In this document: in pieces, positions 1-64,000 of the stretch
How positions within the stretch are numbered: position 1 is the stretch's first letter
How the letters are laid out: every line of letters begins with the position of its first letter
NCBI RefSeq assembly: GCF_002939305.1
Contig: NZ_MVDI01000004.1
Span: forward strand, 1-64,000
Length of the DNA: 64,000 bases
From: Chroococcidiopsis sp. TS-821
GTDB taxonomy: Bacteria > Cyanobacteriota > Cyanobacteriia > Cyanobacteriales > Chroococcidiopsidaceae
Direction: 5' to 3'
Program-made: the position numbers and the translations under genes
Notes under the pieces: generated by a model
What the model was told of the DNA's origin: nothing
The model's input: only the letters and a program-made list of their open reading frames with translations
Databases searched by the model: none

Positions 1-2
1 TG

Positions 3-116
3 GATGAGTTGCGTTTGTTGGTACGAGAGCGATTGCAACAAATGACCCAAGCAGTGATTCGTTCAATTGTCGGTAGAGCCTCCATCCTTGAGGCATTATC
101 TGTAGCCGGTCTTTAA
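3..116 (+). CDS. C-terminal end of an unidentified protein (partial)
   Basis: An open frame enters from beyond the left edge and stops at TAA 114-116. It leaves 37 residues, charged and helical-looking, ending in ALSVAGL. I do not recognise the family. The small putative DNA-binding protein 37 bp downstream on the same strand raises the possibility of a partition- or toxin-antitoxin-like pair, but this is only a guess from context. The rest of the gene lies outside the window. Confidence 0.5.
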   Translation, partial: DELRLLVRERLQQMTQAVIRSIVGRASILEALSVAGL

Positions 117-153
117 GGAATTGGTATAATACCATTGAGCAGAATTTGGCAAA

Positions 154-282
154 ATGGCACAAACTCAAAGAAAACCTGTATATGTACAACCAGAACACCA
201 TGAAATTTTAAGGCGCATTGCCTATGAGGAACGCTGCAATCTGTCGGATGTATTAGACGTAGTGCTAGAACAAGCCGATTGA
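154..282 (+). CDS. Small putative ribbon-helix-helix protein (42 aa)
   Basis: ATG 154 to TGA 280-282 encodes 42 residues: a basic start (MAQTQRKPVYVQPEHHEIL), then RRIAYEE, then NLSDVLDVVLEQAD. A short beta-like strand followed by two helices, with an NLSDVL turn, is what ribbon-helix-helix (CopG/Arc-like) DNA-binding proteins look like. The size fits that fold, but no family was confirmed. No clear Shine-Dalgarno is visible. It follows the truncated upstream gene on the same strand and may be cotranscribed with it. Its role could be autoregulation or an antitoxin; the sequence does not decide. Confidence 0.55.
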   Translation: MAQTQRKPVYVQPEHHEILRRIAYEERCNLSDVLDVVLEQAD

Positions 283-360
283 AAAAAAGTTGCTAGGGAA
301 GCTAGCCAGAAACCCACTCAGCGTGCAATGGAAAGAACAAGTCAATAAAAGAGTGCAAAA

Positions 361-1458
361 CTAGCACCGCTGATAGCGCATTCCTGGTAGTTGAGTCACT
401 AATCCTGCGAGTTCTAGCTGCAGTAGCGCACTCGAAACGTTACTTGCGGAGTAACCTGTTTGCTGCACAATCGAGTCAAAGGGCATTGCTTCAGTTGCGA
501 TCGCCTGCAAAACTTTTTCCAACTCTGGTGCTAATTCAGGTGCGGCGACAGTTGGCGTTGCATCGATTTGCGGTATTGTGCCTAACATTTCTAGTAACTG
601 CTCTTCGCTTAAAATCACTTCAGCACCTTTACGCAATAGTTCCAAACAACCAAGCGATCGCGGATTATCTAAAGATCCTGGTAACACATAAACATCACGA
701 CAAAATTCATTCGCAAAATGTGCGGTAATTAATGCACCCGAACGTATTGGCGCTTCTAGCACAAGTACCGCCCGCGTCAAACCTGCAATAATGCGATTGC
801 GACGTGGAAAATGCGCGCGCTCTGGTGGTGTCTTCGCGGGATACTCGCTGACAACTAATCCTTGATTGAGAATTTGCTGGTAAAGATCCTGATTGCGTGC
901 TGGATAGACAACATCGACACCAGTACCGAGTACCGCGATTGTTCTTCCACCGGCGGCTAAACAGCCGTGATGCGCTTCGGTATCAATTCCATCCGCTAAA
1001 CCTGAAACGACGGTAAACCCATTTTTTGCTAAAGTCGCGCTAATTTTGCGCGTCCAACGCTTGCCATAGTCTGAAGGATTGCGCGTACCAACAATACTCA
1101 CGAGTGGTTTGTATCCAAGATTTTCTTGGAGATCGACGGCACCACGATAGTAGAGTACTGGTGGTGGGCTAGGAATTTCTAACAGCAAGCGAGGATAATC
1201 GGTGTCTACAGGTGTCCAGAAATGCTGATTCTGTTTTTGGTGTTCGCATAGAACCTGTTCGGGTTGTAACTGCGATCGCGCTACTCTGACTGCGGCGATC
1301 GTCTGAACGCCAAATCCTTCAACTTGCTGCAACTCATTTTCTGGCGCTTGCCATGCTGCGGCTAAAGTTCCAAAATGTTGTTGCAATCGCTGCAATAAAA
1401 CTGGACCAATGCCGGTAATTTGCGACCAAGTAAGCCAGTAAGCACGTTCCGCTAGCAA
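361..1458 (-). CDS. dprA: DNA processing protein DprA
   Basis: This 365-aa protein is a DprA/Smf, which binds incoming single-stranded DNA and loads RecA during natural transformation. The N-terminal ~80 residues carry helix-hairpin-helix-like motifs (ITGIGP and VEGFGVQTI). The Rossmann-like DprA core spans about residues 95-300, with SIVGTRNPSDYG, VVSGLADGIDTEAHHG and a VLGTGVDVVYP loop. The C-terminal ~55 residues (MPFDSIVQQTGYS...LELAGLV) form the DprA winged helix. Length and all signature motifs are normal, so it should be functional. It stands alone on the minus strand with no competence genes beside it. Confidence 0.97.
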   Translation of the reverse strand: MLAERAYWLTWSQITGIGPVLLQRLQQHFGTLAAAWQAPENELQQVEGFGVQTIAAVRVARSQLQPEQVLCEHQKQNQHFWTPVDTDYPRLLLEIPSPPPVLYYRGAVDLQENLGYKPLVSIVGTRNPSDYGKRWTRKISATLAKNGFTVVSGLADGIDTEAHHGCLAAGGRTIAVLGTGVDVVYPARNQDLYQQILNQGLVVSEYPAKTPPERAHFPRRNRIIAGLTRAVLVLEAPIRSGALITAHFANEFCRDVYVLPGSLDNPRSLGCLELLRKGAEVILSEEQLLEMLGTIPQIDATPTVAAPELAPELEKVLQAIATEAMPFDSIVQQTGYSASNVSSALLQLELAGLVTQLPGMRYQRC

Positions 1459-1988
1459 TCTTTGTTCCTCAAGGATAGAGACTGGAAATAAATTGGGGTT
1501 TTTACGAAGAAAGGCAGAAATCTTGTATGTTCTAGAAAATAACTTCTCCCATTGCTTTTATGGTTTAAAGCCCTGAAATACATTTACGAACGCAAAATAT
1601 AGCAATCAAAGGGAAAGTTAGGACATTCTAAAAGCTCAGAAATCTTGCCCTGGCTAACTTTTAGCCCTAACCTCTGCTATGATATGTAAGTCTTGCGCCA
1701 TGTATCTCAAAACACTGAGTCAACAGCGATCGTCCCCTAAATAGATTTAGGAGATTGCTTCCTGCCTTCTACCTTCTTAATAAAATTCCCAACTACTATC
1801 TTTTCGTAGCCTCTAGCTTCTTGTCTTTAATCGCTTGTTTTCTTCATACTGCATTTAGAAATCAAGCATAAAAATCGGCGATCGCTTCACAAATCTAGCA
1901 AAGCTCAGAGAAATTACTATATTGACTAGAGCTATTTGAGAGTTGGGCGTAAGTAAAGCAATTACGTTCAAGAGCCTGTGCTGCTTTT
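1459..1988. other. 530-bp intergenic region with a repeat fragment
   Basis: No convincing gene is seen. The region holds a 33-bp sequence (1598-1630) nearly identical to one at the end of larC, and a perfect 6-bp-stem hairpin at 1652-1666 (GGCTAA, 3-nt loop, TTAGCC) without a T-run. It lies between two minus-strand genes, so it contains the 5' region of dprA and the 3' region of nothing obvious. Confidence 0.5.
1598..1630 (+). repeat. Dispersed 33-bp repeat, copy A
   Basis: The stretch begins TATAGCAATCAAAGGG and continues AAAGTTAGGACATTCTA. It matches 29 of 33 bases at 11741-11773, where it forms the last codons of larC. That level of match is unlikely by chance in a 64-kb window. Confidence 0.5.
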
Positions 1989-2768
1989 TTAAAACTGACG
2001 GCGCGAGAAAATCAGAATTGCGATCGCTAATAATAACCCTGTATACAACACCCCATAACCTGCATTCGCGATGAGTGTCAGTGGATTTGGTAAAACATCA
2101 GCGCCGTAAACGGCTAAATTTTTCAAATCTAAACGCGATAGATCGGGTAAAAATAGATATAACCCTTGAGTTATGCGCTGAATATTGACACTTTCGCTGA
2201 GACGACCTAACGTCACTAAATCTTGAGTAAAGTTACCCATCAAATAAACGCCAAAGCTCAAGAGTGTTGCGAGAACTGAACTTGTAAATACGCCAAAGGC
2301 GATCGCCACTGCCGTAATTAGTGACAACTGCAAAAATAAAAACAGCGCCGCCAGAACGATACTACCCAACGGATACGGAATACTGCCTAAGTGCAAAAAT
2401 GCAAGATAAATTGCAGTCATCGCCGCAATCAACACGCCCAAAACTGCAGACAAGCCCAAGTGCTTACCTGCAATAAATTCGCCACGACTAATCGGTTTAG
2501 CAATTAAAACTAATACAGTTCGTTTCTCAATTTCTTTATTGATTAAGCCTGTACCAATAAAGATGGCAACGATTAAGCCGAGTATACTCATCGCGCCTAA
2601 ACCAAGATCCAAGAAAATCTTATCTTCTGTTGTCGCAGCGAGTTGCGGTAATAACCAAATTGCCACCGCCAACATTAAGGCATATAAACCAACGATATAA
2701 AGAATGCGATCGCGTACCACTTCGCGAAATACATTTGTTGCTATCACCAAGATGCGACCGAAACTCAT
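1989..2768 (-). CDS. ABC-2 type transporter permease
   Basis: This 259-aa integral membrane protein has about six hydrophobic segments (around residues 20-42, 55-78, 105-128, 135-160, 165-180 and 235-255). The segment GLINKEIEKRTVLVLIAKPISRGEFIAGKHLG is the typical cytosolic loop of ABC-2/NosY-like permeases. Such permeases work with a separate ATPase subunit to export a lipid, polysaccharide or drug. No ATPase gene is adjacent, so the partner and substrate cannot be inferred. The start MSFGRILVIATNVFREVVRDRILY is the usual amphipathic entry helix of this family. Confidence 0.88.
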   Translation of the reverse strand: MSFGRILVIATNVFREVVRDRILYIVGLYALMLAVAIWLLPQLAATTEDKIFLDLGLGAMSILGLIVAIFIGTGLINKEIEKRTVLVLIAKPISRGEFIAGKHLGLSAVLGVLIAAMTAIYLAFLHLGSIPYPLGSIVLAALFLFLQLSLITAVAIAFGVFTSSVLATLLSFGVYLMGNFTQDLVTLGRLSESVNIQRITQGLYLFLPDLSRLDLKNLAVYGADVLPNPLTLIANAGYGVLYTGLLLAIAILIFSRRQF

Positions 2769-2925
2769 ACGACTAAGTGTTAAGTATGATGAATTTTTAT
2801 CTAAAAAAACGTTCTCTAACTGTTATACCCTCTAGCGATTCGCTTCTCACCACTCGCGCTTCATCTCTAGCAATCAACCAAGACGTCCGTTAAAATCTAA
2901 ATCTGCATCAACATCGAAAACAGCA

Positions 2926-4059
2926 ATGACAAGAAACGGCATTGGTATTCGCACAGCGCAACTACGTCCTCACAGGGTTGTAGGGCAAATTCACGTTTAC
3001 GACGGTGCCGGAAAAGGTAAATCCCAAGCGGCTTTAGGCGTCGTTTTACGCTCGATTGGATTAGGTATTAATAGCCGTAGCGCTGCTCGTGTTTTACTGC
3101 TACGCTTTCTCAAAGGACCAGGACGCGCCTATGATGAAGATGGAGCTATCGAAGCTTTGCAACAGGGTTTTCCGCATTTAATTGACCAAGTACGTACAGG
3201 AAGAGCCGAGTTTTTTGGTCCTGATGAAATTATGCGGTTTGACCGTCAAGAAGCGCGACGCGGTTGGGATGTTGCCAAAGGCGCGATCGCTTCAGGTTTG
3301 TACTCTGTGGTTGTGTTAGATGAACTCAACCCAGTTCTTGACTTAGGATTACTCCCAGTCGATGAAGTTGTGCAAACACTCAAATCAAAACCTGAGGAAG
3401 TGGAAATCATTGCTACAGGTAGAGGCGCACCGCAACAACTTCTTGATATCGCCGATTTGCACTCGGAAATGAAACCGCATCACCACGCAACAGCCGCCGC
3501 TCAAGGAATTTCCGGAATTGAAATTTATACAGGCGCTGGGAAAGGAAAATCAACAAGTGCATTAGGTAAAGCATTGCAAGCAATCGGTAAAGGAATTAGT
3601 CAAGATAAATCCCACCGCGTTTTGATTATGCAATGGCTCAAAGGTGGAAGTGGCTATACCGAAGATGCCGCGATCGCCGCTTTACAACAATCCTACCCTG
3701 CATTAGTCGATCATCAACGTTGCGGGCGCGATGCCATTGTGTGGCGCGGTCAACAGCAAGAATTAGACTATGTAGAAGCTGAGCGCGGTTGGGAAATTGC
3801 CCGTACAGCGATCGCTTCGGGTTTGTATAAAACGATCATCCTCGACGAACTAAATCCTACAGTCGATCTAGAACTGTTACCTGTCGAGCCGATTGTTCAA
3901 GCGCTAGTGCGTAAACCCCGCGATACCGAAGTTATCATCACAGGTCGCTGTCACAATCCACCAGCTTATTTCGACTTAGCGAGTATCCACTCAGAAGTTT
4001 TTTGTCACAAGCACTACGCAAACCAAGGAGTCGAACTCAAACAAGGTGTCGATTTTTAG
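2926..4059 (+). CDS. Tandem-duplicated cob(I)yrinic acid a,c-diamide adenosyltransferase-like ATPase
   Basis: This 377-aa protein contains two consecutive copies of the CobO/BtuR fold, at about residues 20-185 and 195-370. Each copy has a P-loop (GAGKGKSQAALG and GAGKGKSTSALG), a Walker-B-like LDELNP motif and the ITGR/ATGRG...LHSE signature. CobO enzymes transfer adenosyl from ATP to the corrin cobalt. A single domain of ~170-200 aa is usual, so this is an in-frame duplication with the copies roughly half identical. In the family, the DELT of BtuR is replaced here by DELN in both copies. Whether both sites are active is not visible. No other cobalamin genes adjoin it. Confidence 0.88.
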   Translation: MTRNGIGIRTAQLRPHRVVGQIHVYDGAGKGKSQAALGVVLRSIGLGINSRSAARVLLLRFLKGPGRAYDEDGAIEALQQGFPHLIDQVRTGRAEFFGPDEIMRFDRQEARRGWDVAKGAIASGLYSVVVLDELNPVLDLGLLPVDEVVQTLKSKPEEVEIIATGRGAPQQLLDIADLHSEMKPHHHATAAAQGISGIEIYTGAGKGKSTSALGKALQAIGKGISQDKSHRVLIMQWLKGGSGYTEDAAIAALQQSYPALVDHQRCGRDAIVWRGQQQELDYVEAERGWEIARTAIASGLYKTIILDELNPTVDLELLPVEPIVQALVRKPRDTEVIITGRCHNPPAYFDLASIHSEVFCHKHYANQGVELKQGVDF

Positions 4060-4086
4060 TAATATAAAATTCATCAAGGTGCAATC

Positions 4087-4194
4087 ATGGAAAATACTCA
4101 AGTCCTCGATTTGGTAGCAGGTGGGTTAGCAGTCGTCATTCTTGTCGGCGGCTATTTAATGATGTTTACAGATATCTTGACAAAAAAGAAGTAA
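4087..4194 (+). CDS. Single-helix micro-protein (35 aa)
   Basis: ATG 4087 to TAA 4192-4194, with an AAGGTG Shine-Dalgarno 5 bases upstream, encodes 35 residues. A short polar start (MENTQVLD) precedes a ~20-residue hydrophobic helix (LVAGGLAVVILVGGYLMMF) and a lysine-rich tail (TDILTKKK). This is the architecture of small thylakoid-complex subunits or regulatory one-helix proteins in cyanobacteria, with the positive tail probably on the cytoplasmic side. I cannot match it to a named Psb, Psa, Pet or Ndh subunit. It starts 28 bp after the adenosyltransferase-like gene and 36 bp before the next. Confidence 0.7.
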   Translation: MENTQVLDLVAGGLAVVILVGGYLMMFTDILTKKK

Positions 4195-4229
4195 TATGTT
4201 ATGGCACAGGTAGCTTGCCTATCAGCGCG

Positions 4230-5117
4230 ATGAACGATCGAAGTCAACGATCGCTTGTGCGATCGCTTCAAGAGTACCTGCGGGGAATTGCCGGAGGGCT
4301 ACTATTCAGCTTACCTTTGCTTTACACGATGGAAGTTTGGTGGGCGGGATTTATAGCGCATCCTTTACGCCTACTGATTTACGTCCTAGCAACATTTAGT
4401 TTGTTACTTGGATACAATCGCTACGGCGGTTTGCGGCGTTCGGCAGGTCCTTTAGAAGTCGCGATTGATTCGGTCGAAGAGATGGGACTAGGATTAATCA
4501 TTGCGGCGATATTTCTCTGGCTCTTAGGACGAATCACTGCGGATATGAGCCTCGATGAAATTGCTGGCAAAATTATTATTGAAGCGATGACAGTAGCGAT
4601 CGGCGTTTCTGTTGGTACAGCACAGCTAGGCGGTGGCGAAGGCGAACAACAAACTGATAGTGGCATGAAGAGTAACTCGCCGCAAGACGACCCCGACCCG
4701 ACACCGTTTCTGACAGAGAATAGCGGTGATTTTGGCGGACAATTAACGATCGCGTTGTGCGGTGCCGTGTTATTTGCTGCAAATGTCGCCCCTACTGAAG
4801 AAATTATTCAAATTGCAGTAGAAAGTAATTCCTGGAGACTCGTAGGCTTTGCACTTGCCTCTATGCTCCTAGGGGCAATGATTCTGTTTTACAGTAACTT
4901 TACTGGTACGCAGCAGTTCTCTAAAAAACGCAGCTTTGTCAATGTCATCTATGGCACAATTGTGACTTATGCGATCGCCTTAGTTGCTGCCGCAGCAATT
5001 TTGTGGTTTTTCGGGCGCTTTGATGGTATGTCACTCATTACGTGCCTAGCACAAACCGTTGTTTTAGGACTTGCCGCAACGCTTGGTGCTTCGGCAGGAA
5101 GACTATTACTGCAATGA
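4230..5117 (+). CDS. TIGR02587-family integral membrane protein (DUF2391)
   Basis: About 295 residues with six or more hydrophobic segments. The pattern RGIAGGLLFSLPLLYTMEVWW near the start, GYNRYGG and AIDSVEEMGLGL identifies the cyanobacterial TIGR02587/DUF2391 family of unknown function. ATG 4230 is preferred over an in-frame TTG at 4215. A polar ~40-residue loop (about residues 140-175, rich in Asp, Glu, Ser and Pro) separates two membrane halves. Its stop overlaps the start of the next gene by the ATGA arrangement, so the two are translationally coupled. Confidence 0.85.
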   Translation: MNDRSQRSLVRSLQEYLRGIAGGLLFSLPLLYTMEVWWAGFIAHPLRLLIYVLATFSLLLGYNRYGGLRRSAGPLEVAIDSVEEMGLGLIIAAIFLWLLGRITADMSLDEIAGKIIIEAMTVAIGVSVGTAQLGGGEGEQQTDSGMKSNSPQDDPDPTPFLTENSGDFGGQLTIALCGAVLFAANVAPTEEIIQIAVESNSWRLVGFALASMLLGAMILFYSNFTGTQQFSKKRSFVNVIYGTIVTYAIALVAAAAILWFFGRFDGMSLITCLAQTVVLGLAATLGASAGRLLLQ

Positions 5118-5500
5118 AACAACTAGAAAAAAATTGGCTAGAGTGGATTGTTTTTGCGATTAGCCTTGTACTAGTCGTCGGAACATTAGGATATTTGATC
5201 TACGACGGGGCAAATACAGGTTCTTCGCCTCCTAGCTTTGCATTTCAACTGGGGCAACCGCAGCCCCAACAAAATTACTTCGTCGTACCAGTATCGGTAA
5301 CGAATCAAGGTGACGAAACGGCTGAAGGCGTACTTGTCGAAGTAATCTTAGAAAACAATGGCACTGAACAAGAAACCGCAGAATTTGAGATTGCTTTTTT
5401 ACCGCGACAATCTACCCGTGAAGGCTGGGTAACATTTAAAACCGATCCGCGTACTGTAGAACAAATATCAGCACGCGTTATGGGTTTTGAAAAACCTTAG
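5114..5500 (+). CDS. TIGR02588-family protein with one membrane anchor
   Basis: The 128-aa product starts at ATG 5114, inside the stop codon of the previous gene. One N-terminal helix (about residues 9-30, WIVFAISLVLVVGTLGYLIYDG) anchors a ~95-residue beta-rich domain that probably lies outside the cytoplasm (PQQNYFVVPVSVTNQGDETA...VEVILEN). The family TIGR02588 is known to follow TIGR02587 genes. The beta domain resembles an Ig/CARDB-like fold by its pattern, which is inference. The four-base overlap argues that the two proteins form one complex. Confidence 0.85.
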   Translation: MKQLEKNWLEWIVFAISLVLVVGTLGYLIYDGANTGSSPPSFAFQLGQPQPQQNYFVVPVSVTNQGDETAEGVLVEVILENNGTEQETAEFEIAFLPRQSTREGWVTFKTDPRTVEQISARVMGFEKP

Positions 5501-5659
5501 TAGGGATGCAATAGAAGTAGCGATCTGCTATGTTGTTGTAGCGTTCAACTCGGAACCTTATTTTTTACTTTCCAGTCAGGAGAAATAACAGTGTTGATAC
5601 TAATTCGCTACTAGAGTGCATCAAATCATACATAGAAATGATAGCAACTCTGACGGACG

Positions 5660-5691
5660 CGAAATGGTGATTTCGTTCTTAAAGGAGAACG
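5660..5691 (+). promoter_or_regulatory. Two abutting hairpins covering a Shine-Dalgarno
   Basis: Hairpin 1 is CGAAAT-GGTG-ATTTCG (5660-5675). Hairpin 2 is CGTTCT-TAAAGG-AGAACG (5674-5691) and shares two bases with the first. The ribosome site AAGGAG (5682-5687) lies in the loop and 3' arm of hairpin 2, six bases before the last stem base and ten before ATG 5698. The arrangement could gate translation, as in an RNA thermometer. This is structural inference only. Confidence 0.4.
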
Positions 5692-5697
5692 TTTGAT

Positions 5698-6393
5698 ATG
5701 AATCGTGTTTATTCTTGGCAGTCTAGCACAGCTGGCTTTATGGCGCTTGCCGTTGCCGCAAGTACGATCGCCCCGCTGATGGCATCGACTCCTGCAGCGG
5801 CGCAACTCTTTCCTCGGCAACCTTATCCTTCTAGAACCTACCCCTCAACAAATTATCCATCTTCTACACAAGTTACAATTCCCGCAGGTACTTCGATTCC
5901 AGCGCGATACGACGAAGCGGAACGTATCATTGTTAGCCCTAATGAAACGATGGCTTTAACGCTCGTGGTGGCAACGAATATTATCAATCGTAGTGGTACT
6001 GTATTGATACCAGCAGGAAGTCAAATTGTCGGTCAAATTCAACCAGTTTATGGTGGTTTGCAGTTTGTATCGCGAGAACTTGTGATGCCAAATAATCGAC
6101 GACAAAGTATCAATGCTAGTTCAAGAGTATTCAACCAAACGCAGGAAATTACGCGCGGCTCGAACACAGGTTCAATTTTGAGAGGTGCAGCTATTGGTGC
6201 TGCTGCTGCCGCCGCTATTGCAGCAATTACAGGCGATCGCGCGATTGCTACCGAAGAAGTTCTCGGTGGTGCAGGCTTAGGCGCATTAGGCGGAGTTTTA
6301 CTCGGTCGTAGACGTGCAGAGGTTGTTGTCATCGATCCTGTACGAGATCTTAATCTGACACTTAACTCCAATTTACCGCTATCTACTTACTAA
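5698..6393 (+). CDS. Exported protein with VirB10/TrbI-like C-terminal pattern
   Basis: This 231-aa protein has a long signal peptide with a cleavage-like ASTPAAAQ at about residues 30-36, then a Pro/Tyr/Ser-rich linker (residues 37-60). A beta-rich domain follows, with TIPAGTSIPARYDEAERI, LIPAGSQIVGQIQPVYGG and FVSRELV. The IPAG-type strands recall the barrel of TrbI/VirB10-like proteins, although no transfer genes are nearby. Near the C-terminus a glycine/alanine-rich stretch (about 165-205, GAAIGAAAAAAIAAI then GGAGLGALGGVLLG) looks like a glycine-zipper membrane element. Function is unknown. The AAGGAG site before ATG is clear. Confidence 0.7.
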   Translation: MNRVYSWQSSTAGFMALAVAASTIAPLMASTPAAAQLFPRQPYPSRTYPSTNYPSSTQVTIPAGTSIPARYDEAERIIVSPNETMALTLVVATNIINRSGTVLIPAGSQIVGQIQPVYGGLQFVSRELVMPNNRRQSINASSRVFNQTQEITRGSNTGSILRGAAIGAAAAAAIAAITGDRAIATEEVLGGAGLGALGGVLLGRRRAEVVVIDPVRDLNLTLNSNLPLSTY

Positions 6394-6470
6394 ACACCGC
6401 AGTCAACCTCTTGATTCCGCATACACTATAAAGCGAGTAGCTATGAGAGAATACTGCGGCAGAGGTACTG

Positions 6471-7046
6471 ATGTCACAAGTAGACGAAATACTCGCGTTT
6501 TGGTTTGGGCAACCAAATACAGCAGATTATGGGAAGCAGCGTGCGTTTTGGTTTACGAAAAGTCCTGAGTTTGACCGCAAAGTGCGCGATCGCTTCTTGA
6601 GCGACTACAAACAAGCTGCGGCGCATCAATTAGACTCTTGGAAAGAAGCACCCCATAGCTGCTTAGCACTGATTTTGCTATTAGATCAAATGCCACGCAA
6701 TATCTTTCGCGGCACTCCTCAAGCCTTTGCGACAGACGCCGCGGCGCTTGCTGCTGCACAGCACGCAGTTGCACGAGGTTTTGACCGCGAACTTTTAAAC
6801 GTACAGCGTTGGTTTATCTATTTGCCGTTCGAACACAGCGAAAATATAGAGCATCAGCGTCGGTGTGTTGAATTGTTCGCATCGTTGCAAGACGATCCTG
6901 AAAGTGCTTCTGCAATCGATTATGCTCAGCGCCATCTAGCAGTTATCGAACGCTTTGGACGCTTTCCGCATCGCAACGAAATTCTTGGTCGCGAATCTAC
7001 TCCCGAAGAGCTAGAATTTCTCAAACAACCAGGTTCTTCATTTTAA
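6471..7046 (+). CDS. DUF924 family protein
   Basis: The 191-aa protein begins VDEILAFWFGQP and contains RAFWFTKSPEFDRKVRDRF, ILLLDQMPRNIFRGTPQAFATD and a PFEHSEN motif. These define DUF924, an all-helical, TPR-like cytosolic family found widely in bacteria with no established function. Length is normal. It is a single-gene unit 77 bp after the exported protein and faces the TPR gene tail to tail. It starts at ATG 6471. Confidence 0.9.
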   Translation: MSQVDEILAFWFGQPNTADYGKQRAFWFTKSPEFDRKVRDRFLSDYKQAAAHQLDSWKEAPHSCLALILLLDQMPRNIFRGTPQAFATDAAALAAAQHAVARGFDRELLNVQRWFIYLPFEHSENIEHQRRCVELFASLQDDPESASAIDYAQRHLAVIERFGRFPHRNEILGRESTPEELEFLKQPGSSF

Positions 7047-7092
7047 TGAGCTGATGATTTTAATGAAGGCGTTCCCAGACCCCAGACCTCTT

Positions 7093-7977
7093 CTACTGCG
7101 GAATAACTTGAATTTGCGCTGGTTGTGAGGGTAGCTCTTGTAAAGCAGCTTGAATTCGCGGTGAAGCGAGTAACTTGCGGGTATCTGCAATTAAGCGATC
7201 GCCCCACAATTGTTCGCGTAAAAATTCTACATTACCGTAGCGTTGGTCGATGCGTAATGCAGCTTCGCCCATGGCGATCGCGCGTTGCTGTTCGCCCTTA
7301 GTATAAAGCGCAACTGCCATTGCGAGTTGTGGTTCTGCCGCTTGTTTGTCGATATTTATTGCTGCTTGCCAATACTTGAGCGCTGAATCGATATCGCCCT
7401 GTTCGTATTTTATCAAACCAATATTGTTGATTGCAGGCCAGAATTTTTTATCCGCTGCGGTTGCTTTATTATACTGCTCAATCGCTTGTGGAAATTGTCC
7501 GAGCTTATAGTAGGCGTTACCAAGATCGAATAATCCTTCAGGATCGTTGGGTTTTAACTTTAAACCAGCTTGCAGAGTATCAACCGCAGCTTGATAGTTT
7601 CCTTGCTGAAAGTGTGCCGATCCCATAGCAAACATAATTGATGCATTTTTCGGGTCGAGTCCTCTTGCTTGGTCTAAGGCGGCGATCGCTTCATTGTATC
7701 GATTTGTTTGCAGATACAAACCACCCAGCAAGAACCACGATTGATAGCTTCTTGGCGCTAATTGCGTTGCTAGTCGCGCTCTTGGCAAAGCTTGTTCGTA
7801 TTGTTGAAATTGTGCGAGTTGGGCTGCTTCTTGTGCCAATCTTAATCCTTGTTGTTCCAAAGCAGCTGAATTGAGTTGAGGTGCGCGGGGTATGAGTGCC
7901 TGTCCCAAGGCGGGTTGAGCTACACCCACTAAGCTACAGACAATCAAGAATTTTATCCAAAGTTTATGATTCGGCAC
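7093..7977 (-). CDS. Exported tetratricopeptide-repeat protein
   Basis: This 294-aa protein has an N-terminal signal peptide (KLWIKFLIVCSLVGVAQPALGQA, cut probably after QPALGQA). It then has about six TPR units from residue 45 to 265, with canonical W/G/Y/A/P spacing (SWFLLGGLYLQTNRYNEAIAALDQA, IMFAMGSAHFQQGNYQAAVDTLQAG, GLFDLGNAYYKLGQFPQAIEQYNKA). TPRs mediate protein contacts, so it probably serves as a periplasmic or lumenal scaffold. No enzymatic domain is present. The gene is convergent with DUF924 and divergent from the LCP gene. Confidence 0.88.
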   Translation of the reverse strand: MPNHKLWIKFLIVCSLVGVAQPALGQALIPRAPQLNSAALEQQGLRLAQEAAQLAQFQQYEQALPRARLATQLAPRSYQSWFLLGGLYLQTNRYNEAIAALDQARGLDPKNASIMFAMGSAHFQQGNYQAAVDTLQAGLKLKPNDPEGLFDLGNAYYKLGQFPQAIEQYNKATAADKKFWPAINNIGLIKYEQGDIDSALKYWQAAINIDKQAAEPQLAMAVALYTKGEQQRAIAMGEAALRIDQRYGNVEFLREQLWGDRLIADTRKLLASPRIQAALQELPSQPAQIQVIPQ

Positions 7978-8176
7978 AGTCTAGCCTCACACAATCAATA
8001 TACAGAATCTTCAGCTAGCTTAAACTATTCGCAGGTAAATATGTAGGGGGTCAGGGCACTCATCACTCACCCCTTACTCTTATTTAACTTCATCTTTTGT
8101 CATGAAAATCTCTATTTGTCTTTTACAGCTTAGATTAACATAACGTGTAAAGTGCGGTATTAAGAGGACAATTACA

Positions 8177-9571
8177 GTGGTTAAGGGAGTAGAAACGCAC
8201 ATTAGGCAAAAGATTCAGCCTGTCGCCGCCCAAGCAAAAAGGCAAGCAATCGGTGCTAAACAGCATCTTTTACTTGTGTTGTGGGCAATGCGTCGACGAA
8301 ATCCCCTATTATTTTGGGGTGGTATTGTTTCTATGTCTATGGTATTTGGGGCGAGTGTAGCACTATTTACCCCAATGTGGTCAAATAGCAATACATTCCA
8401 AAATAACCAATTTACTGGACAAGGTTTTATCAAGCGGCGATCGCCTGTAGATTTTTGGGCTGACGCTTCGCAATATCAAATATCGCGTCCGGTCAATATT
8501 TTGATCTTGGGAATCGATCCTCCCCTCAATACAAAGAATAATGCGTCGGGAGTTTTTGCCGGTTCGAGCGATACAATGCTGCTGGTGCGGTTAGACCCGA
8601 CAAATCACTCGCTGAAAGTGCTGTCTATCCCTAAAGATAGTCAAGTTGTTATTCCAGAAATCGGTCTAGAAAAAATATCGCTGGCTAATATGAAAGGTGG
8701 TCCAGCTTTAACCGCAAGAGTCGTTAGCCGCACTTTAAATAATGTACCGATTGACCGCTACGTTCGGATCACTACCAATGCTTTACAAGAATTAATTGAT
8801 TCTTTGGGTGGGGTAGAAGTTTTTGTTCCGCAACAAATGTCTTATACGGATACGACTCAAAAACTAGAGATTAACTTAGCCGCAGGATGGCAAACTTTGG
8901 ATGGCGATCAAGCACAAAAATTTGCCCGATTTCGGAATTCAAAAGTTGGCGATTTAGATCGGGTGCAGCGACAGCAGATGTTGCTCAAAGCGATTCGCGA
9001 TCGCCTTACTAGCCCTACAGTTTTACCGATATTACCTCAACTCGCCCGTAAGATCCAAAGTTACGTCGATACTAACTTAAGCCTAATCGAGACGCTAGCG
9101 CTGATTAACTTTGGCATTAGAGTTGAGCCACAAAATCTTCAGATGGTGCTCGTTCCTGGTAGTCTTAGCCGGTTAAGTTTAGATCCGAGTAGCTACTGGC
9201 TGGATGGCATTGGTATTAACCGCGTGATGAGCGAGTATTTTGATGTCCAGCCGCTTGGTGGAATGCAAGTATCCCGTAGGCGATCGCTGACTTCGCTAAA
9301 AATTGCAGTTCAAAATGCAACTGGCGATCCGAGTGCGAGCGATCGCGTGACTCAATACTTGCGATCGCGTGGTTTTGCCAGAGTTTACACTGTTTCTGAT
9401 TGGCTCGATTCGCAGCGTCAAACTGAAATTATTGCGCAGCAGGGTAACTTAACAGCAGCAACCGATCTCCAACAAATTTTAGGGGTAGGAGTTGTGGAAC
9501 CAACAGCTACAGGCGATCTTGATTCGCACTTAACAATTCGTATCGGTCAGGACTGGTTGCAACAACTATGA
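8177..9571 (+). CDS. LytR-CpsA-Psr (LCP) family cell-wall polymer transferase
   Basis: This 464-aa protein starts at GTG 8177 behind AGAGGA. One membrane helix (about residues 45-66) is followed by the LCP domain (about 105-275), with NILILGIDP, SSDTMLLVRLDP, SIPKDSQV, LGGVEVFVP and the FARFRNSKVGDLDRVQRQQ signature carrying the conserved Arg/Asp residues. A C-terminal LytR_C-like domain occupies about residues 365-464 (SLKIAVQNATGDPSASDRVTQYLRSRGF). LCP proteins attach polyprenyl-linked glycopolymers to peptidoglycan. In cyanobacteria the polymer may be capsule or wall polysaccharide, but the substrate is not known from the sequence. Confidence 0.93.
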   Translation: MVKGVETHIRQKIQPVAAQAKRQAIGAKQHLLLVLWAMRRRNPLLFWGGIVSMSMVFGASVALFTPMWSNSNTFQNNQFTGQGFIKRRSPVDFWADASQYQISRPVNILILGIDPPLNTKNNASGVFAGSSDTMLLVRLDPTNHSLKVLSIPKDSQVVIPEIGLEKISLANMKGGPALTARVVSRTLNNVPIDRYVRITTNALQELIDSLGGVEVFVPQQMSYTDTTQKLEINLAAGWQTLDGDQAQKFARFRNSKVGDLDRVQRQQMLLKAIRDRLTSPTVLPILPQLARKIQSYVDTNLSLIETLALINFGIRVEPQNLQMVLVPGSLSRLSLDPSSYWLDGIGINRVMSEYFDVQPLGGMQVSRRRSLTSLKIAVQNATGDPSASDRVTQYLRSRGFARVYTVSDWLDSQRQTEIIAQQGNLTAATDLQQILGVGVVEPTATGDLDSHLTIRIGQDWLQQL

Positions 9572-9637
9572 ACGACTGAGTGTTGTTATCATTAAGTTTT
9601 TAAGGTGATACTTCTCAATTAATTCAGGATTGAGTAG

Positions 9638-9745
9638 TTATACCATTTCTCTAAATAAGAACTACAATTAACTTCTCCTCTACCCCTCTGCGTCCTCTGC
9701 TCCTCTGCGGTCTATTTGTAGCAACTTTAAAGCGAAACGGTATTA
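9638..9745 (-). repeat. MITE-like inverted-repeat element, copy 1 (108 bp)
   Basis: The element is bounded by TTATACCATTTC and GAAACGGTATTA, which are imperfect terminal inverted repeats that extend as a partial palindrome to about 30 bp. Its core is a run of pyrimidine-rich CTCTGC/CCTCTG units. The same element occurs at 41330-41445 in the opposite orientation, almost identical apart from an 8-bp core insertion there. No open frame lies inside, as expected for a non-autonomous element. Confidence 0.8.
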
Positions 9746-9801
9746 CTCTGACGTGACTTTAGTTAGATAATCGCTGTTTGAATTACTAAGGTTTCTTTGG
9801 A

Positions 9802-10455
9802 TTAAATCCAAGCAACTGCTTCTTCCCAACCTAAACCTTTGCGGGCGATCGCTGGTTCACTTTCTGTAAAATCTAAGATCGTAGAAACTTGGTATCCCAG
9901 TTCCGAACCATCATCGACAATAACATCGACTAATTTATCTAGACGGTCAAATAACTCAACTTTAGAAATATTTGCTTCGTCTTGTGAAGATGAGCGTCCG
10001 TTTTCATCTTGAGGTAAGTGCGCAGAAGTAGAAATAATCGGATTTCCCAGAGCATCCAATAACGCTTGCGATACTGCATGATCTGGCACGCGGATTCCAG
10101 TCGTTTTCCGTTTGGGATGCTGTACCAATCGCGGAACTAACTTGGTTGCTGGTAGTAGAAAAGTATAAGGTCCAGGAATTAAGTGTCGCATAATGCGATA
10201 AGCTGTGTCGCTGACTCTGGCATAAGTTGCGACGTTAGACAGCGACGGACATAAAAATGTGAGTGGTTTGTCATTTGATAGTTGTTTAATTTGTCGCACG
10301 CGTTGGACTGCTGACTTTGAATTTAAATCGCAGCCGATCGCATAAACTGTATCTGTAGGGTAAAGCATTACAGCGCCATCACGCAGAGCGCTAATAATTT
10401 GCTCTATTGTACGCAGTTGCGGAGTATCAGGATGAATTGTGTAAGTTTTAGCCAT
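9802..10455 (-). CDS. Sua5/YciO/YrdC family protein (L-threonylcarbamoyladenylate synthase)
   Basis: The 217-aa protein has the YrdC fold with DGAVMLYPTDTVYAIGCDLNSKSAVQRVRQIKQLSNDKPLTFLCPSL near the N-terminus. Further on are GPYTFLLPATKLVPRL, GIRVPDHAVS and an IISTSAHLP motif. This family condenses threonine, bicarbonate and ATP to threonylcarbamoyl-AMP for tRNA t6A37, and the KxR/SxN-type residues are present. It lacks the extra C-terminal Sua5 domain, so it is the short YrdC/YciO form. The YciO paralogues have less certain function. It is divergent from larC. Confidence 0.88.
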   Translation of the reverse strand: MAKTYTIHPDTPQLRTIEQIISALRDGAVMLYPTDTVYAIGCDLNSKSAVQRVRQIKQLSNDKPLTFLCPSLSNVATYARVSDTAYRIMRHLIPGPYTFLLPATKLVPRLVQHPKRKTTGIRVPDHAVSQALLDALGNPIISTSAHLPQDENGRSSSQDEANISKVELFDRLDKLVDVIVDDGSELGYQVSTILDFTESEPAIARKGLGWEEAVAWI

Positions 10456-10511
10456 GACGCTCCTGAAATATGGATATTAGCTAGCCGTTGATTTCTTCTG
10501 AGCAGGTATCA

Positions 10512-10532
10512 CCTATTACTTATTACCTATGA
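10512..10532 (+). repeat. Heptanucleotide repeat overlapping the larC start
   Basis: Three heptads (CCTATTA, CTTATTA, CCTATGA) run through the larC initiation codon at 10529-10531. They belong to the same short tandem repeat type seen at 20850, 44912, 49155 and 54895. Confidence 0.6.
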
Positions 10533-11764
10533 CAAAACTAGCGTATTTAGAGTGTCCTACTGGTATTGCGGGAGATATGTGTTTAGGAGCACTCGTTGAT
10601 GTTGGCGTTCCCTTAGAGTACTTAATAGAACAACTCCAGAAATTAGGTATCGCCCAAGAGTATGAATTACGCACTGAAGCAGTGCATCGCAATGGGCAAC
10701 TAGCAACTAAAGTTCATGTGGATTTGCGTGAAGAACATCATCACAACCAACACGCCCACCATCACGGACGACATCTTCCAGAGATTGAGCAGCTAATTAC
10801 TCAAGCCCAACTACCATTACAGGCACAAAAGTGGAGTTTGGCAGTATTTCGCCAACTAGCAATCGCCGAAGGCGCAGTACATGGAATTGCACCAGAAAAA
10901 GTACATTTTCATGAAGTTGGTGCGGTCGATGCGATTGTTGATATCGTTGGTACTTGCCTAGGGCTAGATTGGTTGGGAATTGATAAATTGTACTGTTCGG
11001 CACTGCCTACAGGAGGTGGGACAGTTAAAGCCGCCCATGGACGATTACCGGTACCTGTACCCGCAGTGTTGAAGTTATGGCAAATGCGCAATTGTCCGGT
11101 TTATAGTAACGGCATCGATCGCGAACTAGTTACGCCAACCGGAGCAGCGATCGCCACAACGCTTGCAACTGATTTTGGTGCGCCACCGACAATGACGCTA
11201 CAAAAGATTGGTTTAGGAGCAGGATCGATTGATTTGCCAATGCCAAATATTCTAAGGCTGTGGTTGGGTGAGGAAAGAGGTCAGGAAGTTAGCAGTAGAC
11301 ATACAAATCTTTGTACAGAGACGATTGCGGTGTTAGAAACGCAAATTGATGACCTTAATCCGCAAGCGATCGGCTATGTTTTTGAGGCTTTATTTGCTGC
11401 TGGCGCGGTAGATGTATTCACGCAGCCCATCGGCATGAAAAAATCGCGTCCTGGAATTTTGCTGAGTGTTATCTGTCCTTGCGAACGTATCAGTGATTGC
11501 GAAGCTGTTCTATTTCAAGAGACAACCACTTTAGGAATTCGTCACGCGCTGCAACAACGTACAATTTTGCCCCGCGAAATCCAACAGGTAAAGACAAAAT
11601 ACGGCGCAGTGCAAGTTAAGATTGCCCGAATCGGGGAAAAGGTCGTTAATGTTCAACCAGAATACGAAGACTGCGCGCGACTTGCCAAAGAACATCAAAT
11701 TGCATGGCGTGAAATTCACCGACAAGCACTACACAATTGGTATAGCAATCGAGGGGAAAGTTAG
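10529..11764 (+). CDS. larC: Nickel-pincer cofactor biosynthesis protein LarC
   Basis: This 411-aa protein carries LarC/DUF111 motifs: [69 protein letters not shown] and [10 protein letters not shown]. LarC inserts nickel into the pincer cofactor used by lactate racemase-type enzymes. A histidine-rich loop near residues 68-85 ([13 protein letters not shown]) probably binds metal. The gene is one continuous frame, so no ribosomal frameshift is needed, unlike the split larC1/larC2 of Lactobacillus. No larA, larB or larE gene lies in this window. The start codon and the last codons both fall in dispersed repeats. Confidence 0.95.
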
Positions 11765-11773
11765 AACATGCTA
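11741..11773 (+). repeat. Dispersed 33-bp repeat, copy B (in the larC tail)
   Basis: This sequence, TATAGCAATCGAGGGG then AAAGTTAGAACATGCTA, matches copy A at 1598 at 29 of 33 positions. It encodes the final residues of LarC (YSNRGES), so the repeat may have supplied a new C-terminus. Confidence 0.5.
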
Positions 11774-11939
11774 GAAAATTAGAAGCGCGATCGCGTACAG
11801 CTTGCATTTATTAAGCAAACCTTGGTACGTGTCGCAACTATCCGTGAAGACACCTTTACACAGAGGTTTTTGCGCTGATGTCGCTTGTAAATCTGACCTT
11901 TGCCAAATCTTGGTGGTCAGCCTTCCGATTGCCAATAAC

Positions 11940-11984
11940 AAAAAAGTCAGGCGCTTGGTGTAAATCGAAGCCAAACTTCCTGAC
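11940..11984 (-). terminator. Rho-independent terminator for the lipoprotein genes
   Basis: Read on the minus strand, GTCAGG and its complement CCTGAC (11979-11984 with 11946-11951) form a stem extended by a TTGG/CCAA segment. A run of six T (11940-11945) follows directly. It lies ~70 bp beyond the stop of the minus-strand lipoprotein gene at 12053. Confidence 0.65.
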
Positions 11985-12052
11985 TAAGCAAAGCGATATA
12001 AGGGTTGAAGAGCTCAGCTGAACTGCGCCGATCCTCTCATTTATGACCTTTC

Positions 12053-12862
12053 CTACTCTACGGCTTCGCCAACTTTATCGCCTGCTTTGTAAAGCGATCG
12101 CTGAGTTGCTTTTCCAGCTTGATAAGCTTTATCCTGAACGTAGTCGGAAGTATCATCAGCAGCCCGTTGTGCTTTGTTAGCTACGTCTTGACCTGCGGCT
12201 TTTACATTTGCAGCTGCGCGGTTAGCGCTCCGATTTACGTCTTTGGCGGCTTCTTTTGCACTTTCCGTAGCGTTATCAGCAGCCCGTCTTGCATCACGAG
12301 TTATGTCATCGGTTGCATCAAGCGTATTCTCCTTAATATTTTCTGTACCCCGCTTGGTTGCTTTACCCAGTTCTGCAGCTGTGCCTTGCGCTTTTTCTTG
12401 AGCAGCTTCGGTGCTACGCTGTACATTCTTACCAAAGTCTTCTAAGTTCTCGCCTTTTTTATCGAGAATACGTTTGGTATTTTCGCCAAGGTCACCTGTC
12501 TGGTCAATGACATTCCGTTCGGCGTTCTCTTTCAACGCAGCTGCGCGGTCTGCTGCGGCTTTTTCTAAATTTCTGGCTCTAGGATCGACATCACTAAACT
12601 CATTCATCGACCCACCCCGAAAAGAGTTTGTCACGGCTTCATCTGGGACTTCTGGTCGAGGATTATTGCTATTTCTTAGCTGAGTTGTAGGCTCAGACTG
12701 CATCCCTGACGGAACATCCTGTCTATCTCCCGACAAACCTGGTGTTGTGCGTGCCTGTACTGCGTTACAAGCTGTGCTAACAAATAGCACAATTCCTGCT
12801 AGCAGTGCCATTAATACTTTACTCAGTCGAATGTTTTTAATTGCAGTCATGATTTTGTTCAT
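12053..12862 (-). CDS. Lipoprotein with LEA-like amphipathic repeats
   Basis: This 269-aa protein has a signal peptide ending in a lipobox (LFVSTAC, Cys about residue 32), then a disordered Pro/Ser/Asn linker. From about residue 95 to the end it is almost entirely charged and alanine-rich, with recurring ~11-residue units such as AADNATESAKEAAKDV, NRSANRAAANVKAAGQDV and NKAQRAADDTSDYVQDKA. This pattern is typical of group-3 LEA proteins, which fold on drying and stabilise membranes. A membrane-tethered version fits desiccation tolerance, which is inference. The N-terminal 35 residues are paralogous to the next gene. ATG 12862 has GGAG upstream. Confidence 0.75.
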   Translation of the reverse strand: MNKIMTAIKNIRLSKVLMALLAGIVLFVSTACNAVQARTTPGLSGDRQDVPSGMQSEPTTQLRNSNNPRPEVPDEAVTNSFRGGSMNEFSDVDPRARNLEKAAADRAAALKENAERNVIDQTGDLGENTKRILDKKGENLEDFGKNVQRSTEAAQEKAQGTAAELGKATKRGTENIKENTLDATDDITRDARRAADNATESAKEAAKDVNRSANRAAANVKAAGQDVANKAQRAADDTSDYVQDKAYQAGKATQRSLYKAGDKVGEAVE

Positions 12863-12943
12863 ACAGATACTCCATGCAGTTTTATTTGAGTCAGCAGCTA
12901 ACTCAATGGCTTGATTGTTTTTCGTTCGTCAGTTAGTCGTCGA

Positions 12944-13507
12944 TTACTTACTTCTGAGCGCAGGATTACTTGTTGCTTCTGGTCTTTTGCTTGCTTCGTC
13001 TGCTTTCTCGCCAACAAACTCCGAAGCCTCGCCAAACGCTTCTTGTACCTTTTCTAACCGCTTCTCTACTCGCTGTCCTAAGTCGGCGTCGCGCTGAATG
13101 AGTCCACCAGCAGTAGGTTTCTTGAAGTCTTCAGCTGTTTTTACTGGAAGTTGTGCTTCTTTTTCGATTCTACCTTCTGGGGTTTCTGCACCAGGATAAA
13201 GAATTTCAGAGTCGTTAGCCGCGATGAGTTGCGAATCTAAAGGTAAGCTAGCTTGATTTCGTCCTGTTTTAACAGGTGTGTTGTTGACTTTAGGATCTGC
13301 AGACATATTATAGTTTGTGTAGGCGTCTCCACCTCCCTTGTAGGGATTATTAGCACCGCCCGCTTGAACCGCCGGATTATCTGGGTTTGCGCCTCTAACA
13401 TCACCAGGGTTGCACGCTGTACTAAAAATAAGCAAGATTCCTGCTAGGAAAACTGTAAGAATTTGGCGTATTCTTAGTTGTTTCATAGTACCTACTAACT
13501 TATTCAC
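12944..13507 (-). CDS. Paralogous lipoprotein, shorter (187 aa)
   Basis: The start is GTG 13507 behind a perfect AAAGGAGGA site. The signal peptide and lipobox (LLIFSTAC) resemble those of the gene at 12053, with closely matching MNK...RIRQILTVFLAG-type starts. After the Cys is a Gly/Asn-rich linker (about residues 33-85), then a short charged helix (RDADLGQRVEKRLEKVQEAFGEASEFVGEKADEASK). It resembles cyanobacterial lipoproteins annotated DUF6658, an assignment I cannot confirm. The two genes lie 81 bp apart on one strand and probably share a transcript. Function unknown. Confidence 0.7.
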   Translation of the reverse strand: MNKLVGTMKQLRIRQILTVFLAGILLIFSTACNPGDVRGANPDNPAVQAGGANNPYKGGGDAYTNYNMSADPKVNNTPVKTGRNQASLPLDSQLIAANDSEILYPGAETPEGRIEKEAQLPVKTAEDFKKPTAGGLIQRDADLGQRVEKRLEKVQEAFGEASEFVGEKADEASKRPEATSNPALRSK

Positions 13508-13946
13508 AAAGTCCTCCTTTCATCTTGAAGCAACCCATAGCTTAGGGTTAACATTTTTTTAATGGTCGCGTCGGGTTTTCATAACCATTTTTGAATACCC
13601 ATTACGCTGTAATCAACACACTAGATATACAGCAAAATGGTTCAGCTTTATGAGATTCGATAGTTAATTTTAACCACTGATTGATGATGGTAAAAAACAA
13701 CCAACGCCTGCTGCCTCTAGCAAAGGTCACATTATTAATGAAGTAAAATGCCGCTGTTATCTAACTGTAGAGAGATTTGTCTTACTCTACATTTCTCTGT
13801 GTTAAGAGTTGTTGAGCAAAAGCAACATTACTTGTATGATTTGAAGCAGCACTAGCTGTAGGCAAACAATTATTCGATTAGGATTGCAAAAACAGATAGA
13901 AATTGACTGCTATAAAAAGAATTTCAGTTGTAGTAGGAGGTAACAA
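13508..13946. other. 439-bp intergenic region between divergent genes
   Basis: It separates the minus-strand lipoprotein genes from the plus-strand membrane protein. It should contain both promoters, but I cannot assign -35/-10 boxes with confidence. A GTAGAG...CTCTAC inverted repeat lies near 13767-13790. No further gene is seen. Confidence 0.4.
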
Positions 13947-14900
13947 ATTTTTAGGTCATTCAAGCAGTGTTGGAGCTACTTAAAACCATACAGCCGATGG
14001 TTCATCGTTGGATTAACACTATTCTTTTTACTGCAAGCTTTAATCCGTCATTGGCAAGAAGTTACTGCAATCCAAATCGACTCTAGAGGATGGATAACCT
14101 TAGCAGGTGCTTTGTGCGTCACTTTTCTGGCACATCTTTGGTCAGGATGGGTATGGACTTGGATCTTAGAAGACCTCAATCAGCAAGTCAACCAATATCA
14201 ATTTGTTCGAGTTTATTTAAAAACTAATATTGCTAAGTATTTACCTGGTAACGTTTGGCATTATTATGGTCGGATTACAGCTGCAAAAGATGCAGGTGTT
14301 ACTACTAGCATAGCAACTTTAAGTGTATTACTAGAGCCACTTTTGATGGCAGCGGCTGCTTTAATAATCGCTTTACTGGGTATTTCTTTTGGAGTCAAAA
14401 ATCACGGTTTTTTATTAATATTGTTATCGCTTTTGAGTTTAACAGTTATTCTCTTCGGAATCCATCCCTGGTTTTTAAGTAAAGCAATTCGCCTGGTAGG
14501 AAAATTAAAATTAAAGAAGAGTTCCACACCTCAAATAAATTCTAATAGCTATATAGCGATACATTATCCTCTAAATCCGCTACTCGGAGAAATGGGCTTT
14601 GTTTTGCTACGTGGTAGTGGATTTTTGCTAACTCTACTAGCACTCAATTCGTTGCAGTTGGCACAAATACCTTTGTTTTTAGGCGCTTTTAGCTTAGCAT
14701 GGCTACTCGGTTTGATTGTTCCGGGAGCACCTGGAGGATTGGGAGTATTTGAAGCTACAGCGATCGCACTTTTACAACATCGCTTGTCTCCTGGTATTGT
14801 GATTGGAGCGATCGCTTTTTATCGATTAGTGAGTCTTCTAGCTGAAACTGCTGCTGCTGCGCTGGCTTGGTTGGACGAGCGTCGCCGAGATTTTAATTAA
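13947..14900 (+). CDS. UPF0104/LPG-synthase-TM family membrane protein (putative flippase), ATT start
   Basis: The frame encodes 317 aa with about eight membrane helices and belongs to the UPF0104/lysylphosphatidylglycerol-synthase TM family. Key motifs are RVYLKTNIAKYLPGNVWHYYGR, GAFSLAWLLGLIVPGAPGGLGVFEA and the final helix YRLVSLLAETAA. Members move or flip lipid-linked substrates. The first in-frame TTG (14112) would delete two helices. The region upstream (FRSFKQCWSYLKPYSRWFIV...LIRHWQEVTAIQID) is typical of the family N-terminus. The frame has no ATG, GTG or TTG before 14112. A perfect AGGAGG sits six bases before an ATT at 13947, which is the most likely start. A sequencing error is the alternative. 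Confidence 0.8.
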   Translation: MFRSFKQCWSYLKPYSRWFIVGLTLFFLLQALIRHWQEVTAIQIDSRGWITLAGALCVTFLAHLWSGWVWTWILEDLNQQVNQYQFVRVYLKTNIAKYLPGNVWHYYGRITAAKDAGVTTSIATLSVLLEPLLMAAAALIIALLGISFGVKNHGFLLILLSLLSLTVILFGIHPWFLSKAIRLVGKLKLKKSSTPQINSNSYIAIHYPLNPLLGEMGFVLLRGSGFLLTLLALNSLQLAQIPLFLGAFSLAWLLGLIVPGAPGGLGVFEATAIALLQHRLSPGIVIGAIAFYRLVSLLAETAAAALAWLDERRRDFN

Positions 14901-16116
14901 GTTTCACCGGCACATTGTCTATATAGATTGCACACATCACGTTAAAGATATCAAGAAAAGTAGTCATTTTACTTCGTTCGGATTCAGAAGAATTTTCATA
15001 ATACCTAATTAATTCGGCAATACAAGTTTCGAGATGAATGCGGCAACCTTTACAGATTAATAAAATTTTAATTAAGATCATCACCAACGTTAATGGCGTT
15101 CCTTGCGAAATTAAAGTAATAAATATGGGAGATGGCTCGCGACGATCTTCGGTTGTTAGATAGTCAACAACTTTATTACAAGTTCTTAAAATTAACGCAT
15201 CAGTGAGTTCTTTGTTATCAGAATCAGTATTGCATGCTGCTAGTTTTTTTGAAAGATTGATATTTGGTGTATTGCCTACTTCACTACTATGACTTGAATG
15301 AAGTAAAAATTTCTCTAATCTTTCTTTAAATTGACGGTAGTTAATATTTTTTGTTTGCTTGATGAAAACATTGGCTGTGCTGGCATAGCTAGCCGGATCG
15401 CGCTTAGCAACGATTAACTTAATTAAGCGTAAGACTTCATCAGGTAAATTTGTAGGATTTTTGTGTTTTTCAGGTTTAGGGGATTGTGCAGAAGCCATAT
15501 ACATCGCTAAATCAAACTTGAATTGGTATTTCAGTTTGTTCGCTTCATATCTGGCAGCTTCGCGTTGTTCGATTGATTTTCTTGTATCATTCGATTGAGC
15601 TACTAATACATGAGACTTATAACTATTATTCCAACTAGTTTTTCCTTGTTGACATTTTTCGGCAAATGCTTTAACTTCTGCGTAACTCGCACTACTTACA
15701 AAATTTTTTACCCAAACTCTGATAGTATTTTGCGCAGGCACTGTAGAATGATGGCTATCAGGAATATTCTCAAGGATAGCGATTAATTGTTGAATATATT
15801 GGATTCTTTTTGTAATTTTCCAATTATTAAGTAAAATGTAACAGCAGCGTTTGATTGTATTATGAAATTCATTTTCATTGTTGCTAGCAATTACTTCTTG
15901 TATTGCTTGAAGATGAGCTGCGTTAGTTGTTTGTGGAAGACAAATAAATAAATCGATGAACTGCTGTAAAACTACCTCTGCTGGCAGATTTTTAACATTC
16001 TCTAGCAAAAAGCTATAAATAGTCTCTTGGGATTGCGCAAGACTGCGGGGCGGTTGCTCTGACTGGTTAACCGTATGAGTAGATTTATAGCCTGCTGGGT
16101 GTGAAGAATTCAACAT
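14893..16116 (-). CDS. Unrecognised 407-aa helical protein
   Basis: I do not recognise this family. The 407 residues are helical and rich in Ile, Lys, Asn and Ser. The first ~30 residues are polar (possibly disordered), with a long amphipathic array at about 35-330 and a hydrophobic patch around 330-350 (SPIFITLISQGTPLTLVMILIKILLICKG) that might be a membrane helix. The CHTIKR-like, CCYIL and ICKGC cysteines could bind metal but form no clear motif. AT content is slightly higher than in its neighbours. It overlaps the convergent flippase gene by 8 bases at the 3' ends. A hairpin sits 21 bases upstream of its ATG. Confidence 0.6.
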   Translation of the reverse strand: MLNSSHPAGYKSTHTVNQSEQPPRSLAQSQETIYSFLLENVKNLPAEVVLQQFIDLFICLPQTTNAAHLQAIQEVIASNNENEFHNTIKRCCYILLNNWKITKRIQYIQQLIAILENIPDSHHSTVPAQNTIRVWVKNFVSSASYAEVKAFAEKCQQGKTSWNNSYKSHVLVAQSNDTRKSIEQREAARYEANKLKYQFKFDLAMYMASAQSPKPEKHKNPTNLPDEVLRLIKLIVAKRDPASYASTANVFIKQTKNINYRQFKERLEKFLLHSSHSSEVGNTPNINLSKKLAACNTDSDNKELTDALILRTCNKVVDYLTTEDRREPSPIFITLISQGTPLTLVMILIKILLICKGCRIHLETCIAELIRYYENSSESERSKMTTFLDIFNVMCAIYIDNVPVKLN

Positions 16117-16500
16117 ACAGTTTTTAGAGGTAAGAAACCTCCTGAAGTAAAGGAGGTCGTATATTTACGAGTATTAGAAATAGCACGACAAGGAAGAGAA
16201 ACTTTGATGCATATTCTCTATAAAACTTCATTGAAAATATGGCACACATACATGAATAGTTCATCAGTAAATTTAACGATCTAAAGCTTGAACTAATTTC
16301 TTCATAGTTAGTTGCAGTATCTCCAAAATATCCATGCTTTCATAACATGAATATTCTCTGGTGCCATATTAATTAAGCAGCGATTTTCATGTGGTGACAA
16401 CATCGAATTAGAGACAAAATTGCGGAGCGTTTATATCGTGTTAGCGTTCCGGTTATTTAAACATTGTCTCTAGTTCGGCGAAGAATATCGCGATTTTTAA
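16117..16500. other. 384-bp intergenic region with inverted repeats
   Basis: Positions 16137-16157 form a hairpin (ACCTCC, 9-base loop, GGAGGT) in the leader of the minus-strand gene. A 10-bp inverted repeat, AATATGGCAC at 16236-16245 and GTGCCATATT at 16361-16370, spans 115 bases. No gene is confidently seen. A 48-codon stop-free stretch near 16140-16283 has no usable start. Confidence 0.4.
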
Positions 16501-16551
16501 TGGGGGCGGAGGGACTTGAACCCTCACGACCTTTTACGGTCAACGGATTTT

Positions 16552-16839
16552 CATTCTCTTGCAGCTTTCGCTACTGCCTTACTAGGCTTTGAGAATTGGA
16601 CTCTCTCTTTACCCTCGGCTAGACGTTAGGGTAGCTCCCGTCGAGTCTCTGCACCTTCCGAAAAATAGTGACTAGTAGTTAGTTGGTAGTGACTAGAAAT
16701 GGTAAGAATTCTAGATTCACCTTTACATTACCTATTTTTCGGCTTGGCTCAGGATTGCCGTGTCTGGATGTCAGATTTAGGTTTCCCTGAGTTTGAGAGC
16801 GGTCACTTGACAAGTTTCTTTGCCAAGGCTCAATTACTT
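16552..16839 (-). ncRNA. Group I intron in trnL-UAA (288 nt)
   Basis: The intron starts AAGTAATTGAGCC after a splice-site U and ends ...GAGAATG with the expected terminal G before exon 2. The core shows the GGTGCAGAGACTCGACGGGAGC segment typical of this self-splicing class, then ...GAGGGTAAAGAGAGAG. A stem CCGAAAAATAG/CTATTTTTCGG carries an extension made of four 7-base units. No homing endonuclease is encoded. It should self-splice without protein. This intron is known to be ancestral in cyanobacteria. Confidence 0.93.
16668..16695 (+). repeat. Four heptads in the intron's variable stem-loop
   Basis: GTGACTA, GTAGTTA, GTTGGTA and GTGACTA follow in exact register inside the intron's extended P6b-type loop. 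Heptanucleotide expansions at this position are known from heterocystous cyanobacteria. The repeat type resembles intergenic repeats elsewhere in this window. Confidence 0.7.
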
Positions 16840-17113
16840 AAGTCCGTAGCGTCTACCATTCCGCCACGCCCCCTCTTAAGGTTTAGGTCGTTGTGTCAAC
16901 AACTGCCCTGTTTGTCTATTGCACCATTAAATTGCAATCTATGCAACAACTTTAGCAAAAAAAATTGGCGATCGCCTGTAAGGAGAGGTCGGAGGTCAGA
17001 GCTCAGGAAATAATATTAATCTCTGATTCCTGATGCTGGATTCCTGTTTTACTCGCAGCAGCTAGGTAGAATAGCGGTAGAATAGCTAAAAACAAACGAT
17101 TTACGCGGGGTCA

Positions 17114-17365
17114 ATGGATAGCTTACTAGTGTTTCTCAACCAAAACCAACCGATCGCGATCGCGCTGCTGTATCTAGGATTGGCGGGAGCGTATCTGCTT
17201 GTTGTTCCTTTAGCGATCATGCTGTACCTAAAACTGCGTTGGTATAACGCTACATCGTTTGAGCGAGGCTTTATGTACTTCCTCGTGTTCTTTTTCTTTC
17301 CAGGGTTATTACTCCTCGCACCATTTATGAATTTTCGCCCCCAGCGTCGGCAAATTCCTAGTTAA
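17114..17365 (+). CDS. ndhL: NAD(P)H-quinone oxidoreductase subunit L
   Basis: This 83-aa protein has two membrane helices (about residues 15-38 and 50-75) with the NdhL signature [62 protein letters not shown]. NdhL is a thylakoid-membrane subunit of the NDH-1 complex in cyclic electron flow and respiration. Length is normal. It leads the three-gene unit ndhL-DUF3007-trpA, with three bases between ndhL and the next gene. The upstream region has tandem GGTAGAATAGC units at 17065-17088. Confidence 0.96.
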
Positions 17366-17368
17366 ACC

Positions 17369-17695
17369 ATGAGTAGATTTACGGTTATTGGAATTGGGCT
17401 AGGCGTGTTTGCTGCAGGTGGTATTGTCTATGTCATCCTGCAGGTGGTGGGTTTAGATAGCCTCTCAGCAGGCGTGTGGAGCCAAGCATTGTTGGTTGGT
17501 GGCTTAGTAGGATGGTTGGTAACCTATCTTACAAGAGTTATGCGAAAAGACATGACGTATCATCAACAACGGCAAAATTATGAAGAAGCATTTTTGCAAA
17601 AAAGGTTAGAAGAACTCACGCCCGAAGAATTAGCAAAATTACAAGCAGAAATCGAACAAGAAAATCAATCCCGCGATTCCTCCTCGAAGGTGTAA
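17369..17695 (+). CDS. DUF3007 family membrane protein
   Basis: The 108-aa protein has two N-terminal membrane helices (about residues 5-28 and 36-55, FTVIGIGLGVFAAGGIVYVIL and LLVGGLVGWLVTYL). A charged helical tail follows (about 60-108), with MTYHQQRQNYEEAFLQKRLEELTPEELAKLQAEIEQE. This is DUF3007, a plant and cyanobacterial family that regularly sits after ndhL, which suggests an NDH-1 or thylakoid role. It starts 3 bases after the ndhL stop and is translated from the same transcript. Confidence 0.92.
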   Translation: MSRFTVIGIGLGVFAAGGIVYVILQVVGLDSLSAGVWSQALLVGGLVGWLVTYLTRVMRKDMTYHQQRQNYEEAFLQKRLEELTPEELAKLQAEIEQENQSRDSSSKV

Positions 17696-17738
17696 AGTGT
17701 TGGATGTTGTCTTTGGTCGCCGACACTACCGTTGAAAA

Positions 17739-18536
17739 ATGAACTCAATTTCTGATTGCTTCAAACGCTTGCGATCGCGCGGGGCTTGTGCGTTAATTCC
17801 CTTTATAACTGCTGGCGATCCAGACTTGGATACAACCGCTGAAGCTTTGCGGGTTTTAGATGCTGCGGGTGCAGATATGATTGAACTCGGAGTCCCGTAC
17901 TCCGACCCGCTAGCAGATGGACCTGTGATTCAAGCCGCAGCAAGTCGGGCGCTGCAAAAAGGAACGCGCCTCGAACAGGTTTTGGAAATCGTGCGCGAGG
18001 TAAGTCCTACACTGCGATCGCCCATAATTCTATTTACGTATTACAACCCGATATTAAATCGAGGGATCGAGACATTTTTACAACAAATCGCAGACGCTGG
18101 TGTTGCTGGTTTAGTTGTCCCTGATTTGCCGCTAGAAGAAGCCGAAGGGCTGCTAAAACCTGCTCAAGAGGTGGGGATTGAGGTGATATTATTAGTGGCT
18201 CCCACGAGTTCCCCAGAACGCATCGCGGCGATCGCCCGTGCTTCGCAAGGATTTATTTATTTGGTTAGTGTCACTGGTGTCACCGGAATGCGATCGCAAA
18301 TGGAAGCGCGAGTTCCTGAATTACTGCAACAAATCCGCAGCTACACCGATAAACCGATTGGAGTTGGATTTGGAATTTCTGCACCCGAACAAGCGCGACA
18401 AGTACGCAACGCAGGCGCAGATGCTGTAATAGTCGGAAGTGCGATTGTCAAACGCTTAGCCGATGGAAACCCGCAATTGGGCTTGCAAGCAATCAAAGAG
18501 TTTTGCCAAACTTTAAAAGCAGCAATTAACGATTAA
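17739..18536 (+). CDS. trpA: Tryptophan synthase alpha chain
   Basis: This 265-aa TIM-barrel protein converts indole-3-glycerol phosphate to indole and glyceraldehyde-3-phosphate for the beta subunit. Diagnostic motifs are [41 protein letters not shown] (catalytic Glu and Asp), [24 protein letters not shown] and [14 protein letters not shown]. Length matches the family. It ends the ndhL-DUF3007-trpA gene group conserved in cyanobacteria, although no functional link to NDH-1 is known. Confidence 0.97.
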
Positions 18537-18633
18537 CATTACTCATATCCGCATAGCGATCGCCTGATCTCATCGGCGTTTTGTTCTAAGAATGGGGACG
18601 ATATCATTTCCTTGGGCGAAACGTAAATTCATC

Positions 18634-18870
18634 CTACTGAGTTTTGCAGTAAAGCACAAGTTTGACGGACGTATCAGGTCTACTATTGACGCCGCGAAAA
18701 CTACTATCTTTTTTGCACACAATTCCAAACTTGGTTACGAGGTAACTTCTGCATGGCTATCGCTTCGGCTTCATCACCCGTACTGTAGAATTCTGACATT
18801 CTTATACAACTGAGTTTCATTTCAGACACAGTAAGTCCTTGGGTTCCCAGATTTCGAGTTTTCAATTGTG
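18634..18870 (-). pseudogene. Decayed aldo/keto reductase fragment
   Basis: On the minus strand one frame reads KTRNLGTQGLTVSEM then SEFYSTGDEAEAIA, the N-terminus of an AKR13-type aldo/keto reductase. A second frame then reads VTKFGIVCKKDSSFRGVNSRP, the family's TKFG...FRGVNGRPE strand. The ~45 residues normally between them, holding the catalytic Asp/Tyr region, are missing. The frame shifts, and the copy ends at a stop near 18634. No complete copy remains, so it is a deletion relic. It is 18 bases from the DinB stop. Confidence 0.75.
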
Positions 18871-18887
18871 TTGTATTTCCTATAAAA

Positions 18888-19379
18888 TTACCGTCGAATA
18901 ATACGATGCATATCGAGTGATGGTGGGGCAATTTCTGTTTGGCTAATCATGTTGTGAACTTGCCCGCGATGATGCGTTTGGTGGTTAAAGAAGTGCGCTA
19001 CGAGTAAATCTACAGGATCGTTGCAGACACGTCCAGAATTATTGGTATATTGAATTGTGCTGCTCAAAAAATCCTCCGTTAAACTTGCAGCAAAGTTTTC
19101 AATTTGCCGATCTTCGGTTTGACGGACTTGCCATAATTCTTCAAAGTCTTTGTAGAGAATTGCATCGAGATTCGTTGATGGGATGGATTTACCCTCAAAC
19201 CGCCCTAGCCAAATGCGATCGCCTATCATGATATGATTGAGCGTTCCATGAATACTTTTAAAAAATGCTGGGCGAATCTGTTTGCGTTCTCTATCGCTTA
19301 ATTGAGCGCAAGCTTCGTATAGTTTATGATTTGCTAATGTGTTGTATTTTGCTAATAGTTGGAAATGCTGGGCGAGCAT
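18888..19379 (-). CDS. DinB family protein
   Basis: This 163-aa four-helix-bundle protein shows the DinB/YfiT metal-ligand pattern. The first His lies in FFKSIHGTLNHIMIGDRIWLGRF (residues ~43-60). The HFFNHQTHHRGQVHNM motif (residues ~130-145) gives the others. DinB-type enzymes use metal and mycothiol- or bacillithiol-like cofactors, but the substrate here is unknown. Length is standard. It stands alone on the minus strand, next to the aldo/keto reductase relic. Confidence 0.92.
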   Translation of the reverse strand: MLAQHFQLLAKYNTLANHKLYEACAQLSDRERKQIRPAFFKSIHGTLNHIMIGDRIWLGRFEGKSIPSTNLDAILYKDFEELWQVRQTEDRQIENFAASLTEDFLSSTIQYTNNSGRVCNDPVDLLVAHFFNHQTHHRGQVHNMISQTEIAPPSLDMHRIIRR

Positions 19380-19694
19380 AGATTCTCCTGACGAACCTTA
19401 TCCACCTTCGCGGACTTAAGACTAATTAAAACTCTTATTAAGAGGGCGTACAGGTACTTGGTTTGATTCAGATCTTCACCATTTTCATCTGTTACCCGAT
19501 TGCTCGCCCTCCACCTGTGTGCGGGCTAACAGCCAAAGTCTGATAAATCAGACTAAATCAGTTTTTCAGTCGACTTTAAGTGGGCTTGAGCTATCAACTT
19601 GGGAATTGGTTCCTTGGCGGGCTGTATGGCTAACCGAGAAGACTGCAAGATTTCAGTTCGAAATAAAAATTAAAGCTGAGTTGAGTCACCTACG
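19380..19694. other. 315-bp intergenic region
   Basis: No gene with recognisable features is seen. The stretch contains short hairpin potential (AAGTCTGATAAATCAGACT near 19535) and a possible 5' region for the small gene at 19695. I cannot assign function. Confidence 0.35.
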
Positions 19695-19868
19695 ATGGAA
19701 GAACTGCTAACTCTCAAAGAAATGCTGCTTAAGGATGACATTCCTGCGACGTTAGCGATTGTTGAAGAACTAGAAGACATGGATCGTAATGACATTATTA
19801 AAACACTTCAAAGTTACGCAGTCATTTTGTTTTTACACCTTATCAAACAGCAAGTAGAGGCGTTATGA
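19695..19868 (+). CDS. Small protein resembling DUF29-type fragments (57 aa)
   Basis: ATG 19695 to TGA 19866-19868 encodes 57 residues (MEELLTLKEMLLKDDIPATL, LAIVEELEDMDRNDIIKTL, then SYAVILFLHLIKQQ). The ELLTLKE...IVEELEDM...SYAVILLLHLIKQ pattern recalls cyanobacterial DUF29-like proteins, which are usually longer. The +1 frame continues ELEELEQRANKVKIIHYALDLIAASDG to TAG at 19947-19949, so a longer gene may have been broken by one frameshift, or a second tiny gene may overlap it. The state is undecided. Confidence 0.45.
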   Translation: MEELLTLKEMLLKDDIPATLAIVEELEDMDRNDIIKTLQSYAVILFLHLIKQQVEAL

Positions 19869-19966
19869 ACTGGAAGAATTAGAGCAACGAGCAAATAAAG
19901 TAAAAATTATCCATTACGCGCTAGATTTAATTGCAGCGTCGGATGGTTAGATATTTTGTTGATTTG

Positions 19967-20764
19967 TTATCTAGTCTTTGCTAAAAACTTCAACATTGCG
20001 CTAGCTACCGCATCTGGCGCATCAATTAAGAAATCATGACCCCCACGTTCAAGAATCACAAGTTCAGCATTGGGAATACCTTGCGCAAGTTGTTCGGAAA
20101 ACTTGATTGGTGTAAGAATATCTTGCTGACTTACTAAAACTAGCGTAGGGCAACTAATTCGCGGTAAACGGTCTAAGGTGTCGCTATTTATAATCGCTCG
20201 ACTTTGATAATACAACCCTTGTGGAGTTGGTGGGAAAGGATACTCCAGTTGGAACTTTAATGCTTCTTCGATAGCGCCAGGAGTTGAATAAAAATCTTCA
20301 CTTACTGCCCAAGGTAACACTACATAAAAATAAGCTTCGGGATCTAAAATACGTGGCAGATCGCCAAGCGTTTCAATAATGCTACACAAGCGGCGATCGC
20401 ATGACGCAAAAGTTGCGAGTAGCATCAGGCTATTTACCTTTTCTGGATGTGCTAAGACTAATTCTTGGGCTATTTGACCTCCCATTGAATGACCAGCTAC
20501 ATGGACTTTACTCACGCCGATGTGTTCCAGTAGTACTGCCGCGTCCTCTGCCATTTGTTTGATACTATAAGGACTATCTGGCGCAGAACTTTGTCCAATA
20601 CCGCGATTATCTATGCGAATAACTTGATATTGCGCGACGAGGGATGGAATTAACAAGTCCCAGTGGGCAGAGTCGCAGGCGAAACCAGGAATTAATAATA
20701 GCGGTTCGCCTGTTCCTTGAATGTCATAGAATAATTCAATGCCGTTAGCCTGAAGTTTTGGCAT
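19967..20764 (-). CDS. Alpha/beta-hydrolase fold protein
   Basis: The 265-aa enzyme has the HG-like PLLLIPGFACDSAHWD motif, the nucleophile elbow AGHSMGGQIAQE (catalytic Ser about residue 95), an acid in LVSQQDILTPIKFSE and a His in LERGGHDFLIDAP. It fits the alpha/beta-hydrolase family (esterase, lactonase or C-C hydrolase), with no lid domain that would name a substrate. Length is typical. It lies upstream of the GST gene on the same strand, 144 bp apart, but shared regulation is not evident. Confidence 0.92.
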   Translation of the reverse strand: MPKLQANGIELFYDIQGTGEPLLLIPGFACDSAHWDLLIPSLVAQYQVIRIDNRGIGQSSAPDSPYSIKQMAEDAAVLLEHIGVSKVHVAGHSMGGQIAQELVLAHPEKVNSLMLLATFASCDRRLCSIIETLGDLPRILDPEAYFYVVLPWAVSEDFYSTPGAIEEALKFQLEYPFPPTPQGLYYQSRAIINSDTLDRLPRISCPTLVLVSQQDILTPIKFSEQLAQGIPNAELVILERGGHDFLIDAPDAVASAMLKFLAKTR

Positions 20765-20849
20765 AAGTTAAGTAGGTGAGAAGCAACCTAATTTAAAGGC
20801 TGGTGATTATTAGCCATTAAATTTTATTCGGCTATCTGCTTTGCAATGA

Positions 20850-20870
20850 CCAATTACCCATTACCTGACA
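20850..20870 (+). repeat. Heptanucleotide repeat
   Basis: CCAATTA, CCCATTA and CCTGACA lie between the hydrolase and GST genes. They have the same 7-base period as the family at 10512, 44912, 49155 and 54895. Confidence 0.5.
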
Positions 20871-20908
20871 TAAAAAGATGGATTTCTAATTATGCCTACC
20901 TCACTGAC

Positions 20909-21616
20909 TTAGCTTTTTTGCTGAATTGTGTTTGCTGATTGATTAAATAACAAATTCCTTGACTTTTCAATGTCAAGTGCTTGGTCTTTAAATGCTTCAG
21001 CTTTCTCGTAAGCACGAATTGTCGCAGGACGTGCTTTAATCGCTTCAAACCAGCGCTGCAAGTGAGGAAAATTCTCTAGCTTTTGTCCTTGACGTTCATA
21101 GGGTACAATCCAGGGATACGCGGCAATATCAGCAATTGAGTAGTTATTACCTGCCAGAAAAGTGCGATCGCTTAATCTTTTATTCATTACCGCATACAAC
21201 CGCCCTGTTTCATTAACGTAACGATCTATTGCATAAGGAATCTTTTCAGGGGCATACTGACTAAAGTGATGATTTTGTCCTGCCATAGGTCCTAAACCGC
21301 CCATTTGCCAGAATAACCATTGCAGCGTTTCGACGCGTTGGCGGATATCGCTGGAAATTAGTTTTCCCGTTTTTTCGGCTAAATACAGTAAAATCGCTCC
21401 TGATTCAAACACTGAGATAGGTTCGCCGCCATCTGCTGGGGCGCGGTCAACAATTGCCGGAATGCGATTATTTGGGGCAATTTTAAGAAAATCGGGCTTA
21501 AACTGATCTCCTGTACCAATGTTTATAGGAACGATCGTGTAAGGAAGTTCAACTTCCTCTAAAAACATAGTAATTTTGTGACCGTTGGGTGTTGTCCAGT
21601 AATAAAGGTCAATCAT
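20909..21616 (-). CDS. Glutathione S-transferase (YfcG/Ure2-like)
   Basis: The 235-aa protein has a thioredoxin-fold N-terminal domain (residues 1-80) starting MIDLYYWTTPNGHKITMFLEEVELPYTIVPINI, then KIAPNNRIPAIVD and SVFESGAILLYLAEKTG. It has a helical C-terminal domain with IADIAAYPWIVPY. This closely fits the YfcG/Ure2-like GST group, which has glutathione or disulfide-bond oxidoreductase activity. The catalytic Asn/Thr region (TPNGHK) is present. It is 64 bp downstream of the quinone oxidoreductase on the same strand, so it may be the third gene of the MerR-controlled unit, which is inference. Confidence 0.92.
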   Translation of the reverse strand: MIDLYYWTTPNGHKITMFLEEVELPYTIVPINIGTGDQFKPDFLKIAPNNRIPAIVDRAPADGGEPISVFESGAILLYLAEKTGKLISSDIRQRVETLQWLFWQMGGLGPMAGQNHHFSQYAPEKIPYAIDRYVNETGRLYAVMNKRLSDRTFLAGNNYSIADIAAYPWIVPYERQGQKLENFPHLQRWFEAIKARPATIRAYEKAEAFKDQALDIEKSRNLLFNQSANTIQQKS

Positions 21617-21680
21617 TACGATCTCCTAGTTATATTTGTGTGGATACTGATGCCATCTGTAATCGGTCAAACTAAAGTTA

Positions 21681-22688
21681 TCAAAAGCGAATGCAGATTT
21701 TACCGAAGTGCGAACCACTTTCCATGTATTTGAGTGCTTCTGGGACTTCGTGGAAAGGATACACGCGATCGACTACAGGGCGTAATTTGTGCAATGCGAT
21801 CGCCGAATTCATCGCCGCAAACATCTCGCGCGAACCGACATAAATTCCTTGTACGCGGACGTTTTTCATCAAAATTGCTGCGGTAGCAACTTCGCCTTTA
21901 CCGCCACTTAAAACCCCAATTAAACTAATTTGTCCGCCGTGACGTACTGCACGTAGCGATTCGGATAATGTACCTGCACCGCCGACTTCCACGACGTAAT
22001 CAACACCCTTACCATCGGTGAGTTCGCGCACTCGATTACCCCATTCAGGGATTTGTTGATAATTAATTGTCTCTGCTGCGCCCATTTTCCGAACCCGTTC
22101 TAGTTTCTCATCGCTACTTGATGTGGCGATTACTCTTGCACCTGCAATTTTGGAAAACTGCAACGCAAATATCGAAACTCCGCCAGTTCCTTGCACCAAT
22201 ACAGTATCGCCTGCTTTTAAATTACCCGCGTGAAATAGCGCATTCCATGCGGTGACAGCCGCACAAGGTAACGTTGCAGCTTCTTCATCAGTGAGATGTT
22301 CGGGTACGCGCACAACACCATCTTCATGCAGCACTGCATACTCTGCTAAAATGCCGTCAATTGCACCGCCTAAAGCCGATTGGGTAATTTCTGGTGTCAG
22401 TTCGCCACCTATCCACTTTTGAAAGAAAATTCCCGCAACGCGATCGCCGACTTTCACGCGCGTGACGCCTTCGCCTACAGCCACAACTGCGCCTACACCA
22501 TCAGAAAAAGGAATTCTCGGTAAAGGTAATTTGGGATCGTATAAACCTTTAACTACCAGTAAATCGCGGTAATTTAAGGAAGCCGCACGCATTTTCACAA
22601 GTACCTGTCCGTAACTCAGTTGCGGGTCGGGGCGTTCGGTTAAGGTTAGCGCATCGATGCCAAATTGTTGAATTTCGTATACCTTCAT
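21681..22688 (-). CDS. Zinc-free medium-chain quinone oxidoreductase-type protein
   Basis: The 335-aa MDR protein binds NADP(H) through VLVQGTGGVSIFALQFSKIAGARVIATSSSDEKLERVRKMGA. The N-terminal GroES-like domain has RDLLVVKGLYDPKLPLPRIPFSDGVGAVVAVGEGV, without the zinc-binding cysteines of alcohol dehydrogenases. It is therefore a quinone or enal reductase type, and the natural substrate is unknown. It follows the merR gene by 54 bases. A perfect 16-bp palindrome lies 23 bases before its ATG, in the position of an operator. Confidence 0.93.
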   Translation of the reverse strand: MKVYEIQQFGIDALTLTERPDPQLSYGQVLVKMRAASLNYRDLLVVKGLYDPKLPLPRIPFSDGVGAVVAVGEGVTRVKVGDRVAGIFFQKWIGGELTPEITQSALGGAIDGILAEYAVLHEDGVVRVPEHLTDEEAATLPCAAVTAWNALFHAGNLKAGDTVLVQGTGGVSIFALQFSKIAGARVIATSSSDEKLERVRKMGAAETINYQQIPEWGNRVRELTDGKGVDYVVEVGGAGTLSESLRAVRHGGQISLIGVLSGGKGEVATAAILMKNVRVQGIYVGSREMFAAMNSAIALHKLRPVVDRVYPFHEVPEALKYMESGSHFGKICIRF

Positions 22689-22710
22689 CGTACTTTACCT
22701 ACCTTTAACC

Positions 22711-22726
22711 TTGACGTTAACGTCAA
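22711..22726. promoter_or_regulatory. Perfect MerR-type palindrome before the oxidoreductase gene
   Basis: TTGACGTTAACGTCAA is a perfect 16-bp dyad, 23 bases upstream of the oxidoreductase start. A near-identical copy precedes the merR gene itself. MerR proteins bind such dyads between promoter elements. Confidence 0.7.
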
Positions 22727-22742
22727 TATAGATTGAAAAAAA

Positions 22743-23132
22743 TTACTGGCTATTGATTTGCTCAATACATTTTTGAATTTTAGTAATATTGAAAAGCAAC
22801 TCTGAACGAAACTGCGCGAGTGCGCTTATTTTGTCGTCGGTTTCTTGGAGGTGTGCTTGGAGAATTGTCAATACCTTTTGCTTAGCTTTGAGTTCGGTTG
22901 GATCTTCAAAGTACAAGTCGATGACGCTAGCAATTTCTTCGAGAGTTAGTCCGAGTGCTTTGAGGCAATCAATTTTTTGTAGTCGCAGTAACTCAGCTTC
23001 CGTATAGTAGCGAAAGCCACTTCCCTCCCGTTCACTTGGGTGTAATAGTCCTAGGTTTTCGTAATAGCGAATCGTTCTTGGAGTCACGCCAGCTTTTTGT
23101 GCTAGCTCTCCAATTCGCATTTTTTCAATCAC
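22743..23132 (-). CDS. MerR family transcriptional regulator
   Basis: The 129-aa protein has the canonical winged-helix start MIEKMRIGELAQKAGVTPRTIRYYENLGLLHPSEREGSGFRYYTEAELLRLQKIDCLKALGLTLEEI (residues 1-65). A dimerisation coiled-coil helix follows (about 78-115). The few cysteines (KIDC and IQKC) do not form the metal-binding pattern of MerR or CueR, so the effector is probably an organic compound. It is upstream of the oxidoreductase on the same strand. Matching dyads occur before its own gene and before the next one, indicating auto- and target control. Confidence 0.95.
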   Translation of the reverse strand: MIEKMRIGELAQKAGVTPRTIRYYENLGLLHPSEREGSGFRYYTEAELLRLQKIDCLKALGLTLEEIASVIDLYFEDPTELKAKQKVLTILQAHLQETDDKISALAQFRSELLFNITKIQKCIEQINSQ

Positions 23133-23153
23133 TTTGTTTACTGATGCACCAGA

Positions 23154-23169
23154 TTGACGTTAACGTTAA
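23154..23169. promoter_or_regulatory. Near-palindrome upstream of merR
   Basis: TTGACGTTAACGTTAA differs from the perfect copy at 22711 by one base. It lies ~22 bases before the merR start and probably marks autoregulation. Confidence 0.6.
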
Positions 23170-23212
23170 CTTGTAGATTAGTGCATTTTTCCTCTGGTGT
23201 CAAGTTTTGTTG

Positions 23213-23857
23213 TCATTGACTAAAAGCTTGCAAAAACCAAGCAGCAACAGCGGTATTATCAGTGTCGCGGCTGCGTTGTAAACCTTCTTCTAAACGCGCG
23301 ATCGCGAGTCCTGGTAATACACTTGATTCGCTAATTCGTTGGCTACCGCCATTTGAAAGAATTTTAAAAGCTATAACTTGCGTCTTATTCACGTCTACTA
23401 CCCAGTATTCACCAACTGCTAAATCTTCGTATAGTAAACGCTTTTGCCCGATATCATCGGTTAGCAATGTATCTGCTACTTCAATGACTAAATCTGGAGG
23501 TGGATTAAATTCAAGATTAACAACAGAAGAACCAGTAGGAGCGCTCGTTACTCGTTCTCCAACGTAGTAAGATGCATCTGGTTGGGCTTCTATAATACCT
23601 GGTTGGCGATAGCTGCAGTTAATTAGTAACTTCAACGGTATTCCTTTAGCAACGCCAAATAAGTTTACAAGTAGAACAATTAGTCCATTATCTAAAGAAT
23701 GATTAGGTTCTACAGGCGACATTTCTAACCTTAATTGTCCGTTGTGGTAATAGCATTTGGCTTTTGCATATTCAGGTTGTGTTGTCGCTTGTATAAATTC
23801 TTCCCACGTACAATCTACCCAAGTATCTGTAGGTAGTTGTGTTTTGAGTTCGTTCAT
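23213..23857 (-). CDS. Uma2 family endonuclease (DUF820)
   Basis: This 214-aa protein has the Uma2/DUF820 PD-(D/E)XK-like core: WVDCTWEEFIQATTQPEYAKAKCYYHNGQLRLEMSPVEPNHSLDNG near the start, PDASYYVG, and FNPPPDLVIEVADTLLTDDIGQKRLLYEDLAVGEYWVVDVNKTQVIAFK. The Pro-Asp, Glu-Val and Tyr-Trp-Val-Val-Asp residues fit the catalytic set. The family is greatly expanded in cyanobacteria and of uncertain role. ATG 23857 is preferred because the earlier ATG 23872 overlaps the ackA stop. It follows ackA by four bases. Confidence 0.9.
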   Translation of the reverse strand: MNELKTQLPTDTWVDCTWEEFIQATTQPEYAKAKCYYHNGQLRLEMSPVEPNHSLDNGLIVLLVNLFGVAKGIPLKLLINCSYRQPGIIEAQPDASYYVGERVTSAPTGSSVVNLEFNPPPDLVIEVADTLLTDDIGQKRLLYEDLAVGEYWVVDVNKTQVIAFKILSNGGSQRISESSVLPGLAIARLEEGLQRSRDTDNTAVAAWFLQAFSQ

Positions 23858-23861
23858 AGTG

Positions 23862-25076
23862 CTAAGTATCAAGCGTGAGTTTCCAGCATTCAGTAGCGAT
23901 CGCCCAATCTTCTTGAGTATTGATAATTAAAACGCGCACTGTAGAATCATCTGTTGCAATATCAGTATCGCCTGGAGAATCAGCATTTTGAGCTAAATCG
24001 AGCTTTAAACCTAAAAAAGCAAACGATTCACAAGCCTTAGCACGTAATTGAGCTTGATTTTCACCAACACCACCTGTAAAGATTAATGCATCTAAACCGC
24101 CCAAAGTTGCTAGCATTGCACCAATGTGTTTGCGTAACGAATGCACGTACATATCGAAAGCAAGTTGAGCGCGCGAGTTTCCAGAAGCGATCGCACTTTG
24201 GATTTGACGCATATCTTGGGATACTCCAGAAATTCCCTTTAAGCCAGAACCATGATTGAGGATTTCATCGAGCTTATCTGCGTCGAGTTCGCGATCGCGC
24301 AACAGGTAAATCAAAATACCAGGATCGATTGAGCCGCAGCGACTTCCCATCATTAAGCCTTCTAGGGGAGTAAAGCCCATTGTCGTGTCAATGCTGACTC
24401 CATCACGAATGGCGGATAACGAACAGCCATTTCCTAAATGACAAATAATCAGCCGTAAAGACTGTAAATCGCGCTTTAGCAGTGTTGCAGCTCGATGCGC
24501 GCAATATTGATGACTAATTCCATGAAAACCGTAGCGACGAATTCCCTGCTCAAACCACTCATAAGGTCCTGGATACACTGCTGCACTTAATGGTATTTGA
24601 CTGTGAAAGGCGGTATCAAACACGGCGACTTGTGGTAAAGATGGTAGCAGCTGTTCAATTGCTTCGATGCCTTCAAGATTCGCAGGATTGTGCAAAGGTG
24701 CAAAGTCAGATAAAAGAAGAATAGTATCTTTGACTTCAGGAGTAATCAGAGTTGCTTTGCGGTAATCTTGACCGCCATGAACAACACGATGACCTGCAAT
24801 GTCAATTTCACTGAGATCGTCGATCGCCTGCGTTTTTCCACTCACCAAGGTATCGAATAAGTAGGAAATGACTTCAGGGCGCGAATCGGTTTCAAGTTCG
24901 GTTTCTAAAACTCTATCTTGAGCATTGATTTTAATAGCAGCTACTCCAGGATGTTTGCTCCAGTCTACTTTCGCTTCCCATAGCGGATGTGGAGGCGAGT
25001 CGGGTAAAGGATCGCTCAGTTCGTACAAACAACTTTTTTGGCTACTCGATCCTGCGTTAAGGACAAGGATTTTCAT
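23862..25076 (-). CDS. ackA: Acetate kinase
   Basis: The 404-aa protein starts MKILVLNAGSSSQKSCLYE, the signature P-loop-like segment of acetate kinase. It also has GHRVVHGGQDY, VAVFDTAFH, RRYGFHGISHQYCAHRAA, ICHLGNGCSLSAIRDG and ALIFTGGVGENQA. It interconverts acetate and ATP with acetyl phosphate and ADP. Length is standard. No phosphotransacetylase gene is adjacent. The next gene downstream is Uma2. Confidence 0.97.
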   Translation of the reverse strand: MKILVLNAGSSSQKSCLYELSDPLPDSPPHPLWEAKVDWSKHPGVAAIKINAQDRVLETELETDSRPEVISYLFDTLVSGKTQAIDDLSEIDIAGHRVVHGGQDYRKATLITPEVKDTILLLSDFAPLHNPANLEGIEAIEQLLPSLPQVAVFDTAFHSQIPLSAAVYPGPYEWFEQGIRRYGFHGISHQYCAHRAATLLKRDLQSLRLIICHLGNGCSLSAIRDGVSIDTTMGFTPLEGLMMGSRCGSIDPGILIYLLRDRELDADKLDEILNHGSGLKGISGVSQDMRQIQSAIASGNSRAQLAFDMYVHSLRKHIGAMLATLGGLDALIFTGGVGENQAQLRAKACESFAFLGLKLDLAQNADSPGDTDIATDDSTVRVLIINTQEDWAIATECWKLTLDT

Positions 25077-25404
25077 AGAAACAGCCTTTTTGCTTACATG
25101 ACTACTGTAGCGATTGCAATGCTTGAAGATATGTTGTTAATTGCACAGAGGTGTTGTTTGATGTACCGCGCAATTGTAAATACTCATATCAGTGTTAGGC
25201 AAGTTTAACGCAAAAATACTTATTTTCAAGATAGGATCGGACTAAATTCAACCGAGATCGTCGACATTTTGTCTGAAAGCTAGACTAAATAACACGGCAG
25301 GTATTTATGCAACTGTCAACCGACAGGACAACAAAATACATAATTGATACAGTGTACGAGATAGCTTTATTTCGCCAAATGCGATAGAGGGGGCGATCGC
25401 ACTG
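25077..25404. other. 328-bp intergenic region between divergent genes
   Basis: It lies between ackA (minus) and the hybrid kinase (plus) and should hold both promoters. One HIP1 octamer sits just before the kinase start. No gene, clear hairpin or dyad was noticed. Confidence 0.4.
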
Positions 25405-27912
25405 ATGCTACGCTCCGTTCCAAAAAGATTAACTGTAGGATTTTTTGTTGTTTTAGCGTTTGCGTTGAGTAATGCGGCAATTTCGTATCGCAGTACGCAA
25501 AGACTGATTACCAACGAACAAGCGATCGCGCACAGCCATCAAGTTATCGCCGAACTCGAAACAACACTCTCAAAGCTTAAAGATGCAGAAACTGGGCAAC
25601 GCGGCTACTTACTCACAAGAGATACGCAGTATTTAGCACCATATGTGTTAGCAAGGATACAAACACGAGAACAACTTGCCAAGCTTAAGCAACTTACTGC
25701 AGATTCCCCTACGCAACAGCAACAAATTGCGCTGCTAGAACAAAAAATGACAGCTAAACTTGCCGAACTAGAACGCACAATCGACTTAGAGCAGAAAAAT
25801 CAGTTCGATGCTGCAAGAGCCATGGTATTGTCTGGTCGCGGTAAGCAATTGATGGAAGATATTCGCCAAATTATCGGCGAGATGGAAAAACGCGAACGAT
25901 TTAGACTCCAACAACGCGCCCAACAGTCACAAAATGGCTTTCGCGATGAAATGGTGACATCCTCAGTCGCAACGCTACTTAATGTCGGATTATTGGTGCT
26001 GCTGTATTCCTTAATGCATCGCTACATCAAACAACGCCAACAAGCAGAGAAGTCACTCAGAAAAGCGAACCAAACACTAGAAACGCTGATTCAATCATCA
26101 CCACTCGCAATTGTAGCACTAACACCAAACGGAAAAGTTAGTTTGTGGAATCCTGCGGCAGAAAGAATTATTGGTTGGAGTCAGCACGAAATCATTAACC
26201 AGTATTTGCCTATTTTCGACAGTCAACAACTCGATCGTCACCTGCAAGCGCGAATCTTACGAGGTGAAGCCATTAGCGATCTTGAACTGACGATTCATAG
26301 AAAAGATGGTCAAGCGATCGCAATTTCGCTTTCTACCGCACCTTTGCGCGATACTAACAATCAGATTAATGGGATTATGGCAGTGATTGCCGACATTAGC
26401 GATCGCTATGCTGCCGAACAAACAATTCGCGAACAAGCCGCATTACTTGATATTGCCACCGATGCAATTTTTGTTCAAGACTTAGAAAAACGAATTTCTT
26501 TTTGGAATAAAGGCGCAGAACGTTTGTATGGTTGGCAAGCGCGAGAAGCTTTAGGGAAAAACGCTGATGAACTGTTACATACAGAACCAGCACTCTTAAC
26601 TTCTTCGCAAGACAAGCTCAATACACAAGGCGAATGGCAAGGCGAGTTGCGCCAAGTTGATAAATATGGCAAAAAAATTATTGTTGCTAGCCGTTGGACA
26701 TTAGTCCGCGACGCGCAAGGAAAGCCTAAATCAATTTTAGTAGTCAATACTGGCATCACCGAAAAGAAGAAGCTTGAAGCACAATTATTGCGCGTACAAA
26801 GGATGGAGAGTATTGGTACGCTAGCTGGTGGAATTGCGCACGATCTTAATAATGTATTGACACCAATTTTAATGTCAGTACAACTATTACAATTGAAGTT
26901 TAGCGATTCTCAAAGTCAACATTTACTCAACTCGTTAGAAAGCAACGTTAAACGCGGTGCAGCATTAGTGAAACAAGTTTTGTCTTTTGCACGGGGTTTT
27001 GAAGGCGATCGCGTTACTTTACAAGTAAAACACTTAATCTCAGAAATTATTCATCTTATTAAAGAAACCTTTCCCAAATCAATTGAAGTTGTCACCGATA
27101 TTTCTCCTCATTTATGGACAATTTTTGGCGATGCAACGCAACTGCATCAAGTATTAATGAACTTAGTAGTGAATGCGCGTGATGCGATGCCGAATGGTGG
27201 TCTTCTCAGTATTCGTGCAGAGAACACTATAATTGACGATCACTATGCTCAAATGAATGTAGAAGCCTCGGTAGGGTGCTATGTGATGATTAGTGTCATT
27301 GATACAGGTAGCGGCATTCCACCAGAGATTATCGAGCGAATTTTTGAACCATTTTTTACCACTAAAGAAGTTGGAAAAGGTACTGGTTTAGGATTAGCTA
27401 CAGTCCTAGGAATTGTGAAGAATCATGGTGGATTTGTGAATGTTTATAGTGAAGTTGGCAAAGGAACAAAATTTAGCGTATACTTACCGGCAACCGAAGC
27501 AACTGAACCACAACCAACTAAAGATAGCGAACTTTTTTTAGGAAACGGTGAATTGATTTTAGTTGTTGATGATGAAACAAGTATTCGCGAAGCCACTAAA
27601 CTCTCTTTGGAAGCATATAATTATCGCGTTATAACTGCCAGTGACGGGACTGAAGCCTTGACAATTTATGCTAAATATCAAGCTCAAATTGCCGTAGTTT
27701 TGCTTGATATGATGATGCCTTCTCTAGATGGAAAAATTACAATCATGATGCTCCAAAAAATGAATCCTCTGGTGAAAATTATTGCCATAAGTGGGCTAAG
27801 TTCTAATGAGGAAATCGCTACAAAAACGGGTTTAGGCGTAAAAGCTTTTCTACCGAAGCCTTATACAGCCAAAGATTTATTAGCAACCCTACACTATACG
27901 ATCAAAAAGTAG
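25405..27912 (+). CDS. Hybrid sensor histidine kinase: CHASE3-PAS-PAS-HisKA-HATPase-REC
   Basis: The 835-aa protein has a membrane helix (about residues 10-28), a CHASE3 periplasmic domain (about 30-185, LKDAETGQRGYLLT) and a second helix (about 187-207). Two PAS domains follow (about 225-345 and 350-465). The phosphoacceptor His479 is in GGIAHDLNNVL, the HATPase has NLVVNARDAMPNGG, DTGSGI and GTGLGLA, and the receiver has Asp768 in VVLLDMMMPSLDG. It is a membrane sensor for an unknown small signal. The next gene downstream on the same strand is a multi-receiver regulator, the likely partner. Confidence 0.96.
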   Translation: MLRSVPKRLTVGFFVVLAFALSNAAISYRSTQRLITNEQAIAHSHQVIAELETTLSKLKDAETGQRGYLLTRDTQYLAPYVLARIQTREQLAKLKQLTADSPTQQQQIALLEQKMTAKLAELERTIDLEQKNQFDAARAMVLSGRGKQLMEDIRQIIGEMEKRERFRLQQRAQQSQNGFRDEMVTSSVATLLNVGLLVLLYSLMHRYIKQRQQAEKSLRKANQTLETLIQSSPLAIVALTPNGKVSLWNPAAERIIGWSQHEIINQYLPIFDSQQLDRHLQARILRGEAISDLELTIHRKDGQAIAISLSTAPLRDTNNQINGIMAVIADISDRYAAEQTIREQAALLDIATDAIFVQDLEKRISFWNKGAERLYGWQAREALGKNADELLHTEPALLTSSQDKLNTQGEWQGELRQVDKYGKKIIVASRWTLVRDAQGKPKSILVVNTGITEKKKLEAQLLRVQRMESIGTLAGGIAHDLNNVLTPILMSVQLLQLKFSDSQSQHLLNSLESNVKRGAALVKQVLSFARGFEGDRVTLQVKHLISEIIHLIKETFPKSIEVVTDISPHLWTIFGDATQLHQVLMNLVVNARDAMPNGGLLSIRAENTIIDDHYAQMNVEASVGCYVMISVIDTGSGIPPEIIERIFEPFFTTKEVGKGTGLGLATVLGIVKNHGGFVNVYSEVGKGTKFSVYLPATEATEPQPTKDSELFLGNGELILVVDDETSIREATKLSLEAYNYRVITASDGTEALTIYAKYQAQIAVVLLDMMMPSLDGKITIMMLQKMNPLVKIIAISGLSSNEEIATKTGLGVKAFLPKPYTAKDLLATLHYTIKK

Positions 27913-28028
27913 AATTAATGAGAAATTCTGCCTTTTGCAAATAGGAAATTGGTAACCAGTGACTTTTACTTATGACTGCTTAATGGCTAGGATAAGTATG
28001 AAGAGACAATAGGCGTGAGCCATCCACT

Positions 28029-30314
28029 ATGAAAATTTTAATAGTAGAGGATGACGAGTTTATTACAGAAGCGCTGCGCTTAGTTTTGACACAGCAGCAC
28101 TATGTAGTAGAAACAGCGAATGATGGTGAAGCAGCTTGGGAGTTAGTACAAGTTTTTGCCTACGATCTGATTTTGCTCGATGTTAAGTTACCGAAATTAG
28201 ATGGTATTAGTCTCTGTCGGAGGTTGCGATCGCGTGGCTACCAAATGCCGATATTATTAATTACCGGACAAGATAGCAGTCACGATCGCGTTGTTGGTTT
28301 AGATGCAGGCGCAGACGATTATTTAGTTAAACCTTTTGACCGCGAAGAATTAGTAGCGCGGGTTCGTGCATTGTTGCGGCGTGGCGATCTCGCCTCAACT
28401 CCAGTACTAGAGTGGGGAAAACTGCGCCTCGATCCGAGTAGCTGTGAAGTAACCTACGACCAACAGCCAGTCCATTTAACACCCAAAGAGTACGCGCTTT
28501 TGGAACTCTTTCTCCGCAACAATCGCCGCGTGTATAGCTGCAATGCCATTTTAGAACACTTATGGTCGTACGATAAAACTCCAGGCGAAGAAGCAGTAAG
28601 AACGCAAATCAAAGGATTGCGACAGAAATTAAAAGCTGTAGGAGCCACTGACCTCATCGAAACAGTTTACGGCATCGGCTATCGCTTAAAACCACTCGAA
28701 ACCGCATCGCTACCACCCGTAGAAATTGGCAAACAAACGCAACAACAAACATTGTTTGCGATCGCCGGAGTGTGGCGTCAATTTAAAGAACGTGTTAGTC
28801 AGCAGGTAGCCTTACTCGAACGCGCAACCGTTGCACTGTTGCAAGAACAACTCAACGACGAATTACGCACAACAGCCGAATACGAAGCACACACTTTAGC
28901 TGGTTCTTTAGGTACATTTGGCTTGAATGAAGGTTCGCGCATCGCTAAAAAAATTGAGCGCATCTTTCAAGCAGAGTCAATTCCAACCGAAGCAGCAGCG
29001 CATCTGTGTCAATTAGTAACCGCTTTACGTCAAGAAATTCAGCGTCCCGAAGCCCAAGGTATGGCGACAGAACATCAAGAGGAGACATCACCTTTACTGT
29101 TAATTGTTGATAGCGATCGCCTGCAAGCCGAAGAGTTAGCCAGGATTGCTCAACAACAAGGAATCCGCACGCGAGTTAGCACAAACCTCGTTGCGGCGCG
29201 CGAAGCCATGTATCGCGAAAATCCACAAGTCGTGTTACTCGATATTGCGATTTCCCCAACTACCGAGGAAAGCTTGCAACTGATTGCTCAACTACACAAA
29301 CAAACACTATCAGTTCCCGTTGTGGTTTATACCGCACGCGATAGTTTATGCGATCGCCTCGCTGTCGCTAAGATAGGAGGGCGCTATTTTTTACACAAGT
29401 CAACTCCACCAGCAGAAGTCATTGCTAAACTCGCTCAAATTTTACAAAGTAGCGATCGCATTGCCAAGGTGATGGTCGTTGATGACGATCCGCAAATTCT
29501 TGCTACTGTCCGCAGTCTTCTCGAACCCTGGGGGATGAAAGTGATAACGCTCGCCGATCCGCGTGATTTTTGGGAAACGCTAGCAACAACTCACCCCGAT
29601 TTGCTAATTTTAGATGTCAAGATGCCTCACGTCAATGGCATTGATTTATGCCAAGTTGTGCGCAACGATCCGCAGTGGAATAGCTTACCGATTGTGTTTC
29701 TCACAGCTTACAACGATACGGATGCCGTGAATCAGGTGTTTGGTGCAGGGGCGGATGACTTTGTGAGTAAGCCAATTGTTGGTCCTGAATTAGTGACTCG
29801 GATTGTCAATCGTTGGGAACGCATTCAGCTTTTGCGGAATTTTGCAGAAATTGATCCACTTACAGGTGTGTTTAATCGTCAAAAAGCAATTCAAGAATTT
29901 GAAAAGTTACTCAACCAAGCCAAAGCAGACGGTCAACTGCTTTCCTTAGCAATTATTCGTTTAGACTGTTTGCAACAGATCAACATTCGTCATGGTTATA
30001 CTACAGGCGATGCACTACTACGGCGTATCGGACAACTCTTGCAACAATTCTTTCACGAGCAAGCGATCGTTGGTCGCTGGGCAGGCGCAGAATTCATGAT
30101 AGGAATGTATGGTACAAGTCGCGGTGATGGGAAAGCAAGATTAAGCGCAGTGCAAGAAACGCTACATCAAGAATTTGCTACTGATGGCACTGGCAAACTT
30201 AACTTTAGTATCGGCTTCGCCCACTATCCTGAAGATGGAACCGACTTGCAATCGCTTTACTTAAAGGGGATAGCAGCACTCGCACCGATGAATATTACCG
30301 CAACTTGTGCTTAA
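28029..30314 (+). CDS. Response regulator: REC-wHTH-HPt-REC-REC-degenerate GGDEF
   Basis: This 761-aa protein is unusually modular: an OmpR-type receiver (Asp51 in LILLDVKLPKLDG), an OmpR/PhoB winged helix (about residues 128-222, RTQIKGLRQKLK...VYGIGYRLKP), an HPt domain (about 240-340, His288 in YEAHTLAGSLGTFG), and a second receiver-like domain (about 352-470) whose phospho-acceptor region reads VVLLDIAISP. A third receiver follows (about 478-595, Asp529 in ILDVKMPHVNG), then a GGDEF-like domain with AGAEF in place of GGDEF, which is unlikely to make c-di-GMP. A DNA-binding domain and HPt in one chain imply a complete relay within the protein. It is 116 bp after the hybrid kinase. Confidence 0.93.
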   Translation: MKILIVEDDEFITEALRLVLTQQHYVVETANDGEAAWELVQVFAYDLILLDVKLPKLDGISLCRRLRSRGYQMPILLITGQDSSHDRVVGLDAGADDYLVKPFDREELVARVRALLRRGDLASTPVLEWGKLRLDPSSCEVTYDQQPVHLTPKEYALLELFLRNNRRVYSCNAILEHLWSYDKTPGEEAVRTQIKGLRQKLKAVGATDLIETVYGIGYRLKPLETASLPPVEIGKQTQQQTLFAIAGVWRQFKERVSQQVALLERATVALLQEQLNDELRTTAEYEAHTLAGSLGTFGLNEGSRIAKKIERIFQAESIPTEAAAHLCQLVTALRQEIQRPEAQGMATEHQEETSPLLLIVDSDRLQAEELARIAQQQGIRTRVSTNLVAAREAMYRENPQVVLLDIAISPTTEESLQLIAQLHKQTLSVPVVVYTARDSLCDRLAVAKIGGRYFLHKSTPPAEVIAKLAQILQSSDRIAKVMVVDDDPQILATVRSLLEPWGMKVITLADPRDFWETLATTHPDLLILDVKMPHVNGIDLCQVVRNDPQWNSLPIVFLTAYNDTDAVNQVFGAGADDFVSKPIVGPELVTRIVNRWERIQLLRNFAEIDPLTGVFNRQKAIQEFEKLLNQAKADGQLLSLAIIRLDCLQQINIRHGYTTGDALLRRIGQLLQQFFHEQAIVGRWAGAEFMIGMYGTSRGDGKARLSAVQETLHQEFATDGTGKLNFSIGFAHYPEDGTDLQSLYLKGIAALAPMNITATCA

Positions 30315-30394
30315 CGCGTAGCTTTAGGCGTTACTATTCTACAGGCATTTACAGCTGTTTCAAGCCGTAAATTTCTAAGATCGCGAATGCGAAA

Positions 30395-30798
30395 ACGGCG
30401 ATCGCACTTGTTGCAATCAAGCCTTACAAACTCAGTTTGACCGCATCAATTTAATGCGCTTGATGTTCGATCCGCAGGGACTACGCCCTTTGGTCACCAA
30501 CTGGCAAGAAGTTGCAGGACATTTAATTCGGAGAGTACATCGCGAAGCAGCTATTGAGGGACAAAGTGAAAAATCAATCGCACTCCTTAACGTAACTACT
30601 AGCGTATCCTGATGTACCGCAATCGTGGCGCGATTTACAATGTTAATTTTGTTAAAGGCGATCGCCAGTTTAATTTCTTCTCGACGATCGCCACTTTAGG
30701 AACGCCCTATGACATTACACTTCAAGAATTACGAGTTGAATGCTTATTTCCCGCAGATAATGTCACCGCAGAAAATATGAGAAAACTACAAGCAGGAT
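30395..30798 (+). pseudogene. Broken MmyB-type transcriptional regulator (C-terminal domain)
   Basis: One frame reads ALQTQFDRINLMRLMFDPQGLRPLVTNWQEVAGHLIRRVHREAA and EGQSEKSIALLN, then shifts to LLAYPDVPQSWRDLQ. A third part reads VNFVKGDRQFNFF, ATLGTPYDITLQELRVECLFPAD. Together these match the ligand-binding region of XRE-MmyB regulators, which follow a helix-turn-helix. The N-terminal HTH is missing. Two or more frameshifts and a stop between 30575 and 30650 disable it. It touches the 3' end of chlM. Confidence 0.72.
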
Positions 30799-30821
30799 AT
30801 TTACTCATACGTCAACCAATC

Positions 30822-31505
30822 TCAGCTACGCACCGCTTCTAAAATACGTGAAAAGTAAAAGCGAGTGCGTGTCATTGCTTGTCGTTGAACCGTAAAGCCT
30901 TGGCTATTGAGAATCTTTACTACATCAGCTTCTTTGTGTAAATAAGCACGAGTTGCTTTACTAGGTCCAGGAAAGAAACTACCAATCTTTTTGAGTAAAC
31001 TTAAAGCAGGAGTTTTGGGCGCAAAGCTAAGAATCAAGCGTGACTCAGACAACGAACACAAATGCGAAATCATCTCAGCTGCTTGCGCTTGTGGATAGTG
31101 AATCAGCACATCTAAACAAATGACACTGTGATATTTGCCGCTGAGGTGTTCTAAATCTTGTACCGCAAACGTGACATTATCTGTGTTAGCTAATTCTGCC
31201 GCAGCACGATCTTTAGCTTCTTGCACCATTTTCTCGGAAATATCACTCGCATAAACTTTAGCACCAGCTTGCGCTAAGGGAATACTCAGACTTCCCACAC
31301 CACAACCTGCATCGCAAATTGACATTCCTGCTAAGCGATCGTCTTGTAACCAGTTGAGAACTGTTTCTACGGTTTGCTGATGCCCGTTACGGATATCGAG
31401 TTGTACTTTATTAACTTCACCGTTGCCATAAATCCGTCGCCAGCGATCGAACCCTGTAGAGTTGAAGTAATCTTTGACTATTGTTTTATCGTCTGCTGCG
31501 TTCAT
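30822..31505 (-). CDS. chlM: Magnesium protoporphyrin IX methyltransferase
   Basis: The ~227-aa enzyme has a class I SAM motif (SICDAGCGVGSLSIPLAQAGAKVYASDISEKMVQEAKDRA, about residues 60-105). Its N-terminal VKDYFNSTGFDRWRRIYG is typical of ChlM/BchM. It methylates the 13-propionate of Mg-protoporphyrin IX in chlorophyll synthesis. I chose ATG 31505 (MNAADDKTIV); an earlier in-frame ATG at 31532 adds nine atypical residues. It is downstream of nagA on the same strand, 107 bp apart, and ends beside a pseudogene. Confidence 0.95.
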   Translation of the reverse strand: MNAADDKTIVKDYFNSTGFDRWRRIYGNGEVNKVQLDIRNGHQQTVETVLNWLQDDRLAGMSICDAGCGVGSLSIPLAQAGAKVYASDISEKMVQEAKDRAAAELANTDNVTFAVQDLEHLSGKYHSVICLDVLIHYPQAQAAEMISHLCSLSESRLILSFAPKTPALSLLKKIGSFFPGPSKATRAYLHKEADVVKILNSQGFTVQRQAMTRTRFYFSRILEAVRS

Positions 31506-31564
31506 AAAACTAGTATTGATGTGAGTCCCCAACGCTTTAACTTATCACGGGTTGGGGGGAAACA

Positions 31565-31594
31565 GAGCAGAGGGAGCTTCAGGAGCAGAGGGAG
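31565..31594 (+). repeat. Purine-rich direct repeat (2 x 12 bp)
   Basis: GAGCAGAGGGAG occurs at 31565-31576 and again at 31583-31594. It resembles the core of the 110-bp element at 9638 and 41330 but lacks its ends, so it may be a fragment. Confidence 0.45.
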
Positions 31595-31611
31595 AATAAT
31601 TACGAATGTTC

Positions 31612-32799
31612 TTAATTGGTATCACTCATTTCTATTTGCTCACTTAATCTGCGCCAAGTCAGTTCTTTTGTTGTATCATCCCAGTGCCAGCGCAGCAGTT
31701 GACTTGCATTACTACCAATAAATTCTGGTAGGTGAATGGCTTTACGAGGTGCTGTTGTAGCAAGCGCGATCGCACTTTCGACATCACAGATATCCCAGCG
31801 TACCAACTTTTGGACTCCTACAAGTAAAGGCAGTGTCGTTCCGGCTAGCGTATCGTCAGCTAATCTTGCCGTACCACGACTAACTGTAATTTGGCGCGTA
31901 TCCCAAGGATAAGTTCCATCAGGTAATCCTAGAGGTGCTAAAGCGTCACTCACGAGAAAGATTTTTTGGGCGTAACCGCTTGCTTTCAACAAAATTTTCA
32001 ACATTGTGGGGCAAACGTGCTGCCCATCGGCAATAACACCACACCACACCCCAGGATACACGATCGCTTCTCCCAATAGTCCTGGTTCGCGATGATGCAG
32101 CCCTGGCATTGCATTAAACGCATGAGTGACCATTGTTGCACCTCGAGCGAACGCGCGTTGTGCTTCTTTTGCGGTGGCTTGTGAGTGACTGAGACTGACG
32201 GTAATGCCAAGCGAACGTAGATAAGCGATCGCATCTCCAGTCGCGTCTAATTCGGGTGCTAAGGTTATTACTTTCACAATCGACGCATAGTCACCAATCA
32301 CGCGCTGAACGTTTTCAATTGTCAGCGGTAGTAAATATTCAGCTGGATGCGCGCCGCGTTTGTGGTAATTCAAAAATGGTCCTTCTAGATGCACGCCCAA
32401 AATTTTGGCTTGCTGCGGTTCATCCTTTTGCATAAATTCCGCAATAACAGCAAGCGATCGCTGGAAATTCTTGAGAGAAGTTGTCACCAAAGTTGGTAAA
32501 AAACCATCAACTCCTTGTTGCCATAAAAACTGACAAATCTTCTCTAATTTAGGAAAATCCTGCATTTCAATTTCCGGAAAAGCCAGCCCCAGCGCACCAT
32601 TAATCTGTAAATCAACACCTCCCAAAGAAATCCAATCTCCAGCAACATCCAAACTTTGCGTGGGTGTTGCGTCACTCATCGGTAAGATTTGAGTTATCCT
32701 ACCCTGCTCGACACAAATTTGCTGTAACCCTGCGTAACCAGGTAGCCGTGTATTAATAATATTCAAATTGGTGCTCGGTGTTGTTGATTCGGTCATCAC
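31612..32799 (-). CDS. nagA: N-acetylglucosamine-6-phosphate deacetylase
   Basis: This 395-aa amidohydrolase has the NagA motifs LGVHLEGPFLNYHKRGAHP, SHSQATAKEAQRAFARGATMVTHAFNAMPGLHHREPG and FLVSDALAPLGLPDG. The Glu and His metal ligands and the catalytic Asp are present. It deacetylates GlcNAc-6-P, linking amino-sugar recycling to glycolysis. Length is normal. It is divergent from purE across a 162-bp gap. No nagB is in view. Confidence 0.95.
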   Translation of the reverse strand: MMTESTTPSTNLNIINTRLPGYAGLQQICVEQGRITQILPMSDATPTQSLDVAGDWISLGGVDLQINGALGLAFPEIEMQDFPKLEKICQFLWQQGVDGFLPTLVTTSLKNFQRSLAVIAEFMQKDEPQQAKILGVHLEGPFLNYHKRGAHPAEYLLPLTIENVQRVIGDYASIVKVITLAPELDATGDAIAYLRSLGITVSLSHSQATAKEAQRAFARGATMVTHAFNAMPGLHHREPGLLGEAIVYPGVWCGVIADGQHVCPTMLKILLKASGYAQKIFLVSDALAPLGLPDGTYPWDTRQITVSRGTARLADDTLAGTTLPLLVGVQKLVRWDICDVESAIALATTAPRKAIHLPEFIGSNASQLLRWHWDDTTKELTWRRLSEQIEMSDTN

Positions 32800-32961
32800 T
32801 TATATCACGAAGATAAGTAAACCCAATAAAGCTGACACACTTACTTTATTCTTAATTCTTAAAATCTTTGTGTCCTTTGAGTATTTGTGGTTCGTTATTA
32901 ATATAAACTTCATACGCAACAATAAAATGCCAGTTGACAACAGCCCTTGCAGGCAAAAATT

Positions 32962-33480
32962 ATGACTCAACCGCTTGTTGGTATTATTATGGGCAGCGAT
33001 TCTGATTTGCCCACGATGAAAGAGGCGATCGCGGTTTGTTCTGAATTTGATGTCGCATACGAAGTCGCGATTGTATCAGCACATCGCACGCCAGAACGCA
33101 TGGTAGACTACGCCAAATCTGCCCATCAACGCGGGCTAAAAGTCATTATTGCGGGTGCGGGTGGTGCGGCGCATCTTCCAGGGATGGTTGCGGCTTTAAC
33201 TCCTTTACCTGTGATCGGAGTTCCTGTTCCTAGCCGTCATTTACAAGGAGTTGACTCGCTGTACTCGATTGTACAAATGCCTGCGGGTATTCCTGTGGCG
33301 ACTGTGGCGATCGGCAATGCAAAAAACGCTGGATTACTCGCCGTGCAAATTTTGGCAACGCACAATTCGACGCTATTGCAACAAGTGCAAGCATACCGCG
33401 CTAGCTTAACGACGATGGTGGTGGAGAAGCAAGCCAAGTTAGACGAACTTGGCTATCAAAAATACTTATCTAATTTGTAA
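32962..33480 (+). CDS. purE: 5-(Carboxyamino)imidazole ribonucleotide mutase
   Basis: The 172-aa protein carries [62 protein letters not shown] and [25 protein letters not shown], which define class I PurE. It rearranges N5-CAIR to CAIR in purine synthesis. ATG 32962 is favoured over an in-frame TTG at 32947. Length is standard. No purK is in the window. Confidence 0.96.
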
Positions 33481-33892
33481 TAAAACGTATCAGTCAAAAA
33501 TGATGCATTTTCTGCATAATTTTGACATAAAGAACACAAAAAATTGCTTTTTCCTAGTTTCTTTATGCTTTTTTGCTGTTGGCGGACGTTTGCTAGGCTT
33601 TGGTTTTTATTCCAAACTAGCAAAACTAATCGGCGAGTAACTGTGATTATTTATACAGATTACTAGCTTAAAAAAATACAAAATCAAAGTCTCAAAACTA
33701 TCAATAATTCTTCTGAGAACTCATCTCGTCACCCTGTCATAAGGGCAGGAATTATTGAAGTCTGCTTGAGCAAGGAGGCTAATAGATCGAAGACATCTAT
33801 TAGAACCGCTTGTGCAGCTTACCTTAAAGCATAAATAGCTATCAGATTAAAGCTTTGGATGTGTTTTCGCAGTTGAAGGATCGGTTCAAGGA
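33481..33892. other. 412-bp intergenic region upstream of amt
   Basis: It holds an AT-rich leader. A weak NtcA-like site GTG-N8-TAC lies at 33643-33656, one mismatch from GTA-N8-TAC. A short hairpin (CCTGTCATAAGGGCAGG) is near 33737. A 33500-33640 stretch is open in one frame but has no coding character I recognise. Confidence 0.4.
33643..33656 (+). promoter_or_regulatory. Candidate NtcA site upstream of amt
   Basis: GTG-ATTATTTA-TAC differs at one base from the NtcA consensus GTA-N8-TAC. Its distance to the amt start is ~237 bp. No clear TAN3T -10 box at the usual 22-base spacing was found, so support is weak. Confidence 0.25.
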
Positions 33893-35515
33893 ATGAAGCT
33901 AAAAATAAAGCAACAGAAAAGATGGAGAGATAAAAGGCGACCTTATTCAGCAAGTCGGTACGCGCGCTCCTCAGTCAGAACAAATACATTTTTTGCACAG
34001 TTGCACAAAGCAATCAAGCGGCTATCTCCTACATGGCGAGCTTGCATTCCGCTATCAATTTTTATAGTTTTAGGATGGGGTTATGCTGCTGTTGCACAAG
34101 ATGCGCCTGCTGGTGGTCTTGGCACACCACAAGACTTAATAGATCTTAGAGTTGGCTTAGATACTTTGTGGGTGTGTGTTGCTGCGTTTCTAGTATTCTT
34201 TATGAACGCTGGTTTCGGGATGCTAGAAACTGGCTTTTGTCGTCAAAAAAACGCGGTTAACATTCTGGCAAAAAACTTGATTGTGTTCGCGCTATCGACG
34301 GTTGCATTCTGGGCGATCGGCTTTGCGCTGATGTTTGGCGATGGTAATGCTTTCTTTGGTACAAACGGCTGGTTTTTGACAGGTGCAGACAACAGCCCAG
34401 CCACAGGAGATGCATATCAAGGTGTCTTTAGCGCTCTAAACTGGACAGGCGTTCCCCTTGGTGCAAAATTCTTATTCCAGTTGGTATTCGCGGGTACTGC
34501 GGCAACGATCGTATCTGGAGCCGTTGCGGAGCGCATCAAGTTTATTGACTTTTTGATTTTTAGCCTTTTACTCGTAGGTATCTCCTATCCAATTACAGGT
34601 CACTGGATTTGGGGTGGCGGTTGGCTTGCTGAAGCTGGCTTTTGGGATTTTGCGGGTTCAACCGTTGTTCACTCAGTCGGTGGTTGGGCAGCACTGATGG
34701 GAGCAGCTATCCTAGGTCCTCGTTTAGGTAAATACCAAGATGGCGTTTCGGTCGCCATGCCAGGACACAACATGAGTATTGCAATGTTGGGTTGTCTAAT
34801 CCTGTGGCTAGGCTGGTTTGGGTTTAACCCTGGTTCGACGATGGCAGTCAGCCCCAGTATTGCGCATATTGCCTTAACAACAAATATTGCAGCGTCAACA
34901 GGTGGAATCGCGGCGACAATTGTTGCTTGGGTGTATCTTGGTAAGCCGGACTTGTCAATGATTATTAACGGTATCTTGGCAGGTTTGGTAGCAATTACCG
35001 CGCCTTGTGCATTTGTGAGTTTACCTTGGGCAGCCGTTATTGGTTTGATTGCGGGGATTATTGTCGTCTTCTCCGTAACTTGGTTTGACAAAATCCACAT
35101 TGACGATCCTGTAGGTGCTACCTCGGTTCACCTAGTTTGTGGCATTTGGGGAACGCTAGCGGTTGGTCTTTTTGCCGAAGGTCCTGGCGGTGCGCTGAAT
35201 CTTTATGAAGAAGGTGCTGGTCCTATCCGCGGGTTACTGTTGGGTGGTGGCTTTGGCTCCTTGTGGCCGCAAATTATTGGTGTCCTCTCAGTAGGTGGCT
35301 TTACCGTTTTACTTACAACTATCTTCTGGTACATCCTGAAAGTGACATTGGGAATTCGCGTCACGCCCCAAGAAGAAATCGAAGGTCTGGACATTGGCGA
35401 ACATGGTATGGAAGCTTACAGTGGATTCCTCAAAGAAGCCGATGCAAGCGGCATAGCCGATCCAAGTGCTTATGGTGCAACGCGACGTCCTGGGGATGTG
35501 TCTAGTACTTACTAG
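33893..35515 (+). CDS. amt: Ammonium transporter with a long N-terminal extension
   Basis: This 540-aa Amt/Rh channel has about 11 helices and the motifs [55 protein letters not shown] and [25 protein letters not shown], with the twin-His pore residues. The first ~48 residues ([18 protein letters not shown]...) are strongly basic and absent from many homologues. Residues ~50-70 look like a signal helix ending in [10 protein letters not shown]. The start ATG 33893 has AAGG upstream. The extension might alternatively be an overcalled N-terminus, with initiation at a TTG near residue 38. Confidence 0.96.
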
Positions 35516-35557
35516 TTTTGGTTAACGTCCTACTTGTCATTTCTCCATAATTTCTTG

Positions 35558-35584
35558 ACCGTCGCAAGTCTGTGGCGGTTTTTT
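35558..35584 (+). terminator. Rho-independent terminator after amt
   Basis: ACCGTCGC and GTGGCGGT form an imperfect stem around a short loop, followed by TTTTTTG. It is ~40 bases past the amt stop. Confidence 0.6.
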
Positions 35585-35775
35585 GTTGTTTTTAGGTTAT
35601 AGCCATTAAAGAGATGCTTAAGAGTCGCTCGCAGCTCAAAACCATTACCTCTTCATAGCTTTTAATCCTGACTTTTAACCTTTGGGGTATGAGTATTTTA
35701 ACGACAGCATCCAATTGGCGTCTGGGCATTTTATGATCGAGTGTGAGAAGCATCAAAGTACGAGGCAACACCTGC

Positions 35776-36990
35776 ATGGATACAAAAGCTTTTAAGCGAT
35801 CGCTCCAACATTCAGAAAACTACCACCGTAAAGGATTTGGACATCAAGCTGAAGTCGCCACGCAGCTGCAATCGGAATATCAAAGCAATCTCGTGCAGGA
35901 AATTCGCGACAATAACTATACGCTGCAGCGTGGTGATGTCACAATTTATTTAGCAAAAGCCTTCGGGTTTTGCTGGGGTGTTGAACGTGCTGTGGCAATG
36001 GCGTACGAAACTCGCCAGCACTTTCCTCAAGAAAGAATTTGGATTACTAACGAAATTATTCACAATCCTTCCGTGAATCAACGCCTGCGCGAAATGCAAG
36101 TCGGATTTATTCCGGTAGAAAATGGCAAAAAAGACTTTTCGGTTGTTGAATCGGGAGACGTCGTAATTCTTCCGGCTTTTGGTGCGAGTGTTCAAGAGAT
36201 GCAACTATTAAATGACAAAAGTTGCACGATTGTTGATACAACTTGTCCTTGGGTATCTAAAGTTTGGAACACCGTAGAGAAGCACAAAAAAGGCGAATAT
36301 ACGTCGATTATTCATGGTAAATACAACCACGAAGAGACGCTAGCAACAAGTTCGTTTGCTGGAAAATACTTGATTGTTTTGAATTTGGCACAAGCGGAAT
36401 ACGTTGCCAATTACATTCTCAATGGCGGCGATAAAGATGAATTTTTAGCGAAATTTAGCCGCGCTTGTTCCGCAGGCTTTGACCCCGATCGCGACTTAGA
36501 ACGCGTCGGAATTGCTAATCAAACAACAATGCTCAAAAGTGAAACCGAGCAAATCGGGAAACTCTTTGAGCGTACAATGTTGAAAAAATATGGTCCGACA
36601 GCTTTAAACGACCATTTCCAAAGCTTCAATACGATTTGCGATGCAACACAAGAACGCCAAGATGCGATGTTTGAGCTAGTCGAAGAAAAACTCGACTTAA
36701 TGGTTGTAATTGGCGGCTTTAATTCTTCTAACACGACGCACTTGCAAGAAATTGCCGTAGAACGCGAAATTCCGTCATATCATATCGACAGTGCCGATCG
36801 CATTGGTCCAGGTAATTGTGTAGAACACCGACAACTCAGTGGAGAACTGGTAGTTACAGAAAACTGGCTACCAGAAGGCGCGATCGCAATTGGTATCACT
36901 TCTGGCGCTTCTACGCCTGATAAAGTCGTAGCCGACGTCGTGCAAAAGATATTTGATATCAAGCTCAACTTAGCTACAATATACTGCTAA
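35776..36990 (+). CDS. ispH: 4-Hydroxy-3-methylbut-2-enyl diphosphate reductase
   Basis: The ~404-aa enzyme of the cyanobacterial long form starts [22 protein letters not shown]. The motifs [32 protein letters not shown] and [16 protein letters not shown] hold the three Fe-S cysteines, and NGG...[23 protein letters not shown] is also present. It makes IPP and DMAPP in the last MEP-pathway step, so it feeds carotenoid and phytol synthesis. ATG 35776 matches the family start, while the upstream in-frame GTG region adds eleven unlikely residues. Confidence 0.96.
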
Positions 36991-37107
36991 CTAACTGTAG
37001 CGCGTGCGATCGCGCTCGCATGAGGAATTGTTGCGCTTTTCAAGGTTCAACTAACCCGCACGCACTAAGTCATACGCGCGATCGCTATTTTTTTGAAGAC
37101 ACTAGAA

Positions 37108-37704
37108 TTAAACTGCCATTAATTCAGCATGTTCAATGCGGGTTCCCAAAACTTTGAGAAACTCAGCCAGCCACCGAGGATGCGCAGGCCAAGCTGGAGC
37201 TGTCACTAATTTACCATCGACAACAGCTTCAGTTACTGGTACCTCCACAAACTGTCCGCCTGCGGCTTGAACTTCGGGCGCACATGCTGGATAAGCACTG
37301 CAACGCTTTCCACGAATGACTCCTGCTGCTGCTAAAAGTTGCGCGCCGTGGCAAATAGCTGCAATTGGTTTGTTGGCGTTGGCAAAGTGTTGAACGATCG
37401 CAATAACCTCTTGATGAAGTCGAATATACTCTGGAGCGCGACCACCAGGAATAACCAAAGCATCGTATTCCGCAGGCTGAACCTCAGCAAAATTAGCGTT
37501 GAGCGTAAAGTTATGTCCTGGCTTTTCTGAATAGGTTTGATCGCCTTCAAAGTCATGAACAGCCGTGCGTACAGACTCTCCAGACTTTTTATTAGGGCAA
37601 ACTGCGTGAACGGTATGACCTACCATCTGCAACGCCTGAAAGGGTACCATCACTTCATAATCTTCCACAAAGTCTCCAACCAGCATCAAAATCTTGGCAG
37701 CCAT
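37108..37704 (-). CDS. DJ-1/PfpI family protein
   Basis: The 198-aa protein has [44 protein letters not shown] near the start, [15 protein letters not shown] and [15 protein letters not shown], whose Cys is the nucleophile. That gives the PfpI/YhbO-like group of the DJ-1 superfamily (protease, chaperone or deglycase). ATG 37704 has the strong AAAGGAGGA site. An earlier in-frame ATG (37737) would lie before the ribosome site. It stands alone. Confidence 0.93.
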
Positions 37705-37951
37705 ATTCTGTCCTCCTTTGCTTGATTTATAGTTCATCTATTTTTTGACTGTAAGCCAACAGAATTTTTTTTTCAGTAGCAACAATAAAATGTAATTTAC
37801 AAGTTACACAGTGGTTATTGAAGATGGCGCAGTAGAAATGCGTTTACCGCGCTTAGATGTTCTGCTGCTGCGGGCACTAAGCGAATTCTTCCTAAAAAGA
37901 CCTTGATTTAGCTAAAATTAACAAAATCTTTCCTGCTAACGATGACTGCCG

Positions 37952-38845
37952 CTAATTGATATGAGAGTCAGTACGATCTTTAGCTGGATAGCGGTCGTTA
38001 AATTGCGCTTGATTGTAGTAATAAAGTGTCCGAATGGGGTAAGGAATATTAATTCCAGCTTGGTCGCACGCTTTCTTTAGGGCAATAATTACCCGCGTTC
38101 TCGTTTGGCGTACCTGGATTTTTTGTGGGGCACTCCAGTAACGCACTACTAACTCGATTGCACTATCACCAAATGCTACTGCATCAACTTCCGGAGGTGG
38201 ACTTGGCAAAACACCTTTAACCTGCTTGACCGTCTCCAGCAACAAATCAATTGCACTTGCTAAATCAGTACTATAGTCAACGCCTAACTCTAAGTCAGTT
38301 CGACGGTGTGGCATTGCAGTCAGTACCTGCACCGAACTTGTAAAGACGATCGCATTAGGAATCAGTACGCGTTCCCCTTGGTAAGTTCTTATTTGAGTCG
38401 AGCGAATCGTAATATCTTCTACAGTTCCTTCTGAACCATTAACTATTATTTGATCGCCCAATCGGAAAGGTTCATTCAAAAGTAATAACACGCCTGCTAA
38501 AAAGTTTTTAAAAATGTCTTGAAAAGCAAAACCAAAGGCAACTGAACCTAAGCCAAGTAAACCAATAATATCTCCTAGCCGCAAATCTGGAAATGCAAGA
38601 ACACACGCAAGGAGAATACCGGCTACCCAAGTTGCAACATGAGTAATCTGAATAAGAAGCGATCGCAGCGATTGACTTTTAACTACTCGCTTTGTTGCTA
38701 CATGAGTCATTCTGCGCGTAACATTCGCCGCATAACGCGTCAAAAACAAAATAATAATTGCTGCGGCAAAGGCTGGAAGTGCTTCAATAGTATTACCTAA
38801 CAATTGTAACAAACTTGCTTGTACTTCTTGAATTAGAGCATTCAT
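37952..38845 (-). CDS. Mechanosensitive ion channel (MscS family)
   Basis: The 297-aa protein has three N-terminal membrane helices (about residues 20-42, 65-85 and 90-118). The pore helix LGLGSVAFGFAFQDIFKNFLAGVLLLLNEPFRLGD follows, then the beta domain with GSEGTVEDITIRSTQIRTYQGERVLIPNAIVF. This is the core of MscS, which releases osmolytes on hypo-osmotic shock. The C-terminal cytoplasmic part ends IPYPIRTLYYYNQ. It is not a long MscK type. The next gene on its 5' side is a carotenoid oxygenase on the other strand. Confidence 0.94.
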   Translation of the reverse strand: MNALIQEVQASLLQLLGNTIEALPAFAAAIIILFLTRYAANVTRRMTHVATKRVVKSQSLRSLLIQITHVATWVAGILLACVLAFPDLRLGDIIGLLGLGSVAFGFAFQDIFKNFLAGVLLLLNEPFRLGDQIIVNGSEGTVEDITIRSTQIRTYQGERVLIPNAIVFTSSVQVLTAMPHRRTDLELGVDYSTDLASAIDLLLETVKQVKGVLPSPPPEVDAVAFGDSAIELVVRYWSAPQKIQVRQTRTRVIIALKKACDQAGINIPYPIRTLYYYNQAQFNDRYPAKDRTDSHIN

Positions 38846-39186
38846 AAATCAAAAAATTAACAAAAGCTATTTGCCGATTTTAATATTTTTTGAATGTATA
38901 TCCGTTTAAATTAGAGTCTTGATAGGAATTATAAAACCTAATTTAGTAGTTTATTCGTGATTTAAAAAATAACTTATGATTTCGTAGAAATAGCTAAAGA
39001 TAGATTCTAAAAAACTTTTATTTATAATTTTAATTATGGATAGATAAAATAATAAACATATCCTTAAAAGATAATGTCAAAAGAATTTATGCGAAATTTG
39101 TACAGGTAATTCTCAAGTAGCTACAAGTAAAAGTGCATTCTTGCTAACCTAGGGAAAGACATTGCAGTATGCACGTAAGCTAAAGA
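38846..39186. other. 341-bp AT-rich intergenic region
   Basis: It is notably A+T rich, with several TTTAAA- and TAATTT-type tracts, and divergent to both flanking genes, so it should hold promoters for mscS and the oxygenase. I identify no specific sites. Confidence 0.4.
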
Positions 39187-40611
39187 ATGTACGTAAAAGG
39201 TGAACCAGCTACACGAACTTGGGCGAAAGCGATCGCTCAACCTGCCAAAGAATTTCCACTGACGACGTTACCTATCCTTGCAGGTAAAATTCCTGCCAAT
39301 CTGCGCGGTACGTTATATCGCAATGGTCCTGCACGACTCGAACGCGGTACAACGCGCGTAGGACACTGGTTTGATGGTGACGGTGCAATTCTCGCAGTCA
39401 ATTTTACTGACACTGACGCTACAGCCTTATATCGTTATGTACAAACACAAGGTTATCAGGAAGAAGCCGCAGCAGGGCAATTCCTCTATGGTAACTATGG
39501 CATGACTGCACCAGGACCAATTTGGAACCAATGGTTCAAACCCATAAAAAATGCAGCAAATACATCCGTCTTGGCACTTCCTGATAAACTATTAGCGCTA
39601 TGGGAAGGTGGCAATCCCTACGCGCTTGATTTGAAAACGCTACAAACTTGGGGAAGCGACGATTTAGGTGGATTGCAAGATAACTTACCCTATTCTGCTC
39701 ACCCTAAAATTGACGCTCAAACTGGCGAGATCTTTAACTTTGGAATTACTCCTGGCTTGAATGCGACACTGAACCTTTATAAAAGCGACGCCACGGGCAG
39801 AATTTTGCAACGCGCAGCATTTCCCCTCAAAGGCGTTCCACTCGTGCATGATTTCGTTTTAGCAGGCGAGTATCTGGTGTTTTTTATCCCTCCAGTGCGG
39901 CTCAACGCCTTACCAATTCTTATCGGCTGGAGTAATTTTAGCGATTCCTTAGAATGGCAACCGCAACTTGGGACAGAGTTTTTAGTATTCGACCGCAATC
40001 TCGCACTAGTTTGTCGAGGCGAAACAGAACCTTGGTATCAATGGCATTTTGCGAATGGCTACGTAGACGATCGCGGTAATATCATCGTTGACGTTGTCCG
40101 CTATGAAGATTTTCAAACAAATCAATATCTCAAAGAAGTTGCTACTGGGGAAACGCATACTGTTGCAAAAAGTGCACTGTGGAAAATACGTCTCGATCCC
40201 CGCGCGAGTAAAGTGACAGCGAGTGAAAATATCTTAGACCGTCATTGTGAATTTCCGGTCATTCCTCCACACGTCGTTGGTAAAGAACCACAGCAAATTT
40301 ATCTTTCTGTACATCGTCCGGGTGTTGATGCGCGCAAAGAATTGTTTGGGGCGATCGCGCGTTTTGACTATCAAACTCAAACGTTCGCGATCGCTGACTG
40401 TGGTGAAAACCGCTATCCTACTGAACCTATTTTTGCTTTCGATCCTGAAAATCCAGATCGAGGTTGGGTTGTGACTGTTGTCTATGATGGTAATACTGAT
40501 AGTAGTGAAGTTTGGATATTTGGCGATCGCTTAACAGAACCCCCAATTTGCCGTCTAGGACTACCTAGTGTAGTTCCAATGGGATTTCACGGTACGTGGA
40601 AACCAGCATAG
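39187..40611 (+). CDS. Carotenoid oxygenase family protein (apocarotenoid-cleaving)
   Basis: The 474-aa enzyme has the RPE65/ACO beta-propeller motifs: LPILAGKIPANLRGTLYRNGPARLERG, HWFDGDGAILAVNF, GNPYALD and AHPKID. The metal-site histidines are seen in SAHPKID, GVPLVHDFVL, VIPPHVVG and MGFHGTWKP. An Fe(II) ion cleaves apocarotenoids into retinal or related aldehydes. The ACO-type start MYVKGEPATRTWAKAIAQP is consistent with the cyanobacterial apocarotenoid-15,15'-oxygenase. It may serve retinal supply, which is inference. Confidence 0.94.
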   Translation: MYVKGEPATRTWAKAIAQPAKEFPLTTLPILAGKIPANLRGTLYRNGPARLERGTTRVGHWFDGDGAILAVNFTDTDATALYRYVQTQGYQEEAAAGQFLYGNYGMTAPGPIWNQWFKPIKNAANTSVLALPDKLLALWEGGNPYALDLKTLQTWGSDDLGGLQDNLPYSAHPKIDAQTGEIFNFGITPGLNATLNLYKSDATGRILQRAAFPLKGVPLVHDFVLAGEYLVFFIPPVRLNALPILIGWSNFSDSLEWQPQLGTEFLVFDRNLALVCRGETEPWYQWHFANGYVDDRGNIIVDVVRYEDFQTNQYLKEVATGETHTVAKSALWKIRLDPRASKVTASENILDRHCEFPVIPPHVVGKEPQQIYLSVHRPGVDARKELFGAIARFDYQTQTFAIADCGENRYPTEPIFAFDPENPDRGWVVTVVYDGNTDSSEVWIFGDRLTEPPICRLGLPSVVPMGFHGTWKPA

Positions 40612-40679
40612 AATTGAATTTAGACAGCGAATAAATTTGCTGCTAAGCAAACAAAGTCCACCTGCGCAAACTAGTAATT

Positions 40680-41165
40680 TTAGCTTTGACAGGAACTGAC
40701 ATTCTTGACCTCTGTTATATCAAGAAATGCTCTCCAGTTCTGTGGTTGCATGAAGTTTAAGTACTCTAACGCGAAGTCTGGTGGCAGAAATTCTAACATT
40801 AATTTATTCTCTATCCAAAATTCGATGACATGAAACGAGCCGCGATTGTTCTTTCTGACTAACCAACCTTCTCGCGCGCCTATATCTGCTATTTTTTCAT
40901 AGCTAATTGGCACCGAAATAGCAGCGTGAACGGCGGTAAATGCACTAGATGAACTATTATGTGAAAATGTTGCTTCTTCAACTCCGGGAATTAATTCAGT
41001 TCCCATAGGATACAGTTCTATTGCTGTACCATACTCATCATCAGCAAGTACAATATAGCTTCCTGGATGCGGTGGAAAAGGAAGTGAATATCCGTGACAA
41101 ATCTGTGCTAAAACCTCAGCAACATGAAACGGACGATCGACAGCAATCGAAATATGATGGAGCAT
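40680..41165 (-). CDS. VOC/glyoxalase-like protein
   Basis: The 161-aa protein begins MLHHISIAVDRPFHVAEVLAQICHG, the typical beta-alpha start of the vicinal-oxygen-chelate fold. GSYIVLADDEYGTAIELYPMGTEL and VIEFWIENKLMLEFLPP supply further paired strands, with metal-ligand-like His and Glu. Enzyme identity is not evident. ATG 41165 has AAGGATT upstream, whereas the earlier ATG 41186 does not. I rate the superfamily assignment as probable, function unknown. Confidence 0.7.
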   Translation of the reverse strand: MLHHISIAVDRPFHVAEVLAQICHGYSLPFPPHPGSYIVLADDEYGTAIELYPMGTELIPGVEEATFSHNSSSSAFTAVHAAISVPISYEKIADIGAREGWLVRKNNRGSFHVIEFWIENKLMLEFLPPDFALEYLNFMQPQNWRAFLDITEVKNVSSCQS

Positions 41166-41186
41166 AAAAAAATCAATCCTTAACAT

Positions 41187-41715
41187 TAAATGTTGTCATT
41201 ATTTAACTAAGGAGGTCAATTAGTTATCAGTTTTTCTACAGATAAAAGCCGCGTTGTTCCAGATGGGTCGTCAAAATTTCATTGTTTCTTAATAAAGCCT
41301 GAGAGGTAAACTAAAGTTACAATATGCTCTAATACCGTTTCGCTTTAAAGTTGCTACAAATAGACCGCAGAGGAGCAGAGGACGCAGAGGGGCAGAGGGG
41401 TAGAGGAGAAGTTAATTGTAGTTCTTATTTAGAGAAATGGTATAACTCACTTCTCACTTTGACCTCAAAACTGCAGGTCTACATAATGTCCTCTGCCATT
41501 CCTGAGATTCAGAGTTTCAAAGAAAATTGACATTCAAAACACATTTAGGTTTAAGGTTTGTGTTGGTAGGCGATCGCTGATACCTTCTCTTGGCTAAGCT
41601 ATGAAAATGTCAAAATTTTGTAGGGTGTCACTCTTAAGTGTGCTACACATAAAGCACCGCATTTCGGCTTGGACATAAATGAAAAGGACATCAGATTTAA
41701 AAGAGATTGGGAAAT
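41187..41715. other. 529-bp intergenic region upstream of hemJ
   Basis: Apart from the element at 41330-41445 it contains no recognised gene. One HIP1 octamer lies near 41570 and the promoter of the hemJ unit should be in the last ~150 bases. Confidence 0.4.
41330..41445 (+). repeat. MITE-like inverted-repeat element, copy 2 (116 bp)
   Basis: TAATACCGTTTC and GAAATGGTATAA bound a core of GCAGAGG/GGCAGAG units. It is the reverse complement of 9638-9745 with an 8-bp insertion in the core. The elements lie 31 kb apart and neither interrupts a gene. Confidence 0.85.
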
Positions 41716-42282
41716 ATGGCTTATTACTGGTTTAAAGCATTTCATCTTGTCGGTATTGTGGTTTGGTTTGCGGGATTGTTTTACTTAGTGCGCTTGTTTA
41801 TTTATCACGTTGAGGCGAATGAACAACCCGAACCAGCGCAAACAATTCTCAAAAATCAGTACCAGCTGATGGAAAAACGGCTGTACAACATCATTACTAC
41901 ACCTGGAATGCTGGTAACGGTAGCAATGGCGATCGGGTTAATTAGCACGGAACCGGAAGTACTCAAAGAAGGTTGGCTACATATTAAACTGCTATTAGTT
42001 GTCTTATTGATCGGCTACCATCACTATTGCAGTCGCTTAATGAAGCAATTAGCAAAAAACGAGTGTCGCTGGAGTAGTCAACAGCTACGCGCTTTAAATG
42101 AAGCACCAACTGTGTTTCTTGTAGCAATCGTGTTACTAGCTGTATTCAAAAACAATTTACCCACAGATATTACAGCGTGGGGAATTTTAGCGATGATCGT
42201 GGCGATGGCAGTTGCGATTCAACTTTATGCGAGAAAGCGCAGACTTGACAAAGAAAAACTCATGACACAACCACAAGAGTAG
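41716..42282 (+). CDS. hemJ: Protoporphyrinogen IX oxidase HemJ
   Basis: This ~188-aa membrane protein begins MAYYWFKAFHLVGIVVWFAGLFYLVRLFIYHVEA, the HemJ/UPF0093 signature with the conserved His in the first helix. It also has EKRLYNIITTPGMLVTVAMAI, EGWLHIKLLLVVLLIGYHHYC and LRALNEAPTVFLVAIVLLAV. HemJ replaces HemG/HemY in most cyanobacteria and oxidises protoporphyrinogen IX for heme and chlorophyll. Length is normal with four to five helices. ATG 41716 is preferred over an in-frame TTG 9 bases upstream. The methyltransferase gene begins 40 bases after its stop. Confidence 0.95.
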   Translation: MAYYWFKAFHLVGIVVWFAGLFYLVRLFIYHVEANEQPEPAQTILKNQYQLMEKRLYNIITTPGMLVTVAMAIGLISTEPEVLKEGWLHIKLLLVVLLIGYHHYCSRLMKQLAKNECRWSSQQLRALNEAPTVFLVAIVLLAVFKNNLPTDITAWGILAMIVAMAVAIQLYARKRRLDKEKLMTQPQE

Positions 42283-42290
42283 TTGTTAGG

Positions 42291-42306
42291 ATGGGCTATT
42301 GCCCAT
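42291..42306 (+). promoter_or_regulatory. Perfect hairpin between hemJ and the methyltransferase gene
   Basis: ATGGGC, a TATT loop and GCCCAT form a 6-bp-stem hairpin nine bases after the hemJ stop and before the likely GTG start. It has no T-run, so it could affect mRNA stability or translation rather than end transcription. Confidence 0.4.
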
Positions 42307-42321
42307 CTTAGTTTCAAAAGT

Positions 42322-43449
42322 GTGAATTTTAGCTACTTTGCAACAGTGCAACGCGGACTAGAACCCGTTGCAGCGCAAGAATTAGAACGTTTAGGCGCAA
42401 AAGAAGTACGCCCTGACTTTACTGGAGTACATTTTGTTGGCGATCGCGCGCTACTATACCGCGTCAATCTTTGGGCAAGAACAATTTTTAGAGTTCTCGT
42501 ACCCGTGCGGGAATTCTACTGCCCTAATTCAGATACTCTCTATCAAGAAATCCAAAAAATTGCCTGGGACGAGTACCTCCAGCCAAATAATACATTAGCC
42601 GTTACCTGCACAGGCGGCAATCAAAAACTCAACCACACGCACTTTACCGCGTTACAGGTCAAAAATGCGATCGTAGACCAACAGCGTCGCAAATTCGGTC
42701 AAAGATCGAGCGTTGAGGTGCAAAATCCTGATATATCGATCAATGTTCATATTTATCAAGACCACTGTACTGTGAGTTTAGACAGTTCCGGTACAAGTTT
42801 GCATCGACGCGGCTATCGCCAGGCGATGGGTGCTGCGCCCCTAAAGGAAACGCTTGCGGCTGCGCTTTTAGAAATTGTCGAATGGAATAGCAATTTGCCG
42901 TTGTTAGATCCATTATGCGGTTCAGGAACCTTACCAATTGAGGCAGCGTTAAAAGCATTGAATATCGCGCCGGGTTTATTTCGACAAAAATTCAGCTTGC
43001 AAAACTTTCCTGATTTTGATTCTCAATTATGGCAGCAGCTACTAAAAGAAGCGCAAAACAGTAGATTATCAAAACTACCAGCACCGATTTGGGGAAGCGA
43101 TCGCGACCCTCATGTCTTAGCTCAAGCACATAGTAATGCTCAGCGCTGTGGTATTGAACATCAAATTAAGTTTGCTCAAACAGAATTGTCGCACCTTGAA
43201 GCGCCAGCAGATCGCGGCATTCTGATTTGTAATCCTCCTTATGGGGAACGTTTGGGAGATGTAAAAGAACTCGGTGCGTTTTATAAAATGCTTGGCGATG
43301 TGTTTAAGCAACGCTTCAAAGGCTGGACAGCGTTTGTTTTAACAGGTAACAAAGAACTAGCGAAAAAAATTGGATTGAAAGCATCGCGGCGCATTCCTGT
43401 CTACAACGGTGCTTTAGCGTGTACGTTACTCAAGTACGAACTGTATTAA
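42322..43449 (+). CDS. THUMP-domain RNA methyltransferase (RlmL-like)
   Basis: The protein has a THUMP-like N-terminus (about residues 1-150, FSYFATVQRGLEPVAAQELERLGAKEVRPDFTGVHFVGD...). A Rossmann SAM domain follows, with LLDPLCGSGTLPIEAALKALNIAPG and the N6-methyltransferase-type motif NPPYGERLG. This matches the 23S rRNA (RlmL-like) class I methyltransferases that modify guanine; the exact site is unknown. I prefer GTG 42322, because upstream codons from TTG 42283 include the hairpin ATGGGC-TATT-GCCCAT. The 375-residue product fits the family length. Confidence 0.88.
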   Translation: MNFSYFATVQRGLEPVAAQELERLGAKEVRPDFTGVHFVGDRALLYRVNLWARTIFRVLVPVREFYCPNSDTLYQEIQKIAWDEYLQPNNTLAVTCTGGNQKLNHTHFTALQVKNAIVDQQRRKFGQRSSVEVQNPDISINVHIYQDHCTVSLDSSGTSLHRRGYRQAMGAAPLKETLAAALLEIVEWNSNLPLLDPLCGSGTLPIEAALKALNIAPGLFRQKFSLQNFPDFDSQLWQQLLKEAQNSRLSKLPAPIWGSDRDPHVLAQAHSNAQRCGIEHQIKFAQTELSHLEAPADRGILICNPPYGERLGDVKELGAFYKMLGDVFKQRFKGWTAFVLTGNKELAKKIGLKASRRIPVYNGALACTLLKYELY

Positions 43450-43544
43450 GCTCCAGCGAACCATAGCCTCAGTGTCACCAAGCGCTGCCAACAAAAATCT
43501 ATAATTAAAATTTGGATGCTGTCTTCTATCTTGACTAGATCGCG

Positions 43545-44903
43545 ATGACCACCTTTAACCGCCGCTACCACATTACTACTTTTGGCTGCCAGATGAACAA
43601 AGCCGACTCGGAACGCATGGCTGGTATTTTAGAAGACATGGGCTTTGAGTGGTCAGAAGATCCCAATCAAGCAGACTTAGTTCTTTACAATACTTGTACG
43701 ATTCGAGATAACGCCGAGCAGAAGGTGTATTCTTACCTTGGCAAACAAGCAAAGCGCAAACACGAACAACCTGAATTAACCTTAGTCGTTGCTGGCTGCG
43801 TTGCGCAACAAGAAGGCGAGTCACTACTCAGAAGAGTTCCTGAACTCGATCTTGTTATGGGGCCCCAACACGCTAACCGCTTACGCGACTTACTAGAGCA
43901 AGTTTTTGCGGGAAATCAGGTAGTTGCTACTGAACCAATTCAAATCGTTGAAGATATTACGAAACCGCGCCGTGACAGTACAGTGACTGCTTGGGTTAAT
44001 GTGATTTATGGTTGTAATGAACGCTGTACCTATTGTGTTGTTCCGAATGTACGCGGTGTAGAACAGTCGCGGACACCCGAAGCAATTCGCGCGGAAATGG
44101 TAGAACTAGGTCAGCAAGGTTTTAAAGAAGTCACGTTGCTAGGGCAAAACATTGACGCTTACGGACGCGATTTACCAGGAACGACACCAGAAGGACGCCA
44201 CTTACACACGTTAACCGACTTGTTGTATTACGTGCATGATGTGCCAGGAATTGAACGTTTGCGGTTTGCAACGAGTCATCCGCGTTATTTTACAGAACGT
44301 TTGATTCGTGCGTGTGCACAGTTACCTAAGGTGTGCGAACACTTTCACATTCCTTTTCAATCAGGCGATAACGAAATTCTCAAACGAATGTCACGCGGCT
44401 ACACGCAAGAGAAATATCGGCGGATTATTGAGACAATTCGGCGATATATGCCCGATGCCTCGATTAGTGCAGATGCCATTGTTGGTTTTCCTGGAGAAAC
44501 GGAAGCACAGTTTGAAAATACGCTCAAACTTGTCGCGGATATTGGTTTTGACCACTTGAATACTGCTGCTTATTCGCCGCGCCCAGGTACGCCAGCTGCT
44601 GTGTGGGACAATCAAATCAGTGAAGAAGTCAAAAGCGATCGCCTTCAACGGCTCAATCACCTCGTTGCGATTAAAGCAGCCGAGCGTTCTCAGCGCTATC
44701 TTGGTCGCATTGAAGAAGTGCTAGTTGAAGACCAGAACCCCAAAGATCCAACGCAAGTTATGGGGCGCACGCGTGGCAATCGCCTAACGTTCTTTCCTGG
44801 TAATATTGCGGAACTTAAAGGTAAGCTAGTACAAGTAAAAATTACCGAAATCCGCGCTTTTAGCTTAACGGGTGAGGTTGTTCGGCAACCAGTCACAATT
44901 TAA
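43545..44903 (+). CDS. miaB: tRNA-2-methylthio-N6-isopentenyladenosine synthase
   Basis: The 452-aa protein begins with the UPF0004 domain [22 protein letters not shown] with three Fe-S cysteines. The radical-SAM centre [35 protein letters not shown] and [15 protein letters not shown] follow. A C-terminal TRAM domain (about residues 385-450, [28 protein letters not shown]) binds tRNA. MiaB adds a methylthio group at A37 of UNN-reading tRNAs. It is upstream of ddl, an arrangement common in cyanobacteria. Confidence 0.97.
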
Positions 44904-44911
44904 CTTAGCAG

Positions 44912-45006
44912 AGGTTATAGGTAACAGGTAATAGGAAAGCTAGTTAGCACTAGCACTTAGTAATAGAAGCAAGCTAATGACCAGTTACCAGTTACCAATT
45001 ACCAAC
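44912..45006 (+). repeat. Fold-back heptanucleotide repeat between miaB and the zinc-ribbon gene
   Basis: The left arm GTTATAGGTAACAGGTAATA and the right arm CCAGTTA, CCAGTTA, CCAATTA, CCAAC (exact 7-base period) can pair across a ~40-base loop. It sits immediately before the next gene. Confidence 0.65.
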
Positions 45007-45032
45007 TTTGAAAAGTCGCAAGGTATTGCAGT

Positions 45033-45335
45033 ATGAAAATTCGTTTTCACCAAGAACCTACACGAGGACGGCAAAATAAGTGCTTAGTTTGTGGCTGCCT
45101 TTACCATCTCAAAACAGCAAGAGCATCAGTATATAGCAACCAAGGAATTGAATACGGCGATATTTGCCCTGATTGCTTAGCACTAGGCGCGCAAGGCATT
45201 AAGGCGCGTCTACAAGCAAATATTCAACGTTTGCGCGAATTTGCCGACGAACTCGAAGCGCTTTCACAGGAATCTGTGCAATTACCTGGATTAGAAGCCG
45301 AATTTAGTGTCTATCGCAATCGCATGACCTCCTAA
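45033..45335 (+). CDS. Small zinc-ribbon-like protein (100 aa)
   Basis: The protein has two cysteine pairs, CLVCGCLYH (about residues 18-26) and CPDCLALGAQG (about 46-56), spaced like a zinc ribbon. A long charged helix (about 57-85, IKARLQANIQRLREFADELEALSQES) follows. It could bind nucleic acid or a protein partner. I do not recognise a named family. ATG 45033 has AAGG upstream. It lies between miaB and ddl on the same strand, close to repeat DNA. Confidence 0.75.
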   Translation: MKIRFHQEPTRGRQNKCLVCGCLYHLKTARASVYSNQGIEYGDICPDCLALGAQGIKARLQANIQRLREFADELEALSQESVQLPGLEAEFSVYRNRMTS

Positions 45336-45458
45336 TCGAATCTTCAATTGATGAGTGCATGATTGAAGAACTTTTAACTCAAAACTCGAAACTCCTGAAT
45401 CGCCCCTCCCCTATGGTACGCTATTGCCCAATGAGGAGCACCGTAAGGGGAAGAGTGG

Positions 45459-46571
45459 ATGAAAAAATTGCGCGTAGGATTGCTATTTGGGGGTCGTTCA
45501 GGAGAACATGAAGTGTCGATTAGTTCGGCACGCGCGATCGCGCAAGCAATTGTATCAGATCCCAATCGACAAAAATACGAACTTTTGCCGTTTTATATTC
45601 AAAAGGATGGGTGCTGGCTTTTTGGAGAGCACGCGCAGCAGGTTCTTGCATCTGGTACTCCTCTCCAAATCAATGAACCAAAGGCACACTTATCAATTGA
45701 TAACCAAACATCGCTTCCTATTCCGGCATCTCCTTATTTACCTGTTTGCTCTTCTTCATCTTCATCACAAGTTACTGATGTAGATGTCTGGTTTCCAATG
45801 CTTCACGGTCCAAATGGAGAAGATGGCACAATACAAGGGCTGTTGCAATTAATGCAGGTGCCTTACGTAGGCTCTGGAGTATTAGGCTCGGCTATGGGTA
45901 TGGATAAAATCGCGATGAAAATGGCCTTTGCCCAAGCTGGATTGCCGCAAGTCAAGTATATGCCAATTAATCGCGCTCAGGTGTGGTCAAATCCTTGTGT
46001 TTTTCCCAAATTGTGCGACCAAATCGAAGCAACGCTTGGTTATCCGTGTTTTGTGAAACCGGCGAATTTAGGCTCTTCGGTCGGTATTGCAAAAGTGCGA
46101 TCGCGCGGTGAACTAGAAGCAGCCCTTGATAACGCGGCTAGCTACGATCGGCGGATAATTGTCGAAGCAGGTGTCGTTGCCCGGGAACTAGAATGTGCGG
46201 TGTTGGGAAACGACCATCCTAAAGCGTCAGTTGTCGGAGAAATTACTTTTGAAAGCGATTTCTATGACTATGAAACAAAATATACTGCAGGTAGAGCCAA
46301 ATTATTAATTCCTGCACCTGTACCCGAATCTGTTGCTGCGGCAATTCAAGAAATGTCATTACAAGCTTTTGCTGCAGTTGATGCGGCAGGCTTAGCACGA
46401 GTCGATTTCTTCTACATTGAAGCCACAGGAGAAGTTTTGATTAACGAGATCAACACGCTACCAGGCTTTACAGCAACAAGTATGTATCCACAAATGTGGG
46501 AAAAAAGTGGCGTGCCCTTCACGGAATTAGTCGATCAACTTATTCAGTTGGCATTAGAACGACATCGTTAA
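45459..46571 (+). CDS. ddl: D-alanine--D-alanine ligase
   Basis: The 370-aa ATP-grasp enzyme starts [29 protein letters not shown]. It has [43 protein letters not shown], the grasp [26 protein letters not shown]-like [19 protein letters not shown] and [18 protein letters not shown] (metal-binding Glu/Asn). It joins two D-Ala residues for peptidoglycan. Length is typical. It follows miaB and the zinc-ribbon gene. Confidence 0.97.
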
Positions 46572-46730
46572 AGGTTAGTGGTCAGTAGCTAGTGGTTATT
46601 AGAGTAGGTGAGAGTAAATAGTGAGTAATAATTTCTTCTTCTGCATACTTACTCTAAAAAACCCCGATCGCTGACTTTCCGATCTATTAGATAATGAAAC
46701 AAACAGGGTGTACGCCGCTGGCATTTAGTT
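46572..46730 (+). repeat. Heptad-like repeat tract between ddl and the next gene
   Basis: GGTTAGT, GGTCAGT, AGCTAGT, GGTTATT begin at 46573 and continue in diluted form to about 46620. The rest of the 159-bp gap holds no other feature. Confidence 0.4.
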
Positions 46731-47501
46731 ATGGACGAAAATCAAAGTACACAGCAGTCATCACGACAACGTAGCGCTCTACAGTTGGCCCGTGCCAGAC
46801 GCCGAGGTTCGGCAAAATCATCAACCTTCTTCAATTCGGTACTTGCACTGCTGCGTTCGCCTTGGCTGCTTTGGCCTTTGCTGTGGTTAATTCTATTACT
46901 AGCCGCGACACTGTCTATTTTTAGTTTAACTTTTGCTGGTTTTGTCGATCGCCCAGAATCAACACCACTCGTTGTTCAAGTACCTGAAGCAACCATTATT
47001 AATAGCAATCGCCTGCTTGTATGGATAATTGGTGCGATCGTTATCTGTGCAGCGGGCTATTGGGTTGTCTTCCGACAATTAAAAGGCTCTTCACAGCCAA
47101 TAAGAAAGCGTCAACGCCGTCAACGACGCAGATCGCGTAACCGACAACGGCAAGTGCAAATGTTACAAGCACAACAGCCTTCTACGACTCCTAGTGCAAA
47201 ACCACCTAGTGTCGAACCAAATACATCTATTCCAACTTCCACACCTACATTGCCTGTCACTGAGGTGACAGAACATAGAAGCTCTGAACCACCTGTTGTA
47301 GAGGTCACAGAACCTAACTCCGTATCGGCGAGTCATGGTAGTAGTGAAAACCCAGTCATTACAATTTTGCCTCCGGAAGACGTGCAACCAGTAGATGTCG
47401 AAAAAGTCTCGCTTGCAGAAATGATGGATATTCGCAAGCGTCGCTCGCTGGCTGCGATTTTGGGTAAAACTTATGATGAGGAAACAGAAGACGGAATATA
47501 G
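46731..47501 (+). CDS. Uncharacterised two-helix membrane protein (256 aa)
   Basis: It has a short polar N-terminus, two hydrophobic helices (about residues 43-72, SPWLLWPLLWLILLLAATLSIFSL, and 92-113, LLVWIIGAIVICAAGYWVVF) and a basic stretch (RKRQRRQRRRSRNRQRQ, about 125-142). A long Pro/Thr/Ser/Glu-rich disordered tail follows (about 145-235), ending with EKVSLAEMMDIRKRRSLAAILGKTYDEETED. The basic patch should face the cytosol. The position right after ddl suggests a link to wall synthesis, but the family is not identifiable. In many cyanobacteria ddl is followed by ftsQ; this protein lacks the POTRA-like segment of FtsQ. Confidence 0.65.
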   Translation: MDENQSTQQSSRQRSALQLARARRRGSAKSSTFFNSVLALLRSPWLLWPLLWLILLLAATLSIFSLTFAGFVDRPESTPLVVQVPEATIINSNRLLVWIIGAIVICAAGYWVVFRQLKGSSQPIRKRQRRQRRRSRNRQRQVQMLQAQQPSTTPSAKPPSVEPNTSIPTSTPTLPVTEVTEHRSSEPPVVEVTEPNSVSASHGSSENPVITILPPEDVQPVDVEKVSLAEMMDIRKRRSLAAILGKTYDEETEDGI

Positions 47502-47560
47502 TAGAGGTTAGGGGTCAGGAAGCGGGGTTAGATAGTTGACGAGAGATACTTTATTGTGCA

Positions 47561-48970
47561 TTATTTGTTGAGCAGAAGGAGCGATCGCCAATCGGCAACC
47601 GCTTTTTGATGCCATAGCCAATGCCTCTCTAACTGCTGCGGTTGAAAGTTTACAGGATCTTCTGCTAAAACTTTTTCTCGGAGCTTTACTGCTTCATTGA
47701 TGAGTTTTGCTTGTTCGTTAGGCGGTTGATTCGGCACAAAGTGCTGCAATACTAATGCAAGTCCTGCATATGTCGTAAGCAGTTCTCTGTTATCTTGCGT
47801 TAAGGGCTGTTGATTCGCTAAATACAATGCTTCAAACCACGCTTCATTCGCTTGACTCCAATTGTCTTGTGCATAGTAGGCAAAGCCTAAAGCATTGTAG
47901 TATTTTATGTCAGGCTTTTGTTTGAGCGCAGCTTCCCAATAACGACGCGCTTGTTCTATTTGTGAAGACTGCCATGCCAAACGTCCGCGTAGAAACAAGA
48001 TTCTATCAGAATTAGCAGACCGAGGAACAGCTTTCAGTGCTGTGTCAGCATATTGTAAGGCGTTGCGGTTGAGTAGTTCTTCAACTAAGGCTTGTGCCAG
48101 GCTCAATTCTCCTTGATGAAGTTGAGCGATCGCGATCGCTGTGATTTCTTGGCTACTCGCATTTTGCCAGTTGCGCTTATTTAGCCGATTCCAAGCTGAA
48201 GATGCTAAAGAGCTAGCAATTTGATTTGGTTGCTGATATTCCCACCAGATACTCGCGATCGCAACGGTTGCCATCATGAAACTGCCAATTACAAGTGCGG
48301 TCAAGACATCTGATTTGCCTCGCGGTGGCGGTGTAGATAACCTCGAACTTGGTTCGTTACTTGGGGTTGTAGACGGTGATGCTGCAAGTTGACTCAAGAT
48401 ATTGGCAACAACAGCCGAATCTTCGGCATAGTCGGGATCGCTATCGTCAATTTCTTCAAGTAACGTTTCATTCCACTGTTGTTCTGCCAGCGACTCGCGC
48501 TGTATATCATCGAGAAGTAAAGCCCAATCGTATTGTTCTTGATTCTCAGTTGCGGCTGCACTCCGGCTAACTTTCACTGCGATTTGAGGATCGGTAATTA
48601 AAAAGCGCTCTGCTGTATGGAGAAATTCCCAGGGTAAATCGACCAAGCAACTTGCAGCAATTTCTAAGTGTAATGACAGTACGGCTTGTTTTTGCTGGGC
48701 TAAGTTTTGTGCTACGTGCCAACTTTCTGCAACTTTTCCTGTAAACAATGCAGTATAAAGTTGTTTTCCTAAAAAAACTAAGTTTGCATTTAAGTTATGG
48801 CGATCGCCTAGATGTACAGCCTCTTTAATTTGTTCTGTATAACTTAACCAATGTGCTACATCCCAAGCTCTAACTTCCTTTGCCTGTGGCACTGTGGGCG
48901 GTAATTTTTCAGTGCTTACTTGGTAAGAATTGTCACTACCAGTTACGCAGAGGTGAAATTCTAGCGTCAC
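47561..48970 (-). CDS. CHAT-N-like/TM/TPR protein without a protease domain
   Basis: The start is GTG 48970 with AGGAG upstream (469 aa), not the longer TTG/ATG frame. Residues 1-150 resemble the N-terminal region of CHAT-domain proteins (VTLEFHLCVTGSDNSYQVSTEK...WDVAHWLSYTEQIKEAV..., then LPWEFLHTAERFLITDPQIAVKVSRS). A disordered acidic linker and one membrane helix (about 220-242, VLTALVIGSFMMATVAIASIWW) follow. Four TPR-like units (about 280-440) include YYNALGFAYYAQDNWSQANEAWFEALYLANQQ. No caspase-like catalytic His-Cys motif appears. Probably a membrane scaffold; assignment of the N-terminal domain is inference. Confidence 0.7.
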   Translation of the reverse strand: MTLEFHLCVTGSDNSYQVSTEKLPPTVPQAKEVRAWDVAHWLSYTEQIKEAVHLGDRHNLNANLVFLGKQLYTALFTGKVAESWHVAQNLAQQKQAVLSLHLEIAASCLVDLPWEFLHTAERFLITDPQIAVKVSRSAAATENQEQYDWALLLDDIQRESLAEQQWNETLLEEIDDSDPDYAEDSAVVANILSQLAASPSTTPSNEPSSRLSTPPPRGKSDVLTALVIGSFMMATVAIASIWWEYQQPNQIASSLASSAWNRLNKRNWQNASSQEITAIAIAQLHQGELSLAQALVEELLNRNALQYADTALKAVPRSANSDRILFLRGRLAWQSSQIEQARRYWEAALKQKPDIKYYNALGFAYYAQDNWSQANEAWFEALYLANQQPLTQDNRELLTTYAGLALVLQHFVPNQPPNEQAKLINEAVKLREKVLAEDPVNFQPQQLERHWLWHQKAVADWRSLLLLNK

Positions 48971-49425
48971 AGTTGCTCCTATTGCACGAAAAAAGGAAAA
49001 AAGTTCGCAACACAGGAAAATCTTTGCTGTTGAACTCTGAAACAGCTGTTTTCTATCGCCCATTTGGGGTTAGCAACTTTATTTTCCAGATTTTTCTTCA
49101 CCTATTCCACAGATTTACTTAACTAAATGCAACTATCAATTAAGTAAGCGGGAGGGTTGGTAATTAAAGTAACTGGTCATTGGTAAGAATCTTGATTCCC
49201 TATTACCCATTACCCCTTACCCAACAAATGTTACGTATGATATTTAGTTAATACCCACCCACTTATTCAATTTTAACTAATTACATTAGATGCATTTTTA
49301 TCCACAAAGTTTCTCCAACTATCCGAGTTGTCATATTTGTGTAAGTTGCGCTATAATATATACCCTCTTGATTAATTTTTACCAATCTTTCCAAATCGCA
49401 ACTCATGAAAAAATTAATCTATTCT
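48971..49425. other. 455-bp intergenic region with fold-back repeat
   Basis: The stretch is dominated by a 110-base fold-back heptad element and AT-rich sequence after it. No gene is seen. Both neighbours are on the minus strand, so it contains the promoter of the CHAT-N/TPR gene. Confidence 0.4.
49131..49250 (+). repeat. Dispersed fold-back repeat, copy A
   Basis: TTAAGTAAGCGGGAGGG leads to ACTGGTCATTGGTAAGAAT, then CCTATTA, CCCATTA, CCCCTTA, CCCAACA and TGATATTTAGTTA. The same order of blocks recurs at 54873-55006. Confidence 0.65.
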
Positions 49426-50994
49426 TTAGATTTTATTATTTTCAACTAAATTAGTTAACGTGACGGTAAATATTGTCCAACCTTGAGCGCTTGTTACATT
49501 GATCGTTCCTTGTAAGTGTTCGACAAGTTTTTGTACTAAAGCCAGCCCTAACCCTGTACCGCCTTGTTGCCAGCGATCGCTTTGCGGAATGCGGTAAAAT
49601 TTTTCAAAAATTCGCGGTAATTGCTCCTGGGGAATTTCTGCTTGATTTTCAACGCTGAAAATTGTTTTTACTCTTGATAAATCTGTATTTGATGCAACTT
49701 CTTCGGGCGATCGCGCGTCAATTTGACTAATAGTTAAGACGATCTTTCCACCCGCAGGAGTATATTTGCATGCATTATTTAAAAGTTCTACTAAAATTCG
49801 CTCGACGCTAGCCCGACCAGAAACTAAAGGTGTTAAATTAGGGCTAATATTCACTTGCAGTATTTGTTGACGTTGTTCGCTGCGATGCGCAAATGGCTTA
49901 ATTATTTTTGTTGCCCAATCGTTTAAATGAATAGCTTCAGCAAGTAAAATTGGATAAGTTGCTAACTCAAGGCGTTGTAAATCTAATAAATCATTGATTA
50001 GCTCAGTTTCCCGCGTGCATTCTGCTTGCAAGATTTCTAAGTACCGCCGACTTTTTTCGATATTATTAGATGAAAGTAGTAGCATTTGAATCGCCATTTT
50101 CATATTGGCGATCGGAGTACGTAATTCGTGCGAAACAGTACTTAAAAAATCATCTTTGAGTTGATTAAGTTTTTCTAATTGAGCAACAAGTCTTTCTTGT
50201 TCAATTTGCTTTTGACGAGCTTCTTTTGCTTGCTGGCGTTCTGTAATATCGCGAAATACTAATACCGCACCTGTAATATTGCCTTTGTCGTCGCGGATTG
50301 GTGCTGCACTATCATCAATTGGAATGGCTGTTCCGTTTTTGGTAATTAAAAGTGTTTCTTCGGCGATCCCAACTGTAGTTCCTTGTTTCAAAGCTTGGAT
50401 AATCGGGCTGTCTACTTTTTGCCCAGATACTCCATTTGTGATATTAAAGATTTCTGTTGCGTCTCTACCGTAGGCTTCCTCTTGCGTCCAACCAGTAAGC
50501 GACTCGGCTACAGGATTCATAAAAGTTACTGTTCCGCAAGCATCGCTAGTAATCACAGCATCGCCAATGCTTTTAAGTACTGTGGCTAGCCATCGTTCGC
50601 TTTGTCGCAGCTTTTTTTCGATTTGATGCTTTGTTAGTGTAATTTCAATTGTTGTTTTTAACTCTTTCTCTTTAAAAGGTTTTAAAATATAACCAAATGG
50701 TTCTGTTGTCTTCGCGCGTTCTAATGTGCTGTCATCAGCATTAGCGGTTAGGTAAACTATCGGAATATTCAAATCATCATAAATTAGCCGTGCTGCCTCG
50801 ATTCCATCAAGTTCTCCTTTTAAATGAATATCCATTAAAATGAGGTCAGGGTTCTTTTCTATTGCTTTATTGATTGCTTCCTTTCCCGAACAAACAACAC
50901 CAACCACAGCGTATCCAAACTTAGTTAGCCGATTTTGTATATCTTTGGCAACAAGAAGCTCGTCTTCTACGATTAGGATACTTGCCTTACTCAT
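49426..50994 (-). CDS. Sensor histidine kinase with N-terminal receiver: REC-PAS-HisKA-HATPase
   Basis: The 522-aa protein has a receiver at the N-terminus (about residues 5-120, Asp55 in LILMDIHLKGELDG), a PAS domain (about 135-255, LTGWTQEEAYGRDAT) and a coiled-coil. HisKA carries H in FLSTVSHELRTPIANMKM and HATPase has LVELLNNACKYTPAGG and GTGLGLALVQ. A receiver-first kinase is controlled by an upstream kinase, so it is probably a relay component. The neighbour 34 bases further upstream on the same strand is another sensor kinase, and the two likely form one transcript. Confidence 0.95.
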   Translation of the reverse strand: MSKASILIVEDELLVAKDIQNRLTKFGYAVVGVVCSGKEAINKAIEKNPDLILMDIHLKGELDGIEAARLIYDDLNIPIVYLTANADDSTLERAKTTEPFGYILKPFKEKELKTTIEITLTKHQIEKKLRQSERWLATVLKSIGDAVITSDACGTVTFMNPVAESLTGWTQEEAYGRDATEIFNITNGVSGQKVDSPIIQALKQGTTVGIAEETLLITKNGTAIPIDDSAAPIRDDKGNITGAVLVFRDITERQQAKEARQKQIEQERLVAQLEKLNQLKDDFLSTVSHELRTPIANMKMAIQMLLLSSNNIEKSRRYLEILQAECTRETELINDLLDLQRLELATYPILLAEAIHLNDWATKIIKPFAHRSEQRQQILQVNISPNLTPLVSGRASVERILVELLNNACKYTPAGGKIVLTISQIDARSPEEVASNTDLSRVKTIFSVENQAEIPQEQLPRIFEKFYRIPQSDRWQQGGTGLGLALVQKLVEHLQGTINVTSAQGWTIFTVTLTNLVENNKI

Positions 50995-51028
50995 TAGGAA
51001 TACTTATCAATTTCAAGAGATTTGACGC

Positions 51029-53578
51029 TCAAAACTTAATATTGAACTCTGCACCACTGTCACTATGAATATCTAAACTACCTTCTAATTGTTGCGTTAA
51101 AGCAGAGACAATTTGTAAGCCTAAAGAATCTGTGGTGTTTGGATTCACATGTTTCGGTAATCCTATACCATCATCTTTAATGGTGAGGTGATATCGATCA
51201 TCTAGGGCAGCCAAATTGATATAAATGTTGCCTTTTTTATGATTTGGGAAAGCGTGTTTTAAAGAATTAGAAATTAATTCATTAATAATTAAACCACATG
51301 GAATGGCAATATCTAAACTCAACAAAATACGTTCGATATTCAGATGTAAAATAATTCTTTCCGAAGAAACATCATACGAGCTAAACAGATTAGCGACTAA
51401 ATTTTGAATATAATCTGCAAAATCAATTTTTGCTAAATCGCGTGATTGGTATAATTGTTCGTGAATTAACGCCATTGAAGCTATTCGGTTTTCACCAGTT
51501 TTTAAAATTTCTAGCGTTTGTTGGTCTGTAATGTATCCTGATTGTAAACTAAGTAAACTAGAAATAATTTGTAAATTATTTTTGACACGGTGATGAATTT
51601 CTTTGAGTAAGACTTCTTTTTCAACAAGCGAAGCTTGAATTTGATCGGCGATTTGTTTTTGCTTCGTAATATCGCGGAGAATCCCACTAACGCGGATGAC
51701 TTTACCCGCCATGTCATAACTCACTTTTCCTTGATTAGCCATCCAGCGGATTGAGCCATCAGGATGAACTAAACGAAATTCTGTGCTGTAGAGATGCTTA
51801 CTCTCTGAAGTAGATTGAAGCCGAAGTTCTTGCAGCACGCGATCGCGATCTTCAACGTAGATTAAATTAAAAAACTCAGTTGCCGTATTTATTTTTGTTT
51901 TTGGTGGCAAGCCGATAACACTAGGGGCATTATCAGAGTGACTAATTTCATCGGTTAAAGTATTCCAATCCCACGCTACCATATCAGCCGCACTCAAGGC
52001 AAAGCGCAAGCGTTCTTCACTTTGTCGTAGTGATTCTTCAATGCGTCGGCGCTCGCAAATCTCTGTTTTTAACTCTTCGTTTGCTTTTGCTAGTTGTGCT
52101 GTTCGATTTTTAACTCGCAGTTCTAGTTCATCGTGCGCTTTTTGTAACGCGAGTTCAGCACGATCGCGTTCTTGTTGCGCCTGAGCATTCTTAATAATGA
52201 TTGACAGGTATTGCGTAATAACAATTAATGTACCAATTTCGTGGTTACTCCACTTGCGCGGCTGCGGTGCGTCAAAGCGCAACAAACCAATTAAATGATC
52301 CGAGCATTGTAATGGCACGTCAACAAACGCTTGAACGCCATAGCTACGAAACAAGGCACCGTTTTGCGACGTAAAGCGGAGATCCTGCGCGATGTCTTCT
52401 ACCACAATTGGTACATTCATTTGTATCGCTTGTAGATAGTCTGGCATTGTCTGCAAATCGAATGTAGCTCCCTGAAGTGAGGGTATTCCTGTGGGCTCTA
52501 GCGAATGAATGACAGTCATAGTGCCATTTTGATCGATTATCGAGTAAGCAACGCGGAGCACCGGAAAACATTCACTGATTTGTCGCACAGTGCGTTTAAT
52601 AATCTGCTCTACTGACATACCTAGCATCATTGCGGTTGAGATGCTATTAATCAGTTGCAGTCGAGTTTGACTATCTAATAAAGCCTCTTCAATTTGCTGG
52701 CGTTCAATAATTTCGCTGTACAGCTGCTCATTAGCGTTTTGTAACTCAAAGGTGCGGCTCTGTACTCTAAGTTCTAATTCTTCCTTAGCCTTTTGTAAAA
52801 CGATTTCTGCTTGATGATGCTCGGTAAAATCATGAATAACTTTGGCAAAACCACGCAAGCAACCATTGTCATCGCGTAACGCAGTAATAACGCAACCTGC
52901 CCAAAACCACGTACCGTTACTCCGCAAATGCCAAGTTTGCGCTTCTGCACGCCCAAGTGCGATCGCTTGTTCTATTTCTTGTTGCGGCTTGCCACTACTA
53001 ATATCTTCAGGGGTAAATAAAGAAGAAAAATGCTTACCTAAAATTTCTGCTTCTTTATACCCGAATAAGTGTTCTGCCCCTACATTCCAGCTAACAATGT
53101 GAGCATCAGCATTGAGCATAAATATTGCATACTCGCTAACACTTTCGACGAATAAACGAAAGCGTTCTTCGCTTTGTTGTAAATTTTCTTGATAGCGTAA
53201 AGCTTCTAGTCTTCTTGTTTCTGCTTGTTTTTTTGCAGTACTTAACTCTGCGACGACACACGTAATTGCAGCTCCTTCAAAGATGAATAAGCTTAGCTTT
53301 ATCGCATAACCTACAGTATTAACTACGAAAGAATGAAACGGCGAAATCAAAAAATAATCGGCGCATAAAGCCGCTAAAATTGTCGCAAATATTCCACTTG
53401 ACTTGCCACCGTACCAAGTACTAACGACGATTGCAAAGAAAAACAATAAGAAGGGACTTTCATCATCAATTAGTGGTGCAAGTAACAGTTTGACGAGCAG
53501 GGTAAGGCATATTGTAGCTATAGCTACAGTATAGCGACCCCTTAAAAAATTCTTTTTTCTCCCAAAATAAACAGCCAT
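51029..53578 (-). CDS. Multi-sensor histidine kinase: DUF4118-PAS-GAF-PAS-HisKA_2-HATPase
   Basis: The 849-aa protein starts with a KdpD-type four-helix DUF4118 membrane unit (about residues 15-110, FLLFFFAIVVSTWYGGKSSGIFATILAALCADYFLISPFHSF). A PAS (about 140-260) and a coiled-coil follow, then a GAF-like domain (about 310-450, PVLRVAYSIIDQNG...VEDIAQDLRF), a second PAS (about 515-640) and HisKA_2 (VLLKEIHHRVKNNLQIISSLLSLQSG). The HATPase ends at about residue 849. HisKA_2 kinases often serve light or stress responses. The signal is not known. It lies 34 bases upstream of the REC-first kinase on the same strand. Confidence 0.94.
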   Translation of the reverse strand: MAVYFGRKKNFLRGRYTVAIATICLTLLVKLLLAPLIDDESPFLLFFFAIVVSTWYGGKSSGIFATILAALCADYFLISPFHSFVVNTVGYAIKLSLFIFEGAAITCVVAELSTAKKQAETRRLEALRYQENLQQSEERFRLFVESVSEYAIFMLNADAHIVSWNVGAEHLFGYKEAEILGKHFSSLFTPEDISSGKPQQEIEQAIALGRAEAQTWHLRSNGTWFWAGCVITALRDDNGCLRGFAKVIHDFTEHHQAEIVLQKAKEELELRVQSRTFELQNANEQLYSEIIERQQIEEALLDSQTRLQLINSISTAMMLGMSVEQIIKRTVRQISECFPVLRVAYSIIDQNGTMTVIHSLEPTGIPSLQGATFDLQTMPDYLQAIQMNVPIVVEDIAQDLRFTSQNGALFRSYGVQAFVDVPLQCSDHLIGLLRFDAPQPRKWSNHEIGTLIVITQYLSIIIKNAQAQQERDRAELALQKAHDELELRVKNRTAQLAKANEELKTEICERRRIEESLRQSEERLRFALSAADMVAWDWNTLTDEISHSDNAPSVIGLPPKTKINTATEFFNLIYVEDRDRVLQELRLQSTSESKHLYSTEFRLVHPDGSIRWMANQGKVSYDMAGKVIRVSGILRDITKQKQIADQIQASLVEKEVLLKEIHHRVKNNLQIISSLLSLQSGYITDQQTLEILKTGENRIASMALIHEQLYQSRDLAKIDFADYIQNLVANLFSSYDVSSERIILHLNIERILLSLDIAIPCGLIINELISNSLKHAFPNHKKGNIYINLAALDDRYHLTIKDDGIGLPKHVNPNTTDSLGLQIVSALTQQLEGSLDIHSDSGAEFNIKF

Positions 53579-53955
53579 ACAATTAGCTTTAGTAGCACAA
53601 CTAACAACTTTTGTTAGTAGTACTTAGACGCATTTCTAAATCGACGACATGCTTTAGTCTTTCTCCTAATTTTCGTTCCATAATTCTGATGTTTCCTACA
53701 TGCTTGATTAACCTATAGTTTTTAACAAATATAATTTTCTTCATAAAAATTATTTTATGTTGTTTCATTAAGCATATCTACATGGTTTAATTATTTTGAG
53801 CGTAAATCTTCTGAAGTGATTTCGCACTTTGCAACTATCTTATGCAAGATTTCAGCGTGTTTTCGCTTGCCAAGAGAAAATTTCTGTGTTAATTAGTGTA
53901 CAGGGCATCCGCATGTGGATGGTATAAGTTCTTTCAGATGTGTATCAATACCGCC

Positions 53956-54015
53956 ATTAAGGCAAGGTTTGCGCTTATCCGAAAAAACTGGGCAAACGCA
54001 AACTACTGCCTTAAT
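53956..54015 (+). ncRNA. Long hairpin, possible small RNA or element relic
   Basis: ATTAAGGCA (53956-53964) pairs perfectly with TGCCTTAAT (54007-54015). The next bases, GGTTTGCG and CGCAAAC, extend the stem, leaving a ~24-base loop. It has no T-run on the plus strand and no open frame. It could be a transcript of unknown role or the folded remnant of an inverted-repeat element. Confidence 0.4.
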
Positions 54016-54050
54016 TAACTTTGAGCCCCCGCTCTTTGCTATAGCAACGA

Positions 54051-54071
54051 CCTAATTACCTATTACCCGTG
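54051..54071 (+). repeat. Short heptad repeat near the HAD gene stop
   Basis: CCTAATT, ACCTATT and ACCCGTG lie just before the stop of the minus-strand HAD gene. They share the period seen elsewhere in the window. Confidence 0.4.
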
Positions 54072-54077
54072 ATACTA

Positions 54078-54740
54078 CTATTGTTTACCCAAAAGCGAGT
54101 CATCGTAGTGCGCGAGTAAATCCGCCGGAGCGTCATAAATTGCTTTTGCGCCTTCGAGTTGCGCGTCTTCAAACCCTCCGCAACGCAATGCGATTGTGCC
54201 AACACCAACAGCACTCGCCGCTTGAATATCGTATGGTGTATCTCCTAGCATCAATACGGCATCGGGTGGCAGTTCTAATTTACTTAAGGCAGCTTCGACA
54301 ATATCAGGTTCGGGTTTAGAAGCTTCAGCATCACTCGATGTTGTTGCTTCGTCGAGTAAGTCGTCTACCTTTGCCGCTTTGAGTAAAACTTCTAGCTCTT
54401 GACTTGTCGCCGAACTAGCAATAATCAACCTTAGTCCTTGCTGTTTCATCCGCTGTACTAATTCTCGCGCTCCTGGAGCGGCTTCTAGCTTGGGTCCATA
54501 CTGCTCGATGATTAGTTGTTTGCGCCGTTCAGAAATCTTTTTCCCGTCGCCTTCTTCTTTATTTAGCCCTGGCACCATTCTTGGTATCACCTTATCACCG
54601 CCCATTCCGATCAGCGGTCGGACTTGTTCAAATGAGATGTGATATCCATAGTCTGCAAATGCATCAACCCACGATTGAGCATGAGCATCATTACTCAACA
54701 CTAGCGTACCATCTACATCCACAATCACTGCTTGTACCAC
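54078..54740 (-). CDS. HAD-superfamily phosphatase (PGM-like)
   Basis: The 220-aa protein has the HAD motifs VDVDGTLVLSNDAHAQSW (nucleophile Asp), IASSATSQE (motif II Ser/Thr), KPEPDI (motif III Lys) and MLGDTPYDIQAASAVG (motif IV Asp). The cap-domain insertion (about residues 18-80) is of the beta-phosphoglucomutase/phosphatase type. The substrate is probably a small sugar phosphate but is not identified. Length is standard. It stands alone on the minus strand. Confidence 0.93.
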   Translation of the reverse strand: MVQAVIVDVDGTLVLSNDAHAQSWVDAFADYGYHISFEQVRPLIGMGGDKVIPRMVPGLNKEEGDGKKISERRKQLIIEQYGPKLEAAPGARELVQRMKQQGLRLIIASSATSQELEVLLKAAKVDDLLDEATTSSDAEASKPEPDIVEAALSKLELPPDAVLMLGDTPYDIQAASAVGVGTIALRCGGFEDAQLEGAKAIYDAPADLLAHYDDSLLGKQ

Positions 54741-55065
54741 GTAATACTCTCCTCTTAGCAGTAGGGTAGCGTCATTTTTTAAAGTTACCTATTTCCTTGA
54801 CAAAACTGCATACCCTATTGTGGAGAATTGAGGTGTCAACAATCTGCGACTTCAGACGTATACAATAAATAACTTAAGTAAGCGAGTGAAAATAAACGTG
54901 ACTAGAAAAGTTGGTCATTGGTCATTGGTAAGAATATTGCGCAACACATTTCCCATTACCTATTACCGCGTTTTTCAACCTCGACTAGTGTGATATTTAG
55001 TTATCACCTAATTACGTTCTATGCTACGTCTTTAATTAACACTTTCTGACCCACGAGGATAGATA
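54741..55065. other. 325-bp intergenic region with fold-back repeat
   Basis: It contains repeat copy B (54873-55006) and the promoters of two divergent genes. No further features were noticed. Confidence 0.4.
54873..55006 (+). repeat. Dispersed fold-back repeat, copy B
   Basis: TTAAGTAAGCGAGTG, then TTGGTCA, TTGGTCA, TTGGTAA, GAAT, later CCCATTA, CCTATTA and GTGTGATATTTAGTTA share the block order of 49131-49250. Confidence 0.65.
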
Positions 55066-55383
55066 ATGGAGCGAGCAGTTATTAAGTTTTCATCAGAAGA
55101 TTGCGGCATTTGCCATAAAATGTCATTTTATGACCAAAAGGTAAGTGAAGAGCTAGGATTAAAGTTTATTGACGTAAAAATGCAGGATACGGCAACTTAT
55201 CGCAAGTATCGTAAGATTCTGCTAACGCAGTACCCTGATAAAGCAGAAATGGGATGGCCTACCTATCTTATCTGTGATTCCCCTGAAGGCGAATTTAAGA
55301 TTTTAGGTGAAGTCAAAGGCGGTCATCCCAAGGGAGAATTTAGAAGTAAACTACAAGCAGTGTTAGATTCTGCAACAGTTTAG
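55066..55383 (+). CDS. Thioredoxin-like protein
   Basis: The 105-aa protein has a thioredoxin-type beta-strand and CGIC active-site motif (IKFSSEDCGICHKMSFYDQ, about residues 6-24). A proline-containing WPTYLIC segment (about 64-71) fits the cis-Pro loop. It is shorter than classical thioredoxin, and the CGIC dipeptide differs from CGPC, so its redox potential should differ. It starts at ATG 55066 behind GAGGAT. The target is unknown. Confidence 0.85.
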   Translation: MERAVIKFSSEDCGICHKMSFYDQKVSEELGLKFIDVKMQDTATYRKYRKILLTQYPDKAEMGWPTYLICDSPEGEFKILGEVKGGHPKGEFRSKLQAVLDSATV

Positions 55384-55391
55384 CTAAATGA

Positions 55392-55619
55392 CTAATCGCT
55401 AACAGGTTCAAACGATCGCACTTCGAGGACAGGTCCAATCATTGCAATTGTCATGACATCTTCGCGGATCTGTCCTGTGACTTTAACTTTTTTGCCTGGT
55501 TGCAGCAAGTCTTTGGGGGCGTTATGAAGTTCATAAGTTGTGCCGTCGTCTGCGGTTAGCGCCCACGCGCCAGTACCCATGTCGCTGCGTTGAATCGTTC
55601 CTGTAACAGTCGTACTCAT
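55392..55619 (-). CDS. OB-fold-like small protein (75 aa) coupled to the subtilase
   Basis: ATG 55619 overlaps the stop of the subtilase (ATGA), so translation is probably coupled. The 75 residues (TVTGTIQRSDMGTGAW, LTADDGTTYELHNAP, PGKKVKVTGQI, TIAMIGPVLEVRSFE) form a beta-rich pattern of an OB-fold with a G-rich turn, like DUF5818/BOF-type domains; the exact family is not proven. No signal peptide is present at this start, so it is predicted cytosolic. The first 15 codons of the longer frame (to 55664) lie inside the subtilase gene and were not used. Confidence 0.7.
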   Translation of the reverse strand: MSTTVTGTIQRSDMGTGAWALTADDGTTYELHNAPKDLLQPGKKVKVTGQIREDVMTIAMIGPVLEVRSFEPVSD

Positions 55620-57382
55620 GTTGGTTGCTCCACTTTGACGGCTAACACTGCGAGGCTGTAACACATTAAAGCATTAACGAACAGAAATACACGGGCGATC
55701 GCACCGCTACCCATACCCCAAACCGCGGGCGAGACGACGGCATTCACACCCAAACACGCTGCAACACCCAACGCCGTACCGATCGCAAACCACTTCCAAA
55801 CAGGTTTATTCAAAAAGAAGGCAACGAGGAGAAACGGAATCAAAACGCTAGCGAATAAGGGATTTAAGATATTGTTACCCGCGATCGCATTGCCCATTTC
55901 AGGAATTGAACTGCCCATTATGCGGAAGGGAACTTGCGGAAAATCAAAGATGTAGAACCCGCGTAAGAAGAATAACCCTGAACTTCCGGCAACTAAACCA
56001 CCAAATAATGACCAACTCCAAGTAAACGGAAAGTAAACGCGTAAAAACCAAGCGAGGAGATAAGAACCCAAGACCATCGCCAGTTTCGGAAGTAACGCCA
56101 CCGCACCACCATCAATCCAAAAGCGCGGATTGAGATAACCGTTATCGCGCAACCACCGGAAGAAATCGCGAAAACTGATTTGTCCGCGTACCGCAAGTTT
56201 CACTGCCGCTGCTGCATCGAGTTGTCCTGCACCGTAATGATTTAAAGTATCATTCTTGACGCGCATAGCAGATTTTTTCAAGACATTTCGCACTTGATCT
56301 GGTTCTTTGACGCCAGTTGCTTTGATTAACGCCGCGACACCAGCAACGTGAGGGGCTGCCATACTTGTTCCTTGAAAAGAAACAAACATCGCTTGTCCAT
56401 CAGCATTAATCGTTTCTTGCAGAATTCCTCCTGCCCCCGTACCCACACCACCAGGCGCAGAAATATCAACACCTGCACCAAAGTTAGAATAAGGGGCTTT
56501 TTCTCCGGCAGCATCAAGGGCAGAAACACCAATTACGTGCGGGTAACGCGCCGGATACGACGCTGAATTTTTGTTCGCGTTACCTGCTGCTGCAACGATT
56601 ACGACACCTTTACGATGCGCATAGGCGATCGCGTCTTTGAGTAAGTGACTCTCACCAGCACCACCCAAACTCATATTAATCACATCCGCCTTGTGGTCAG
56701 CTGCAAATTTAATCGCTTCGGCAATATCCGCAACCGTGCCACCTCCAGAAGCACTCAATACTTTTAATGGCATGATAGTCGCTTCATACGCTATTCCCGC
56801 AACGCCGTAATTGTTATTCGTCGATTGGGCAATTGTCCCCGCGACGTGCGTTCCATGCCCGCTATCATCTGTCGCCGTTTCGCGGTTATTCACAAAGTCA
56901 TAACCACGTACAAACTTGGTTTGCTTTAAGTCGGGAACCGGAGAAACACCCGTGTCAATGACGGCAACTGTGACACCGCTACCTTTCGTTTCATCCCACG
57001 CCGACTCGACTTTGATTGAGCGTAAATTCCACTGTTTGTTGTAGTCCGGATCGTTGGGAACTTCTAACGCCTTATAAATGTAGTTCGGTTCAATATATTC
57101 AGTGGACTTGGCAACAGGAGACTTGCGCAGGGCTTTAAGAGTTGCCCGATCCCCCTTGACAATGTACACATTATCTGGTTTAGAAAAGATACTATTTAAT
57201 TGAGGGGCGAGGTTAAATTGCTGGGCGATCGCACTGAGTTGATTGTCAATTTGGGATATCGGAATATCTTCCCGAAAGTCCAGCACAATTTCCTCAAATT
57301 CACCCTGACTTGCTAAGCCTTTGAAATTGAACAAGCCAAAACATAGTCCAATTAAAACCAAGCCTACTAGTAATTTTTTCAT
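55616..57382 (-). CDS. Subtilisin-like serine protease with a C-terminal membrane domain
   Basis: The protein is taken from ATG 57382 (588 aa). A signal-like helix (residues 3-20) precedes an I9-like prosegment (about 28-100). The S8 catalytic domain (about 125-420) has Asp143 in VIDTGV, His176 in DSGHGTHVAG, Asn268 in AAAGN and Ser340 in QGTSMAAPHVAG. About six hydrophobic helices occupy residues ~440-588, which is unusual for an S8 peptidase and implies membrane tethering by the C-terminus. The next gene starts inside its stop codon. Upstream ATGs at 57415 and 57451 are also in frame. Confidence 0.92.
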   Translation of the reverse strand: MKKLLVGLVLIGLCFGLFNFKGLASQGEFEEIVLDFREDIPISQIDNQLSAIAQQFNLAPQLNSIFSKPDNVYIVKGDRATLKALRKSPVAKSTEYIEPNYIYKALEVPNDPDYNKQWNLRSIKVESAWDETKGSGVTVAVIDTGVSPVPDLKQTKFVRGYDFVNNRETATDDSGHGTHVAGTIAQSTNNNYGVAGIAYEATIMPLKVLSASGGGTVADIAEAIKFAADHKADVINMSLGGAGESHLLKDAIAYAHRKGVVIVAAAGNANKNSASYPARYPHVIGVSALDAAGEKAPYSNFGAGVDISAPGGVGTGAGGILQETINADGQAMFVSFQGTSMAAPHVAGVAALIKATGVKEPDQVRNVLKKSAMRVKNDTLNHYGAGQLDAAAAVKLAVRGQISFRDFFRWLRDNGYLNPRFWIDGGAVALLPKLAMVLGSYLLAWFLRVYFPFTWSWSLFGGLVAGSSGLFFLRGFYIFDFPQVPFRIMGSSIPEMGNAIAGNNILNPLFASVLIPFLLVAFFLNKPVWKWFAIGTALGVAACLGVNAVVSPAVWGMGSGAIARVFLFVNALMCYSLAVLAVKVEQPT

Positions 57383-57510
57383 ATCTTGCTTCGGCACTAG
57401 TTTTACGATCAACATAACGTATGTACCGTCGCTCTTGCCTTGATGTTGCAAGATAGTTACAGTGTGAGAGCGAATACGCTCACTAAGTATAAATACGGAA
57501 CGGTTGGATT

Positions 57511-57939
57511 ATGGAACGCGGAATTTTGTGGTTAGCACTGCTAGCTGTTTTTATTTGGTTAGCATGGCAAGGGAAAAACGAATATCAAAAAGTTGAAAAC
57601 TATCGCGTGTGGGCTGAACAATTTGAACGAGCTAAATACGATATTTATGCCGTTTTGGGTCAAAAAGGAACAAATATAACTTGGGGAAAACCGACTCAAA
57701 AAGGGCTTGTTGAACTCGAAACTTTTTCGTTAAAAGACGTGCAATCAATTCAACTATTAGTTGATAGCCAAATTGTTAATTTAAATAACCTACCCCGTAA
57801 AGGTCGCGATGTTGCTTTAGAATTTCTGCTACCATCCACGCAAATACGCATTCCCTTTACAGAAATTCCCCTAGCCGCCGAATGGGGTAAATTTTTACAA
57901 CAAGAATTACAACGCCTAAAATTGGAACAAACCGATTAA
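57511..57939 (+). CDS. Membrane-anchored protein of unknown function (142 aa)
   Basis: A short N-terminal helix (about residues 4-20, GILWLALLAVFIWLAW) anchors a ~115-residue domain with mixed strands: YAVLGQKGTNITWGKPTQKGLVELETFSLKDVQSIQLLVD, FLLPSTQIRIPF and EWGKFLQQELQRLK. It is probably lumenal or periplasmic. I do not recognise the family. ATG 57511 lies 60 bases from the subtilase 5' end on the opposite strand, so the two are divergent and could share a regulatory region. Confidence 0.6.
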   Translation: MERGILWLALLAVFIWLAWQGKNEYQKVENYRVWAEQFERAKYDIYAVLGQKGTNITWGKPTQKGLVELETFSLKDVQSIQLLVDSQIVNLNNLPRKGRDVALEFLLPSTQIRIPFTEIPLAAEWGKFLQQELQRLKLEQTD

Positions 57940-58105
57940 AAAACTGGTCAATCTATTTAAGAAAGAGGTTAGCAGATTTGCAAAAAAAGTACTTCTTTAC
58001 CATCTCACGATCCTAACCTGAAATTAAAACTGTGTGAGTTCATGCAGGTGGACTGCGTTCATCTAGCGGTGACTGAATTCACCAGTGCTTTGGAAATTTA
58101 ATCCT

Positions 58106-59695
58106 ATGAAAAAAGTCGTCACATTATTAAGTGTCGTCTGGCTACTAAGTGCTTGTAATTCACTTTCCCAATCAGCTAATAATACAAACTCTTGTCCACA
58201 ACCTACAGCAGCCGTTCAAGTAGAGCCAAACCCACAAATAGGCTACTTTGAGCCTTTTGATTATCAGATTCGAAATATCGTCAAAGATAATAATAAAATA
58301 AAATTTCAAACAACAAAATACGACTTCGTTTTTTGTCGTAGTAACAATAATTGGACTGTGCAAGCAGGAACTTTACCTAGCGAATTGCAACCACCGCAAA
58401 ACTACTCGCAAGTCGTAAAAGAAATTGTTAATCCAGCCTTCAAATCGATTACTTTTAATGAAAGAACGTATCAATATCGTGTCCGGCTAGAACCAAATTA
58501 CACCTTAAGTGAAGGTGACATCTTATCGCGCCCAGAAGTATCGCCAGAAAACGACAAAGTTGTATTTGAATTAACCACTCCTGACAGTCAACAACCGCAG
58601 CAAACAATTCTATATACTCTCAAAGATTTACAAACATCTGCTGTACAAAACGGATTTTCCAGTATCGGTACGCGATTGGGGGTTCCCCAAATTACAGCTG
58701 CGGTAACGGATGGACAACGTATTTGGTGGGCGATCGCATTTGAGCAAGGCGAAGGTAATAATGGTATCGCTACGATTGTCAGCTACCAACCGCAAACTAA
58801 TCAGTTGACGTTATTTCAACCTCAAGAAATTACCTCGCAACAAATTACCGATTTAGTCGTGACAGGTGAAGAAGATACGCCTACATTGTGGTTAGGGACG
58901 AAGATTAGTGGAGAAGGCAATCCAAATATTCCAGCCTATGGGCTAGTTGCTTATCGCCCAAATTTAGTCAATCCGAATGCGAGTAGTCTTAAGGCTTATA
59001 CTGTTCACAATAGTCCGCTTGTGGGGGCAATTCCGACACAACTTGAAGTCGAAGGCAAAACACTGTGGGTAGGCACAGGAAACGGTATTTGTCAAGTGCA
59101 ATGGCAAGCTGCTGAAAACCCCGATCGCTGGTTGTGTTGGCGGTTTGCGTTGATGGCTAAACTGCCTTCAGAAGCCCGAATTTATCGTGGATTGCTCGAA
59201 AAAACTCCGGCGGCGACGCTACCGAATACTCAAAGTGAAGTTGAAGTTTTGTGGTCGCAGCCCCTCGATTATCAAACACGTCAAAGTCGCTACGAAGTTC
59301 GCTACCAGCCAGGTTTCACAGTAACGCTGAATGAAGGGGCAAAACCTGCACAATTTCCCCAGTGGATTGCACCAGGAGAACCAGCAATTGATTGGGTCGG
59401 TTCCGAATGGCATTGGCAGGGCGATCGCTTTGTACGCGGCTGGGATGAAGTAGCAGAAAATGATGTTGGCGGTGGTCCTCGCGGAATTGCATCTAGTATG
59501 AATGTAGAACCCAATCGCCCTAGTAATTTCAACGCTATGCGCGGCGATCTAGAAATACTCGCAATTTCTGAAAATACGACAACGCTAAAGCATTACTCCG
59601 GTTGGGTTGACGACGTACTCAATCCTTATTTAACCGTTGTGCCGCAAGCAAGAGGGCAAACACAACCGAATCCTTTAACTAAATTAGAGCAATAG
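58106..59695 (+). CDS. Large lipoprotein of unknown function
   Basis: The 529-aa protein begins MKKVVTLLSVVWLLSACNS, with the lipobox LSAC (Cys about residue 17). The mature part is beta-strand rich, with propeller-like repeats (GLVAYRPNL, TLWLGTKI, LEVEGKTLWVGTGNGICQV), which suggests a WD/Kelch-type propeller in the middle (residues ~200-420). A tryptophan-rich segment follows (about 440-490, IDWVGSEWHWQGDRF). I do not recognise a named family. Its start M is the second ATG/GTG; the earlier GTG 58085 adds seven poor codons. Confidence 0.6.
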   Translation: MKKVVTLLSVVWLLSACNSLSQSANNTNSCPQPTAAVQVEPNPQIGYFEPFDYQIRNIVKDNNKIKFQTTKYDFVFCRSNNNWTVQAGTLPSELQPPQNYSQVVKEIVNPAFKSITFNERTYQYRVRLEPNYTLSEGDILSRPEVSPENDKVVFELTTPDSQQPQQTILYTLKDLQTSAVQNGFSSIGTRLGVPQITAAVTDGQRIWWAIAFEQGEGNNGIATIVSYQPQTNQLTLFQPQEITSQQITDLVVTGEEDTPTLWLGTKISGEGNPNIPAYGLVAYRPNLVNPNASSLKAYTVHNSPLVGAIPTQLEVEGKTLWVGTGNGICQVQWQAAENPDRWLCWRFALMAKLPSEARIYRGLLEKTPAATLPNTQSEVEVLWSQPLDYQTRQSRYEVRYQPGFTVTLNEGAKPAQFPQWIAPGEPAIDWVGSEWHWQGDRFVRGWDEVAENDVGGGPRGIASSMNVEPNRPSNFNAMRGDLEILAISENTTTLKHYSGWVDDVLNPYLTVVPQARGQTQPNPLTKLEQ

Positions 59696-59827
59696 AAGCT
59701 CACAATGGTTGCGTAACTAACCTCTTATGACTGACGCAATCTTAGTGTTTTAATAGAACCCCCTCCAAAAAAGCAGCTACTCATAGAAGCAATGATTGTT
59801 CAAGGTGGCTGTTGTAAGTCCTGAACT

Positions 59828-62113
59828 CTAACCCCTATTACTAGCACTTCTGCCAACTAATTTGGCAATAGAAGCAACTAGCTGTACTGGTTCAATCGGT
59901 TTTGTGGCATGAAGTTGAAACCCTGCAGCTAAAGCGCGTTGACGGTCTTCGTCCCTCGCGTAGGCGGTTAATGCGATCGCCGGTATGTTTTTCCCGCACT
60001 CTGGTGCTAATGCCCTAATTTTTTGAATCAAACTATAACCATCTTCTTGCGGCATGCCAATATCGCTTACAAGGATATCTGGCGGTGATTGTTCGATAGC
60101 ATCGAGTGCTGCATTTACTGAGGCAACTTCTTGCACGCGTGCGCCATATTCTTCTAATACAGTCGATATATAATCGCGAATATCCGCTTCATCATCAACG
60201 ACAAGAACGCGCAATCCGGTAAGTGGGTTTGCTGTATCTATCAGCGCGGATGACGTACTAGAATTTTGTCCGGCTACTTGCTGATTCTGGATACACAGCG
60301 GCAATTCAACCGTAAAAGTAGCCCCTTGTCCTTCTCCAGCGCTAGCAGCGTAAATGCGACCGCGATGCAGTTCGACTAATTGCCGAACGATCGCCAGTCC
60401 CAAACCTAAGCCGCCATTGCCTCGGCTACTAGAGTTATCAGCTTGCCGAAATCGCTCAAACACAAATGGTAAAAAACTGGCACTGATACCTTTTCCTGTA
60501 TCGCTAACTGCAATTTGAACAACCGTACCAACTTGTTGCGATCGCACAGTAATACGCCCACCATTTGGTGTAAATTTAATCGCGTTCGATAGTAGATTCC
60601 AAATCACTTGTTGCAACCGCGCAAAATCTCCGGTAACAAGAACAGATGAAGAGGTTGGTACCTCATGAACTAACTCAATTGATTTTGTATCGGCTGCGAG
60701 TTGTACTGTTTCAATTGCCGCATTGATCACAGCGAGGATATCAACCGTATCAATATTAAGATGAATTTTGCCGCGAATAATCCGCGATATGTCAAGTAAA
60801 TCTTCGAGTAATTGTAATTGTGCTTGACCGTTGCGTTCGATTGTTTCTAAGGCACGCTCCATGGTGGTAGCATCAAACTGACGCGTCCGCAGTAATCTTG
60901 CCCAGCCTAGCATCGCATTCAGTGGCGATCGCAACTCGTGCGAGACGATGGCTAAAAATTCGTCTTTACTGCGATTGGCACTTTCGGCTTCAGCGCGTGC
61001 AGCTTGTTCGCTGGCAAGAAGGTCCGCGCGTTCTTTTTCCGCTTGCTTGCGTACGCTAATATCTCGTGCGACAACTTGTGCGGCTGGTTTTCCACTGTAA
61101 ATAAAAGGGAAAGCAGCGACTTCCACATCGACGACACTACCATCCAATCGCACAAATTTTTCTTCAATGAACGGCACAGATTTTCCTGCCTGGATTTCCT
61201 GCATTCGTTCTTGTGCGATCGCTTGACTTTCTGAATGAATAATATTTAAAACTGGTTGACCAATGAGTTGCTCTACGTTCTCAGCATTAAGTAGCTTTAC
61301 GGCTGCACTGTTAGCAAAGACAAGCTTACCTTCACATTGAACAAAAAGCGTATCCGGCATTAATTCCACTAGTTTACGATATTTTTCTTCACTTTCTCGT
61401 AAGACTTGCAAATGACGTTGACGTTCGGCAAGAATTGCTTGACGTTCTGCACGCGTTTGCCGCTCTTGTTTGACTTTAGCAGCATAATTGCGAAAAAATT
61501 CGCTTAATCTTGGTTCCTCAGCAACCAAAAATCTCAGATTGTCTAAAACTCGTTTATCGGCTTCATACGAAACTTCCGGATTAGCTTCCATCCACACGTG
61601 ACAAGTCTTGACATAGGCAACAAATGCAACTAAATGTTGATAATTACTTGCCCCTAAGATTTGACGTAGCTGGGTGCGGTAGCTTTCTGCGGCTTCGCCT
61701 TCTAGAGAGATAAATATGGCGCAAGCAAGTAAACTTTCTTCTAGTTCTGAATTTGCCGCAGGTAAAACATCTAGCTGGGAGTATGCGGCGAGTCGCTTTA
61801 AGTGCAATTCAATTTCTTCTATATTCGGTGGTGGAGTTTCCAATAGCTGCAAGACTTCTGCTGCTTTCATCCCCAACGGACGTAAAGTACAGCTATGACA
61901 AACCATGCAGTAAGGAACAGTACAGAAGCGCGACAAGTAAGCACTCAGCTTTTCCTTAAAGACCGCCGATAAGGGATTATGGATATAAGCAATAAGTGTT
62001 TGCTGCCATAAATTTTCCAACACTTGAGAGTTATGCAGTGCTGGACTAAAGAATGGCGGAAAAAAACCAAACTTATCCTCGATCTCTGCTTTAATTTGCT
62101 CGCTCGTGCGCAT
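59828..62113 (-). CDS. Hybrid histidine kinase with an AhpD-like N-terminal domain
   Basis: The 761-aa protein (ATG 62113) begins with ~210 residues like the AhpD/carboxymuconolactone-decarboxylase fold: FKEKLSAYLSRFCTVPYCMVCHSC places Cys64, Cys69, Cys72, His73 and Cys75. AhpD has CxxCxxxH; here the first Cys is displaced but Cys69...His73 fit the proton-relay pair. PAS (about 250-370), HisKA with FLAIVSHELRSPLNAMLG, HATPase (NLLSNAIKFTPNGG and GGLGLGLAIVR) and a receiver (Asp in ILVSDIGMPQEDGYS) follow. Attaching a redox domain directly to a kinase suggests a peroxide or thiol sensor, which is inference. Confidence 0.9.
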   Translation of the reverse strand: MRTSEQIKAEIEDKFGFFPPFFSPALHNSQVLENLWQQTLIAYIHNPLSAVFKEKLSAYLSRFCTVPYCMVCHSCTLRPLGMKAAEVLQLLETPPPNIEEIELHLKRLAAYSQLDVLPAANSELEESLLACAIFISLEGEAAESYRTQLRQILGASNYQHLVAFVAYVKTCHVWMEANPEVSYEADKRVLDNLRFLVAEEPRLSEFFRNYAAKVKQERQTRAERQAILAERQRHLQVLRESEEKYRKLVELMPDTLFVQCEGKLVFANSAAVKLLNAENVEQLIGQPVLNIIHSESQAIAQERMQEIQAGKSVPFIEEKFVRLDGSVVDVEVAAFPFIYSGKPAAQVVARDISVRKQAEKERADLLASEQAARAEAESANRSKDEFLAIVSHELRSPLNAMLGWARLLRTRQFDATTMERALETIERNGQAQLQLLEDLLDISRIIRGKIHLNIDTVDILAVINAAIETVQLAADTKSIELVHEVPTSSSVLVTGDFARLQQVIWNLLSNAIKFTPNGGRITVRSQQVGTVVQIAVSDTGKGISASFLPFVFERFRQADNSSSRGNGGLGLGLAIVRQLVELHRGRIYAASAGEGQGATFTVELPLCIQNQQVAGQNSSTSSALIDTANPLTGLRVLVVDDEADIRDYISTVLEEYGARVQEVASVNAALDAIEQSPPDILVSDIGMPQEDGYSLIQKIRALAPECGKNIPAIALTAYARDEDRQRALAAGFQLHATKPIEPVQLVASIAKLVGRSASNRG

Positions 62114-62194
62114 TCTCAACCTGTTGTACAATTCTTAATTTTAAATAAATTTGTGGGTGACAAAAACCTGGGTGACAACTCTTGTATATTTCCA

Positions 62195-64000
62195 CTAAAG
62201 TGCTAAGTCAAAAACTAGCTGTTGTGCTGTGCCATCATCACTAAATCGTTGTTCGCCAACTCCCACAAGCTCAACAATAACTTCGCGGTTAGGTAACGAC
62301 CAATTTCCCTGACGCTGATTAATACTCACAACTACGCGGTTTTCTTCAGTATTTACGCTGATTTTTGTAGTCGCATAGGCATCATCTCGATAAGCAAACG
62401 TATGCCCATCGTCTTCGTAAAGCGTAAATTCACCATTACCCTGCCAAACACGTATTGTTAACGGGTCGAGCGATCGCTCATCGACATACTGCATCACTGG
62501 TTGCATCGGTATAATCGCACCCGCCTTCGCATAAAGTGGCATAGTTTCCAGAGAGGCGTGCGCGAGGATGTGCGTTGGTCCAGTATAAGAGGCACCACTC
62601 CACCAGTCGTACCACGTGCCTGCGGGTAAGTAAACCGCACGATGCTCGACGCCAGGACGATAAATCGGTGCAGCCATCAGTGAGGAACCGAGTAACACTT
62701 GGTCGTGCAGCGCGTACGTATGCGGATCGTTGGGAAAATCGTATAGTAAAGGACGTAAAATCGGCGCGCCTGTCGTTGTCGCTTCCCAAAACAGCGTATA
62801 AATGTACGGCAATAGCTGGTAACGCAAATTAAGATATTCGCGGCAAATCTTTTCAGTGCGATCGCCAAACGACCATGGTTCGTGTTGTGCAGTTGTCAGC
62901 GCCGAGTGTCCGCGCATAAACGGATACAGTATTCCCACTTGCATCCACCGCGCAAATAATTCTGCTGTAGCATTACTCGCAAATCCACCAACATCGCACC
63001 CGACAAATGCAACTCCCGATAGCCCCATATTGCACAGCATCGGTAGCGACATTTCTAGGTGATCCCACAATGAATGATTATCACCCATCCACACCGATGA
63101 CCACCGCTGAATTCCTGCATACCCCGATCGCGTCAACACAAACGATCGCTCAGTTGGTCGCAGTTTCTCCAAACCTTCCGCACAAGAACGCGCCATCATT
63201 AATCCATATAAGTTATGCGTCTCTGCGTGTGTCGCGCGGTCGTCTCCTTGCGGTGCATCCAACGGAAACCAAATCTTATCACCTTCATCCCCAAACGGGC
63301 GATCGCTAATGGCAGGTTCGTTCATATCGTTCCAAATTCCGGCAACGCCAATATCAGTTAAACTTTGGTGTAATTCTCCCCACCACTGGCGCACCTCAGC
63401 ACGCATAAAATCAGGAAATACAGCTTTATCGGGCCATACGTAGCCGTGAAATAGCTGTCCGTCAGCTTTGCGTACAAAATAATTGCCTGTAACTCCTTGG
63501 TCGAAAACGTGATAGTCTGCTTCTGGCTCGTACTTCACGCCAGGGTCAATAATCGTCACCGTTTTAAAGCCAGCTTCCGCGAGTTCTTGGATTAACTTCT
63601 CTGGATGCGGAAACCGCTGAGGACTCCAGGTAAACACGCGATATCCTCGCATATAGTCGATATCTAGATGAATCACATCACAGGGAATGCGGCGATCGCG
63701 AAACTCTTGGGCAAGTTTGCGGACGATTATTTCCGATTCGTAACTCCAGCGACATTGGTGATAACCCAAAGCCCATTTGGGCGGTAAAGCCATGCGCCCT
63801 GTTAACTGCGTGTAGGTATCAAGAATTTTGGCAGGTGTCGGACCATAAATAATGTAGTAATCTAACTCACCCGCGTGCGTTTCCATTCTCCAGATTCCTG
63901 GCTGTTCGACACCAATATCAAAGCGACTCCAAAACGTCGTATTAAAAAAGATGCCATAACCGACTTCCGGACGCAAAGCAATAAAAAATGGAATCGCTTG
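62195..64000 (-). CDS. GH31 alpha-glucosidase (C-terminal part; runs off the window)
   Basis: About 601 residues are visible, and the frame is open to the right edge (the last codons read QAIPFFIALRPEVGYGIFFNTT). GH31 motifs include VIHLDIDYMRGYRVFTWSPQRFPHP, GIWNDMNEP (catalytic nucleophile Asp), RSGYAGIQRWSSVWMGDNHSLWDHLEMSL (acid/base Asp) and QPVMQYVDERS in the beta-sandwich. It hydrolyses alpha-linked glucosides or transfers glucose. Since the N-terminal GH31 beta domain is absent here, the gene is only partly in view and its real start is beyond the window. Confidence 0.95.
   Translation of the reverse strand, partial: QAIPFFIALRPEVGYGIFFNTTFWSRFDIGVEQPGIWRMETHAGELDYYIIYGPTPAKILDTYTQLTGRMALPPKWALGYHQCRWSYESEIIVRKLAQEFRDRRIPCDVIHLDIDYMRGYRVFTWSPQRFPHPEKLIQELAEAGFKTVTIIDPGVKYEPEADYHVFDQGVTGNYFVRKADGQLFHGYVWPDKAVFPDFMRAEVRQWWGELHQSLTDIGVAGIWNDMNEPAISDRPFGDEGDKIWFPLDAPQGDDRATHAETHNLYGLMMARSCAEGLEKLRPTERSFVLTRSGYAGIQRWSSVWMGDNHSLWDHLEMSLPMLCNMGLSGVAFVGCDVGGFASNATAELFARWMQVGILYPFMRGHSALTTAQHEPWSFGDRTEKICREYLNLRYQLLPYIYTLFWEATTTGAPILRPLLYDFPNDPHTYALHDQVLLGSSLMAAPIYRPGVEHRAVYLPAGTWYDWWSGASYTGPTHILAHASLETMPLYAKAGAIIPMQPVMQYVDERSLDPLTIRVWQGNGEFTLYEDDGHTFAYRDDAYATTKISVNTEENRVVVSINQRQGNWSLPNREVIVELVGVGEQRFSDDGTAQQLVFDLAL

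Follow-up and report, generated by a model that had tools for sequence, protein, structure and literature searches.

An AhpD-fold domain as the candidate sensory input of a cyanobacterial hybrid histidine kinase

The window analysed here is a stretch of 64,000 nucleotides of contig NZ_MVDI01000004.1 from Chroococcidiopsis sp. TS-821, a cyanobacterium with a genome assembly of 5.2 Mb. One of its genes is predicted to encode a hybrid histidine kinase with HisKA, HATPase_c and REC domains and their key motifs (Table 1), and the strings HELRSP, NLLSNA, DTGKG, GLGLGL, DDE and KP are all found in the protein. The original prediction, made from the letters of the DNA, had described this gene as an AhpD-like redox domain fused to a histidine kinase; its coordinates, strand and length, and the residues C64, C69, C72, H73 and C75, are exactly as given there, the proposed PAS-HisKA-HATPase-REC order agrees with Pfam, and the fusion to a kinase is borne out by the hybrid kinase architecture that Pfam finds. 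Many relatives of the kinase have a Met at the same start place, and the nearest named relative is Gloeocapsopsis crepidinum, in which the domain is 89% identical. The same-strand upstream gene, for a GH31 glycosidase, stays beside the kinase both here and in all but one (L090) of the six closest relatives, the other five being loci L001, L002, L073, L074 and L078. Elsewhere in the window, positions 55066-55383 of the plus strand hold a 105-aa open reading frame with a CGIC motif that looks thioredoxin-like by eye and has no Pfam match.

Table 1. Features of the hybrid histidine kinase gene, in positions of the window
Feature	Position	Strand	Details or source
Hybrid histidine kinase gene	59828..62113	minus	761 aa plus stop; ATG at 62113
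N-terminal AhpD-fold domain, residues 1-209	61487..62113	minus	AF2, Foldseek, VIA, hhalign
E54, counterpart of the AhpD relay Glu	61952..61954	minus	kept in 68/70 rows; spacing per PMC3141380 (excerpt)
C64-TVPY-C69-MV-C72-H73-S-C75 cluster	61889..61924	minus	Val66 for first Cys of AhpD CxxC
C131, conserved Cys	61721..61723	minus	36/39 domains, 62/70 rows
C171-H172, conserved pair	61598..61603	minus	38/39 each; 64/70 and 68/70 rows
Predicted continuous helix, residues 210-251, from AhpD-fold domain to PAS	61361..61486	minus	AF2 model of residues 1-360, linker survey
PAS domain, residues 243-352	61058..61387	minus	Pfam
HisKA, residues 383-445, phospho-acceptor box HELRSP at 392	60779..60967	minus	Pfam, motif
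HATPase_c, residues 495-606	60296..60631	minus	Pfam
Receiver (REC; Pfam Response_reg), residues 636-749	59867..60208	minus	Pfam

Residues 1-211, searched alone, have no Pfam match, and the only NCBIfam model that they touch is TIGR01926 (peroxidase-related enzyme), where a score of 14.5 bits (E 0.023) falls far short of the 81.8-bit cut-off. A first set of 39 domains, including that of the window, drew on 38 of 45 loci, the others being repeated or nearly identical copies; 15 of these domains touch TIGR01926 at E values up to 0.1 (best 1.2e-4) and one touches CMD at 0.096. By the curated cut-offs, the sequence of the window domain lies outside both NCBIfam TIGR01926 and Pfam PF02627. At E 1e-5 the window genome has a single CMD match, which is without the motif cysteines, and at E 0.001 it has none to TIGR01926.

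An AlphaFold2 (AF2) model of residues 1-211, built with 39 sequences, is all helical (pLDDT 94.4, pTM 0.92). In a Foldseek comparison with the PDB, the first 28 rows were AhpD, CMD, peroxidase-related or Bmp8 proteins (the debrominase Bmp8 being an AhpD relative), with probability 1.00 for the first twenty, and no match of the window domain fell below E 0.001. The best VIA-align matches, to be read with the caution that helical bundles may reach Z values of about 13 trivially, were 2pfx (Z 14.1, rmsd 3.0, 166 aligned) and 3c1l (Z 14.1, rmsd 3.2, 167 aligned), followed at Z 13.9 by 2prr, 6k40 and 2oyo. All of the first 22 rows (Z 14.1 to 4.8) were AhpD/CMD-type proteins, Bmp8 or sestrin2 (Z 7.5, rmsd 3.8, 151 aligned) and the best unrelated row stood at 4.3, so this gap, together with independent sequence evidence, removes the doubt over triviality. 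The sequence evidence includes an hhalign match of residues 4-139 to 13 CMD/peroxidase-related proteins of related genomes (probability 97.6%, E 2.6e-12), gapless across the motif, and the recovery of L124-L126 by the A1 profile, where both of the loci scanned (L125, L126) match Pfam CMD. By fold and by sequence homology, the window domain thus belongs to the AhpD-like fold superfamily (CMD/AhpD). The AhpD-like helical context of the original prediction is recovered both in the fold and in the profile comparison, and setting the predicted structure of residues 1-211 against AhpD yielded nothing to refute it. The idea that the likeness is a mere Cys-His string is ruled out by fold and profile. 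Computational support is good for the fold, for the homology and for the placement of the domain as a sensor. Among the CMD proteins encountered, that at L125:3295-4608 (plus strand) is a CMD domain fused to DUF3179.

In the window protein the active site of this enzyme fold is remodelled. The AhpD relay comprises Glu118, Cys130, His132, Cys133 and His137 in M. tuberculosis, and Glu36, Cys48, Tyr50, Cys51 and His55 in the AhpD-type protein PA0269 (PMC3141380, excerpt); in the 2prr protein it comprises Glu74, Cys86, Tyr88, Cys89 and His93 (PMC4674687, excerpt). The same spacing falls on E54, position 66, Y68, C69 and H73 of the window protein, with an exact match at four of the five relay positions. 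At position 66, the first Cys of the CxxC, the window protein has Val66, and a new cysteine, C64, lies two residues earlier; this displacement of the first Cys, which had been proposed at the outset, is seen in gapless alignments, since none of the three that cover the motif has a gap there. Of 73 segments in which position 66 is filled, 64 have Val or Ile there and a single one, the CMD protein L124, has Cys; across the 70 family rows it is never Cys. The place of C64 is often Asn in AhpD-type proteins (NGC or NQC), and in 16 TIGR01926-type proteins (of 18 matches) inspected by eye, C-x-x-C occurs in 12 and a Cys two residues before it in none. In these alignments, the window domain is without the Cys-X-X-Cys motif of catalytic AhpD enzymes and keeps the relay Glu, His/Tyr, second Cys and His at the right spacing.

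In the first set of 39 domains, C64 is present in 37, C69 in 33, C72 in 35, and H73 and C75 in 37 each; C131, C171 and H172 (Table 1), all missing from the original prediction, are also widely kept. For the larger set, removal of three frames that came from duplicate loci reduced 78 matching frames to 75 segments, and the tree has 73 rows (70 domains including the window's and three CMD proteins), both L127 pieces and the short L123 piece being left out. Because the rows were gathered with queries seeded by the window sequence, conservation is biased upwards in the counts for the 70 domains: W174 is kept in 70, E54, H73 and H172 in 68 each, C64 in 66, C171 in 64, C75 in 63, C131 in 62, C72 in 60 and C69 in 59. 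The minimum number of changes on the tree, whose bootstrap had yet to settle, is zero for W174, two each for E54, C64, H73 and H172, three for C75 and C171, five for C72 and C131, and six for C69. The most fixed residues are therefore non-Cys (W174, E54, H73 and H172), no one Cys is universal, and all six Cys occur together in 46 of 70 rows.

That cysteines are concentrated in this domain is evident from two further results. When the nine Cys positions of the window protein were shuffled, four Cys fell within 12 residues in 25 of 20,000 shuffles, so the cluster is not a product of chance; in addition, among 50 aligned relatives, all columns with at least 30% Cys (of those filled in at least 25 rows) fall in the N-terminal domain. 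Homologues lacking all of these cysteines would have counted against the original prediction: one of the 70 rows (L120, on a very long branch) is without all four of the cluster, and three more, L117-L119, are without C64 and C69 and keep C72 and C75.

C69, the retained AhpD cysteine, is the most often replaced of the six Cys, though C72 and C131 come close: it is missing in 11 of 70 rows, through at least six changes on the tree. This changeability makes peroxidase turnover look dispensable, and the retention of HisKA and HATPase_c in all five singly scanned C69-less proteins of one subgroup (L113, L114, L117, L118 and L119) fits the earlier suggestion of catalysis lost and sensing kept. In the subgroup concerned (L113, L114, L115, L117, L118 and L119, of which L115 was scanned in the pool only), C72 and C75 are kept, C64 is also lost in L117-L119, and the charged-helix look of the linker is gone, by eye. 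Another subgroup (L069 and L121-L123) keeps C64 and C69 and has lost C72, C75 and C171. Independent-pair tests for linked Cys loss rested on two or three pairs and were non-significant among the results listed. Six loci of the C69-less subgroup (L114, L115, L117-L119 and L127) have an ABC-permease-like gene, by eye, upstream on the same strand, and an OmpR-type response regulator, also by eye, lies downstream at L114.

Dozens of kinases in cyanobacteria begin with this domain, as do some cyclic-di-GMP enzymes and, on a Pseudomonas plasmid, one protein that adjoins a kinase. At E 0.001, matches were found in 20 of the 60 relatives, 54 of the 388 genomes from the order and 12 of the 386 from the phylum, in overlapping samples that each include the window's own genome; the order and phylum counts take in non-members (G161, G456 and G625, which are CMD-like in the tree as L125, L126 and L124), short pieces (G056, G432) and one genome counted by match alone (G390). 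Pfam scans covered 68 of the 75 frames, 50 in a pool and 18 singly (10 and 8). In the pooled 50, PAS was found in 50, HisKA in 43, HATPase_c in 42, REC in 28, GAF in 19, GGDEF in 5 and EAL in 1, with the qualification that contig ends truncate L102 and L105, where a lack of output domains carries no meaning; among those scanned singly, L110 is a GGDEF-EAL protein. At four loci without a REC of their own in Pfam (L085, L092, L103 and L120), a downstream same-strand ORF reads by eye as a single-REC response regulator. No other argument for a sensory role is as strong as this modular attachment to varied outputs. Two further proteins, L082:3167-7186 (plus strand) and L091:2039-6070 (minus strand), carry the AhpD-fold domain and PAS followed by Acyl_transf_3 and glycosyltransferase 2 in one open frame, an unusual output for a sensor. 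Genomes G464, G038 and G424 have 5, 4 and 4 matches (one of those in G424 being a broken piece), suggesting sensor expansion in some cyanobacteria.

Outside the cyanobacteria, one relative was found, on the Pseudomonas sp. HR96 plasmid NZ_CP139142.1, with 32% identity to the window and 50% to L122. There (L069:4959-6350) the domain ORF is followed by one in-frame stop, an HWE kinase ORF and then a response regulator; the domain and kinase ORFs are flanked by further two-component genes and by an IS66 element. The plasmid search also gave ten weaker matches, spanning 35-56% of the query; three have no gene listed, and the other seven carry CMD or peroxidase-related annotations. None of 50,697 phage records matched the domain. 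Another frame, L176:772-2370 (minus strand, 533 aa), combines by eye a glutaredoxin-like start with peroxidase-related sequence and has a TIGR01926 match.

Residues 1-360 were also modelled (pLDDT 89.2, pTM 0.65). In this model a single helix of 42 residues runs from the AhpD-fold domain into the PAS domain, and the arrangement of the two domains is uncertain at this pTM. All 50 matches listed for a fold search with this model were PAS or LOV proteins, including haem- and flavin-binding ones, so the search is uninformative on the N-terminal domain; the PAS domain may itself be a sensor. In a linker survey of 65 rows, 64 of which have a PAS start, the gap is 30 residues in 15 rows and 31-33 in 15, with gaps of 13-29, 34-75 or 209-217 in the remaining rows. 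A heptad rule for linker length was discarded, as the 64 rows have no clean period of seven.

Taken as a whole, we regard it as an even call whether residues 1-209 are a sensory input domain, derived from the AhpD/peroxidase-related fold, that provides thiol-based oxidant sensing to the kinase. Of the mechanisms considered, thiol-based oxidant sensing is the most likely, and it is favoured by the conserved relay together with a thiol cluster restricted to the N-terminal part. The oxidant, which might be hypochlorite, H2O2 or an organic hydroperoxide, would enter the old AhpD active site, where the E54-Y68-H73 relay would activate the thiol of C64 or C69; the activated thiol would be trapped by a neighbouring Cys instead of undergoing fast turnover, and the resulting shift could run along the 42-residue helix to the PAS domain and so set autophosphorylation and phosphotransfer to the kinase's own receiver. 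Several points count against an oxidant signal, including the Cys losses in two subgroups, the non-Cys nature of the most fixed residues, the PAS domain as a possible sensor, the irregular linker lengths and the lack of an oxidant-defence gene among the neighbours of the window kinase.

Because the most fixed residues are not thiols, metal or ligand sensing also has to be weighed. The C69-MV-C72-H73 string is formally CxxCH, the c-haem motif, and a metal, Fe-S or haem sensor, in which C69-x2-C72-H73-x-C75 together with C64, C131 and C171-H172 would bind a cofactor whose loss or redox change sets the kinase, might explain why six Cys and two His (H73 and H172) are conserved together. There is a precedent in the soluble cyanobacterial kinase Hik2, which senses redox via a [3Fe-4S] cluster in a GAF domain (PMC13421787, excerpt). 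However, subgroups shed different Cys (C72, C75 and C171 in L121 and L122; C69 in L113, L114, L117, L118 and L119) yet stay kinases, and we consider cofactor binding rather unlikely; the AF2 model is silent on this point, since cofactors cannot appear in such models.

Sensing of a small ligand would account for the non-Cys residues at the top of the conservation ranking: a putative pocket of E54, Y68, H73, H172 and W174 would bind a metabolite, with the thiols only shaping the pocket, much as the sestrin C-domain binds leucine, and the VIA matches include sestrin2, which has the AhpD fold and binds leucine. This proposal leaves the joint retention of all six Cys unexplained, H172 and W174 are only presumed to be near the pocket, and the relay residues are lost in the sestrin C-domain (PMC4674687, excerpt), whereas the window-domain family keeps them. 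It therefore seems to us an improbable account.

A still-working peroxidase or thiol reductase tethered to the kinase, whose turnover is the signal or a side job, is very unlikely, and by its sequence the window domain is unlikely to carry out a full peroxidase cycle. The relay Glu, Cys and His are kept in most rows (68, 59 and 68 of 70), one catalytic Cys suffices in sestrin A (PMC4674687, excerpt), and the AhpD-like RcsA degrades hypochlorous acid (PMC9751292, excerpt); against this, the first CxxC Cys is absent from every family row, the second has changed at least six times, and sestrin A shows the reverse, with the first Cys kept (PMC4674687, excerpt). Least probable is a mere dimerisation scaffold for the PAS-kinase part with PAS as the real sensor, for although AhpD-like proteins oligomerise (PMC3141380, excerpt), a long helix is predicted after the domain and PAS is present in all 50 pooled relatives, such a role leaves the relay and Cys conservation unexplained.

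Kinases were reportedly tied to H2O2 perception in Synechocystis by Kanesaki et al. in 2007, so peroxide-linked kinases as such are not new. Among the open-licence PMC papers listed in the searches, none was recognisable as a description of an AhpD-type domain on a histidine kinase, and the term AhpD is absent from the main text of a 2026 review of cyanobacterial redox signalling (PMC13421787, excerpt). One candidate carrier, RprR of Ralstonia, was ruled out, being described (excerpt) with Cache, PAS/LOV, GGDEF and EAL domains only. If the window domain reads peroxides, it would add a soluble thiol-based kinase input in cyanobacteria to the plastoquinone-reading and iron-sulfur kinases (PMC13421787, excerpt), and the sensor family may serve cells in the detection of oxidants, not in their removal. 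The window domain is apparently an uncharacterised AhpD-fold sensory domain, and its wider family apparently undescribed. There is also a gain for annotation, as the domain is unnamed in Pfam and NCBIfam at the start of dozens of kinases.

To our knowledge, animal sestrins are the sensor example known for the AhpD fold. The closest likeness in structure is to AhpD-like peroxidase-related proteins (TIGR01926; 2prr, 2pfx, 3c1l and 6k40), which share nearly the whole domain (Z about 14, 166-168 aligned) and the relay Glu, Tyr, second Cys and His at the same spacing; unlike them, the window-domain family usually has Val or Ile for the first CxxC Cys, and it has C64, four further conserved Cys and signalling domains that follow. 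E. coli YciW has been called AhpD-like with a widened Cys spacing (PMC11429811, excerpt), but its Cys form C-x5-C and it has no kinase fusion; as the closest spacing variant it was ruled out, since hhalign gives a probability of 0.2% and the C-x5-C lies in another context. Hik2 resembles the window kinase in being a soluble redox-sensing histidine kinase of cyanobacteria and differs in the GAF-borne cluster that it uses (PMC13421787, excerpt).

AhpD-fold sensors are already known from sestrins (PMC4674687 and PMC11429811, excerpts), and Sestrin2 likewise uses the AhpD fold, with an incomplete CxxC, to sense stress and nutrients. A sestrin consists of two AhpD-like domains fused together, acts on GATOR2 and keeps the first rather than the second Cys, whereas the window protein has one AhpD-fold domain followed by PAS and kinase and not two with a GATOR2-binding hinge. 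It is tentatively conceivable, if on balance doubtful, that this family is a bacterial counterpart of the sestrins, in which an AhpD enzyme fold became a general plug-in sensor, with the CxxC catalytic pair replaced by a C-x4-C thiol switch under the old Glu-Tyr-His relay. Such a sensor would respond to organic hydroperoxides or to some other oxidant and would control kinases, cyclic-di-GMP enzymes and perhaps enzymes that modify sugars of the cell envelope; its home would be chiefly the cyanobacteria, from which it would have passed at least once to a plasmid of Pseudomonas. Enzyme folds recast as sensors illustrate how signalling evolves.
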